A stretch of 45,195 bases of DNA from Lachnospiraceae bacterium (GTDB lineage Bacteria > Bacillota > Clostridia > Lachnospirales > Lachnospiraceae). The position numbers and the translations under genes were made by a program. The notes under the pieces were generated by a model. The model saw only the letters and a list, made by a program, of their open reading frames with translations, was not told where the DNA came from and did not search any database. The stretch covers positions 1-45,195 of the forward strand of contig JAIKWO010000147.1 in NCBI GenBank assembly GCA_024684675.1, read 5' to 3'. This document shows positions 1 through 45,195 of this stretch, in pieces (positions within the stretch are counted from its first letter, which is position 1; each line of letters starts with the position of its first letter).

Positions 1-2292
1 CGGCCTGTCTTTTCTGCTGTCATATACTTTTATGAGATTTAAGCGAAGCGCGTTCGATACCACGCAGAAGCTCGATAAGCCCATTGCCGCCGCGCCAAAC
101 AGCGGATTTAAGCTCCAGCCGAATGCCGCCACATAGCAGCCTGCCGCCAGCGGGATCCCGATCACGTTGTAGAAGAACGCCCAGAACAGGTTCTCGTGGA
201 TATTGCGGAGCGTCGCACGCGAGATCCGGATCGCAGCTGCCACGTCGCGCAGGCTACTCTTCATCAGAACCACATCCGCCGCATCGATCGCAATATCGGT
301 ACCTGCGCCGATCGCGATACCGACATCCGCGCGTGTCAGAGCAGGCGCATCGTTGATGCCATCGCCCACCATTGCTACCCTGCCATGCTCCATGAGATCC
401 CGGATCACCGCTTCCTTGCCATCCGGCAGAACGGATGCGACCACCTCGTCGACGCCCGCTTCTCCTGCGATCGCAGTAGCCGTGATCTCGTTATCACCGG
501 TTAACATAACTGTGCGAATGCCCATTTTCTTCAGTTCTCTGATCGCTTCTGCCGAGTCGTCTTTGATCGTATCCGCGACGGCGATCACACCGAGGATCCG
601 TCCCTCTTTGGAGAAAAGAACAGGCGTCCTGCCCTGTCCAGCCAGCTGCGACAGTGTATCGTCACTGTCAACATCTTCGCCGGTCATCTTTGCGATAAAG
701 CGAACATTGCCGCCTGCGATCTGTATGCCATCCACCTTCGCAGAAAGACCGTTTCCCGCCACCGCTTCAAACTCCGTTGTAACAAGCGGCTGTACATGAT
801 TTGCTTCTGCGTATTCGACGATCGCTTTTGCGATCGGATGCTCGCTCTTACTCTCCAGCGCATAGGCAGCACACAGAAGTTCGTTTCGATCCGCTGTGCC
901 AAGCGGGATCACATCCGTCACCCGCATCACGCCTGTAGTGATCGTACCCGTCTTGTCAAGTGCGATGATCTCGGTCCTGCCCGTCTGCTCCAAAGACGCC
1001 GCCGTCTTAAAAAGGATCCCCGCCCTTGCGGATACGCCGTTCCCGACCATGATCGCAACAGGTGTTGCAAGCCCAAGCGCGCAAGGGCAGCTGATCACGA
1101 GAACCGATACCGCTCTTGCCATCGCATAGCCCACTGACTCGCCTGCAAGGAGCCAGACTGCAAACGTGATGAGTGCGATGCCGATCACAACAGGAACGAA
1201 AATGCCTGAAACACGGTCCGCGATCTTGGCTATCGGTGCCTTAGTCGCCGCTGCATCGCTGACCATACGGATAATTCCCGCAAGCGTTGTATCTTCGCCA
1301 ATGCGCTTGGCCTCACAGATCATGTGACCGGAAGTATTGATCGTCGCAGCCGATACATTGTCTCCGATCGTCTTCTCGACAGGGACGCTCTCTCCCGTAA
1401 GGGCCGCTTCGTTTACTGCACTCTCACCTTCTACGACAATGCCGTCGACAGGAATGCTTTCACCCGGACGAACCACAAACCGGTCGCCTACCTTGACCTC
1501 TTCGATCGGCACCGTTTTCTCAAAAGCGCCGTCCAGAATGACAGCCGTCTTCGGGGCAAGCTTCATCAGGGACTTCAGTGCATCCGTTGTCTTGCCTTTG
1601 GATCTTGCCTCCAGCATCTTGCCGACCGTAATGAGCGTCAGGATCGTTGCCGCCGATTCAAAATAGAATTGGTTCATGTAGTATATGATCAGGTCTTCGT
1701 TCCGATCGACCACTGCCGCGGTCATCGCAAACAGCGCCCATACGCTGTATGCATAGGCTGCCGTCGCGCCGAGTGCGACCAGCGTGTCCATATTGGGCGA
1801 ACGGTGCACAAGGCCCTTAAAGCCACTCACAAAAAACTTCTGATTGACCACCATCACAGCGCCGGCAAGCAATAACTCATATAAGCCCATCGCCACGTGA
1901 TTGCCGTCCAAAAACGCCGGGAGCGGCCAGTCCCACAGCATATGTCCCATCGAGACATACAAAAGCGGAAGCAGGATGATGACAGAAGCAATAAGGCGTC
2001 TCTTCATCCGTGGTGTCTCGGTGTCTTTCAGTTCATTCTCGTAGCGGTCACTCGAAGCAGCGCTGCCGGCTCCCGAGCCGTTCTTAGCGCCGGCGCCCTT
2101 CAGACTTGCGCCATAGCCCGCAGCTTCTACTGCCTGTATGATCGCATCGGGTGATGCGCTTCCCACGACACCCATTGAATTGGTAAGAAGGCTTACCGCG
2201 CAGCTCTCTACGCCTTCCACAGCGCCAACTGCCTTCTCTACTCTCGTCTGGCATGCAGCGCAGCTCATGCCGGTAACATTGTATTGTTCCAT
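1..2292 (-). CDS. copA: Copper-exporting P1B-type ATPase, 3' end cut by window edge
   Basis: Pumps Cu(I) out of the cytoplasm using ATP. 764 codons are visible and no stop is reached, so the C-terminus lies outside the window. One N-terminal heavy-metal domain carries GMSCAAC (Cys11 and Cys14). The actuator loop has TGES (299-302), the sixth membrane helix the CPC ion site (402-404), the phosphorylation site is DKTGT at Asp446, the nucleotide-domain His-Pro is at 485-486, and GDGINDAP is near 644. Late helices carry the YN and MxxSS features of Cu(I)-type pumps. The ATG is preceded by GGAAAGAGAG. It lies 23 bases downstream of the CsoR gene and probably shares its copper-inducible promoter. 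Silver is the usual alternative cargo. The left end reads [10 protein letters not shown], close to the usual end of such proteins, so little is probably missing. Confidence 0.95.
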
Positions 2293-2315
2293 GATATTAC
2301 TCTCTTTCCAAACTA

Positions 2316-2681
2316 CTACTTCATCAGCTTCTGCAGCGTCACGACGAGCTCGTCGATCACTTCGTCATTGCCCTGCCTGATGTTGTCGGCAACGCAGGTA
2401 CGCATATGATTGGCAAGAAGCGCCTTGTTAAAACTGTTCAGCGCCGACGTGATCGCAGATACCTGGATCAGCACATCCGTGCAGTACGCATCGTTCTCAA
2501 GCATTCCTTCCACGCCGCGCACCTGACCTTCGATCCGCTTTAGGCGGTTCATCAGGTCTTTGTATTCCTTCTCACTTCTGTCCTTGTGCTTCCCCGAACA
2601 GCAAGGACAGCATTCTGCGTTTTCTTCTGCTATATTCTCCGCGCCTGTATTGCAGGCACAGGTTTTCTCCTGATCTGCCAT
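2316..2681 (-). CDS. csoR: CsoR-family copper-sensing repressor
   Basis: Four-helix DUF156 repressor that leaves DNA when Cu(I) binds. The Cu(I) ligands are visible as Cys67, His92 and Cys96, with the 25- and 4-residue spacing of characterised CsoR proteins. The start chosen is the ATG 7 bases after AGGAGG; a longer reading frame to 2801 runs through the operator and promoter and is not used. The protein is 121 residues. Its first 30 residues form an unusual Cys-rich extension with CAC (8-10) and CCPCC (24-28), outside the conserved core, which may add metal sites. Two operator-like palindromes lie upstream and copA follows directly, so this looks like an autoregulated copper operon. Other metals or persulfide (CstR-like) are possible for this family, but the C-H-C set and the neighbour argue for copper. 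Confidence 0.93.
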
Positions 2682-2741
2682 ACCGTATCCTCCTATCGTA
2701 TAATCGCCACGCTCCGTAGTTGGCTGTAAGCTCCGTCTTGT

Positions 2742-2801
2742 ATACCCCCGCGGAGTATCTCTTTTCGCGTTTATATTATACCCCCGCGGGGTATTTGTCA
2801 A
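2742..2801 (-). promoter_or_regulatory. csoR-copA promoter with two CsoR-type operators
   Basis: On the minus strand TTGACA (2796-2801) and TAATAT (2773-2778) are 17 bases apart. The spacer is filled by a palindrome at 2778-2794 with perfect arms ATACCCC/GGGGTAT around CGC. A second copy with one arm mismatch lies at 2742-2758, 36 bases away, on the transcript side. The arms match the GC-rich, A/T-flanked operators known for CsoR proteins. Repressor bound here would cover both the spacer and the early transcribed region. Confidence 0.85.
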
Positions 2802-2856
2802 CAGGTATTTTGCAAACTTTTCTCAACAAGGGAGGGGTCCGAAACTTTTTCCATAA

Positions 2857-2888
2857 CGCAAAAAGAGCCGCACCATACGGTGCAGCTC
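2857..2888 (-). terminator. Intrinsic terminator after the TIM-barrel gene
   Basis: Ten-base arms (2865-2874 and 2879-2888, one mismatch) around a 4-base loop, followed on the minus strand by TTTTT. It lies 10 bases after the stop codon at 2898. Confidence 0.85.
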
Positions 2889-2897
2889 TCATTCATT

Positions 2898-3830
2898 TTA
2901 GATTGCGTATCCAACGCTCTTTAAATATTCCACGCTGGCTCTTACATCACGCAGGCTCGTATCGGAATTCCTCGGATCCCGCTCCTGCTCGATCGTGATG
3001 TAGCCGCTGTATCCGATCTCTTCCAAAACCTTTTTGATACCCGGATAATCGAGCGCTCCTGTTCCGATCGGACACATCGCACCCTTGCCGCAAGCCTCGA
3101 AGAAACGAATCTTCTCATTCATCACTTCATCGTAAACGGTTCTGTTCACGTCTTTGAAATGAACGTAATCGAGTACCGCTTCGTACTTCTTTAAATACTC
3201 GGCCGGATCCATTTTCGAATAATACAGATGACCGGTATCAAGGCAGAGACCTGCGACCGCATAAGGAATGTCCCTGACAACTTTCTCGATCTCATCGGCA
3301 AATTCAATGTAACCGCCGGCATGCGGGTGGATCACCGGACGTACGCCGTGGAAATTCGCTCTCTCGCAGATCCCCTTTACATGACTCATCAGCTTCGCCC
3401 AGTCGCGATCATTCAGTCTGGGGCTCGTATCATCGTGACCCGCCGCAAAGTTGCGCTCGTCATGTCCCCAATCCATAACCGTCATATACGGTGTGGAGAA
3501 CTTCTGACCCTCGTGCCTTAAAAGAGGCGGCAGCTTTGTGATGAGAGAGCAAATATCGTCAACCTGCTGCAACACACTTGCATAATTCTCATCACTCAGA
3601 AGATCGTTGAAAATAGTTCCCGCCACAATTGACAGATTATGCTTTTTGAGTTCAGCAGACACCAGATCCACATCAATCGGAAGATAACCGTACGGTCCCA
3701 ACTCGATCGCTCTGTAGCCTGCTTCGGATGCTTCCTTAAGCACTCTTGTCCATGGCGGCAGATAAGGATTCTTTACATCGTCAACGCCCCAACAGCAAGG
3801 TGCGCCGCAGATACTCATAGTCATCGTCAT
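2898..3830 (-). CDS. Sugar phosphate isomerase/epimerase-like TIM-barrel protein
   Basis: A 310-residue member of the xylose-isomerase-like / AP endonuclease 2 superfamily, which holds inosose dehydratase (IolE), hydroxypyruvate isomerase and sugar epimerases. Metal-site style motifs are visible in order: HPHAGG, LDTGH, HFKDV and EQERDP near the C-terminus. A Cys-rich start (SICGAPCCWGV) resembles IolE-like proteins. No other inositol or sugar catabolism gene is adjacent, and it has its own terminator, so the substrate cannot be assigned. GAGGAG lies 4 bases before the chosen ATG; the next in-frame ATG, six bases on, is also possible. Cytoplasmic, with no signal peptide. Confidence 0.85.
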   Translation of the reverse strand: MTMTMSICGAPCCWGVDDVKNPYLPPWTRVLKEASEAGYRAIELGPYGYLPIDVDLVSAELKKHNLSIVAGTIFNDLLSDENYASVLQQVDDICSLITKLPPLLRHEGQKFSTPYMTVMDWGHDERNFAAGHDDTSPRLNDRDWAKLMSHVKGICERANFHGVRPVIHPHAGGYIEFADEIEKVVRDIPYAVAGLCLDTGHLYYSKMDPAEYLKKYEAVLDYVHFKDVNRTVYDEVMNEKIRFFEACGKGAMCPIGTGALDYPGIKKVLEEIGYSGYITIEQERDPRNSDTSLRDVRASVEYLKSVGYAI

Positions 3831-3889
3831 TCATCTCCTCACCGTGAATAAACACACGACTATTTTAACATATCGATCGACAAATGTGA

Positions 3890-5380
3890 TCAAATCTCCT
3901 TTTCGTGGATTTCCTGAATGCTGTCAATTGCCGAGAGCATCGGCTTAATATCTTTTCCAAGAAGTTTTCTGTCCACATAGTTCTTTGTGATCTTCATGAC
4001 CGTACCGCTCAGTGCCAAGACACCGATCAGGTTGGGGATCGCCATCATACCGTTGAACGTATCGGAAAGATCCCAAGCAAGCGCCAGGTCCATCGTCGCG
4101 CCGACAAGAATGAATACAACAAACAGGATCTGGTAGATCTTGATCGCCTTTGTGCCGAACAGATATTCAAAGCCCTTGCTGCCATACTGGCTCCAGCCAA
4201 GTACGGTGGAGAATGCGAAAAACAGGATCGCGATCGCGATGAAAGCTGCGCCGAAATCGCCGAACACGGTAGAAAATGCTTCCGCCACGAGAGCGGTGGA
4301 AACCTTATCGGACAAAACGGCGCCTGTTTCCAGATTAACCAGCCCGCTGGACAAAACCGCAAAAGCCGTCAATGTACACACGATGATCGTATCCGCAAAT
4401 ACTTCGAAAATACCCCACATTCCCTGTACAACCGGCTCACGTACATTGGAGCTCGAATGCACCATAACAGAGGAGCCGAGGCCTGCCTCGTTTGAGAAAA
4501 CGCCGCGCTTCATGCCCCACTGAATCGCAAGCGCCACGCCGCTTCCCACGATACCGCCGCCTACAGCCTTCAAGCCGAAAGCGCCTTTGATGATCGATGA
4601 AAAAACTGCGCCCGCCTGATCGAAATTCGCAATCAGGACAGCGAACGCGCCGATCAGATAGATGACTGCCATGAACGGAACAAGCTTCTCCGTTACGGAA
4701 GCGATCCTCTTAAGGCCGCCTACAATAACAAGTCCGGCAATGACCATCAGGATCAGTCCGGTCGCATAATCCGGAATCGAGAACGCGGAATTCATGTTAA
4801 CCGCGATCGAATTCACCTGGCTCATGTTGCCGATGCCAAAGGATGCGATCACACAGAAAATGCTGAAAAGAACTGCCAAAAGCGCACCAATCTGTTTGCA
4901 GCCTTTCTTCGCTCCCAGACCGTCTTTCAAATAGTACATCGCGCCGCCGCACCACTCATCTCTTTCATTTCTTCTTCTGTAATAGATACCCAGAACGTTT
5001 TCGGAAAAGTTGGTCATCATACCAAAGAATGCCACGATCCACATCCAGAAAATCGCGCCGGGGCCACCGGATGCGATCGCCGCTGCCACACCTGCAATAT
5101 TGCCGGTACCGATCGTAGCCGCAAGTGCCGTACACAGGCTCTGAAACTGCGAGATCTGCATATCCTCTTTCGCCGTGTGCGAAGTGACACGCGAATCCTT
5201 AAAAATACCGCCAATGGTATTCCTAACCCAATGGCAAAAATGAGAAATCTGGAAACATTTTGTCAGAAGTGTCATGATAATACCCGTTCCAACCAGCAAA
5301 ACCAGCATGGGCAATCCCCAGACAAAACCGTTAACCGCTCCGTTAACTGCCTCCAGTTGTTCGAAAAAACCGCTCATCAT
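3890..5380 (-). CDS. Sodium/proton:alanine (glycine) symporter, AGCS family
   Basis: A polytopic membrane carrier that takes up small neutral amino acids with Na+ or H+. It has the family signature around GTGNIAGVAAAI and a later FSNEAGLGSS stretch, and is full length at 496 residues. The reading frame opens with MTMMSG: GAGAGGAG directly abuts the first ATG, so the second ATG (5380, 6 bases away) is the better start. It ends 59 bases before the TIM-barrel start and may be cotranscribed with it. A terminator at 5440-5475 separates it from the upstream chemoreceptor gene. Alanine, glycine or D-alanine cannot be distinguished from sequence. Confidence 0.92.
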   Translation of the reverse strand: MMSGFFEQLEAVNGAVNGFVWGLPMLVLLVGTGIIMTLLTKCFQISHFCHWVRNTIGGIFKDSRVTSHTAKEDMQISQFQSLCTALAATIGTGNIAGVAAAIASGGPGAIFWMWIVAFFGMMTNFSENVLGIYYRRRNERDEWCGGAMYYLKDGLGAKKGCKQIGALLAVLFSIFCVIASFGIGNMSQVNSIAVNMNSAFSIPDYATGLILMVIAGLVIVGGLKRIASVTEKLVPFMAVIYLIGAFAVLIANFDQAGAVFSSIIKGAFGLKAVGGGIVGSGVALAIQWGMKRGVFSNEAGLGSSVMVHSSSNVREPVVQGMWGIFEVFADTIIVCTLTAFAVLSSGLVNLETGAVLSDKVSTALVAEAFSTVFGDFGAAFIAIAILFFAFSTVLGWSQYGSKGFEYLFGTKAIKIYQILFVVFILVGATMDLALAWDLSDTFNGMMAIPNLIGVLALSGTVMKITKNYVDRKLLGKDIKPMLSAIDSIQEIHEKEI

Positions 5381-5439
5381 CGTCATCTCCTCTCTTTAAG
5401 CGACCTCATAGTAAGTCTTTACAGCTCTGTCGAGAAAAT

Positions 5440-5475
5440 AAAAAAAGGGCGCTTCGGTATTGAAACCGAAACGCC
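5440..5475 (-). terminator. Intrinsic terminator after the chemoreceptor gene
   Basis: Eleven-base arms (5448-5458 and 5465-5475, one G-U pair) with a 6-base loop, followed on the minus strand by C and a T run (5441-5446). Confidence 0.88.
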
Positions 5476-5604
5476 TTTGCTTCATTCAATCGGTATGAAC
5501 TTATAAATCCCTTGATAAGACTATACGGGTTTCGTCACTGCTTGGCAATTGACGCTATGCACAAATGTGCCAAACGAAATAGCGACTTTGTTGTATAATC
5601 CACC

Positions 5605-7650
5605 CTATATCTTAAAGAACTCCATATCGCCGCTTAGGTTGTCAGCGATCTCTTTCAGCTTGCCGGAGGCCTCGTTTAAGTTGGCAACGGTCGCATCAAG
5701 CTCTTCCATCGCAGCGCCGGTCTCTTCGGCGCTTGCCGCATTCTGCTGCGAGATCGCAGACAGCGCAGACATGGTATCAACAACGGAATTCTTCGCTGTA
5801 ATACTCTTATCCGTCGCGGACGAGATGCTCTCGATCCCCTGTACGGTCTTGTCGATCTCCGCGATCATCTTGTCCACGGATGCAAGTGAATTCTCAAGCG
5901 CAGCCTTCGTCTCTTCATTGCTGGACTGTACATCGCCGACTGCAACTACAGCCGCATCGGATCTCTCAAGTAGGGAGATCATCTCCGTCTTGATCTCATC
6001 TGCAAGCTCCTTGGAGTTATCTGCAAGCTTACCGATCTCTTCCGCCACAACGCTGAAGCCTCTGCCGGCATCACCTGCACGGGCCGCTTCAATACTTGCA
6101 TTGAGGGATAACAGGTTCGTCTGGGTTGCGATATTCGTGATGCCCTCAACCTTTTCACTGATACGTTCAACCGCATGCTTCGTCGCATAAATCACATCGC
6201 TGATGTCAACGATCTTGCCGGATGTCTTCTCGCTTGCGCTCTTCAGGCCGTCGATCGATTCCGACGTAGTCTTGGAAGCAACGCTCATCTGATCAGCGGA
6301 ATCGGAGATATCGCCGGCTGTCGTCTTGATGTCCGTTACGGAAGAATCAACCGTTCCCGTCGCCGAAACAGCTGTCTCGATCTCATCCGCCTGATGGGTT
6401 GCGCCGGTTGCGATATCCTGTACCGCATTCGATACATCATCAACCGTCTTTGCGATCTGATCAGTCATATCGGAAAGCTCATCCGCGGAATTGGCCACAT
6501 GATTTGCAGACTTCTTGATCCCGGATACGATCGCATACAATTTATTGGAAAACTTGTTGATATCACGCAGCATAACGCCGAACTCGTCCTTGCGCTTTAC
6601 AACGATGGTCTCATCAGAGAGCTCACCGCCTGTCATCTTATTGACAATATCGCAAACTTCACGTACCGGCTTCACATAGCTTCTTGCAATCAGCACCGCA
6701 GCGATGCCGGCGATTACGATCATCACCAGCGAAATCAGAAGGATAATCAATGCCGTACTTCTCGCTTCAGCCAGTACTGTCTTCGAATCCGCAGCCGCTA
6801 CGATCGTAAACTGCGAATTCGGCTCCTTCACATACGAAACATAAGCATCATAACCCTTGCCGGAATCTGTCGTATAGAAGCCGCTGTTCTTTCCGGAAGT
6901 CATAAATTCCGAAGTGGATCTGGACTCTTCTTCATGGTCAACACCATAGGTATACTGGGAGTGCGCTGCCAAAAGACCGGTTCTGTCTGCAACAAATGCA
7001 TCCTTACACTCCGCTGCCAGAATATCATGCATCCCGATCAGACTGTAATCTCTCGATACAATACCCAGGAACTTGCCGTCGGTATCCTTTACCGCAACTG
7101 CGATTGTAATTATTCTGTCTCCGTTTCCTTTGGAAATGGCGGTATTGGAAACATAGATGCCGCCTTCCGATGTCTTGCCGTTCTCGTAGTAGTCTTCACC
7201 GACTACATTGACACCGGAAATTTCATCCGTACGAAGCACCTGCATACCATCCTTATCCGTAATGACTGTCGGATTACCGTCTGCAAGGAAATCATTGATC
7301 GAATTCATCTGCTCTAACATGGATTTTTCCAAAACGGCACCTGCCGCAGGATTACGAAGGTATGCGATCGTCGAAGGTGCAGACGAAAAAGCTTTCATGG
7401 CAGATACGTTGGTATCGATCAGCTTTGCAAACAGATCTTCCACATAACGTGCTTCCCAATTCAGGCTCTCCTGCGCGGATTCGATCGCTTTATTGGTAGA
7501 TGTCACATAGCTCATCCCTGCTATCAGAAGCATCGGGATCGCCACGCCGCAAAGCATAATCAAGGTCAACTTGGTCTTGATACTGTTCTTCCACGAAACA
7601 ACACTGTTTGCGGCATGTTGGTCAGTAACTTTTTTTGAACGAAATCTCAT
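5605..7650 (-). CDS. Methyl-accepting chemotaxis protein with periplasmic-type Cache sensor
   Basis: A membrane chemoreceptor of 681 residues that signals to CheA/CheW. Order: basic cytoplasmic N-terminus, TM1 (about 26-46), large extracellular region with double-Cache features ([30 protein letters not shown]), TM2 (about 298-322), HAMP, then the coiled-coil signalling domain with its tip at about 505-527 ([18 protein letters not shown]). AGGAGG lies 7 bases before the chosen ATG at 7650; the upstream ATG at 7671 would put that site inside the coding sequence. No other chemotaxis gene is in the window, so it is an orphan receptor. Cache domains often bind amino acids or organic acids, but the ligand cannot be read from sequence. 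Confidence 0.94.
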
Positions 7651-7717
7651 AACTTTCCTCCTCAAAAACACCGATCAGGACAATCTGACCGCTTGTCAGA
7701 CACCCTGTCAAAATAGG

Positions 7718-7746
7718 ATTATAGTCCTATGTTTCAGAAAAGTAAA
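7718..7746 (-). promoter_or_regulatory. Chemoreceptor promoter with palindrome over the -10
   Basis: TTTACT (7741-7746) and TATAAT (7718-7723) are separated by 17 bases on the minus strand. A perfect inverted repeat ATAGGA-6-TCCTAT covers 7713-7730, including the whole -10. This looks like a vegetative promoter with a repressor site, not a flagellar sigma-28 promoter. Confidence 0.7.
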
Positions 7747-7812
7747 TAGAGTTGTTTGAATAGAATATACATTACATTATTTTTTCACAAAAATCGTTTT
7801 CGGGTTTTGTGA

Positions 7813-7848
7813 AACAAAAAATGCCCATCCGGATCGGATGGGCATTCC
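7813..7848 (-). terminator. Intrinsic terminator after the small lipoprotein gene
   Basis: Near-perfect palindrome with arms ATGCCCATCCG/CGGATGGGCAT, followed on the minus strand by TTTTTTG. It begins 16 bases after the stop codon at 7865. Confidence 0.9.
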
Positions 7849-7864
7849 CGTAATTCTTGTCGAA

Positions 7865-8146
7865 TTATTTTGCTTCTGTCTCAGTAGCCTCTGTCTCAGC
7901 TGCTTCAGTCTCTGTAGCTGCTGCTTCTGTCTCTGTAGCTGCTGTCTCAGTTGCTTCAGTTTCTGTAGCTTCTGTTTCAGTTGCTTCTGTCTCTGTAGCT
8001 GCTGCTTCTGTCTCTGTTGCAACAGTCTCTTCTACAACAGTTGCCTCTGTCTCAGCTGCAGGTGCTGCTGCTGTGCTGCCGCAAGCGCAAACGAATGCGG
8101 ATGTCATAACTACTGCGAATACTACTGCTAATACGTTCTTTTTCAT
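7865..8146 (-). CDS. Small Ala/Thr/Glu-repeat lipoprotein
   Basis: A 93-residue secreted protein of unknown function. MKKN and a hydrophobic run lead to a lipobox (FVCAC, with Cys22 the likely lipidated residue). After a short GSTAAAPA stretch, the mature part is almost entirely Ala, Thr, Glu with a few Val and a final Lys, built from repeats of TEA, TEAA and ATE units. It would be highly acidic and probably unstructured. AGGAGG lies 9 bases before the ATG. It has its own promoter and terminator, so it is a one-gene unit. The DNA repeats make it prone to length variation. The clean gene signals argue against a chance frame. Reading frames on the other strand of the same repeat have no such signals. 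Confidence 0.85.
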   Translation of the reverse strand: MKKNVLAVVFAVVMTSAFVCACGSTAAAPAAETEATVVEETVATETEAAATETEATETEATETEATETAATETEAAATETEAAETEATETEAK

Positions 8147-8201
8147 AATAATTTCCTCCTAAATGTTGTTGCTATCGTGGTATCTCTCAACCACATCTAG
8201 G

Positions 8202-8323
8202 AGTATAAGCCTTTTTGAATGCAAAGTAAATACTTTTTGAACAAAAAATGAACACAATAACAGTTTTCAGCGTTTTTGTTCATATTCCGTTCATATTTTA
8301 ACAATCCTTCGCCTTTGTGAACA
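8202..8323 (-). promoter_or_regulatory. Lipoprotein promoter with upstream 11-bp-period hexamer repeats
   Basis: TTTACT (8225-8230) and TATACT (8202-8207) are 17 bases apart on the minus strand. Upstream lie two tandem pairs: TGAACA at 8238 and 8249 and, in the opposite orientation, GTTCAT at 8278 and 8289, each pair with an 11-base period. A further TGAACA is at 8318. Such spacing is typical of OmpR/PhoB-type response regulator sites. The nearest pair starts 7 bases before the -35, as expected of an activator. Confidence 0.65.
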
Positions 8324-8412
8324 ATCAAAAGTATTGTATCGCCTCGCATTTTGTGCAGGATCACAATATGCAGATCCTATGGTGCTCAAACTGTCGGCAA
8401 TCTGTTTTTGTC

Positions 8413-9264
8413 TTATGTCAACTTAATCGCCCTTGCAGCTTCCATTTTTTCCAAAACAGAGTCCGGAACAGCTAGATGTCCCTTCCCGATCGCAAGATCG
8501 ATGGTCGGTTTGTTGGCGCCGTGAAAATCACTGCCACCGCTCTCCAACAGATCATACTTCTTCGCTAGACTCTTCATCTGCCGTGTCTCACCCTCCGTGT
8601 AGGTAGAGTAGATCGTTTCCATACCATCCAGGCCGACTTCTTTTAAATGGGAGATAAGCGTCTCCAGGCGGGCATCCGACATATGGTAGAGCGTGGGATG
8701 CGCAAGGGCGGAGATTGCTCCGGTCTCCTTCAGGAGCGCAACAACGTCCTCGGGAGACACCTTTTCTCTGGGGACATAGCAGGAACAGTGATCACCGACG
8801 TAGCGGTCAAAGGCTTCCTTCTTATTGCCGACATAATGATGCTTCATAAGATAATCCGCATAGTGCGCCCTGGTCAGAACCGAGTCGGGATACAACGCGC
8901 GAAGTGTATCATAGTCGATGTCAATCCCGCCAATCTCGCGAAGGCGACGACACATCTCGATGTTGCGTTTCTTGCGCGATGCCAGAAACTCGGCAAGGCG
9001 CGCCCGGAAGACCGGATGCTCCTTATCAATGAAAAGACCTACGATATGCAGATCTTTTCCCTCGTAATTGGTCGAAAACTCGATACCCGGAATAACAGAA
9101 ACAGGCTGCCCCTCGGCAGCCTGCATGGCTTCATCGATTCCGTCCGTCGTATCGTGATCCGTCAGGGCAAACGCAGAAAGCCCCTTCTTAAGCGCATATG
9201 TTACAAGCTCGGTCGGTGTGAACGTGCCGTCCGAACAGTTTGAATGGACGTGAAGATCGATCAT
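8413..9264 (-). CDS. PHP-domain phosphoesterase (TrpH/YciV type)
   Basis: A metal-dependent phosphoesterase of the PHP superfamily, 283 residues; E. coli YciV (RNase AM) and TrpH-like proteins, which act on short RNAs and 3',5'-nucleotides, are relatives. Metal-ligand motifs appear in the usual order: DLHVHSNCSDG at the N-terminus, LTDHDT, GIEFST, LAHPTLY and GGSDFHG. The start is the ATG directly preceding IDLHVHS, since the longer frame to 9552 runs through the neighbouring ABC-F gene. The start lies 13 bases after the ABC-F stop, with AAGAGG as binding site, so the two are probably cotranscribed. Confidence 0.9.
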   Translation of the reverse strand: MIDLHVHSNCSDGTFTPTELVTYALKKGLSAFALTDHDTTDGIDEAMQAAEGQPVSVIPGIEFSTNYEGKDLHIVGLFIDKEHPVFRARLAEFLASRKKRNIEMCRRLREIGGIDIDYDTLRALYPDSVLTRAHYADYLMKHHYVGNKKEAFDRYVGDHCSCYVPREKVSPEDVVALLKETGAISALAHPTLYHMSDARLETLISHLKEVGLDGMETIYSTYTEGETRQMKSLAKKYDLLESGGSDFHGANKPTIDLAIGKGHLAVPDSVLEKMEAARAIKLT

Positions 9265-9277
9265 ATCAATGAACCTC

Positions 9278-10915
9278 TTAGTTGTCGTCATCTTCCTTAG
9301 CTGCTGTGTAGACTGTACGCTTACGCGCCATCTCATCGCTTGCAAGGTACTCATCGTAAGTCGTGATCTTATCAAGGAGCGTGCCGTCCGGCAGGATCTC
9401 CATGATGCGGTTCGCAGTCGTCTGGATAAACTGGTGGTCATGACAGGAGAACATCTCAACGCCCGGGAACTTGATGAGGCCGTTGTTGAGCGCCTGGATG
9501 GATTCCATGTCAAGGTGGTTGGTCGGCTCGTCAAGGAGCAGGCAGTTCGCACCGGAAATCATCATCTTGGATAAAAGGCAGCGCACATGCTCACCTCCGG
9601 AAAGGACTTTGACCTTCTTTACACCATCCTCGCCGGCAAACAGCATTCTGCCGAGAAAGCCGCGCACATAGGTCACATCCTTCACAGGTGAATAGCCCAT
9701 CAGCCAATCCGTGATCGTATAGTCGTTATCGAATTCCTTCGTATAATCCTTGGGAAAATATGCCTGCGACGTGGTCACGCCCCACTTATAGGTTCCCTCA
9801 TCCGGCTCCATGTTGCCGGAAAGGATCTGGAACAGCGCTGTCTTGGCGATCTCGTTGGAGCCGACAAGCGCGACTTTGTCGTCGTGTCCCAGTACAAAAG
9901 AAACGTTATTGAGCACCTTTTCTCCATTGATCGTCTTGGAGATGCCTTCCACCGTCAGAACTTCGTTGCCGATCTCGCGGTCGGGTCTGAAATCAATGTA
10001 AGGATATTTTCTGCTGGAAGGCTTGATCGTCTCAAGCTCGATCTTTTCAAGCGCGCGCTTACGGGATGTCGCCTGCTTGGACTTCGATGCATTTGCGGAG
10101 AAACGGGAGATAAACTCCTGCAATTCCTTGATCTTCTCTTCCTTCTTCTTATTCGCTTCCTTCATCTGCTTAATGAGGAGCTGCGAACTTTCGAACCAGA
10201 AATCGTAGTTGCCGGCATAGAGCTGGATCTTGCCGTAGTCGATGTCCGCCGTATGCGTGCAGACTTTATTTAAGAAATAGCGGTCGTGGCTGACCACGAC
10301 AACCGTGTTTTCAAAGTTGATCAAAAACTCTTCAAGCCATGCGATCGCATCGAGATCCAAATGGTTCGTCGGCTCGTCGAGAAGCAGGATGTCCGGATTG
10401 CCGAACAGCGCTTTTGCAAGCAATACCTTGACCTTATCGTTGCCGACAAGATCCTTCATCATCGCATAGTGAAGCTCCGTATCGATACCAAGACCGTTTA
10501 AAAGCATCGCCGCGTTAGACTCCGCTTCCCAGCCGTCCATATCGGCGAATTCCGCCTCAAGCTCGCTGGCCTTGATGCCGTCCTCGTCCGTAAAGTCTTC
10601 CTTGGCATAGATCGCGTCCTTCTCCTTCATTACCTGATAGAGACGCTCATTACCGAGGATAACGGTATCCATGACCGTATAATCATCATATTTAAAGTGA
10701 TCCTGTTCCAGGAATGAAAGACGCTGGCCGGGTGTCATCACGATCTCTCCCTTGGTCGTCTCCAGGCGTCCGTCCAGAATTTTGAGAAAAGTGGACTTGC
10801 CGGCGCCGTTGGCTCCGATGAGACCGTAGCAGTTTCCTTCCGTGAACTTGATGTTGACATCTTCAAAGAGTGCTTTCTTACCCACTCTGTACGTTACATT
10901 ATTTGCACTGATCAT
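9278..10915 (-). CDS. ABC-F family ATPase (YkpA/YbiT-like)
   Basis: A soluble 545-residue protein with two ATP-binding cassettes and no membrane segment; ABC-F proteins act at the ribosomal E site as translation factors or antibiotic-protection factors. Cassette 1 has a normal Walker A (GANGAGKST), LLLDEPTNHLD and SHDRYF. A charged linker with SKSKQATSRKRALEKIE follows. Cassette 2 has an altered Walker A (GSNEIAKTA), LSGGEHVR and again LLLDEPTNHLD, with CHDHQF as switch. The altered second P-loop and the unusual first signature (LVGNDKVK) resemble YkpA-type housekeeping members, so a resistance role is not indicated. AAAGGAGAAG before the ATG at 10915 sets the start; a longer frame to 10948 overlaps the promoter. 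Confidence 0.92.
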   Translation of the reverse strand: MISANNVTYRVGKKALFEDVNIKFTEGNCYGLIGANGAGKSTFLKILDGRLETTKGEIVMTPGQRLSFLEQDHFKYDDYTVMDTVILGNERLYQVMKEKDAIYAKEDFTDEDGIKASELEAEFADMDGWEAESNAAMLLNGLGIDTELHYAMMKDLVGNDKVKVLLAKALFGNPDILLLDEPTNHLDLDAIAWLEEFLINFENTVVVVSHDRYFLNKVCTHTADIDYGKIQLYAGNYDFWFESSQLLIKQMKEANKKKEEKIKELQEFISRFSANASKSKQATSRKRALEKIELETIKPSSRKYPYIDFRPDREIGNEVLTVEGISKTINGEKVLNNVSFVLGHDDKVALVGSNEIAKTALFQILSGNMEPDEGTYKWGVTTSQAYFPKDYTKEFDNDYTITDWLMGYSPVKDVTYVRGFLGRMLFAGEDGVKKVKVLSGGEHVRCLLSKMMISGANCLLLDEPTNHLDMESIQALNNGLIKFPGVEMFSCHDHQFIQTTANRIMEILPDGTLLDKITTYDEYLASDEMARKRTVYTAAKEDDDN

Positions 10916-10939
10916 ATTTCTTCTCCTTTGCCGCTCAAT

Positions 10940-10967
10940 ATTATACATGAAAATGCGGAAAATGCAA
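10940..10967 (-). promoter_or_regulatory. Promoter of the ABC-F gene
   Basis: TTGCAT (10962-10967) and TATAAT (10940-10945) are 16 bases apart on the minus strand, 24 bases before the ABC-F start. The plus-strand radical SAM gene diverges from the same short gap; a TATAAT at 10989-10994 may serve it, but I see no good -35 for it. Confidence 0.7.
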
Positions 10968-11031
10968 GGAAAAGCGGCTTTTCGATGATATAATGAAAGA
11001 CGTCAGACAGAATTCTTCCGGAATAAACGAT

Positions 11032-11958
11032 ATGAACACAGAAAACAAATGCACAACAGAACATAAGGAAATCGGCTGCATTCTCTGCCCGCGCACATGC
11101 CGCATTGACCGCGGCAAACAGCCCGGCTACTGCGGTATGACGGACACCGTCCTCGTATCCCGCGCTGCGCTTCATATGTGGGAAGAGCCCGTAATCTCCG
11201 GTGAAAACGGTTCCGGCACCGTATTTTTTGCAGGCTGCAATTTAAAGTGCATCTTCTGCCAGAATCACGAGATCGCGCATGCGACCGCGGAGACAAAAGC
11301 AAAAGCCGTCACGCCAAATGCACTCTGCGATCTGTTCTTTATGTTAAAAGACAAGGGTGCGCACAATATCAATCTCGTAACGCCCACGCATTTTATCCCT
11401 GAGATCCGGGAGGCGCTTTTGACGGCGCGAGGACGAGGGCTGGGTCTGCCGATCGTCTACAATACGTCATCCTATGAAAATGTCAGCGCGCTTCAGATGC
11501 TTGACGGTCTGATCGATGTGTATCTGCCGGATCTGAAATTTTATGATCCCGCGATCGCTGAAGAATGCGCGCATGCGCCGGATTACTTCAAAACGGCCGC
11601 CGAAGCGATCGGGGAGATGTTCCGTCAGGTCGGAGAGCCTGTTTTCGAGAACGACCTCATGAAAAAAGGAATCATCGTGCGGCACCTTGTCCTGCCGGGG
11701 CACACAAATGATTCCAAGAATATCCTAAAATATCTGTACGAAACCTATCATGACCGGATCTATATCAGCATCATGAACCAGTATACGCCGATGGAGCACA
11801 TGAAGAATCACACACTCCTTGGACGTAAAGTGACAAAACGCGAATACGAGCGCATTGTAAACTATGCGCTCGACCTTGGCATCCAAAATGCCTTCATCCA
11901 GGAAGGCGATGTGGCAAAGGAAAGCTTCATCCCGCCGTTTGATCTGACGGGACTGTAA
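11032..11958 (+). CDS. Radical SAM protein, PFL-activase-like (COG1313 type)
   Basis: A radical S-adenosylmethionine enzyme related to pyruvate formate-lyase activating enzymes; its own substrate is unknown. The SAM cluster motif CNLKCIFC is at Cys69, Cys73 and Cys76. An N-terminal second cysteine cluster (Cys16, Cys19, Cys23, Cys34 in CILCPRTC...GYCG) is typical of this subgroup and may hold a second iron-sulfur cluster. It is the only gene on this strand for 25 kb. The start is uncertain: ATG 10993 overlaps a TATAAT and has no binding site, while ATG 11032 has only a weak GGAA upstream, giving 308 residues. It converges with the RACo-like gene; a short hairpin at 11963-11984 between them lacks a T run. 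No glycyl radical enzyme is adjacent. Confidence 0.87.
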   Translation: MNTENKCTTEHKEIGCILCPRTCRIDRGKQPGYCGMTDTVLVSRAALHMWEEPVISGENGSGTVFFAGCNLKCIFCQNHEIAHATAETKAKAVTPNALCDLFFMLKDKGAHNINLVTPTHFIPEIREALLTARGRGLGLPIVYNTSSYENVSALQMLDGLIDVYLPDLKFYDPAIAEECAHAPDYFKTAAEAIGEMFRQVGEPVFENDLMKKGIIVRHLVLPGHTNDSKNILKYLYETYHDRIYISIMNQYTPMEHMKNHTLLGRKVTKREYERIVNYALDLGIQNAFIQEGDVAKESFIPPFDLTGL

Positions 11959-11995
11959 AAATGAGCCTGCATACCTGCAGACTCAAACTGTTTCC

Positions 11996-13528
11996 CTAAA
12001 AATCCGTATTCTCTTCTTCCTCTTCGGGCGCATCCGGAAATGTCATATAGTTTACATAAAGTTCATTGAAGTCCGGTTCGTTTGCAAGAACGATCTCTTC
12101 GCATGGCGGAAGTTCGATCTCTTCTTCGCATGTTCGAAGGTATCGGATCGCACCTTTGAGCGACGTATTACCGCCCGCCAAGATCTTCATCGGATCGATC
12201 GGCGGCAAGAGCCCTACGCGCATCGCTTTACGGGCATCAAGGTGAAAGCCCATGCCGCCCGCTAAGATGACCGTAGACAGATCATCTGCAGTAAGGCCGG
12301 CTGCTTTTAACAAAAGTGCGGTGCCTGCGCGCATCGCTGCGATCGCAAGCTGGAGCTGCCGCACATCGGCCTGCGTTAAGAGCACATTCTTTCCGGAAAG
12401 CTTATCGATCACCGGATATCCCTTTTCAAAAAACGGTGCCGCAAGAAGACCTGTCTCATCCATGAGTCCGCGATTAAGAAGATCCGCAAGCACACCTACC
12501 GCTTCGCTGCCGCAGGAGAGGCTTCCGCCTTCAAATGCAGGTCCTGCCGCGGTACTCGTCACATACAGTTTCTTTCCGTCATAAAGCGCCATCTCACCGT
12601 TCGTACCAAGGTCGAGAAGGAGCTTTTTCTTTTGATCTGTGCAAAAACCGCTCGCGAGCATACCGGATACAATATCGCCGCCGACAAAAGGTGTCAGTCC
12701 CGGCAGGATCGTCACCGGAATGTCAATATAGCCGAAATCATCAAGCAGCCTGAAACCATCCGTCAGAACCAGGCCGTTCTCGCCCGCATCAAACGGGTAA
12801 GCCGCAAGCCCTTCGCACGATTCACCAAGAAGCAGATGACGCATCGCCGTATTGCAGGCGATCACGATATGGTCAGGGCGGATCCGCTCTGCGCCACCGG
12901 CGCGGTCTCCCAAAAGGATCGCATCAAGCCCATGCAGCAAGTCTTCCTGAATCGCTCTGCGGAGTGCATCCGCCTGCCCATCCATGGAGGCACGCACACG
13001 TGAGATCACATCACTTCCGTACCTGCGCTGGCTGTTGGGCAGGCCTTTCTGATACATGATGGTGCTATTCTTTATGTTAACCAGTGAAAACGCGATCGTC
13101 GTCGTACCGATATCGATCGCAACACCGAAAATGCCTCTGTCACGACGAAGCATTTCTTTGAGCGCCTCGATACTCAGGCCGCTTTGCGCACCTGCCGCAT
13201 CGGCTGTACCGGTCTCGCCGTCCTCTGCCAGGAGAATATCCGCCTCAGGATCTTCTTCTACCCGGATCGTCAGATCGGAATCCGGATACGCCCTGCAGGC
13301 CAGTCGAAAGCCTTCTGCCAGCTCCTTTTCTCCGAAACGGCGCTTGTCGGCATCCGTCACCGGAAGGTTCCCTTCGATGATACGCACGCCGCACATCCCA
13401 CAGATGCCGGCTCCGCCGCAAGACATCGTAAGTTCTATTCCGTTATCTTCCAGAATATCCGCAAGGCACTGCCCCTTCTCAAATTGGATCTCTTCCCTGC
13501 TGTTACCGCATAATACCTGAAGCTCCAT
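11996..13528 (-). CDS. Ferredoxin-ASKHA ATPase, RACo-like (reductive activator of corrinoid proteins)
   Basis: A 510-residue protein combining an N-terminal 2Fe-2S ferredoxin (Cys37, Cys43, Cys46, Cys78 in the plant-type spacing) with a C-terminal ASKHA-fold ATPase (GVAIDIGTTTIAFSLV near 135-150; LLLDLGTNGEMALYDG; ILAGGMGFHL). In the RACo family, ATP hydrolysis drives electrons from the 2Fe-2S centre to Co(II) of inactive corrinoid proteins of methyltransferase systems. The tail is rich in Glu. GGAGG lies 7 bases before the ATG. No methyltransferase or corrinoid protein is nearby, so its partner must be encoded elsewhere. It has its own promoter region with TACAAT at about 13552-13557. Confidence 0.88.
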   Translation of the reverse strand: MELQVLCGNSREEIQFEKGQCLADILEDNGIELTMSCGGAGICGMCGVRIIEGNLPVTDADKRRFGEKELAEGFRLACRAYPDSDLTIRVEEDPEADILLAEDGETGTADAAGAQSGLSIEALKEMLRRDRGIFGVAIDIGTTTIAFSLVNIKNSTIMYQKGLPNSQRRYGSDVISRVRASMDGQADALRRAIQEDLLHGLDAILLGDRAGGAERIRPDHIVIACNTAMRHLLLGESCEGLAAYPFDAGENGLVLTDGFRLLDDFGYIDIPVTILPGLTPFVGGDIVSGMLASGFCTDQKKKLLLDLGTNGEMALYDGKKLYVTSTAAGPAFEGGSLSCGSEAVGVLADLLNRGLMDETGLLAAPFFEKGYPVIDKLSGKNVLLTQADVRQLQLAIAAMRAGTALLLKAAGLTADDLSTVILAGGMGFHLDARKAMRVGLLPPIDPMKILAGGNTSLKGAIRYLRTCEEEIELPPCEEIVLANEPDFNELYVNYMTFPDAPEEEEENTDF

Positions 13529-13576
13529 AACCGACCTCCATTCTTACTTCCATTGTAGCATCCGACGGCGGAAAAC

Positions 13577-13613
13577 AAAAGAAGGTCTCACCGATCGTCC
13601 GGTAAGACCTTCT
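13577..13613 (-). terminator. Intrinsic terminator after nfo
   Basis: Fourteen-base arms (13580-13593 and 13600-13613, one mismatch), followed on the minus strand by TTTTGTTTTCC. Confidence 0.88.
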
Positions 13614-13627
13614 GTATCATATCCAAT

Positions 13628-14458
13628 TTACTTAACCATCCACTCGCGGATCATCGCGATCTCTTTCTTATACCCTTCATCCTCGTTCGGCGTCTCTAAG
13701 ATAAAAGGCTTATCCTGCAGCAAAGGATGTGTTACAACCGCTTTCAGGATCTCCGCGCCGATGCAGCCCTCGCCGATCTTCTGATGGCGATCCTTGTGCG
13801 CGCCGAGCGGGTTCATGCTGTCGTTCATGTGTACCGCTTTCAGGCGATCCAGCCCGATCACGTCATCAAACTCGTGAAGCACCTTGTCCATATCGCTGAT
13901 ATCATAGCCGCCATCCCAGATATGGCACGTATCGAGACAGACGCCGATCTTGTCCGATAGCTCCACCAGATCAATGATCCGTCTGATCTCCTCAAATGTG
14001 CGCCCCACTTCCGAGCCCTTGCCGGCCATGGTCTCCAAGAGTACCGTCGTGTGATGCTCCGGCTTCAGCGCTTTGTTGACCGCCTCCGCGATCATCGGGA
14101 TCGCCGCATCTTCGCCCTGCCCCACATGCGAGCCCGGGTGAAAATTATAAAAGTTGCCCGGAAGGTACTCCATGCGCTCCATATCGTCCTGAAGCATCGT
14201 GGCGGAGAACTTACGGATATCCGGCTTTGCCGCACAAACATTCATCGTATAGGGTGCGTGCGCAACGAGCGGTCCGAACCGATGCTCCTCCATGTAATCA
14301 CGAAGCGCCTTTGCATCCGCGGGATCGATCGCTTTTGCAGCGCCGCCACGCGGGTTACGTGTAAAAAACGCGAATGTGTCCGCGCCGAGTGCCGTCGCTG
14401 CCTTGCCCATGGCAAGAAAGCCACCGGATGAAGATAAATGGTTCCCGATATAGATCAT
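13628..14458 (-). CDS. nfo: Endonuclease IV (apurinic/apyrimidinic endonuclease)
   Basis: Cuts DNA 5' of abasic sites in base-excision repair; a three-zinc TIM-barrel enzyme. The 276-residue length fits the family. Zinc-site motifs are visible: the start IGNHLSSSGG, VAHAPY, NFHPGSHVG, LLETMAGKG, CLDTCHIWDGGYD, AVHMNDS and ILETPNED near the end. GGAG lies 8 bases before the ATG. It begins 16 bases after the formate/nitrite channel gene and ends at a strong terminator, so the two form an operon, though the functional link is not obvious. Confidence 0.96.
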   Translation of the reverse strand: MIYIGNHLSSSGGFLAMGKAATALGADTFAFFTRNPRGGAAKAIDPADAKALRDYMEEHRFGPLVAHAPYTMNVCAAKPDIRKFSATMLQDDMERMEYLPGNFYNFHPGSHVGQGEDAAIPMIAEAVNKALKPEHHTTVLLETMAGKGSEVGRTFEEIRRIIDLVELSDKIGVCLDTCHIWDGGYDISDMDKVLHEFDDVIGLDRLKAVHMNDSMNPLGAHKDRHQKIGEGCIGAEILKAVVTHPLLQDKPFILETPNEDEGYKKEIAMIREWMVK

Positions 14459-14474
14459 ATTCTTTTCTCCAAAA

Positions 14475-15311
14475 TCAGTTCTTCTTCGCGCAGTTTAAGT
14501 AGTACAGCATCAGACCGACCGCTACGGAACCGCCGATGATATTGCCGATCGTAACAGGGATCAAATTCGTTACGAAGAAGTGCATCCAGTCGAGGTTCGC
14601 GATCTTGTCTGCCGTGATCCCGTACGCATCCGCCGCTTTTGCCACATAGTCAGGATTCATCTTGGCAAAAAGACCTGCGGAGATGTAATACATATTCGCC
14701 ACGCAGTGTTCGAAACCGGATGTTACAAAGAGCATGATGACAAAAAAGCTTGCCCAGAGCTTGCCGGTTAGGTCCTTACCGCAGAATGCCACGATAACCG
14801 CAGCGCTTACAAGGATGTTACAAAGGATACCGGAAAAAAGGGCTTTTGCGAAAGGCATCGTTGCTTTGCCGAGCGCCACCTTGATCGTGTAGGCGCCGAG
14901 AAGCCCCGATGAGTAGTCAAACTGTCCCGTTGCCATCGTCATCCCCGCGATCAGCATGCCGCCGACGAGGTTTCCAAGAAATACGAGCACCAGGATCCGC
15001 ACGAATCCCATCAGTGTCACTTTCCTGTCCGCCACCGCCATCGCGATCAGACAGTCACCGGTAAAAAGCTCCGCACCCATCGTGATAACCATCATCAGGC
15101 CCACCGGAAATACGCATCCGGCCACCAGTCTTGCGACACCGACATTCTCGATCGCATGTGCTGCCACGCTGGAGCCCTGCGCACCGAGCGCGATCATCGC
15201 GCCTGCCATAATGGCTTTCATGAAAATGGAGCAGGCAGAAGCTTTTGCCTTGCCGGCAGCACCGGCGATGTAGCCCTCCACCGCTTCTTTGATCGATAAA
15301 ATTCCGTTCAT
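14475..15311 (-). CDS. Formate/nitrite transporter (FNT/FocA family) channel
   Basis: A 278-residue pentameric membrane channel for small monovalent anions such as formate, nitrite or hydrosulfide. Six membrane segments can be drawn. The family's conserved central histidine is in GFEHCVANMYY (FEHSIANM in FocA), and the early MAGAMIALGA helix is present. It could export formate made by mixed-acid fermentation. No pyruvate formate-lyase, nitrite reductase or sulfite reductase gene is adjacent, so formate is only the most common guess. The ATG follows an AGGGGAAA binding site, and nfo follows 16 bases after the stop. Confidence 0.92.
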   Translation of the reverse strand: MNGILSIKEAVEGYIAGAAGKAKASACSIFMKAIMAGAMIALGAQGSSVAAHAIENVGVARLVAGCVFPVGLMMVITMGAELFTGDCLIAMAVADRKVTLMGFVRILVLVFLGNLVGGMLIAGMTMATGQFDYSSGLLGAYTIKVALGKATMPFAKALFSGILCNILVSAAVIVAFCGKDLTGKLWASFFVIMLFVTSGFEHCVANMYYISAGLFAKMNPDYVAKAADAYGITADKIANLDWMHFFVTNLIPVTIGNIIGGSVAVGLMLYYLNCAKKN

Positions 15312-15389
15312 AGTACTTTTCCCCTTATCTGTTTTCTTTTCACATTACAAACCTTGAATATTATAACACATTCTGAAAAACGATTCAGA

Positions 15390-16088
15390 TTATATTCTCT
15401 CCGCCGTGATCACAAGGCGGTGGGTTGCCAAATAGATGGGAGTGCAGGTATAGAGTGTCAGGATCTCGCGGTCCCCCTGCTCCAAAACCGACAGATCGTC
15501 AGGCTCCACAACCCGGATGTCACTGACGCGGTAAGAAAGCGTCTCGTCCGGATAGTCCACGTAGATCATATCACCGATCTCAACTTCATCGAGGCGGTTA
15601 AAATAGCGTCCGAAGGTGTAGTTGCGATGTCCGGCGATCACGCAGTTGCCGGAATCACCGGGATAAGCGGTACCTTCCTGATGACCGAGCGCTGCCTGTA
15701 GCGCACCCTTTGTAGTGCCCTCCACAACCGGATTCTCCGAATCGATCTTGGGGATCCGGAGGATCCAAAGAATCTCCCTGACTTCACTGCCATCTTGAGA
15801 TGCCTCCGCGTTATCCAAAGCTTGTACGGCGGATTCACCGGTATCGTCGTTATCCGTTACAACCACTCTTGCATCTGTCTGCTCCACGCTCCTTACGCGC
15901 TGCGTGCGGAACGCCTCGACCGCTTCCTGCCGGATTCTGTCCTGCTCCATATTCAGGAGTACGGAACCGCCGATCAGCGCAATGCCGCCCACTACAAGGA
16001 GCAATCCCACCAGACGCATAACAGGGAGACGCAGTCTGCGTCTCCCGTCTTTTTTCATTTCTTTATTGGTATTTGATGAACCTTTCAT
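15390..16088 (-). CDS. Sortase (class C/D-like transpeptidase)
   Basis: A membrane-anchored cysteine transpeptidase that links surface proteins to peptidoglycan or into fibres. Basic N-terminus, one membrane helix (about 25-45), a linker, then the sortase barrel with His154 (IAGHRN), Cys215 (LTLYTC) and Arg224 (THRLVI). The TLYTC form and N-terminal anchor suggest class D or C. Two starts are possible: ATG 16088, 4 bases after the upstream stop (used here, 232 residues), or GTG 16106, overlapping it. It directly follows the large surface protein, which ends in an LAKTG sorting signal and is the obvious substrate. No second pilin gene is present. Confidence 0.92.
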   Translation of the reverse strand: MKGSSNTNKEMKKDGRRRLRLPVMRLVGLLLVVGGIALIGGSVLLNMEQDRIRQEAVEAFRTQRVRSVEQTDARVVVTDNDDTGESAVQALDNAEASQDGSEVREILWILRIPKIDSENPVVEGTTKGALQAALGHQEGTAYPGDSGNCVIAGHRNYTFGRYFNRLDEVEIGDMIYVDYPDETLSYRVSDIRVVEPDDLSVLEQGDREILTLYTCTPIYLATHRLVITAERI

Positions 16089-16092
16089 CTTC

Positions 16093-19000
16093 TTAATTCT
16101 CTTCACTTACTTTCTTCTTGCGAAACAACAGAAACAGTCCTGCAAGCATACTCAAAACGCCTGCTGCATACGACATCGGCGTACCCATAAAGCCGCCCGT
16201 CTTTGCAAGGAGTCTTTTGGATATCGGCCGCAAATTCGTCCCGTCTGTCTCTGTATCTTCCTCGAAGACGCCATTGACAAGCTTCACCAACCGCCCATTC
16301 GGGTCGAGCGCCACGCCCTTGACCAAAACGGAAGGATTCTGCTGATTCGTTCCATCCGACGGCGAATCCGAATGATGGCGATGGTGATGACTGCCACCGG
16401 AGCCGCTCGGCGGAACCTGATGCGCTGTCAGGATCGCCTTATTTTCACCGCTGTCCGTAAATGAACCATCCGTATTCTCTATCAGGACTTTACCTTCATT
16501 CGAGATTTTGAATACAATCGACTGTGTCGGCAGATAACCCGAAAGCCCCGCACTCTCTGTCAGAAGGTACAACGTCTGGTATTGCAGCGCCTTATTGGTA
16601 GGATCCGTTCCACCCGTTGTCCAGGTACCCACAAGTGTCGTAGATGATCTGTTCGCACTGAATTTATACAGCGTCATCTTAATGCCGGGAAGCGGTGCCC
16701 CGTAAATATCCGTCTCGTTCATATCGACACTGACAGTATCGGAAGTGTTCGTCTCATCTTTCATGACAAGCGCAGGTTCATCCGTTTCTTCATAACCGGA
16801 GGTCGTCTCATTCCAAACAGACAGCTTACCTTCCGCATCGATTTTAAAGCGCATTGCAGGCGCCGCCGTAAAGCCATTAGGTGCCGAATCTTCCAGCAGA
16901 TAGTATTCGCCTGCGGGAAGCGCCACGCTTTTCGGTTCACCGGTGCTCGTCCAGGATAAAACGGGATCCGATCCGTCCGAATGCTCACTGATCTTCAGCG
17001 TTGCACCCGTAAGAGAGATTTCCTGCTCCGAAGACTGCTCATCAACGGTAAAAGCATGCGTGCCCTTTAATACATCGACCATCGTGATCGTATTGTCTGC
17101 CTCGGCCGCAAAGGTCACGCCGTCATCCTGCAGAATCTTTAATGTCTCGTCCGTGCTGTCCACATAGAATGTGATATCGTCGGCTGTCTGATAGCCAAAA
17201 GGAGCCGATGCTTCCGTTAACGTATAGACTACATCGTAGCTTGCCTTGAAGGTATGCGCAGAGGTCGTACTCGTCCAGGGATCGGATGTCTTGATCGAGT
17301 GATCCGTAAGCTCGTGCGTCACTTTAAGGGACGCACCCGCAAGGCCTTCGCCATTGCCGTTCTCCTTCATGATGGAGATGTTCTTGGATTTCTTCTCGTT
17401 CTCAAACGTAATCTCGATTGGATGACGAACACCTCCGGTCGCGCCCGTTGTGAATGTCTCTGTATGATCGGACTCCTTGTATCCGTCCGGCGCAGTCTTT
17501 TCGCGAAGCGTGTATGTAGAATTTGCCGATAATTTGCCGGCCGATCTGGCAATACCGTTCGCATTACTGATCAGTGTGGCAACAACGTGATCTGGATCTG
17601 CCCCATCGCGCACTTCAAACGTCGTACCCGCCAGCTTAATGCCATCATCCTCCTTGTCAACATTCGTCACAACAAGGTAAAATGCGGAAGAAGGCCATCC
17701 ACTTGAAAAGCTCGTTTCCGACAGGTTTGCGCTCGAGGAGTTAGACCCGTTACTTGCATAACCGACCAGCTGGATTCCGTTGCTGAAATCATTGGCATCC
17801 ATATCCGCCGCTGTCACGCGGTAGGTCAACACATAGATATTGCGGTTATCGCTTCGCTGCGGGAGTACCACATCCATGACTGTCTTGCCACCTGTTCCGG
17901 GGCGGGTTTCAACCCTATAGCCTGTCTCTTCCGTACCGGTCGAAGTAACCGCACCGGTAGATGCATTGATCTGTCCGATATAAAGCCTCACCGTATCCGG
18001 CTCTAAGTCAAAGCTTGCGCCGAGCGTATCGCGAATAATCAGATTGGAAGGAAGCGGCTGCTTATTACCATTAAACGTTACCGTATAAGTCGCCGTATTG
18101 TTCGAACTGTTTGCGGAACCCGTTTTCTTGATGATCGAGTTCTTAAATTTGACATTCTTGCCGGCAGAAACCGCAGTGGGATACTCGTGTGTCGTGAGCG
18201 AAGCCGTGTTTTCGACCGTGACATCCGCATTGTTTACCGATGTAAAAATATCACCGTCATCCACATGTGCGGTAAACGTGATGGTCTCTTTCGCCGCATC
18301 CTTTCCTACATCCGCATCTGCAATATCCGCAAGATGGAACCTAAGTACACCGTCCGCATCCGGATCATAGGTGTAGTACGATTCTGCAGTTGTGTCAGTT
18401 GACATAATATTATTATTCAACATGACAGAACCGAGCACCAAAGATAGTCCGTAGTGACGAAGATCATCTGTGACGAGCACACCCGACATTGCCATCTTGT
18501 TTTTGTTTACAACGATCGTATAGTCGATCGTATGTGTATCATAATGATATGCACCCGCACTCTTTTCAAGAACGGTGCTTTCGATCGTCTTCTTGGCAGT
18601 TGCTGTAACTTCCCGGTTCGGTGCAAAGGAAAGCGTAACACTGTTTGTGTATTCTTTCTTGTTGTTCGCCGCCCAAAACGACTTCTCATCATCATCCAGT
18701 TCCGTATAAACATTGAAAACAGCTTTTTTGCCGGAAAGCGCGCTTCCAAAATCGATCTCGATCCCCGAGGATGTTTCCGTATAGTTGCCGGACATGAAAA
18801 ACATTCCGGCACTTGTCTCTGTTCCGTTGTTGTCTGTCGTCAGCGTCGCATCGTCAACCGAAAAGAAATGCTGCCCTCTGCCCTGCAGATTCTCTGTCAC
18901 CTTCACGTCGGTAAGCGGTTCAAACGTCTTATTAACCGTCACTTCCCATTTAATGCGATGCCTTGCCGCATCATAGGAAACGAAACGCTTGTCGATCGCC

Positions 19001-21273
19001 GCATTGGTCACGGCGCCTCGCCCGCGCATCCGTTTGGTCACATCCGGGCCTGTCACCTCACGCCAGTCGCCAAAGCCGCTCCAGTCGTATTCATATTCCA
19101 GCCATGCCTTATTGGAAGGTATCTTGGAATGATTCTGCCGCAGATAATTCGCAAAATCCCCGATTTCCGTTGTATACGTGATCGTATAGGTTTTATTGCC
19201 GGATAGAATATGCGTCGACGGATCACCAAGAAGCGACAGGTACCAGGAATAATCTGAACCGGCCGTGGTACAGATCGTGTAGTCGGCGCCTTCCGTCAGA
19301 TTCGTAACGACATGCGAATCATTATCCTCACAGGATACATACACAGAGCCGTCTTTCAGCGTCATCTGTGTCGTCAGATCCTTATCAAAGCTGTCATATA
19401 CGCGCATATACCGAAAGCTGTAACCATTGGTATCCAGTGTGATCGTCCAATCAGCAGAGCCGTCGGCATTGAGCTGTCCGCCGTCTTTTGTGATCCAGTC
19501 ACGTAATGTCTTCGACACAGACTGTGAATCGGAAGCCTCCGCGATCGGTGCTGCGTTCGGATGTGCCATATCATAAACACGGAAATCGTTCTCTGCAGTG
19601 TAGTTGATCGTTCCGTTTGTTTTCGCGCCGTCTCCTGCAAGAAAATCAACATGTGTCCGATAGGTAATCTCGGTAATGGCACCCGGCGAATTGTCTGAAA
19701 AGGAATAGGTGATCGTCCGCTCATTCGGATCATAATCATCCGGCGCGACCGGCGTCCCTCCCACCGTGAGCGAACCGTCCACATAGGACTGACCCTCGCT
19801 GAACGTATCCTTGATCAGATAGCCGCTTGCATACGTGATCGGATTAGCGGCATTTGTGATCCGTACTGTCCAGGGGATCGTATCGTCGCTTTCGTCAAAT
19901 TCCCCTGCTGTCTTTGTGACAGTCGGAGCAGGCTGGTTATCTCTGATCTTCATAGTGATCGAATCTGTCGTTCCCGGGATCGTGAATGCGTACTCTTCAT
20001 TCGTTCCGATCTCGGTCCGGTTCAGCGATAGCTCCATACTGACCATCACATCGTTCAATGCTTCGGAATCAGCAGGTTGATAGGTCACATGTAATTTGAC
20101 TTTTCCGTTCGATTCAACAGAAAGTTCACCGAATTCCGTTCCGTCGCTTAGCGTAACGGATACCTGCGAAAACGCACTTAGATCAAAAGCGTCCTCATCA
20201 ATATGCGGAAGCAGGTAGGTCTCATCTGATTTGATATAGACGGATCCCTCTTCCTGAAATATTTCCGGTACATTGATATAGAGCGGACTCTTCATCGTGT
20301 ATTCGATCGTAAGCGTATCTGTCAGAGATATCATCGAAGAGCTTGTTAATTCCGTATTGCCCTTTTTGATGAGAGCACTCTCAACCAGTGCATCCTCTCT
20401 CGCTGTCAGTCCGGAATCGTTCTGCACATCTTCCAGGCTGACAACCGCATAGGTGGAAAAGTGCTCCGCATCAATGATGACTTCCCCCTTTGCGACCTCC
20501 GTATCGATCGCTTCCGCCTCTTCGCCGTCGTCCGATACATGGAATACCTGTACATCCGCTTTGGAAGAAGCAAGTGCCTTGCCGGTATCGATGTTTTCGA
20601 ATGTGACCTTCACAGAGCCCTTGTCCGTATCCGGCTGGATCTCATCACCGTCCTTATTATAGATCGTGATGTCAAAAGCACGTAACGCCGTAATCTTCTG
20701 TCTCTTGGTAAGCTCGGACGCTACGGTCTCTTCGATCTCATCAGCCTTGCTGCCTTTGATCTCACGAACACGGATATAAGCTCCCTTCGGGAAAACGCCC
20801 GCATCGGCCGTGGCTTTAACAAGGACACCGTTTACGCGCACGGAATCCGAAAAGTCCTCAGCTTCTTCGGCTTCGGTCTCTTCCGTCTCCTCAGTTTCTT
20901 CTGTCTCTTTGGTTTCCTCTGTCTCTTCCGCCTCGTCGGTCTCTTCTAAATCTTCTGTTTCCTCTGACTCCTCTTCCGATTCATCCTCTTCAGAATCTTC
21001 CGCCTCTTCCTCGTCTTCAGAGGCTTCGTCTTCACGCTCATCATCTGAGGACTCTTCTTCGTCGTCTTCGTCCTCCTCGCGCTCATCCTCGTCGCAATCG
21101 TCCTCATCCTCTTCTTCATCGATATCGTCTGCTTCGTCCGGATCGCTGTCTTCACTTTCCTTCGCATTCACGACTGCCATACCGGCAAGGCGCGTAGCGG
21201 AGAAGACATTCCCTCCAAGCATATCAATGATTAAAAATAAGCACAGCAGCGCAACGGAAAAACGCTTTTTCAT
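16093..21273 (-). CDS. Large LPXTG-like cell-wall-anchored protein with Cna-B repeats
   Basis: A 1726-residue exported surface protein, probably an adhesin. Signal peptide (1 to about 37), then an acidic low-complexity tract (about 39-141) of Asp, Glu and Ser with EET/TEE repeats. The central part has several domains like the isopeptide-forming folds of collagen-binding adhesins and fimbriae (recurring blocks such as VTVNKTFEPLTDVKVTENL and the FTAHVDDGD region). From about 1200 to 1620 come four Cna-B/SpaA-type modules, with starts near 1201, 1293, 1406 and 1511; the first has the classic end TLREKTAPDGY. A PSGSGGSHHHRHH stretch precedes the anchor. The sorting signal is LAKTG (1689-1693), then a hydrophobic helix and RKKK. 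Alanine replaces the usual Pro of LPXTG. The ATG at 21273 follows GGGGATTTAGGAAT; the longer frame to 21324 lacks a binding site. The downstream sortase is its likely partner. Confidence 0.9.
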   Translation of the reverse strand: MKKRFSVALLCLFLIIDMLGGNVFSATRLAGMAVVNAKESEDSDPDEADDIDEEEDEDDCDEDEREEDEDDEEESSDDEREDEASEDEEEAEDSEEDESEEESEETEDLEETDEAEETEETKETEETEETEETEAEEAEDFSDSVRVNGVLVKATADAGVFPKGAYIRVREIKGSKADEIEETVASELTKRQKITALRAFDITIYNKDGDEIQPDTDKGSVKVTFENIDTGKALASSKADVQVFHVSDDGEEAEAIDTEVAKGEVIIDAEHFSTYAVVSLEDVQNDSGLTAREDALVESALIKKGNTELTSSSMISLTDTLTIEYTMKSPLYINVPEIFQEEGSVYIKSDETYLLPHIDEDAFDLSAFSQVSVTLSDGTEFGELSVESNGKVKLHVTYQPADSEALNDVMVSMELSLNRTEIGTNEEYAFTIPGTTDSITMKIRDNQPAPTVTKTAGEFDESDDTIPWTVRITNAANPITYASGYLIKDTFSEGQSYVDGSLTVGGTPVAPDDYDPNERTITYSFSDNSPGAITEITYRTHVDFLAGDGAKTNGTINYTAENDFRVYDMAHPNAAPIAEASDSQSVSKTLRDWITKDGGQLNADGSADWTITLDTNGYSFRYMRVYDSFDKDLTTQMTLKDGSVYVSCEDNDSHVVTNLTEGADYTICTTAGSDYSWYLSLLGDPSTHILSGNKTYTITYTTEIGDFANYLRQNHSKIPSNKAWLEYEYDWSGFGDWREVTGPDVTKRMRGRGAVTNAAIDKRFVSYDAARHRIKWEVTVNKTFEPLTDVKVTENLQGRGQHFFSVDDATLTTDNNGTETSAGMFFMSGNYTETSSGIEIDFGSALSGKKAVFNVYTELDDDEKSFWAANNKKEYTNSVTLSFAPNREVTATAKKTIESTVLEKSAGAYHYDTHTIDYTIVVNKNKMAMSGVLVTDDLRHYGLSLVLGSVMLNNNIMSTDTTAESYYTYDPDADGVLRFHLADIADADVGKDAAKETITFTAHVDDGDIFTSVNNADVTVENTASLTTHEYPTAVSAGKNVKFKNSIIKKTGSANSSNNTATYTVTFNGNKQPLPSNLIIRDTLGASFDLEPDTVRLYIGQINASTGAVTSTGTEETGYRVETRPGTGGKTVMDVVLPQRSDNRNIYVLTYRVTAADMDANDFSNGIQLVGYASNGSNSSSANLSETSFSSGWPSSAFYLVVTNVDKEDDGIKLAGTTFEVRDGADPDHVVATLISNANGIARSAGKLSANSTYTLREKTAPDGYKESDHTETFTTGATGGVRHPIEITFENEKKSKNISIMKENGNGEGLAGASLKVTHELTDHSIKTSDPWTSTTSAHTFKASYDVVYTLTEASAPFGYQTADDITFYVDSTDETLKILQDDGVTFAAEADNTITMVDVLKGTHAFTVDEQSSEQEISLTGATLKISEHSDGSDPVLSWTSTGEPKSVALPAGEYYLLEDSAPNGFTAAPAMRFKIDAEGKLSVWNETTSGYEETDEPALVMKDETNTSDTVSVDMNETDIYGAPLPGIKMTLYKFSANRSSTTLVGTWTTGGTDPTNKALQYQTLYLLTESAGLSGYLPTQSIVFKISNEGKVLIENTDGSFTDSGENKAILTAHQVPPSGSGGSHHHRHHSDSPSDGTNQQNPSVLVKGVALDPNGRLVKLVNGVFEEDTETDGTNLRPISKRLLAKTGGFMGTPMSYAAGVLSMLAGLFLLFRKKKVSEEN

Positions 21274-21411
21274 ATTCCTAAATCCCCTTAAAATCAATTC
21301 AAACAACCTGTATGGGAAAAACATACCAAATACGATTATACGATTGGATTTAGGAAAAATCTACCATATTTTCTTTTTTGTACATTTAATAAATATAGTA
21401 TAAAATTTTTA

Positions 21412-21885
21412 TCACATTTGTGCAGAAAGATTCGCCATTTCGATTGCACCAAGTGCGCAATCATAGCCCTTGTTCCCTGCTTTGCTGCCTGCGCGGGCGA
21501 TCGCCTGCTCGATATTTTCCGTTGTCACGATCCCGAACATGGTCGGTACGCCCGTCTGCATGCCGATCTGTGCGATGCCCTTGGAAACCTCATTGCAGAC
21601 ATAATCATAGTGGGATGTCTGTCCTCGGATCACGCAGCCTAAGCAGATCACCGCATCATACTTGCCGGATGCCGCCATCTTCTGCGCGATCATCGGAATC
21701 TCAAAAGCGCCCGGCACCCATGCTGCCGTGATGTTCTCCTCTGCCACGCCGTGACGCACAAGACCGTCCACCGCGCCCCCAAGGAGCTTATTCACGATAA
21801 TCTCGTTAAAGCGGGCCGCCACGATCCCGACTTTCATGCCCTCACTTGCTACCACTTTGCCTTCCAGTACGTTGAATTCTTTCAT
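21412..21885 (-). CDS. ribH: 6,7-dimethyl-8-ribityllumazine synthase
   Basis: Condenses 5-amino-6-ribitylaminouracil with the 4-carbon product of RibB, the step before riboflavin synthase; forms icosahedral or pentameric shells. It is 157 residues, full length. Family motifs: [14 protein letters not shown], the WVPGAFEIP loop, [16 protein letters not shown] with the catalytic His, and [15 protein letters not shown]. It is last of four riboflavin genes, 12 bases after ribBA, and no terminator is visible before the surface protein gene's promoter region. Confidence 0.97.
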
Positions 21886-21897
21886 GTTTTTTCTCCT

Positions 21898-23118
21898 TTA
21901 TGAATTACTTAATATGTGTCCCATCTTCATCTTCTTGGTCATGAGGTACTTCCGGTCATATTCCTGCGGCGCGATCTCGATCGGCACACGCTCTTTGATC
22001 TCCATGCCAAAATCGTTCAGGCCGTAGATCTTGTCCGGATTATTGGTAAGAAGCCGAAGCGACTTGCAGCCAAGGTCTTTTAAGATCTGCGCACCGACCC
22101 AGTATTCGCGAAGGTCAGGTGCAAAGCCCAGCTTTATGTTCGCTTCGACCGTATCGTAGCCCTGCTCCTGTAATGCGTAGGCTTTGATCTTGTTGATAAG
22201 GCCGATGCCACGCCCTTCCTGTCGCATGTAAAGAACGATGCCGCGCCCTTCCTTCTCGACCTCACGCATCGCAGCCTGCAACTGCAAGCCGCAGTCACAG
22301 CGAAGCGAACCGAATGCATCACCTGTCAGGCACTCGGAATGCACGCGGCAGAGCACATTTTCTCCATCTGCGATCTCACCCTTTACAAGCGCCACATGGT
22401 GCTCGCCCGTAATATCATTGATATAACCGCACATGCGGAATGTGCCGTACTCTGTGGGGAGCTCAGCCACCGCTTCCAGCGTCACATGCTTTTCATGGAT
22501 GCGACAGTAGTTCTGTAAGTCTTTGATCGTAATGAAAATAAGACCAAAGCGCTCTGCAAGCTCATGGAGTTTTGGCGTACGCATCATCGTGCCGTCATCG
22601 TCCATGATCTCGCAGCAGACGCCGCATTCCGTAAGACCGGCAAGACGCATCAGATCAACCGTTGCCTCCGTATGGCCGTTGCGCACCAGCACGCCCCCCT
22701 TTCTCGATACAAGCGGAAAGGTGTGGCCGGGTCTTCTAAGATCGGCAGGCTTCGTTGCGGGATCTGCACATTTTCTCATGGTAAAACCGCGCTCCTCGGC
22801 CGAGATGCCCGTCGTTGTATCAATATGATCCACCGATACGGTAAATGCGGTCTCGTGGTTGTCCGTATTGTCCGCGACCATCTTGTTAAGACCGAGGCGC
22901 GCCGCAACCTCTTCGCTCATCGGCGTGCAGATCAGGCCCTTCCCGTAGGATGCCATGAAGTTGATGTTCTCCTTGGTGGCAAACTCCGCCGCGCAGATAA
23001 AGTCGCCCTCATTCTCTCTGTCCGGATCGTCCGTAACCAGGATGATCTTCCCTTCCTTCAGCGCGGCAAGCGCCTCCGGAATTGTGTTATACGTGTATTC
23101 GTTTTCTTTCATTGCCAT
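21898..23118 (-). CDS. ribBA: Bifunctional DHBP synthase / GTP cyclohydrolase II
   Basis: Catalyses both entry reactions of riboflavin synthesis: the N-terminal half makes 3,4-dihydroxy-2-butanone 4-phosphate from ribulose 5-phosphate, the C-terminal half opens GTP. The 406-residue length matches fused RibBA. DHBP synthase features: [37 protein letters not shown] and [11 protein letters not shown]. Cyclohydrolase II zinc motif [15 protein letters not shown], then [14 protein letters not shown] lies 5 bases before the ATG. It lies between ribE and ribH in the riboswitch-controlled operon. Confidence 0.97.
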
Positions 23119-23176
23119 ATGTACTCCGTTTCTATTTTGTAAAGCCTATGCTTTCTGTATCAGATTTCAAGATCCG

Positions 23177-23839
23177 TTAAAAACCATGTTCCGCAAGGAA
23201 CTCCATCGTAAGGCCGGTGCTCTTTTCTCCGAACGAAGCGTCTTCCTTCGTTGCAAATCCAAGAAGCCTGCCGACATATTTGCCGACGATATCTGTTTCC
23301 AGATTCACTAGATCGCCCGCCTTCTTACGAAGAAGCGTTGTCTCTTCGCTGGTGTGCGGGATCACGGAGACTTTGAACGAACTACTGTCCACCGCGGCCA
23401 CCGTCAGGCTGATGCCGTCGATCGCGATAGAGCCCTTTTCAACGATGTAGCGAAGCAGTGCTTCCTCCGTCCGGATCGTCACCCAGACCGCATTCTCTTC
23501 GCGTACAAGCGATGTGATCGTGCCGGTTCCGTCGATGTGACCGGAAACGATGTGGCCGCCGAATCGGCCGTCCGACGCCATGGCACGCTCCAGATTCACA
23601 GGATCGCCTTCACCAAGCGATGACAGGCTGCTGCGCCTTACCGTCTCCGCCATCACGTCCGCGCGAAAGCTGTCTTTGGTCTTCGAAACAACAGTCAGGC
23701 AGATGCCGTTTACCGCGATGCTGTCACCGATCTTCGTGCCTTCAAGCACTGTCTTCGCTGCAATCTCGATCTGTCCGGACATGCCGCTTAATGTAAGCGC
23801 ACGGATCGTTCCCGTCTCTTCAACGATTCCCGTAAACAT
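23177..23839 (-). CDS. ribE: Riboflavin synthase, alpha chain
   Basis: Dismutates two 6,7-dimethyl-8-ribityllumazine molecules to riboflavin and the RibA-pathway intermediate. 220 residues with two lumazine-binding repeats: MFTGIVEETG with IAVNGICLTV in the first, and HIVSGHIDGTG with IAIDGISLTV in the second. The start is the ATG 8 bases after AAAGGAGG; the longer frame to 23896 runs inside ribD. It overlaps the 3' end of ribD by 20 bases, which implies translational coupling. Confidence 0.96.
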   Translation of the reverse strand: MFTGIVEETGTIRALTLSGMSGQIEIAAKTVLEGTKIGDSIAVNGICLTVVSKTKDSFRADVMAETVRRSSLSSLGEGDPVNLERAMASDGRFGGHIVSGHIDGTGTITSLVREENAVWVTIRTEEALLRYIVEKGSIAIDGISLTVAAVDSSSFKVSVIPHTSEETTLLRKKAGDLVNLETDIVGKYVGRLLGFATKEDASFGEKSTGLTMEFLAEHGF

Positions 23840-25064
23840 AAGGCTTTTCCTCCTTTTCTCCACGACTCTGATCGGCGGATGCAACGTCCGCCTCATGATC
23901 CGGCTTCATCTGCTTTATTACGTGATAAGAGAGCAAGACGTCGCCTTCGATCTTCTCAACATCATAAAGCTCCATTATGCAGGCGTTTTCTACTGCCAGG
24001 ATCCCGTCTCCTGCAACCGGCGAACGTGCATCGCCGCCAAAGATCTTCGGCGCGACAAAGGCACGCACTTCGCTTACAAGTCCTTCTTTTAACAGGCTTT
24101 CATTCAGAATGCCGCCGCCCTCAACAAGGACGCTGTCGATCTCCTCCTCTACAAGAAAACGCATCAGCTTCCGCAGATCCACTTTCCCGCCTCTGCCCGG
24201 CAGGTTAACGATCCGCACGCCCGCGCCAAGTAGCTGCAAGGCTTTCGCGCAAAGACTGAGCGGTATATCCGCCGGGATCATGTCAAGCGATGACGGTACC
24301 TTGATCTCTCCGGATGCGTGCGTATCCATAGCCGTCACCACAATTGTCGGAATCTCCCTCGCGCTCTGCATGATCTGCGAATCAAACGGAAGCTGCAGGC
24401 GACTGTCGCAGATCACGCGGATCGGGTCGCGCCCGCCTTCCAGCCGGCAATTCAGCATCGGATCGTCAGCCAGAACAGTTCCGATCCCTGCCATGATCGC
24501 CATATGCGCATGGCGCATTTCCTGTACGCGCGCTCTGGCCGCATCGCCCGTGATCCACTTGGATGCGCCGGTCTTCGTTGCGATCTTGCCATCCGCAGTC
24601 ATTGCGTATTTCAGCGTTACATACGGCATCCGGCTCGTCATATAGTGAAAAAAGACCGGATTCAGCGCATCGCACTCCTCTTTCATAAAGTCCTCTTCCA
24701 CTTGGATCCCGGCATCTCTAAGGATCGCTGCTCCCTTGCCGCATACTTTTGGATTGGGATCCCTCGAGCCAATCACCACACGCGCGATCTTGTTTTCAAT
24801 GATCGCCTCCGTGCAGGGCGGCGTCTTTCCGTAGTGGCAGCACGGTTCCAGCGTCACATAGAGTGTCGCCCCTTCCGCAGACTCCGTAAGCGATGCAAAC
24901 GCGTTCCGCTCCGCATGAAGCTCGCCGCACCGCGCGTGGTACCCTTCGCCGATGATCCGTCCATCCTTCACGATCACGGCACCGACCATCGGATTCGGGT
25001 GGCACCACCCTTCTCCTTTGCGGGCAAGTTCGATCGCCCGCAGCATGTAGTCCCTCTCTGTCAT
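23820..25064 (-). CDS. ribD: Bifunctional riboflavin deaminase/reductase
   Basis: Deaminates and then reduces the pyrimidine product of GTP cyclohydrolase II. N-terminal zinc deaminase domain with HAERNAF and PCCHYGKTPPC; C-terminal reductase domain with YVTLKYAMTADGKIATKTG and a VEGGGILNESLL motif. At 414 residues it is somewhat longer than typical (about 360-380) because of a hydrophilic C-terminal tail (KPDHEADVASADQSRGEKEE) that overlaps the start of ribE. It is first in the operon, behind an FMN riboswitch and a long leader; the site before its ATG is weak (GAGGTATGAC). Confidence 0.95.
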   Translation of the reverse strand: MTERDYMLRAIELARKGEGWCHPNPMVGAVIVKDGRIIGEGYHARCGELHAERNAFASLTESAEGATLYVTLEPCCHYGKTPPCTEAIIENKIARVVIGSRDPNPKVCGKGAAILRDAGIQVEEDFMKEECDALNPVFFHYMTSRMPYVTLKYAMTADGKIATKTGASKWITGDAARARVQEMRHAHMAIMAGIGTVLADDPMLNCRLEGGRDPIRVICDSRLQLPFDSQIMQSAREIPTIVVTAMDTHASGEIKVPSSLDMIPADIPLSLCAKALQLLGAGVRIVNLPGRGGKVDLRKLMRFLVEEEIDSVLVEGGGILNESLLKEGLVSEVRAFVAPKIFGGDARSPVAGDGILAVENACIMELYDVEKIEGDVLLSYHVIKQMKPDHEADVASADQSRGEKEEKPYVYGNR

Positions 25065-25241
25065 GTCATACCTCGCTGTCTTATGACCTTAAAGGCAGGC
25101 TGTATCTGATCGCTCTTTCCGAGCGATGCAGCTTTCGATTGTACCGATAACGATTGTGGGAAAATGTGAATGAAATCTCACGAGAAAAGGAATGCCCTGC
25201 GGCATTCTTTTTGAACAATTTGCTTCCGAGAAAAATCTCGT
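25065..25241 (-). other. Second half of the ribD leader with extra hairpins
   Basis: This 177-base stretch between the riboswitch terminator and ribD holds three more possible stem-loops on the minus strand: CGAG/CTCG at about 25227-25240, GAATGCC/GGCATTC at 25192-25209 with a T-rich 3' side, and ATCGCTC/GAGCGAT at about 25109-25126. No gene is seen in it. Confidence 0.5.
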
Positions 25242-25272
25242 AAAAAAGCCCTGTCGAAAAAACGACAGGGCT
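25242..25272 (-). terminator. Riboswitch-controlled intrinsic terminator in the rib leader
   Basis: Perfect 10-base arms AGCCCTGTCG/CGACAGGGCT (25247-25256 and 25263-25272) with a 6-T loop on the minus strand and a following TTTTTT. It lies 44 bases after the FMN aptamer and about 180 bases before ribD, so it fits FMN-triggered early termination. Confidence 0.88.
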
Positions 25273-25315
25273 GTCATGCAAATCAAACACCATCACAGAA
25301 TAAACCTGTGATGCC

Positions 25316-25466
25316 TCTCTCTTCTTCCATCCAGACTATCCCGCAGACTTATCGTCTGCTTCGTGCTATCAAGCATCTGTCGGCTCCGTAATCGCAACGG
25401 ATCATGCCTTTCGGCTCGCGGGCTGTACCGCCGGTCGGGAATTGCACCCTGCCCTGAAGATCAATA
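25316..25466 (-). ncRNA. FMN riboswitch (RFN element) of the rib operon
   Basis: Conserved RFN blocks are readable on the minus strand in order: TCTTCAGGGCAGGGTG, AATTCCCGACCGGCGGTA, AGCCCGCGAGC, TTACGGAGCCGACAG and TAGTCTGGATGGAAGAAG, with the outer P1 arms TCTTC/GAAGA closing the six-way junction. FMN binding by this family lowers expression of riboflavin genes. A hairpin at 25291-25313 (arms CATCACAG/CTGTGATG) lies between the aptamer and the terminator and may take part in switching. Confidence 0.95.
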
Positions 25467-25478
25467 TGAATTTGTTAC

Positions 25479-25507
25479 AGTATACGACAAGAAAGCGAAG
25501 AGCGCAA
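25479..25507 (-). promoter_or_regulatory. Promoter of the riboflavin operon
   Basis: TTGCGC (25502-25507) and TATACT (25479-25484) are 17 bases apart on the minus strand. Transcription would start within about 10 bases of the 5' edge of the FMN aptamer, which supports the assignment. Confidence 0.75.
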
Positions 25508-25573
25508 GTGCCAATAGGAGCATATACAATGTGTGGAAGCGGGCGCATTACCAAATTTCCTATCTCTACATCG

Positions 25574-25658
25574 TTATTCGCTTTGAGCGCGTTTAAAGCG
25601 AATAAAAAATATTTCAAAACGAATATCTATTGACAGAAGGCGAATAAAAAAATACAAT
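25574..25658 (+). promoter_or_regulatory. Promoter and GCGAATAA repeats of the HTH-ATPase-STAS gene
   Basis: TTGACA (25630-25635) and TACAAT (25653-25658) are 17 bases apart on the plus strand. GCGAATAA occurs in the spacer (25640-25647) and again at 25598-25605, where it is the right half of a perfect inverted repeat with 11-base arms TTATTCGCTTT/AAAGCGAATAA (25574-25584 and 25595-25605). The encoded protein has an HTH domain, so self-regulation is plausible. Confidence 0.72.
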
Positions 25659-25680
25659 AAAACCACCAAGGAGAACAGCC

Positions 25681-26691
25681 ATGAAATTTAACACAGAAAT
25701 GAAGCGCAACATCATACTCTATCTGCTGGAGAAGATCGACCAGAAAGACCCGGCCGTTTCCAAAGCGGTGGCGGAGTGTTTTTCCGTTAATCAGAACACG
25801 ATCCACACATACATTAATGAGTTGGTATCGGATCAGGTGATCAGGCGTGTTAAGCGCGGACAGTACGAGCTGTTTAAATCCGAATATAAGTTCCGGCTTA
25901 AACGCTCCGCCGGCGATCTTGATTCAGACATCGCCGCATACGATCATTGCTTATTGGATCATATCAAGCACTTGGGTGAAAATGTGCGATCCATTTGGGG
26001 CTATGCGTTCAGTGAGATGATCAACAATGTAATGGATCATTCTACAGCTGAGAACGTGGAAGTGATCATTGAACAGGATTATCTCAACACAACGGCCATC
26101 ATTCTTGATGACGGAATCGGAATCTTTAAAAAGATCAAGGAGCATTTTCACTTTGCAACCCTTGATGAAGCCATCAGTGAGCTTTTCAAAGGGAAGCTGA
26201 CCACCGATGCAGAGAATCATTCCGGCGAAGGGATTTTTTTCAGTTCCAAGCTGATGGACGATTTCTACATCATCTCCGACGGAAAAGTCTTTTCGAATAA
26301 TAAATTCGATAACAGCAAGATCTTGAATTACACAGAATCCGAATTCAAAGGCACCTGCGTATGGATGCGCCTGTCGAATTATACAAATAAAAAGCCGCAG
26401 GATGTGTTTGATGCGTACGCGGATACAGACGGTGGCTTTACAAAAACGAGAATCCCATTAAAAAACATATTTGACAGTTCACCCGTATCCCGCTCGCAGG
26501 CCAAGCGGATCTGCAATCGCCTCGAACAATTTGAAGAAGTCCTGCTGGATTTTGAGGGGATCGGTTGGATGGGGCAGGGTTTTGCACATCAACTGTTTGT
26601 TGTCTTTGCAAAAGGTCACCCGGACATTCGTTTGATCCCGATCAACATGAATGAGGATGTCACAAAAATGTATGTTCATGTTACTACATAA
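25681..26691 (+). CDS. Fused HTH - GHKL ATPase - STAS-like (DUF4325) regulator
   Basis: A 336-residue single-chain regulator of unknown pathway. Residues 1-65 form a winged-helix-type HTH (FSVNQNTIHTYINELVSDQVIRR). Residues about 85-235 are a histidine-kinase-like ATPase with N box EMINNVMDH (Glu112, Asn115, Asp119), G1 box DDGIGIF (144-149) and G2 GEG (182-184). No phosphoacceptor His domain is seen. Residues about 265-336 match STAS-like DUF4325 (PVSRSQAKRIC, VLLDFEGIGWMGQGFAHQL). The layout resembles an anti-sigma kinase joined to its anti-anti-sigma partner, with a DNA-binding head. AAGGAG lies 7 bases before the ATG. It diverges from the riboflavin operon and ends at a shared terminator. 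Cytoplasmic. Confidence 0.85.
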   Translation: MKFNTEMKRNIILYLLEKIDQKDPAVSKAVAECFSVNQNTIHTYINELVSDQVIRRVKRGQYELFKSEYKFRLKRSAGDLDSDIAAYDHCLLDHIKHLGENVRSIWGYAFSEMINNVMDHSTAENVEVIIEQDYLNTTAIILDDGIGIFKKIKEHFHFATLDEAISELFKGKLTTDAENHSGEGIFFSSKLMDDFYIISDGKVFSNNKFDNSKILNYTESEFKGTCVWMRLSNYTNKKPQDVFDAYADTDGGFTKTRIPLKNIFDSSPVSRSQAKRICNRLEQFEEVLLDFEGIGWMGQGFAHQLFVVFAKGHPDIRLIPINMNEDVTKMYVHVTT

Positions 26692-26694
26692 AAA

Positions 26695-26725
26695 GCGAGG
26701 GTCTGTTATCCGACCCTCGCCTTTT
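26695..26725. terminator. Bidirectional intrinsic terminator
   Basis: Arms GCGAGGGTC/GACCCTCGC (26695-26720) with a short loop between two converging genes. Minus side is followed by TTTTTATG, plus side by CTTTTCC. Confidence 0.85.
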
Positions 26726-26741
26726 CCTTATCACTTTAGAA

Positions 26742-28541
26742 TTACAGTTTAAACTGACCCACCAGTCTCTGAAGCATGAGCGCATTCTCCGCAAGTCTGT
26801 CGGAGGATTCCGCAACCTGATGGCTGGATGCCGTCTGCTCCTGGGAGGCAGCGGATACGTTCTGCGTCTCGTCCGCTACGCTGACACCCATCTGCTCGAT
26901 CTTTTGGATGTTGTCCGCGATGGTATTGGTACCGTGGGACAGCTGCTCCACGATCGAACTCATACGTCCGGACTCGTCTGCGATCGCACGAACCATATCA
27001 ACGATGTTGTTGAATGTGTTGCCGGCTTCATTAACTGTCTCGGTGCCTTCCACAACACGCTCCGCGCCGTCTCTCATGGCGCCGACCGCTTCTTCGGAGC
27101 TTCTCATGATATCATCGATCAGAGCCGTGATATTCTCAGCAGCCTGATTCGAATCATCCGCCAGTTTACTGATCTCACTTGCAACAACGGCAAAGCCCTT
27201 GCCTGCTTCGCCCGCTCTTGCCGCCTCAATCGAAGCATTTAAGGACAGCAGGTTGGTCTGACTTGCGATCTCGGAGATCGTGCTGACAAACGTGTCAATA
27301 TTCTTCAGCTTATCGCCAAGGCCGTCAACCACTTCCGCCGTATTCTCAACGGACTCTTTGATGGTGCTCATCATGTTCGTCGCATTCGTCATGTCGGCTG
27401 CGCCCTTTTCAGCAGCTTCGCTCGTCGACTTGGTCATGTCGTTGGACCTAATGATCGCGCTCTTGAATTCCTGCATATTGGAAACAAATGCGCTCGTCTC
27501 ATCGCTTGCGCTCGATACAGCAGAGATCTGCTCCGTGCAGGATCCTGCAACGTTCGTACAGGATGTCGCAACCATCTCACTTGCATCCGCGGACTGCGAA
27601 GCACTTGCCGAGAGCTCTTCCGATGCGGACGCAACAAGCGTCGTGATATCGGAAATCTTCTGCATGAGTTCGCGGATATTCGTATGCATCGTTTCCAACG
27701 CTTCCGCGATCAGACCGATCTCATTGTTTTTGGATTTTAAAGCCCGCACGCGAACCATCTCTTCATTGTCGGTAAAATCGCTATCCGCCATGAGGAGCAT
27801 CTCTTTTGAAACAAGAACGATCGGATTGGCGATCCTCTTTGCGATCAGTACCGCAGCAATGACGCCGAGCACAATAATGACAACCGTGATGATAATCGTC
27901 TCGATCAGGCTTGTACGAAGCGCGTTGCTCGCCTTCGTATTATATTCCGCCTTCAAGGAATCAATATGATCGATCCATACGCCGGTACCCATTACCCAGT
28001 CAAACGGTGCATAGTATGCCGTGTAATTGAGCTTCGGAAGCGGTTCTGTCTCATTCGGCTTTGCAAACATCAGCTCTGTGTAACCGCCGCCGTCCTGCAT
28101 GCCGTTCTTGATCATCTCCTGGATGAATTTCGTACCGTTTGGATCGGTCGCATCCCATCTGGACTGCCCTTCCGTGTCACGCCCGAGCAATACAACGTTG
28201 ATGCCTTTTGAAGTATCAACCCAAAAATACCCGGAACCGTCATTGTATTTCAACTCTCTGATCAGCTCAGCGGACTCTTTCATGGCCTCTTCCTTGGTCA
28301 TCTCGCCCGCTTCGTATCTGGCATTCATCACCGCGCAGATACTCATTGCTTCCTGCGTCTCGTTCTTCAGCTCCGTCTTGATATCTTCAAGGAGCCTGGT
28401 TCCATACGTATCACTCTGCTCATCATTCGTCTTAATCGTATTGGTTATGGAAAAAACCGATATAACAACTCCTGTCACAATGACCGAGGCCAGAATTGCA
28501 CCCACGATCGTATACATCAAAGATCCGCGTTTCTTTCTCAT
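26742..28541 (-). CDS. Methyl-accepting chemotaxis protein with single Cache domain
   Basis: A 599-residue membrane chemoreceptor. TM1 (about 10-31), an extracellular single-Cache (sCache_2) domain with YFWVDTSKGINVVLLGRD and YYAPFDWVMGTGVWID, TM2 (about 207-233), HAMP-like region, and a signalling coiled coil with its tip near 424-445 ([21 protein letters not shown]). sCache_2 receptors often sense small carboxylates, but the ligand here is not readable. AAAGGAG lies 8 bases before the ATG. It is monocistronic, with its own promoter and terminator, and has a sensor type unlike the first receptor in the window. Confidence 0.94.
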   Translation of the reverse strand: MRKKRGSLMYTIVGAILASVIVTGVVISVFSITNTIKTNDEQSDTYGTRLLEDIKTELKNETQEAMSICAVMNARYEAGEMTKEEAMKESAELIRELKYNDGSGYFWVDTSKGINVVLLGRDTEGQSRWDATDPNGTKFIQEMIKNGMQDGGGYTELMFAKPNETEPLPKLNYTAYYAPFDWVMGTGVWIDHIDSLKAEYNTKASNALRTSLIETIIITVVIIVLGVIAAVLIAKRIANPIVLVSKEMLLMADSDFTDNEEMVRVRALKSKNNEIGLIAEALETMHTNIRELMQKISDITTLVASASEELSASASQSADASEMVATSCTNVAGSCTEQISAVSSASDETSAFVSNMQEFKSAIIRSNDMTKSTSEAAEKGAADMTNATNMMSTIKESVENTAEVVDGLGDKLKNIDTFVSTISEIASQTNLLSLNASIEAARAGEAGKGFAVVASEISKLADDSNQAAENITALIDDIMRSSEEAVGAMRDGAERVVEGTETVNEAGNTFNNIVDMVRAIADESGRMSSIVEQLSHGTNTIADNIQKIEQMGVSVADETQNVSAASQEQTASSHQVAESSDRLAENALMLQRLVGQFKL

Positions 28542-28588
28542 ACAGTGCTCCTTTCTTTGTCCGTAACGGATTTCATCCGGTTAGACAA

Positions 28589-28601
28589 ATTATAGCACAA
28601 T
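28589..28601 (-). promoter_or_regulatory. Extended -10 promoter of the second chemoreceptor
   Basis: TATAAT at 28589-28594 is preceded by TGC on the minus strand, making an extended -10 (TGnTATAAT). No convincing -35 is seen, as is usual for this promoter type. It lies just downstream of the MATE stop codon. Confidence 0.6.
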
Positions 28602-28607
28602 ATACAA

Positions 28608-29987
28608 TTAATTTTCAGTAAAATTCGAAGATTTTTTCATTTTTGCAAGATAATGATTGTGCGTCCACACAGAAAGTGCGACAGTCAATGCATCAGCAGT
28701 GAACTGCGCCCAGACAAGCCCATAGATCCCAAAGATCGCATTTAAGACAAACAGCATCGGAATATTGAAGACCGCCCAGCGCATCACGCCAAGGAACAGC
28801 GCTTCCTTTCCGCGCCCGTACCCGTTGAAAAGATGCACGTGAAAGAAGCTCAAAAACATCAGGATCGTCGCAAGGCACCTGATCCGGAGAAAATCCGTGC
28901 CTAGTGCGACCGTCTGCGGCTCATCGATAAAAAACCGCATGATATACGGCGCAAAGCATTCATACATCGCGATGCTGACAAGCGCACAGATCATCCCGCA
29001 GCGCTTGGAAAAATTGGCAACAGCCCGCATACGCACATGGTCGCCGGAAGCATAGTTATATGCCACGATCGGCACCATGGCCTGGCAGATACCGATCCCG
29101 ATATTAAGCGGCAGGCGCTCAGCCTTTAATACGATCCCGACAGCCGCAAGCGCATGATTGCCGTAGCCTGACATCAGCTTATCCAGCACGATATAGTCGC
29201 AGTCAAAAAGGAGCGTTGCGACAGCCGCCGGAACGCCGACCGCAAAGACGCCGCGGATACTTTTTTTCTCAGGAAAAATGCCCGGACGCATAAGCCGCAG
29301 GATATTCATATGGCGCAATTTGAAAACCGTGAGAATGAAATACAGACAGGTAATGCAGTTGGACAGGCATGTTGCGATACCGGCACCTAGAATCTCGTAT
29401 CCCGGCGGCAGGATCACAAACATGAAGAGCGGGTCTAAGATGATGTTGATGATCCCGCCCATCGTCACGCCGAATCCTGCTTTGCCGGACTCGCCGATGC
29501 TGCGTACCATATTGGCAAAAACATTGGTCAGGATCGTCGGCAGTGCGCCCGCTACGATGACGCACATCGCATAGGTACGCGCAAACGCATGGTTCGCTTC
29601 ATTGGCGCCAAGAAGCGTCAAAAGCGGATCCATAAACAGGAATACACCGGATGCAAAGCAAACGGCCAGTATTATAGACAGATAAACGCAGAAACTGTAT
29701 ACTTTGCTGCACTCTCGCTCCCTGCCTTCTCCCAGAAGCCTTGCAATCAATGCACCGCCGCCCACACCCGCGACACCGGCAAGCGGGATCGACAGATTGA
29801 ATACGGGTAGCAAAAGCGACGTTGCCGCCACCATGTCCGGATTATTCGTCCGACCGACAAAAAAAGTATCCGCCATACTGTAGATCAGCACGATCAGCTG
29901 GCCGACCACGGTCGGCACAGCCATCGTGCGAACTGCGCGTGATACCTTCATAGATTCAAACAATTCCTTATTTGCGTTCTGTTTCAT
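28608..29987 (-). CDS. MATE-family multidrug/cation antiporter
   Basis: A 459-residue, 12-helix exporter that uses a Na+ or H+ gradient to expel drugs or metabolites. The two-fold repeat is visible: TMAVPTVVGQLIVLIYSMADTFFVGR near the N-terminus and a second bundle beginning near GVFAVGVPAAVATLLFDCDYIVLDKLM. It matches the NorM/DinF-like clostridial branch. AAGGT lies about 8 bases before the ATG. It stands alone, with no drug regulator adjacent, so its substrate is unknown. Confidence 0.93.
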   Translation of the reverse strand: MKQNANKELFESMKVSRAVRTMAVPTVVGQLIVLIYSMADTFFVGRTNNPDMVAATSLLLPVFNLSIPLAGVAGVGGGALIARLLGEGRERECSKVYSFCVYLSIILAVCFASGVFLFMDPLLTLLGANEANHAFARTYAMCVIVAGALPTILTNVFANMVRSIGESGKAGFGVTMGGIINIILDPLFMFVILPPGYEILGAGIATCLSNCITCLYFILTVFKLRHMNILRLMRPGIFPEKKSIRGVFAVGVPAAVATLLFDCDYIVLDKLMSGYGNHALAAVGIVLKAERLPLNIGIGICQAMVPIVAYNYASGDHVRMRAVANFSKRCGMICALVSIAMYECFAPYIMRFFIDEPQTVALGTDFLRIRCLATILMFLSFFHVHLFNGYGRGKEALFLGVMRWAVFNIPMLFVLNAIFGIYGLVWAQFTADALTVALSVWTHNHYLAKMKKSSNFTEN

Positions 29988-30082
29988 GATGAGACCTTCG
30001 TGACTGATTTATTCTGTAGTTTATCTATAGCAAAACGATCGACTGATTGCAACCAAATGACAAAATTTGACAGCTTAATGCG

Positions 30083-30115
30083 CAAAAAATGAGGCACCAT
30101 ATATACGGTGCCTCA
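30083..30115 (-). terminator. Intrinsic terminator after the LOR-domain gene
   Basis: Arms TGAGGCACC/GGTGCCTCA (30090-30098 and 30107-30115) with an 8-base loop, followed on the minus strand by TTTTTTGCG. Confidence 0.9.
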
Positions 30116-30136
30116 GATCGTCTTTCATTATGATGA

Positions 30137-31039
30137 TCAGTCGTTCTCCTGATCGGATACATTGTCACAGATGATGGCAAGTGCGATCGCAACGTCCTTC
30201 ATGCTCTCGTTCATGATGCGGATGCGATAGCAGTCGGACCAAACCGTGCGATCCGTATCAACATGTGCGACGGTATTGCCGCCAACCTGAATGTCGAAGT
30301 CAAATCCCATGATGTCGCCGGCAATCTTCAGCTCCTTGCCGTTCACCGTGCCATTCAACTCAGGCTTGGTCAGTTTCAGCTTTTTCTTGATGGAAGCAAC
30401 TTCAGTGCCGTTCTTCTCAATGCTGTAGGTCGGCATGATCGCAACAAACTTCTTCTTAAGCTTTACAACTTCTTCGCCGTTCCTTTGGATCGAGAAATTG
30501 TGACGGGTTAAATCGCCTTCAACATGATATGCCGTAGCCTGATTCCGATCGAAGATATCAAACTTGGGCGTAATGGAGATCGCCTTCTGCTTCATGTACA
30601 ATTCGATCGCTTCACCGGTAGCTGTAGCAACAGGTGCTGCCGCTGCCGTCTCGGTAACCGTCTCGCCTGCTTCCAGCTTCTTGATCACTTCGCAGAGCTC
30701 ATCAACCGCGCGGTCTGCCTTGGATGTGCCCGCATCCTTGTGACCCAGGAACATATCAAGTCCCATATTCAGTGCGGTGGAAGCGCCGCTTACGCCGTCT
30801 GTGCCGATCTTGCCCATAATGATCTTGCTTCCGTCCACTCTGACGAATACATCAAAGTCCTCGGAAACCCGCTTATACATAACGGACTGTATACCTCTGA
30901 TGTCACCCATGACCGGTACACCGAAGCTTACCTTGACCCCGGAAAGCTTCGCCAGAAGATCTGCATTTGTAAAGTTCTGTGTGTTCTTAACGCTGGCATA
31001 CCCCATGTTGCCACCGCCGGACATATCAAATAATCCCAT
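30137..31039 (-). CDS. LOR/YxjI (tubby-like) domain protein with novel N-terminal half
   Basis: A 300-residue soluble protein. The C-terminal half (about 145-290) reads as a LURP-one-related / YxjI beta-barrel: repeated strands such as AISITPKFDIFD, HNFSIQRNGEEVVKLKKKF and ELKIAGDIMGFDFDIQVGG, a fold shared with tubby proteins. The N-terminal half (about 1-135, with GIQSVMYKRVSEDFDVFVRVDGSKIIMGKIG) is not recognised. No enzyme activity is known for this family; membrane-lipid or scramblase-like roles have been proposed for tubby-fold relatives. GAGAGGGG before ATG 31039 sets the start; a longer frame to 31075 has no site. Its promoter is a close architectural twin of the one that drives the TlpA-to-clostripain operon ending just upstream. 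Confidence 0.78.
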   Translation of the reverse strand: MGLFDMSGGGNMGYASVKNTQNFTNADLLAKLSGVKVSFGVPVMGDIRGIQSVMYKRVSEDFDVFVRVDGSKIIMGKIGTDGVSGASTALNMGLDMFLGHKDAGTSKADRAVDELCEVIKKLEAGETVTETAAAAPVATATGEAIELYMKQKAISITPKFDIFDRNQATAYHVEGDLTRHNFSIQRNGEEVVKLKKKFVAIMPTYSIEKNGTEVASIKKKLKLTKPELNGTVNGKELKIAGDIMGFDFDIQVGGNTVAHVDTDRTVWSDCYRIRIMNESMKDVAIALAIICDNVSDQEND

Positions 31040-31092
31040 CTTAACCCCTCTCTGCATTGAACGCGAAACAATCAAATTTATTTACCTTGCAC

Positions 31093-31152
31093 ATTCTAAA
31101 TCGTATTTTATGCAAAGTATAGTACCCTCATGGGTACCCTGCATGCTTTTTT
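31093..31152 (-). promoter_or_regulatory. LOR gene promoter with 12-bp-period AGGGTAC direct repeats
   Basis: On the minus strand: A-tract (31147-31152), two identical AGGGTAC copies (31134-31140 and 31122-31128), abutting a poor -35 TATACT (31116-31121), a 17-base spacer and TAGAAT (31093-31098). A weak -35 with abutting direct repeats is the layout of an activator-dependent promoter. The same layout occurs at 39423-39482. Confidence 0.68.
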
Positions 31153-31157
31153 ACGGA

Positions 31158-32864
31158 TCACTCTGTCAGGTACCAGTCATCCGATGCTTCATCGTATACG
31201 TAGATCTCATCACTGTCTTCATCATAGAAGAAAATGTTGTCCGAGTCTTCGTCGTAAAGGTACAGGTTACCGTCCGCATACTGATACCAGAGGTCGGAAT
31301 CATAGTCATAGATCCAGTCGTCGACCGCTTCGTCTTCATATCCGTAATAATCGGCTTCGTCATAGTCGTAACCGTACTCACAGGAACCGCCGCCGCTGAT
31401 GTTGCAGCCATACTCGCTCTCATAATCACCCCAGCCGTTCCACATATCTTCGAATACGCTGTAGTTGAAGTAGTCCTCGCCACCATCCGAGACAAAACGC
31501 GCGAGCCATTCCACGTATTCGTCATCCAGTCCGATCTCCCTGTAGACGCTCTCTAACTGGCTATACAGATCGGAGTCTCCGTAAGGCAGTGATACCGCAA
31601 GCCCGGTCAGCTCGTTCTTATCGGATGTATGTCCGTAATAGGCAACAGCTGCCTTCAAGGCCGACTTCAGCTTCTTTGCCTCTTCGCTGTCCTTATCAAC
31701 GTTCTCGATCAGAGCAAGCATATCGCTGATATAGTAATCGGACAGAGTAACGTTGCTCGCATCATCTCCCCATGAATCCCAGTAGCCTCTGCCCATACGC
31801 CCGCGGGACATATGCGCCCTGCTGTAATTCGTATCAAGAAGCGTATCCTCATTCTTGTATGCGTAGTCTTTCCACGCGGCAAAAAGGCTCTTCGCCGTCG
31901 AGGTATTGAAAAGACCCATGCAGGCGGAATCGCCACCCTCTCTGGTCTCATTTTCCGCAATAATGTCATCTACGATATATTTGCCGAGAAGCGGTGTGGA
32001 CATGCCCGGATTTTTCTCAAGCTCATCCATCCACTTCGTATAGCTCCACCCCAGGCCCGATTCAAAGTCTTCGGAAAGAAGCGTATATTTACAGTACGGT
32101 GCAAACGCGTAGACCGTCTCAAGGCTCGCCATGATACAGCAGTCCATCCCGATGATATCGAAATGCACATCCTTATGCTCGTTAAAAGCGCCCGCCATCT
32201 CCGCGATCGACAGGCTCTCGCCCTCCGGCTGCCACTGGTCGTAACCAAACCCGTAAATCGGTCCCCCGCCGTGGTTCCAGAACAGGAAAAAGTAGCGATC
32301 CGCAGGATAATTTTCCTTGCAAAAACCGATGAATTCGGAAAGTGTGCTCTGCTCCGTACAGGCAAGCTGACCGAGATTGTCGCGGATCAGGCTAAGCCCT
32401 CCGTCCTCAATGCGCCAGGTCTGCGCTGTTTTTGCAGAAATATCAAAATCCTGCCATTTCTTCGTGCCCATGGTCTGGATGATGACATTGACATTCTCGC
32501 CGATACCGGAATCGATCATCTCAGTGATATCAAGTGATGCTTCGCCGGCCTCCGATTCAAGATCGGAACCGTTTACATAGATCATGACGGTCGCGCTTTT
32601 TGCATCCGTTCCGACCGATATACTAGAAGCATTTGCATGGTGTGCGCCCGATCCGGATGCCGGACTGCTGCCCTCTGCATCATCTGTTACATTCTCCGCT
32701 TCAACGGCAGTCTGTTCCGCAGGCTCGTCATCCATGATGTCCGCAACCGCGATCAGAATGATCCCGATCACGGCAAACACGATCACAAGCAAAATGCCTG
32801 CGCCGATCGCAAGCAGCCTTTTCAAAAGCGCCTCCTGCATCTTATTGTTGAGATTCCCACTCAT
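31158..32864 (-). CDS. Clostripain-family (C11) cysteine protease with tandem acidic tail
   Basis: A 568-residue membrane-anchored or exported protease. One N-terminal helix (about 14-41) leads to a Ser/Gly/Asn linker and a peptidase C11 domain with catalytic His198 (FWNHGGGP) and Cys243 (GMDCCIMAS; Cys242 sits where clostripain has Ala). C11 enzymes cut after Arg or Lys and self-activate. The C-terminal 80 residues are Tyr/Asp-rich, with a run of 10-residue units of the pattern hhxYDE(D/A)SD(x). The ATG lies 8 bases after GGAGGA, which is also the end of the 88-residue gene upstream. It is the last gene of the seven-gene operon, and no clear terminator follows. Confidence 0.9.
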   Translation of the reverse strand: MSGNLNNKMQEALLKRLLAIGAGILLVIVFAVIGIILIAVADIMDDEPAEQTAVEAENVTDDAEGSSPASGSGAHHANASSISVGTDAKSATVMIYVNGSDLESEAGEASLDITEMIDSGIGENVNVIIQTMGTKKWQDFDISAKTAQTWRIEDGGLSLIRDNLGQLACTEQSTLSEFIGFCKENYPADRYFFLFWNHGGGPIYGFGYDQWQPEGESLSIAEMAGAFNEHKDVHFDIIGMDCCIMASLETVYAFAPYCKYTLLSEDFESGLGWSYTKWMDELEKNPGMSTPLLGKYIVDDIIAENETREGGDSACMGLFNTSTAKSLFAAWKDYAYKNEDTLLDTNYSRAHMSRGRMGRGYWDSWGDDASNVTLSDYYISDMLALIENVDKDSEEAKKLKSALKAAVAYYGHTSDKNELTGLAVSLPYGDSDLYSQLESVYREIGLDDEYVEWLARFVSDGGEDYFNYSVFEDMWNGWGDYESEYGCNISGGGSCEYGYDYDEADYYGYEDEAVDDWIYDYDSDLWYQYADGNLYLYDEDSDNIFFYDEDSDEIYVYDEASDDWYLTE

Positions 32865-32867
32865 GCA

Positions 32868-33134
32868 TTATCCTCCAAACACGGCAGACTTTGTTCCTTC
32901 TGCCAGATACTCCCCGTAGTCCACAACAAATTGTGCCAACCGAAATGAAGAATCGGTCTCATCGACACCAAGCTTTGCGGCAAGCTTCCCCACCAGCTCG
33001 TCGTCATCCGTAATACCGGACTCCATCAGATCCAGAATCGCTTTATCTTCCGCTTCGATCTTTTTCTTTTTCCCCTTCATACAGACCCATGTCTCATCAC
33101 CCCGTATGATCTCTGCTTCAGGTCTCCACTTCAT
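32868..33134 (-). CDS. 88-residue protein, possibly PqqD-like
   Basis: A small soluble protein of uncertain family. The middle and end (IEAEDKAILDLMESGITDDDELVGKLAAKLG and FVVDYGEYL, shown here in parts) resemble the helical part of PqqD-like domains, which bind leader peptides of ribosomally made peptides, but the match is by eye only. It lies 6 bases after the LuxR stop and 3 bases before the protease start, and its last codons GGA GGA TAA supply the ribosome binding site for the protease. It is clearly a real gene of the operon: GGAGG precedes its own start and spacing is tight. It could be an adaptor or substrate of the protease. Confidence 0.72.
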   Translation of the reverse strand: MKWRPEAEIIRGDETWVCMKGKKKKIEAEDKAILDLMESGITDDDELVGKLAAKLGVDETDSSFRLAQFVVDYGEYLAEGTKSAVFGG

Positions 33135-33140
33135 GCTGTC

Positions 33141-35531
33141 TTATCCTCCTTGTCTCCCCCCGCCCCTGTGTACCAGGCCGAGCTGGAGTGCCTTTCTTTC
33201 GGCATCCGCACGGCTTTTTACACCGAGTTTTTTATAGATATTTCTGTTATGCTTTTTCAATCCGTCATAGCTGATGTTCAGGCCGGCGCAGATCTCTTCC
33301 GTCGACTGTCCCGCGCAGAGCATCGCCAGTACCTCCGCTTCGCGGGTCGTTAGCGATACCGTTTCCTTCGGAATGTACTTCATATATGCAGGATAGTTCG
33401 TTGCGACTGTCAGACTTTCGTCGTAAACCCTCTTAAAGAATGACTCTTCAATGTCCGCAAGATCCGTTTTATCAAGCTCCTTCAGCAGTGGCAGAACTGC
33501 TGTCCCCTCCAGCGAGATGAGCCGCACAAAATGATACTCATTCGCCTGATGCAGTGCGTCGATCAGATGCTTTTTCCAGTGCGCATCTCCCTGCCTGTAC
33601 AGAATGACGGACTTGAGGATCTCATTTTCCATCCACATGAAATGCCGTGCGTATCCTTCCAGATAACTTGTCAGGAAATTCGCCAGATCCAGTGCTTCTT
33701 CCAACCGCTCTTCATGGATCAGGCAGCGGATCTTCATCATCTGCCTGTATCTGTCCAGGATGGCAAAAAAGACTCTTGCATCCGGAACGGAATCGATAAA
33801 TTCGCGGATACGGTCGTCGCCTGCGCCGTCAAAGAGCGAAAGCCATACGCCGAAGGCTTTCAGATTGGGCACCAGTCTGTCTGCCCCTTCCTTCTCGATC
33901 TTCTCCGCGATGGAATCATAGACACGCTTTGCGGAAGGATACTGCCCCTCCACCAGATGCTGCCTGATCTGAATGCCGGCCGAAACAAAACACATCTCGA
34001 TCTTGCCGCCGTGTGATGCGGCATCATAACCGTCTGCGCATCTTGTCAGTACCTCGTACGCGGGCATCATGCCTTTTTCAAAACCACTCTCCGCAAGTGC
34101 GAGCGTCACAAGTCCCTTGCCAAAGCCCGCCAGCAGTGAAGTCAGCGGCTTCCCCATAAACCGCGCGATCTGCGTATCGTTCTTCGACCATTCGGAAAAA
34201 TCCAGCCCGCCGTTCATGACAGACGGTGTATTACCTGTCACACAGAATTCCGGCAGAATGATATCTCCTGCCTGAATCATGGAGAAAACGTTCTTCATGA
34301 TGAGCAGGATCCCCTTGATCCCGCGGTGCGGGAGTGCAATATCCAGATACGCCAAAAGCGCTTTCGCTTCCCGGCGTCTCTCCCGCCTGTTGCTCGGATC
34401 CTTCTGGAAAAGCTCCAACTCGTGGTACCACTCTTCCGACTTCTCCGGCATAATGAGCAGGCTGCAGAGCATGCTCATCCCCGACATCAATACAGGCGAA
34501 AGGAGAAGCTCCTCCCGCGGCATTTCAAAGTAGTATTCCCTTGTCTCTATAAAATGACCCGTTCCGGGATGCATTCGTGCATTCCGCACGAGCAGTTCCT
34601 TGATCTTTCTGGTTGCGCCCGCTTTTCGATAATACAGGAGTGCGTGAGAGGCATCATCTTTTCGCTCGTAATACTCTGCCGCACGCAGATAATTCTCCGT
34701 GATCGCATCCTTCGACCATGTCAGTTCCTGTTTCCAGATGTAATAGCCCCGCATCTCCCAGCGGATCGCAAAGTGACCGTTCGTCTTCACTTCAAGCTGG
34801 TTCATCACGTCCTGACAGTATTCGATCATCTTCGTGATATTGCCGTTGCCTGTCAGATACTCCGCCATCTCTACGGTGAATTCGTCGTACCGGCACACGC
34901 AGAGTGCGAACTTCAGGAAATCCTCCATCCAGTTCTCTGTCAGGTATCCGTCCCACATGCGGAAAAGATCCTGCCGCACGGCCGCGCGAATATCCTCGGA
35001 GTACCGTACCCCGCCTTCCATACGGGATGCAAACGCATACAGCGAGCGCGGGTAGCCACGGGAGATCCGCGTCACCGGCTCGACATCATCGGGATGCAGC
35101 TCTACATCTCTGTCTTTGAAGAATTCAATGACCTCCCGCTCGCCGAGTGCAAAATCCTTCTCTCTGATCCGCACGAATCCAAGATCCATATAATCCGCCG
35201 CCAGAAATTTAGGCACCGCCCCTCTGGTTAACATAACAACCTGCAGGCCACTCTCATGAAGCAGTTCCTTCACATAACGGATCGATTCTTCCTCGGAAAG
35301 CCACTGCATATCCTCAATGATTACTACACTGCCGCGGAATGAATCAAGTGCCGGCCGCTCCGTGAGATTCCCATCCTCACATTTCAAAACAAGCGGATTT
35401 TTCCTTCGGTAGTAATACTCCACCGATGCGGTCTTGCCCCAGCCGGATGCGGCCGTCATGATTACGGGCGAGAAGAATTCTTCAGCCTTTTTCAGTTTTT
35501 CAAATACTGTGGGAACCTTAATATATCCCAT
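33141..35531 (-). CDS. MalT-type LuxR-family transcription activator with P-loop ATPase
   Basis: A 796-residue regulator of the large ATP-binding LuxR (MalT/STAND) class. The N-terminus has Walker A ASGWGKTAS (Lys33, Thr34), a Walker B-like VVIIEDMQWL, and MLTRGAVP. A long helical region that could form TPR-like sensor repeats follows, and the C-terminus (about 725-790) is a LuxR HTH (LTTREAEVLAMLCAG, TEEICAGLNISYDGLKKHNRNIYKKLGVKSR in two parts). Such proteins bind an inducer and ATP, oligomerise, and activate promoters that carry direct repeats next to the -35. It lies in the middle of the operon, 14 bases after the sulfatase stop, and is the obvious candidate regulator of the twin promoters at 31093 and 39423. 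Confidence 0.88.
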   Translation of the reverse strand: MGYIKVPTVFEKLKKAEEFFSPVIMTAASGWGKTASVEYYYRRKNPLVLKCEDGNLTERPALDSFRGSVVIIEDMQWLSEEESIRYVKELLHESGLQVVMLTRGAVPKFLAADYMDLGFVRIREKDFALGEREVIEFFKDRDVELHPDDVEPVTRISRGYPRSLYAFASRMEGGVRYSEDIRAAVRQDLFRMWDGYLTENWMEDFLKFALCVCRYDEFTVEMAEYLTGNGNITKMIEYCQDVMNQLEVKTNGHFAIRWEMRGYYIWKQELTWSKDAITENYLRAAEYYERKDDASHALLYYRKAGATRKIKELLVRNARMHPGTGHFIETREYYFEMPREELLLSPVLMSGMSMLCSLLIMPEKSEEWYHELELFQKDPSNRRERRREAKALLAYLDIALPHRGIKGILLIMKNVFSMIQAGDIILPEFCVTGNTPSVMNGGLDFSEWSKNDTQIARFMGKPLTSLLAGFGKGLVTLALAESGFEKGMMPAYEVLTRCADGYDAASHGGKIEMCFVSAGIQIRQHLVEGQYPSAKRVYDSIAEKIEKEGADRLVPNLKAFGVWLSLFDGAGDDRIREFIDSVPDARVFFAILDRYRQMMKIRCLIHEERLEEALDLANFLTSYLEGYARHFMWMENEILKSVILYRQGDAHWKKHLIDALHQANEYHFVRLISLEGTAVLPLLKELDKTDLADIEESFFKRVYDESLTVATNYPAYMKYIPKETVSLTTREAEVLAMLCAGQSTEEICAGLNISYDGLKKHNRNIYKKLGVKSRADAERKALQLGLVHRGGGRQGG

Positions 35532-35545
35532 GCGTATCCTCCGCC

Positions 35546-37582
35546 TTACGGCTCAATCACATTGAAGGTACCTCTGTTTCCGCCGGATGTGCTGTCGAGA
35601 TTCTTCGCAAATGCGGCAAATTTTGACACATTTCCGGAGATCGATGCTTTCTTTTGGAAATCCTCGCCCGCACCGCCAACAAGCATCAAAAGCATTTTAG
35701 ATGTGCAGGTCACATTGATATCAGCGCCGGATGCGGGTCTTCCTTTTGCGTACAGAAGCGCACCGGAGCGCATGTAGACTGTATAGTTCTCGTTTGTATC
35801 GGTTAATGCGAACGTGATCGTGTATTTCTCGTTTGCCATTTTTGCCTTATCAAGCATAATGCCCATGTAGTCAAAAGCCATCTCGGGCGTTAAGTTTACC
35901 ATGAGATCCTTGGCAAACTGCTTGTTGCCGGCTGCTTTTTCCGCCTGATTGCCCTGCCGGAGTTCAAGCGCCGCTGTCAGGTAACAGTTGCGCCATGTGC
36001 CGGATTCCGCCTGATAGCCGAGCTGCTCCAGCGCATCCGCACAGAGCGCTCTCGCTTCCGCATTGGAAGGATCTGCAAAGAGGATCGTGTTGGTGAATTC
36101 CGCCACCCACTGGTATTCACCGCGCTGATATTCCTCGCGCGCCTTCTTCATCGCCGCATCAAGACCGCCAAGTTCAAGATACTGTTTCCACTTTTTTGCG
36201 CTCGCCTCGGGCGTCATTTTGTTCAGGTTGATCGGATTTGCATCATACCAGCCCATGTACTTCTGATATACCGCCTTGGCATTGTGCTTCAGAGTGCCGT
36301 AATACTGGCGCGTGTACCAGTTTTTTGCAAGAGGCGCCGGCAGAGTGATCCTGTCTGCGATCTCGGTGGATGTGTAACCCGCGTTGATCATGGAGAGCGT
36401 CTCGTCATTGATGTATTTATAGACTGCTGCCGTGTTGATCATGTATTCATTGACATTCTCCGTACCCCAGTGCGGCCAGTTATGGGACTGGAATACGACA
36501 TCCGTCCTGCTGCCGTAAAGTGCTACGGCTTCCATGATATATTTTGCCCAGGCGCCACCGTCCCGGACCTCCGCACCGCGGAGCGTATAGAGATTATGCA
36601 GGGTGCCGGTGCAGTTCTCCGCCATCCAGAGCGCACGCTTCTGCGGGAAATATGCGTTCATCTCCGCAGGTGCCTCCGTGCCGGGCGTCAGCTGGAATTC
36701 GATCTCAACACCATCGATCGTCATTTTTTCGCCGGTTTGCTTGATCTCATAAGTCGGCATGACAAACGTCGGCGTTCCCTTGGACTGTCCCATGCCGATG
36801 CCGATGGACATACCGCCCTGCTCGTTCTTGGGAAGAAAATTGCCGTACTGATACTGTGCGCGGCGGCTCATACCCGTTCCCGCATTCAGGTTCTCCGCAA
36901 CCGCATGCTCCGCAAAGCCTTCCGGTACGATCACCGGAACCTTGCCGCTTGCGATCTGCTGATCGATCGGAAGGGAAGCATCCGCCATCTTCGTTTCATC
37001 AGTAAAAGCTCTGACTCCGCCAAAGTGATCAATATGGGAATGCGATATGAGCACTGCCTTCACGGGACGCTCGCCGAGATTCCTGTCAACGATCGCCTTC
37101 GCTGCCTGCGCGCATTCCAGCGTCATGGATGTATCGAAGATGATCCACCCTGTATCGCCCGCGATAAACGTCACGTTCGCCATGTCATAGCCACGCACCT
37201 GATAGATGCCGTCCATGACCTGAAACAGGCCGCACACATGGTTATTCTTCACATTTTCCCAAAGGCTTGGATTGACCGTATCCGGTGCCTGATCCTGCCC
37301 GTCCAGGAATGCGTACGCCTTCTGGCTCCAGACAACATGCCCGTCATCCGCGAGGATCTCCAGTGCTTCAGGCGCCTCGATCAGCCCTCTGTTCGCATTG
37401 TCCCACTCACTCCTGTCCGTAAAATCAAGCATGTCATACCATGCCTGATTGGCGGCTTTCGTATGCACCGTCGCGGGCTTTTGCTCCAGTGTAGGCTTAT
37501 AGCCCGCGCCCGTTACCATCGCCCATACAAGCAGAAGTGCCGTGGCTCTCGCCACTGTTTTTACAGTCACAAATCGCTTCAT
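35546..37582 (-). CDS. Exported alkylsulfatase-like metallo-beta-lactamase-fold hydrolase
   Basis: A 678-residue protein of the SdsA1/YjcS-type linear alkylsulfatase family, which releases sulfate from alkyl sulfates with two zinc ions. The signal-like hydrophobic start (MKRFVTVKTVARATALLLVW) suggests export. The metal motif is HSHIDHFGG (His181, His183, Asp185, His186). An alkylsulfatase dimerisation region (LGGLDAAMKKAREEYQRGEY) and a C-terminal SCP2-like domain (AFDYMGIMLDKAKM, INVTCTSKMLLMLVGG) are present. GAGGGGAG before ATG 37582 sets the start. Real substrate is unknown; the neighbours are redox proteins, a regulator and a protease, and no sulfate user is present. Confidence 0.9.
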   Translation of the reverse strand: MKRFVTVKTVARATALLLVWAMVTGAGYKPTLEQKPATVHTKAANQAWYDMLDFTDRSEWDNANRGLIEAPEALEILADDGHVVWSQKAYAFLDGQDQAPDTVNPSLWENVKNNHVCGLFQVMDGIYQVRGYDMANVTFIAGDTGWIIFDTSMTLECAQAAKAIVDRNLGERPVKAVLISHSHIDHFGGVRAFTDETKMADASLPIDQQIASGKVPVIVPEGFAEHAVAENLNAGTGMSRRAQYQYGNFLPKNEQGGMSIGIGMGQSKGTPTFVMPTYEIKQTGEKMTIDGVEIEFQLTPGTEAPAEMNAYFPQKRALWMAENCTGTLHNLYTLRGAEVRDGGAWAKYIMEAVALYGSRTDVVFQSHNWPHWGTENVNEYMINTAAVYKYINDETLSMINAGYTSTEIADRITLPAPLAKNWYTRQYYGTLKHNAKAVYQKYMGWYDANPINLNKMTPEASAKKWKQYLELGGLDAAMKKAREEYQRGEYQWVAEFTNTILFADPSNAEARALCADALEQLGYQAESGTWRNCYLTAALELRQGNQAEKAAGNKQFAKDLMVNLTPEMAFDYMGIMLDKAKMANEKYTITFALTDTNENYTVYMRSGALLYAKGRPASGADINVTCTSKMLLMLVGGAGEDFQKKASISGNVSKFAAFAKNLDSTSGGNRGTFNVIEP

Positions 37583-37630
37583 TTGTACTCTCCCCTCGCA
37601 GCTCATGCCGCATTTTTCGTATGATCTATC

Positions 37631-38461
37631 TCAATGATCAAAAAATCTTCTATACCGGATCGCTCCCTTTGGACAGACTTTTTTGCAAGCGCCGCACTGA
37701 ATACATTCGCGGTCGCCCACACACGTTACATCCATCCTGCACATTTCGACGCAGGCATTACAGCCGGTGCATTTCCCCTTATCTACGGTGAGCCCGAAAA
37801 ATGCGACCGGGTTAAAAAGCGAATAGATCGCCCCAAGCGGGCAGAAGAACCTGCAGAAGGCACGGTAGCACACCGTGCAAAGCAGAATGCAAAGAACCAG
37901 CAGGTATACTTTCCATGTGAAAAGAAAGCCTGCCATGTCTCTGATCTCTTCATTCAGGATCATAAGCGGAATCCCCGCCTCGATCGTCCCCGCAGGACAG
38001 AAATATTTGCAGAATCCCGGCGCCGCCTTTATGATCGGTATCGCGATCACAAACAGCGCTAGGATCACATATTTCATATAGGAAAGCGCTCTTGTCAGCC
38101 GATTCTTCCTAACTTTGGGGAAAGGAATCGCATGCAAAAGCTCCTGAAAAAGCCCAAACGGGCATAAAAAGCCGCAGATCATCCGGCCGAGCAGAATGCC
38201 GAAAAGCAAGATCGTGCCCAGCATATAAAACGGAAAGCGGTACGCGGACATGGCGAGCGCCTCCTGCAGGCTTCCAAGCGGGCAAGACAATACGGCTCCC
38301 GGGCACGAATAGCAATTGAGTCCCGGGGCACAGATGCCCTTTGATACGCTCTTGCTGATCCTGCCGGTCACAAATCCCGTTAGATGGCAGTTATACAGTA
38401 CGGCTGCAAGAAGCTGCGTATATTTCCGACCATATTTTCCCAAATGCTCATGAAATCTCAT
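37631..38461 (-). CDS. NapH-like 4Fe-4S membrane protein
   Basis: A polytopic membrane electron carrier of 276 residues. Repeated CxxxCPxG loops between helices are visible (GFLCPFG, KYFCPAG, RFFCPLG), plus CYSCPGAVLSCPLG near the N-terminus, as in NapH/CcoG/RsxE-type polyferredoxins. The C-terminus holds two 4Fe-4S ferredoxin motifs (CTGCNACVEMC and CIQCGACKKVC). It probably passes electrons through the membrane to an exported redox partner. The start at 38461 shares one base with the stop of the CxxC mini-protein; the longer frame to 38509 lies inside that gene. The neighbouring TlpA-like protein is the likely electron acceptor. Confidence 0.9.
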   Translation of the reverse strand: MRFHEHLGKYGRKYTQLLAAVLYNCHLTGFVTGRISKSVSKGICAPGLNCYSCPGAVLSCPLGSLQEALAMSAYRFPFYMLGTILLFGILLGRMICGFLCPFGLFQELLHAIPFPKVRKNRLTRALSYMKYVILALFVIAIPIIKAAPGFCKYFCPAGTIEAGIPLMILNEEIRDMAGFLFTWKVYLLVLCILLCTVCYRAFCRFFCPLGAIYSLFNPVAFFGLTVDKGKCTGCNACVEMCRMDVTCVGDRECIQCGACKKVCPKGAIRYRRFFDH

Positions 38462-38604
38462 CAACCGATCCCCACGCATTCCATGCAGACCATCACGGCT
38501 TTGGTCCATATATCCCGGTATCCGCCGGCCACAATGCCCATCAGGAGCATCACAAAGCCTGCCAAAAGAAGCGTAATGCGTATGATCCGCTTTGATCTTT
38601 CCAT
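38461..38604 (-). CDS. CD1871A-family CxxC mini-membrane protein
   Basis: A 47-residue protein that begins MERSKRIIRI, continues with a hydrophobic helix (about 10-27) and ends KAVMVCMECVGIG, the hallmark C-terminal CxxC-xGIG of the CD1871A family. It has AGGAGG 6 bases before its ATG, and its stop overlaps the start of the NapH-like gene by one base. In this family the gene sits between a TlpA-like protein and a 4Fe-4S protein, as here, so the CMEC pair may relay thiol electrons across the membrane. The function has not been shown. Confidence 0.85.
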   Translation of the reverse strand: MERSKRIIRITLLLAGFVMLLMGIVAGGYRDIWTKAVMVCMECVGIG

Positions 38605-38637
38605 AGCGCCTCCTCTTTTTCTTTAACCCAACCCGAA

Positions 38638-39369
38638 TTAGTTTAGATAACTCTCCAGGCGTTTTTTCACTTTGCTGCAGCTCTGTCCTGCCATCATCTT
38701 GCCGATGATATGCCCCTCACGATCAACGAGGAAGGATGTCGGGATCACCTGGATGCCCGAAACAACGTCATACAGATCATCACTAAAGCGTAGGTTCATA
38801 AACTGTGCGCCCGCGCTGCTCATGATCTCCTCCGCATAGGATACATTGTTGTCGATCCCGTCGTATGTATCCACGATGAGTCCTATAAGGTTCACGTTGC
38901 CGGGAAGTTCACGATCAAGAGCTACATAGTCAGGCATCCCGTTGATACATGCTCCGCAGTAAGTCCCCCATACATGAACGATCGTAATATCGTAATCTGA
39001 AAAAATGTCCTGTGTTACCTTATTGCCGTCCAGCGAGGTCGTGCGGAACCTAAGCTTACTCTTCGAAAGCTCGCTAGCCGGGATATTGACGGATGCATTG
39101 TTTTCGGAGGAAGCTTCCTGCCCGGATGTATCTTCCTTGCCTGAATCTTCCATCGTACCTGCTGCTGCAGATGATTCGTCGTCAATTTGACCATCTTCAG
39201 AAGCGGGTGCTTCATCTTCGTCCACGGTCTCTTCCACGACCGTTTCCTGCTTCGCAACTTCCTCCTTGTCATCATCCGGCCAGAACAGAAAGACCACAAA
39301 AACCATTCCCAGTGTGAAAAAAAACGTGCCGACCATGATCAGGATCGTATATATCACTTTATTATTCAT
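38638..39369 (-). CDS. Membrane-anchored TlpA/ResA-like thioredoxin
   Basis: A 243-residue extracytoplasmic thiol-disulfide protein: one N-terminal helix (about 7-29), an acidic, low-complexity linker (about 30-92), then an AhpC/TSA-redoxin fold with active-site Cys138-Gly-Ala-Cys141 (WGTYCGAC) and the cis-Pro loop (VIPTSF). ResA and TlpA proteins keep apo-cytochrome c thiols reduced; here no heme gene is nearby, so general reduction of exported thiols or peroxide is more likely. It is the first gene of the seven-gene operon, with the promoter at 39423-39482 and 33 bases to the CxxC gene. Confidence 0.9.
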   Translation of the reverse strand: MNNKVIYTILIMVGTFFFTLGMVFVVFLFWPDDDKEEVAKQETVVEETVDEDEAPASEDGQIDDESSAAAGTMEDSGKEDTSGQEASSENNASVNIPASELSKSKLRFRTTSLDGNKVTQDIFSDYDITIVHVWGTYCGACINGMPDYVALDRELPGNVNLIGLIVDTYDGIDNNVSYAEEIMSSAGAQFMNLRFSDDLYDVVSGIQVIPTSFLVDREGHIIGKMMAGQSCSKVKKRLESYLN

Positions 39370-39422
39370 TGTCTATACTCCATGTGCTCATTTACAGAAT
39401 TGCATATACGAAAGCGACTATA

Positions 39423-39482
39423 ATTGTATGCTCTGCAAGAACCGATTCATAGTACCCTTATAGCTACCTTGTCTGCTTTTTT
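39423..39482 (-). promoter_or_regulatory. Operon promoter with 12-bp-period repeats, twin of the LOR promoter
   Basis: On the minus strand: A-tract (from 39477), AAGGTAG (39464-39470) and AGGGTAC (39452-39458) with a 12-base period, abutting a poor -35 TATGAA (39446-39451), a 17-base spacer and TACAAT (39423-39428). Every element has the same spacing as the promoter at 31093-31152. The first repeat copy here has two changes from AGGGTAC. Confidence 0.68.
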
Positions 39483-39492
39483 TGATACAAAG

Positions 39493-39539
39493 ACAAACGA
39501 CCGGTATCTTACCATGGAATATAGTAAGAGATCGGTCGT
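39493..39539 (-). terminator. Intrinsic terminator after mccA
   Basis: Sixteen-base arms with two mismatches (39497-39512 and 39524-39539), followed on the minus strand by TTTGTCTTTG. It separates the mcc genes from the downstream TlpA operon. Confidence 0.78.
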
Positions 39540-39603
39540 CTGTCAAGGCAATTTGACATATATGGATTGGATAGGTTGCCTGTTTTACCCTAAGGAAAAA
39601 CCG

Positions 39604-40515
39604 TTAGTCATAGAGACCTTTGCTTAAATAGCGGTCGCCTCTGTCAGGGAATATCACCACGATGTTGCCGTGGTCGATCGTCTCGGCGAGCTTGGTTGCC
39701 GCCGCAAGTGCCGCGCCGGATGAGGAGCCTGCAAGGATTCCTTCTTTGGATGCGAGGTCTCTCGATGCCCCGAACGCTTCATCATCCGTTACTTTAAATA
39801 CCTTGTCGATCAGGGATACGTCCATCGTATCGGCAATGAAGTCATTTCCGATGCCCTCAATCTCGTAGTCCGCATGCTCACCACCGCCGATAATGGAACC
39901 GTACGGGTCAGCGAGAACGCCCTGAATGTTTGCATCCTGCTCTTTTAAATAGCGGAGCGTTCCGGAGAAGGTACCGCCTGATCCTGCGCCTGCAACAAGG
40001 TAATCTACCTTGCCGTCCATCTGCTTATAGATCTCGGGACCCGTTGTCTCGTAGTGTGCGAGCGGATTTGCCGGATTATGGAACTGTTTTAACATGATCG
40101 CACCGGGTGTCTTGTCGATGATCTCCTGTGCGATCCTCTCCGCACCGAGCATGCCTTCTTCTCTGCTTGTGTGAATGATCTCAGCGCCAAGTGCGCGCAT
40201 GACCTTCTGCTTTTCCTCGGAGAATTTCTCCGGTACGGCAAAGATCACGCGATAGCCACGGTTCAGTGCCGCAACGGCGATACCGATACCGGTGTTGCCG
40301 GCCGTCGCTTCCACGATGGTGCCGCCTTTTTTCAGAAGGCCGCGCTCCTCCGCGTCCTTGACCATGTACATGCCGACGCGGTCCTTTACGCTGCCCGCCG
40401 GGTTCATCAGCTCGAGCTTCGCATAAATGTGAACGTCCTTTTTGGTTTCAAAATGTGTCAGCTCCATGATCGGCGTATTTCCGATCATTTCCTGTATACT
40501 CTTAAAAACTTCCAT
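39604..40515 (-). CDS. mccA: Cysteine synthase / cystathionine beta-synthase-like PLP enzyme
   Basis: A PLP enzyme of the CysK/MccA fold, 303 residues. The cofactor lysine is in NPAGSVKDR, the phosphate-side loop is EATAGNTGIG, and GSSSGAAL binds PLP phosphate. The EATAGNTG form and the pairing with mccB fit B. subtilis MccA (YrhA), which makes cystathionine from homocysteine and O-acetylserine, over a plain CysK. It starts 13 bases after mccB ends, with GGGAGA before the ATG. Plain cysteine synthesis cannot be excluded. It ends at a terminator. Confidence 0.88.
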   Translation of the reverse strand: MEVFKSIQEMIGNTPIMELTHFETKKDVHIYAKLELMNPAGSVKDRVGMYMVKDAEERGLLKKGGTIVEATAGNTGIGIAVAALNRGYRVIFAVPEKFSEEKQKVMRALGAEIIHTSREEGMLGAERIAQEIIDKTPGAIMLKQFHNPANPLAHYETTGPEIYKQMDGKVDYLVAGAGSGGTFSGTLRYLKEQDANIQGVLADPYGSIIGGGEHADYEIEGIGNDFIADTMDVSLIDKVFKVTDDEAFGASRDLASKEGILAGSSSGAALAAATKLAETIDHGNIVVIFPDRGDRYLSKGLYD

Positions 40516-40528
40516 TGCTATTCTCTCC

Positions 40529-41680
40529 CTATCTTGCAGAATTCTCGATCGCCTGTGTAAGGTCTGCGATCAGGTCGTCCGCGTCTTCTATGCCGACCGA
40601 AAAGCGGATCAGCTCATCAACGATACCTACCTTCTTCCTGATGTCTGCGGGGATCGCCGCATGCGTCATGGTCGCCGGATGGCATACGAGAGACTCCACG
40701 CCGCCAAGGCTCTCCGCAAGTGTGATCAGCTTCAGGTTCTTGTAGAATTTTCGGTAATCATATTTTTCCTTCAAAACAAACGAGATCATCGCGCCGGCGC
40801 CGTCCGCCTGTTTCTTCTGCACTTCGTAGCCGGGGTCGGATTTTAAGCCCGGATAATATACCTTGGATGCGTAGCCGCTTTTTTCAAGCCATTCTGCGAT
40901 CTTGCCGGCATTCGCCACATGTCTGTCCATACGAACGCCAAGCGTCTTGATGCCGCGGATCATCAGATAGCTGTCCCAAGGTCCTAAGATACCGCCGATC
41001 GCATTCTGCAGATAGTACAGACGGTCAGCAATCTTTTTATCATTCACCGCAACAAGACCGGATACCACATCGCTGTGGCCGCCGAGATACTTCGTACCGC
41101 TGTGGATGACGATGTCAGCGCCGAGTGTGAGCGGTCGCTGCAAGTAAGGTGTCAGGAATGTATTGTCCACAATGACCAGCTTGTCATGCTTATGTGCCAC
41201 CTTTGCGACTGCTTCGATATCTGTCACAGACAAAAGCGGGTTTGCAGGGCTCTCAATGTAGACTGCCTTTACGGAATCTTCAAGTGCCTTTTCCACCGCA
41301 CCAAGATCGGTCGTGTTGACGATCTCATAGGTAATGTCAAAATTCTTAAATACGTTGTCCAGGATGCGGAAAGTACCGCCGTAGATATTATCGGACACGA
41401 TCAGCTTATCGCCCGTTTTAAAAAGTGACAGGACCGTATTGATCGCTGCAAGTCCGGATGCGAATGCCAATCCGTACTGCCCCTGCTCGAGGTCTGCGAT
41501 CAACTTCTCAAGCGCCGCTCTTGTGGGGTTACCCGTACGGGAATACTCCCAGCCGCGATCCTCGCCGAGTCCGTCCTGTTTAAATGTTGATGTCTGGTAG
41601 ATCGGTACGTTAACGGCACCTGTCGTGACGTCACCGTCCGTTCCGCCATGGATGAGTAAAGAATTGATCTTTAAGCTCAT
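40529..41680 (-). CDS. mccB: Cystathionine gamma-lyase / trans-sulfuration PLP enzyme
   Basis: A 383-residue Cys/Met-metabolism PLP enzyme. Features: YQTSTFKQDG, EYSRTGNPTR near the start, VIVDNTFLTPY with the PLP-stacking region, the Schiff-base lysine in HSGTKYLGGHSD, and SLGGVESLVCHPA late. Together with the next gene it likely converts homocysteine to cysteine (reverse transsulfuration), as MccA-MccB. Gamma-synthase or methionine gamma-lyase activity is not excluded by sequence. AAAGGAGG lies about 9 bases before the ATG. Confidence 0.9.
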   Translation of the reverse strand: MSLKINSLLIHGGTDGDVTTGAVNVPIYQTSTFKQDGLGEDRGWEYSRTGNPTRAALEKLIADLEQGQYGLAFASGLAAINTVLSLFKTGDKLIVSDNIYGGTFRILDNVFKNFDITYEIVNTTDLGAVEKALEDSVKAVYIESPANPLLSVTDIEAVAKVAHKHDKLVIVDNTFLTPYLQRPLTLGADIVIHSGTKYLGGHSDVVSGLVAVNDKKIADRLYYLQNAIGGILGPWDSYLMIRGIKTLGVRMDRHVANAGKIAEWLEKSGYASKVYYPGLKSDPGYEVQKKQADGAGAMISFVLKEKYDYRKFYKNLKLITLAESLGGVESLVCHPATMTHAAIPADIRKKVGIVDELIRFSVGIEDADDLIADLTQAIENSAR

Positions 41681-41741
41681 GTTCCTATTCCTCCTTTGTC
41701 ATCATTGCCTTTTTGATTTTTTCAAATCCGATATATGTTAT

Positions 41742-41774
41742 ACCTATCATACTACTAGGTTATTTATTTGAAAA
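41742..41774 (-). promoter_or_regulatory. mccBA promoter with palindrome over the -10
   Basis: TTTTCA (41769-41774) and TATGAT (41746-41751) are 17 bases apart on the minus strand. An inverted repeat ACCTA-9-TAGGT (41742-41746 and 41756-41760) spans the -10 and part of the spacer. In this gene setting a sulfur-responsive Rrf2/CymR-type repressor site is possible. Confidence 0.55.
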
Positions 41775-41864
41775 TTTTGCGCATTTTATCATCAGTGATA
41801 AGTTTGCTTTATCGCAGCAACGGATCGTTTGTGCCCTCGAAGGAGCGTTTTGCGCCTTTTTACG

Positions 41865-41893
41865 TTGCTCGTGAACGCCGTTGCGCTTATAAT
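41865..41893 (+). promoter_or_regulatory. Promoter of the HAD phosphatase gene
   Basis: TTGCTC (41865-41870) and TATAAT (41888-41893) are 17 bases apart, 53 bases before the ATG. A small hairpin with a T run at about 41840-41861 lies just upstream. Confidence 0.7.
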
Positions 41894-41946
41894 AAAAAGC
41901 AACCAATTGAAAACCCTGTAAGATTCGTGATAGGAGGAATGAACTT

Positions 41947-42999
41947 ATGGAAAAAAGACGACGCTCCCTAAGAATTGTTTCTGTCATCATGCTCATTATG
42001 ATGGTTTTCGCATCTGCGTTCACCGTTTCCGCCGAGGAAGCCCCGCTTTCCTTATGGACGGATGGTGCCGCTTCCAAAGATGCACTTGTATCGTATATGA
42101 ATGCGATCACGGACCCTGCAAGCCCTGATTTTATCCCGGTGCAGGACCGCATCGCTGTTTTCGATCTGGACGGTACGCTCTGCTGCGAGACCGATCCCGT
42201 TTACTTCGACCATATGCTCCTGCAGCATCGTGTGCTTGAAGATTCGAGTTATAAAAACAAAGCGACCCCTTTTGAAAAAGAGATCGCCAATAAAGTCATT
42301 CAGTTCGCCGAGACGGGCGTTTATCCCGCAGGCATGGACAATGATCACGGCAGAGCGGTCGCATCCTCTTTTGCCGGCATGACCGTAGAGGAGTTTCTGC
42401 AATACGTAAAAGCTTATCGCGGCACCCCGATGAACAGCTACAAAGGCATGAATAAAGGGGACGCCTTCTACAAACCGATGATCCAGGTCATCAACTATCT
42501 GCAGGAGAATCAGTTCGATGTCTATATTGTAAGCGGCACCGACCGCCTGATCGTCAGAGGCCTCGTAGACGGCAAGCTTCCGATCCTGCCGCGCAACATC
42601 ATCGGCTCCGACGAGCAGCTCGTATCCGACAATCAGCAAGGCAAGGACGGCCTCGAATATGTCTTCACCGACAAGGATCGCGTGATCCTCGGCGGCAACT
42701 TCATCATCAAGAACCTCAAGATGAACAAAGTGACCGCGATCGCGCAGGAGATCGGCCAGCAGCCCGTTCTCTCCTTCGGCAACAGCACCGGTGATGCCGC
42801 CATGGCGGAATACGTCACCAGCCACAACCCGCACAAGAGCCTCGCATTCATGCTCTGCTGCGACGACACGGTACGCGAGAACGGCAAGCTCTCTGCAGCC
42901 GAGAAGATGTACGGCCTCTGCGCAGAATACGACTGGGTACCGGTCTCCATGAAGAATGACTGGACGACGATTTACGGAGATGGCGTGACAAGAAAATAG
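41947..42999 (+). CDS. Exported HAD-superfamily phosphatase
   Basis: A 350-residue secreted hydrolase. Signal peptide MEKRRRSLRIVSVIMLIMMVF ends near VSA-EE (about 29). The HAD motifs are: I, VFDLDGTLC (Asp73 nucleophile, Asp75); II, VYIVSGTDR; III, a Lys in the IIKNLKMNK region; IV, SFGNSTGDAAM. It is related to exported haloacid dehalogenase-like phosphatases; an acid-phosphatase-like role on phosphorylated nutrients or surface material is the plain guess. AGGAGG lies 8 bases before the ATG; a slightly earlier out-of-frame ATG is not used. It converges with the LysR gene at a shared terminator. Confidence 0.88.
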   Translation: MEKRRRSLRIVSVIMLIMMVFASAFTVSAEEAPLSLWTDGAASKDALVSYMNAITDPASPDFIPVQDRIAVFDLDGTLCCETDPVYFDHMLLQHRVLEDSSYKNKATPFEKEIANKVIQFAETGVYPAGMDNDHGRAVASSFAGMTVEEFLQYVKAYRGTPMNSYKGMNKGDAFYKPMIQVINYLQENQFDVYIVSGTDRLIVRGLVDGKLPILPRNIIGSDEQLVSDNQQGKDGLEYVFTDKDRVILGGNFIIKNLKMNKVTAIAQEIGQQPVLSFGNSTGDAAMAEYVTSHNPHKSLAFMLCCDDTVRENGKLSAAEKMYGLCAEYDWVPVSMKNDWTTIYGDGVTRK

Positions 43000-43013
43000 A
43001 AAATAGTATTGCA

Positions 43014-43047
43014 AAAATGGTCCCTTGGGGACCCAAGGGACCATTTT
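43014..43047. terminator. Bidirectional terminator between HAD and LysR genes
   Basis: Perfect 15-base arms (43014-43028 and 43033-43047), G/C-rich in the middle with an A run on one side and a T run on the other, so it works for both converging genes. Confidence 0.92.
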
Positions 43048-43055
43048 CAAAAAAA

Positions 43056-43961
43056 CTACAGTTCCTTATATTTCAAGATCTCCTCCACATACGCCTGCCC
43101 GTACTTCGAAAGCACGCTGCCCTTGCGCGTGATGTAGCCGATCGTCAGCGGGTCCTCCTCTTTCAGCTTGATCGAGACGAGACCTTTTAGGATCGCGCTC
43201 TCGCCGGAGAGCATGCCCGAGCCGACGGAATAGCCGTGGAGCTTAGCGATCATCTCCATCGTGGTCGCGCGGTCGTCGGACTTGATCATTTTGTCAAAAT
43301 CATAATCCGCCATCGCTTCTTCCGTTAAGTAGAACTCGCTGTCATCACTCTGGTCAAAAGAGATACACGGGTACGCGCGAAGCTCATCAAGAGAGATCTC
43401 CTTGCGGTTTGCAAACTCGTGATCCTCCCACACATATGCGTACGTCTCACGCTGCATGAGCGGTGTAAATTCCAGCTGGTAGTCTTTAAAAAGCTTTTTC
43501 ATGAGCGCTTCACTCGAGCCTGAAAACGACACGATGCCGACCTCGCTCTTTAAGCTGCGCACATCTTCGAGCACTTCCTTCGTCTTGGTCTCGTGGATCG
43601 AAAACACATACTTCTCAGGATTCGTCTGCCGGATCACCTCGTTAAAGGCCTTGATCGAGAAGTTGTAGTGCTGCGTTGATACGGAAAAATGTTCCTTGCC
43701 GCTGTCCTTGGCAAGATAGCGGTTCTCTAAGATCTCATACTGTCCGACCGCCTTCTTGGCATAAGCCACGAATTCGCGCCCCGCATCCGTCAGAGAGATG
43801 CCCTTATTGGTCCTGTCAAAAATGAGGATGCCGAGCTCATCTTCCAGTTCCCGAATGCTCGCAGAGAGCGCGGGCTGCGATATATATAGTTTGGTTGATG
43901 CCCTGCGCATGGACGATTCGCCCGCTACCGCAAGGACATATCTGATCTGTGTGATATTCAT
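43056..43961 (-). CDS. LysR-family transcription regulator
   Basis: A 301-residue LysR-type regulator: N-terminal winged HTH (STKLYISQPALSASIRELE within residues 1-60) and a C-terminal periplasmic-binding-like effector domain. The start is the ATG in the sequence ATGA that overlaps the stop of the EamA gene by four bases, with AGGAG 8 bases before it. The coupling implies that the regulator and exporter act together; the effector is unknown. Confidence 0.93.
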   Translation of the reverse strand: MNITQIRYVLAVAGESSMRRASTKLYISQPALSASIRELEDELGILIFDRTNKGISLTDAGREFVAYAKKAVGQYEILENRYLAKDSGKEHFSVSTQHYNFSIKAFNEVIRQTNPEKYVFSIHETKTKEVLEDVRSLKSEVGIVSFSGSSEALMKKLFKDYQLEFTPLMQRETYAYVWEDHEFANRKEISLDELRAYPCISFDQSDDSEFYLTEEAMADYDFDKMIKSDDRATTMEMIAKLHGYSVGSGMLSGESAILKGLVSIKLKEEDPLTIGYITRKGSVLSKYGQAYVEEILKYKEL

Positions 43962-44860
43962 GCTGTCTCTCCTGCCCGGGCCTTTTCGGCCGCATCTTTT
44001 CGCATCGTATAACGCCACTTCGCGATCGCTGTGGCGATAATGATCACGTACCCGATCAGGGAATAGTGATCAGGTAACTCTTCAAAAAAGAGCATACCCC
44101 ACATCGAGGCAAAAAGCACCTGTGAATAATCAAAAACCGAGATTTCTTTTGCAGGGGCACACTTGTAAGCCGCCGTCACGGTAAACTGCCCGCCGCAGGC
44201 CGCAAGTCCCGCGCCGATCAGGAGTGCCCACTGCGTGCCCGTCATCGGGTGGTAATCACATAGCATAAACGGCAGGCAAAAGAGCGATGTGAAGATCGAG
44301 AAAAAGCACACGATCACCGGTCCTCTCTCACCCTGCTGCCCGAGTCTTCTGACAAAAGCGTATGCGATACCGGCGCCGAGTCCGCCAAGAAGCCCGACAA
44401 GTGCCGGGATACTGGCAAGTCCCGCTGTCGGCTTTACGACAAATGCCGCACCGATAAAGGCTATGATGACCGTGATCGTCTCAAAGCGATCCGGTATCTC
44501 GGCAAGCAGGAAGATGCTGAATATGAGTGCAAAAAACGGAGACATCTTGTTCAGGATGTTTGCATCCGCAAGCGCGATATGATCGACTGCCCAGAAATTA
44601 CAGATCATCCCGAGACCGCCGCAGATCGAACGTCCGATCAGTCCCCCAAAGGAGCTCTTTTTTATGTGAAAACGCTCCGCACTGCGCGCCAGAACAAAAA
44701 AAGCCACGATCCCGGCAAACGCGTTTCTGAAAAATGTCTTCTGGATCGTCGGCAGGTCACCCGACATGCGTACAAATACCGTCATCAGCGAAAAGCAAAA
44801 CGAATCCAGTATCACGAACAGCACACCCAGCGCATGCCGATTGTATATCTTTTGTTTCAT
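43958..44860 (-). CDS. EamA/DMT-family transporter
   Basis: A 300-residue drug/metabolite transporter with ten predicted helices in two EamA repeats (first near LGVLFVILDSFCFSLMTVFV, second near VGLLGGLGAGIAYAFVRRLG). It ends with a short basic tail. Many family members export amino acids or purines. The start is ATG 44860, preceded by AGAGGAATGG; the longer frame to 45151 runs through the promoter. It is cotranscribed with the LysR gene. Confidence 0.92.
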   Translation of the reverse strand: MKQKIYNRHALGVLFVILDSFCFSLMTVFVRMSGDLPTIQKTFFRNAFAGIVAFFVLARSAERFHIKKSSFGGLIGRSICGGLGMICNFWAVDHIALADANILNKMSPFFALIFSIFLLAEIPDRFETITVIIAFIGAAFVVKPTAGLASIPALVGLLGGLGAGIAYAFVRRLGQQGERGPVIVCFFSIFTSLFCLPFMLCDYHPMTGTQWALLIGAGLAACGGQFTVTAAYKCAPAKEISVFDYSQVLFASMWGMLFFEELPDHYSLIGYVIIIATAIAKWRYTMRKDAAEKARAGETA

Positions 44861-45168
44861 TATTCCATTCCTCTTGATATCCATAATGATGGGTGAGTGC
44901 CATTCCGTCAATATAGATAACCGTCTTTTGATATTGGATATTGACTTTTTCCATATTGAAGTATTTGATTCTCTTATCATCAAAAAAGTGATACGGGCTG
45001 ACCGCAAGGTCTTGGTCCACCGATCGGCGTGGGGATCCCGCGCTATTCTTTTGCAGTTTTCAGTATTCAATTCATTTGGCAACTCTACAAATCTGTTTTT
45101 TCTTGCTCTATTCCTGATATTGAATCCGCTGATAGAAAAAGCTACTACCATTTATACTGGAGAAACAA
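44861..45168. other. AT-rich intergenic region
   Basis: This 308-base stretch separates EamA from the plus-strand gene at the edge. On the minus strand TTGACG (44906-44911) and CATTAT (44883-44888), 17 bases apart, may be the EamA promoter. Short frames in it, such as one starting at 45020 on the minus strand, are unlike known proteins and lack a binding site, so I call no gene in it. Confidence 0.5.
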
Positions 45169-45195
45169 ATGTCCGGAACGATAGATATTTCCGAG
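45169..45195 (+). CDS. Start of an unidentified gene, cut by window edge
   Basis: ATG at 45169 with GGAG six bases upstream opens a frame of nine codons (MSGTIDISE) that runs off the right edge. The stretch is too short to identify. Confidence 0.4.

Follow-up and report, generated by a model that had tools for sequence, protein, structure and literature searches.

Results

The window analysed here is the whole 45,195-nucleotide stretch of contig JAIKWO010000147.1 (assembly GCA_024684675.1) from a Lachnospiraceae bacterium. Past promoter 1, all on the minus strand, lie genes for a TlpA/ResA-like membrane-anchored thioredoxin (38638-39369), a NapH-like 4Fe-4S membrane protein (37631-38509), an alkyl-sulfatase-like hydrolase (35546-37606), a 796-aa MalT-like STAND ATPase with a C-terminal LuxR/GerE helix-turn-helix (HTH) domain (33141-35531), an 88-aa protein (32868-33134) and a C11 (clostripain-family) peptidase (31158-32864). 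About 130 nt follow the first gene and the remaining gaps are short; from strand and spacing, we infer that the six genes form one transcript. Promoter 2 is located directly 3' of the stop codon of the C11 gene and heads a gene for a LURP-one-related (LOR) protein (30137-31039, minus strand). Between cysK and the operon is a single-copy hairpin (39490-39547, minus strand; -30.9 kcal/mol, z -6.7) that is 96% identical in the sister genome G080, of the same genus (SIG339). No Rfam family was found near promoter 1, the hairpin included, and PADLOC gave no match for anti-phage defence in the operon. Two differences from G080 were seen: the alkyl-sulfatase-like gene has no match in the same operon there, and a lipoprotein gene sits between promoter 2 and the LOR gene of G080 that is absent from this place in the window.

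Read directly on the minus strand, promoter 1 (39483 to 39423) is AAAAAAAGCAGACAAGGTAGCTATAAGGGTAC followed by TATGAA, a 17-nt spacer and TACAAT, and promoter 2 (31152 to 31093) is AAAAAAGCATGCAGGGTACCCATGAGGGTAC followed by TATACT, a 17-nt spacer and TAGAAT. Each has an A-tract (39477-39483 and 31147-31152), a 16-bp operator (39452-39467 and 31122-31137), a poor -35 position (39446-39451 and 31116-31121) and a -10 hexamer (39423-39428 and 31093-31098). All distances between these elements match, including 23 nt from GGGTAC to the -10 hexamer, while the two spacers show no relatedness. These parts and distances had been described in a sequence-only reading of the window, and our re-reading agrees with it exactly for both promoters; nor did a scan of the window find a third copy. 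The pattern ARGGTASN5AGGGTAC, in a pattern-based scan of the 2.03-Mb assembly (83% complete), has exactly two matches, which are these two promoters, against an estimated chance expectation of about 0.06 and one match in a backwards control. The motif is thus not scattered over the genome, which was the first point on which the sequence-only reading could be checked. With two mismatches allowed, extra matches in the genome were only at chance level, the same as in the control. Allowing up to three mismatches added one promoter copy, GTACCC-TTGG-GGGTAC, located 5' of a small lipoprotein gene (G000:C108:4469-4484, minus strand, which is 1504-1519, minus strand, of locus L006). The shared element of the two window promoters is real and no chance pair.

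The sequence-only reading took the unit of this element to be direct repeats with a 12-base period. As a bare description of the two window sequences this is accurate, since RGGTA and GGGTAC stand 12 bp apart in both promoters. What is conserved in some 40 related loci, however, is a 16-bp inverted repeat, GTAnCC-N4-GGnTAC, which ends 23 nt before the -10 hexamer, and direct repetition is not kept. Across 51 sites, this core has a T after it and, in the close clade, AAAA-RCA before it. Averaged over these sites, agreement is 6.5 of 9 positions by inversion compared with 4.0 of 9 by direct repetition. The positions before the left GTA lack the conservation seen before the right one, and divergent sites hold the inverted symmetry while dropping the direct one. 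Several sites are perfect palindromes, such as GTACCC-TTAA-GGGTAC of Butyrivibrio sp. Su6 (AAAAGTACCCTTAAGGGTACTTTT). In the window, the arms of operator 2 are perfect (GTACCC-ATGA-GGGTAC). Those of operator 1 (GTAGCT-ATAA-GGGTAC) are imperfect, which counts against this reading; operator 1 is found at the same place in G080 and G135. The A-tract had also been proposed as conserved. It does occupy the same place in both window promoters, but among relatives its position is kept only in the close clade. The matrix used to search for the 51 sites included it; in the set obtained without a matrix, the whole tract is present in 31 of 60 core matches, a count that includes reverse readings of palindromes.

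The position of the site relative to the promoter was examined in the same set. The core has 60 matches, palindromic ones being counted on both strands, across 1.14 Mb of related loci, and none in the reversed sequence. Although the -10 hexamer was not part of the core search, one with at least four of the six TATAAT bases lies exactly 23 nt downstream in 32 of the 60, compared with 1 to 13 of 60 at other offsets. At the -35 position, 42 of the 51 sites have three or fewer matches to TTGACA, mostly one to three of six. If the -10 hexamer is placed at -12 to -7, the palindrome covers -51 to -36 with its centre at about -43.5. The site therefore has a class II position: it abuts or overlaps a poor -35 at a single fixed distance from the -10.

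The 796-aa regulator carries a Walker A P-loop near its N-terminus (AASGWGKT in P0001), of which GK[ST] is kept in all aligned relatives. Its NTPase domain (residues 70-318) has a profile match to the MalT structure 8bob_C (E 2.2e-5), and its C-terminal HTH (residues 726-779) matches PF00196 (GerE; E 1.8e-14). The match to PF17874 (TPR_MalT; E 1.5e-6) is weak, at 28 bits where the gathering score is 45. With Walker A, GerE HTH and MalT-related NTPase, the protein is a regulator of the LAL (large ATP-binding LuxR-family), MalT-like STAND type. We rejected MalT proper as its identity because it scores 65 bits against the equivalog cut-off of 537 and the operator is an inverted repeat, unlike MalT boxes. 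Orthologues are found in the family and in named Oribacterium, Butyrivibrio, Eubacterium oxidoreducens and E. xylanophilum, as well as in rumen MAGs.

Site and regulator were then compared across relatives. The element lies 5' of the Tlp-regulator operon and again 5' of the lipoprotein-LOR genes in G080 and G135, so that relatives do have the motif in front of this operon, the second point on which the sequence-only reading could be checked. Of 200 genomes searched for protein and motif, four have the motif; all four belong to the five whose regulator reaches 57% identity or more, and the site of the fifth, G112, is altered. When 397 family genomes were scanned for the motif alone, six had matches. 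In two of these, G277 and G331, the regulator was not known beforehand and was found directly beside the site (61% and 45% identity). G381, a single-contig congener, has neither regulator nor site. In the named genomes, the core was found in 28 of 36 loci whose regulator has at least 51% identity, in 1 of 43 below this and in none of the reversed control. The co-occurrence is partly circular because the first pattern was built from regulator-adjacent sites of four genomes; evidence independent of that first definition comes from G277 and G331, from the lack of the motif in other genomes and from the named loci added later. Loci of distant homologues (30-36% identity) have no site of GTAnCC type, and some close orthologues (L098, L101, L103) have no recognisable site although their upstream sequence is available. 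In Eubacterium oxidoreducens DSM 3217 (L092, position 10398), the operator faces the contig end, and the 600 nt left there hold no clear gene.

In divergent relatives, both halves of the site are altered together, and the recognition helix differs in most. Where GTAnCC-type sites go with the helix LKKHNRN, half-sites ATTACAC/GTGTAAT go with LKKHNYN (L096), TCCACC/GGTGGA with VKKYNSR (L116) and CTACCC/GGGTAG, found in L112, L114 and L118, with LKFH(N/K)KN in the first two; L127 has CTGACC/GGTCAG. A TCCACCTGGGTGGA-like operator occurs at two promoters of L043 (3046 and 9183, minus strand) and at two of L116 (7912 and 14049), and the regulator at these loci has 63% identity and the different recognition helix KKYNSR. 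Judged from these sequences, the pairing of TCCACCTGGGTGGA-like operators with KKYNSR is a putative natural specificity switch. The co-variation of operator and helix is suggestive, not statistical, because independent specificity switches are few.

Genes directly downstream of sites in relatives encode the regulator, small lipoproteins, LOR proteins, C11 peptidases, a PrsW protease, a bacterial PH-domain protein and a transglutaminase-like protein, and second genes encode M15 and YkuD enzymes. These genes therefore point to the cell envelope. The likely targets are the regulator's own operon, lipoproteins, LURP-one-related proteins, C11 peptidases and other envelope-linked genes.

The 88-aa gene had not been listed among the open reading frames because it falls below the 90-aa cut-off, but it is conserved with the regulator across genera. 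By strict counting, with some further copies seen only in a looser search, 24 of 37 loci at or above 50% identity have it immediately after the regulator, as do 10 of 17 loci at 36-50%; of 23 loci below that range, none does. The protein has no Pfam or NCBIfam match, and a sequence search of its family against solved structures gave nothing significant. Its AF2 model (pLDDT 84) has as best PDB match the lasso-peptide RiPP recognition element (RRE) protein TbiB1 (5v1u; TM 0.77, Foldseek E 1.3e-3). The protein is thus predicted to adopt a PqqD-like beta3-alpha3 fold resembling a stand-alone RRE. No RiPP-type enzymes are among the gene families that recur in the flanks of regulator loci.

Discussion

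We argue that the shared element is very probably the operator of a LuxR/GerE-type activator, namely the operon's own MalT-like STAND ATPase, and that it would work by class II activation. A signal would let the ATPase oligomerise, so that two HTH domains could bind both half-sites as a dimer centred near -43.5. The bound dimer would stand in for the -35 contact and recruit RNA polymerase, and the A-tract near -60 may be touched by the C-terminal domain of the alpha subunit. As the regulator would drive its own operon, the circuit would have positive feedback. Its regulon would be very small: the LOR gene here, the small lipoprotein gene elsewhere in the genome and more envelope-associated genes in relatives. 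The bound activator of the sequence-only reading thus keeps its substance in our model, with two promoters that appear co-regulated and an activator site apparently replacing a poor -35, and loses the direct repeats as the form of its site. The LuxR-type protein, which that reading favoured as the binder, is still the best candidate, as suggested by its co-occurrence with and adjacency to the site in many genera.

The same protein could instead be an autorepressor: bound at the same operator, which overlaps the -35 region, it would block that region. There is precedent in SCO6993, a LAL regulator of Streptomyces coelicolor, which binds palindromes, including one at its own promoter, and represses (PMC9628970). 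We consider repression unlikely here, for the -35 is consistently poor and the distance from operator to -10 is fixed, as expected if polymerase needs a bound protein. It is also quite unlikely that operon 1 is transcribed mainly from TTGACA-17-TATATT (39518-39546, minus strand), about 100 nt upstream, with the repeat in a secondary role. Eleven of its 12 bases match the consensus and it is conserved in G080, but it sits inside the strong hairpin at 39490-39547, which resembles a cysK operon terminator, chance alone would give as many promoter-like matches in this region, and promoter 2 has no such element.

That another transcription factor binds the site, with the MalT-like gene merely one of its targets, seems very unlikely to us. 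Binding by the regulator is predicted from sequence and the genome has other LuxR-type genes; against this, the site tracks the regulator gene across genera, adjoins it and is absent from congeners without it, and altered half-sites accompany altered recognition helices. A head-to-tail arrangement of monomers or dimers on direct repeats of 12-bp period, like that of MalT at its boxes, is in our judgement highly improbable. In its favour, RGGTA occurs twice at a distance of 12 bp in each site of the window, and short asymmetric boxes are familiar from MalT-type regulators (PMC9628970). Against it, the flank of the left GTA is not conserved in the way that of the right one is, inversion describes the sites better than direct repetition does, and divergent sites keep the inverted symmetry. 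An RNA hairpin or terminator, with which symmetric changes would also agree, can hardly account for the repeat, and we rejected it: the repeat keeps a constant distance to a -10 that stands downstream of it, its arms are of only 6 bp, often contain mismatches and are not followed by a T-run, and a terminator scan did not find it.

An operator of this activator would have relatives among known systems. The closest solved HTH domains to that of the regulator are the DNA-binding domains of NarL, LiaR, VraR and GerE. NarL recognises the heptamer TACYYMT with TAC outward, and its sites are spaced 7-2-7. The half-site core TACCC resembles this heptamer, but the regulator here is no response regulator and the spacing of TAnCC..GGnTA is 5-4-5. 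The lux box of Vibrio fischeri LuxR is an inverted repeat centred near -42/-43 that overlaps the -35, a comparable class II position; the site described here is instead a 16-bp GTAnCC palindrome, and its regulator has no autoinducer domain. With E. coli MalT and other LAL proteins, the regulator shares the STAND NTPase, the C-terminal GerE HTH and, going by the weak profile match, perhaps the TPR-like middle. The boxes of MalT are short and asymmetric, GGA[TG]GA (PMC9628970), in contrast to the inverted repeat described here, and maltose genes play no part in this system. SCO6993 resembles the window regulator in being of LAL type and acting on palindromic DNA that includes its own promoter, which for the latter is predicted, but its sites are without consensus (PMC9628970), whereas there is a strict consensus at a fixed class II position here. 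A search of the open-access literature gave nothing relevant on a Lachnospiraceae LuxR/clostripain regulon or its site. The kind of system is known, while the literature searched seems to hold no description of this regulator, its operator or its regulon.

The analysis also reveals a small protein, absent from the list of open reading frames, whose gene is conserved next to that of the regulator. It is conceivable, though doubtful, that the RRE fold of the 88-aa protein senses a bound peptide and relays its state to the STAND/LuxR activator, instead of serving peptide modification. Such a peptide could be, for example, a cleavage product of the regulon's C11 or PrsW proteases. If this were true, the palindromic promoter would be the self-amplifying part of a circuit for a peptide signal or envelope damage.

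Few regulators of rumen and gut Lachnospiraceae have been characterised. The proposed circuit, with one regulator, one operator and a handful of promoters, turns a promoter oddity into something testable, and the natural variants in which operator and helix have both changed would offer a direct test of how GerE-type helices read DNA.
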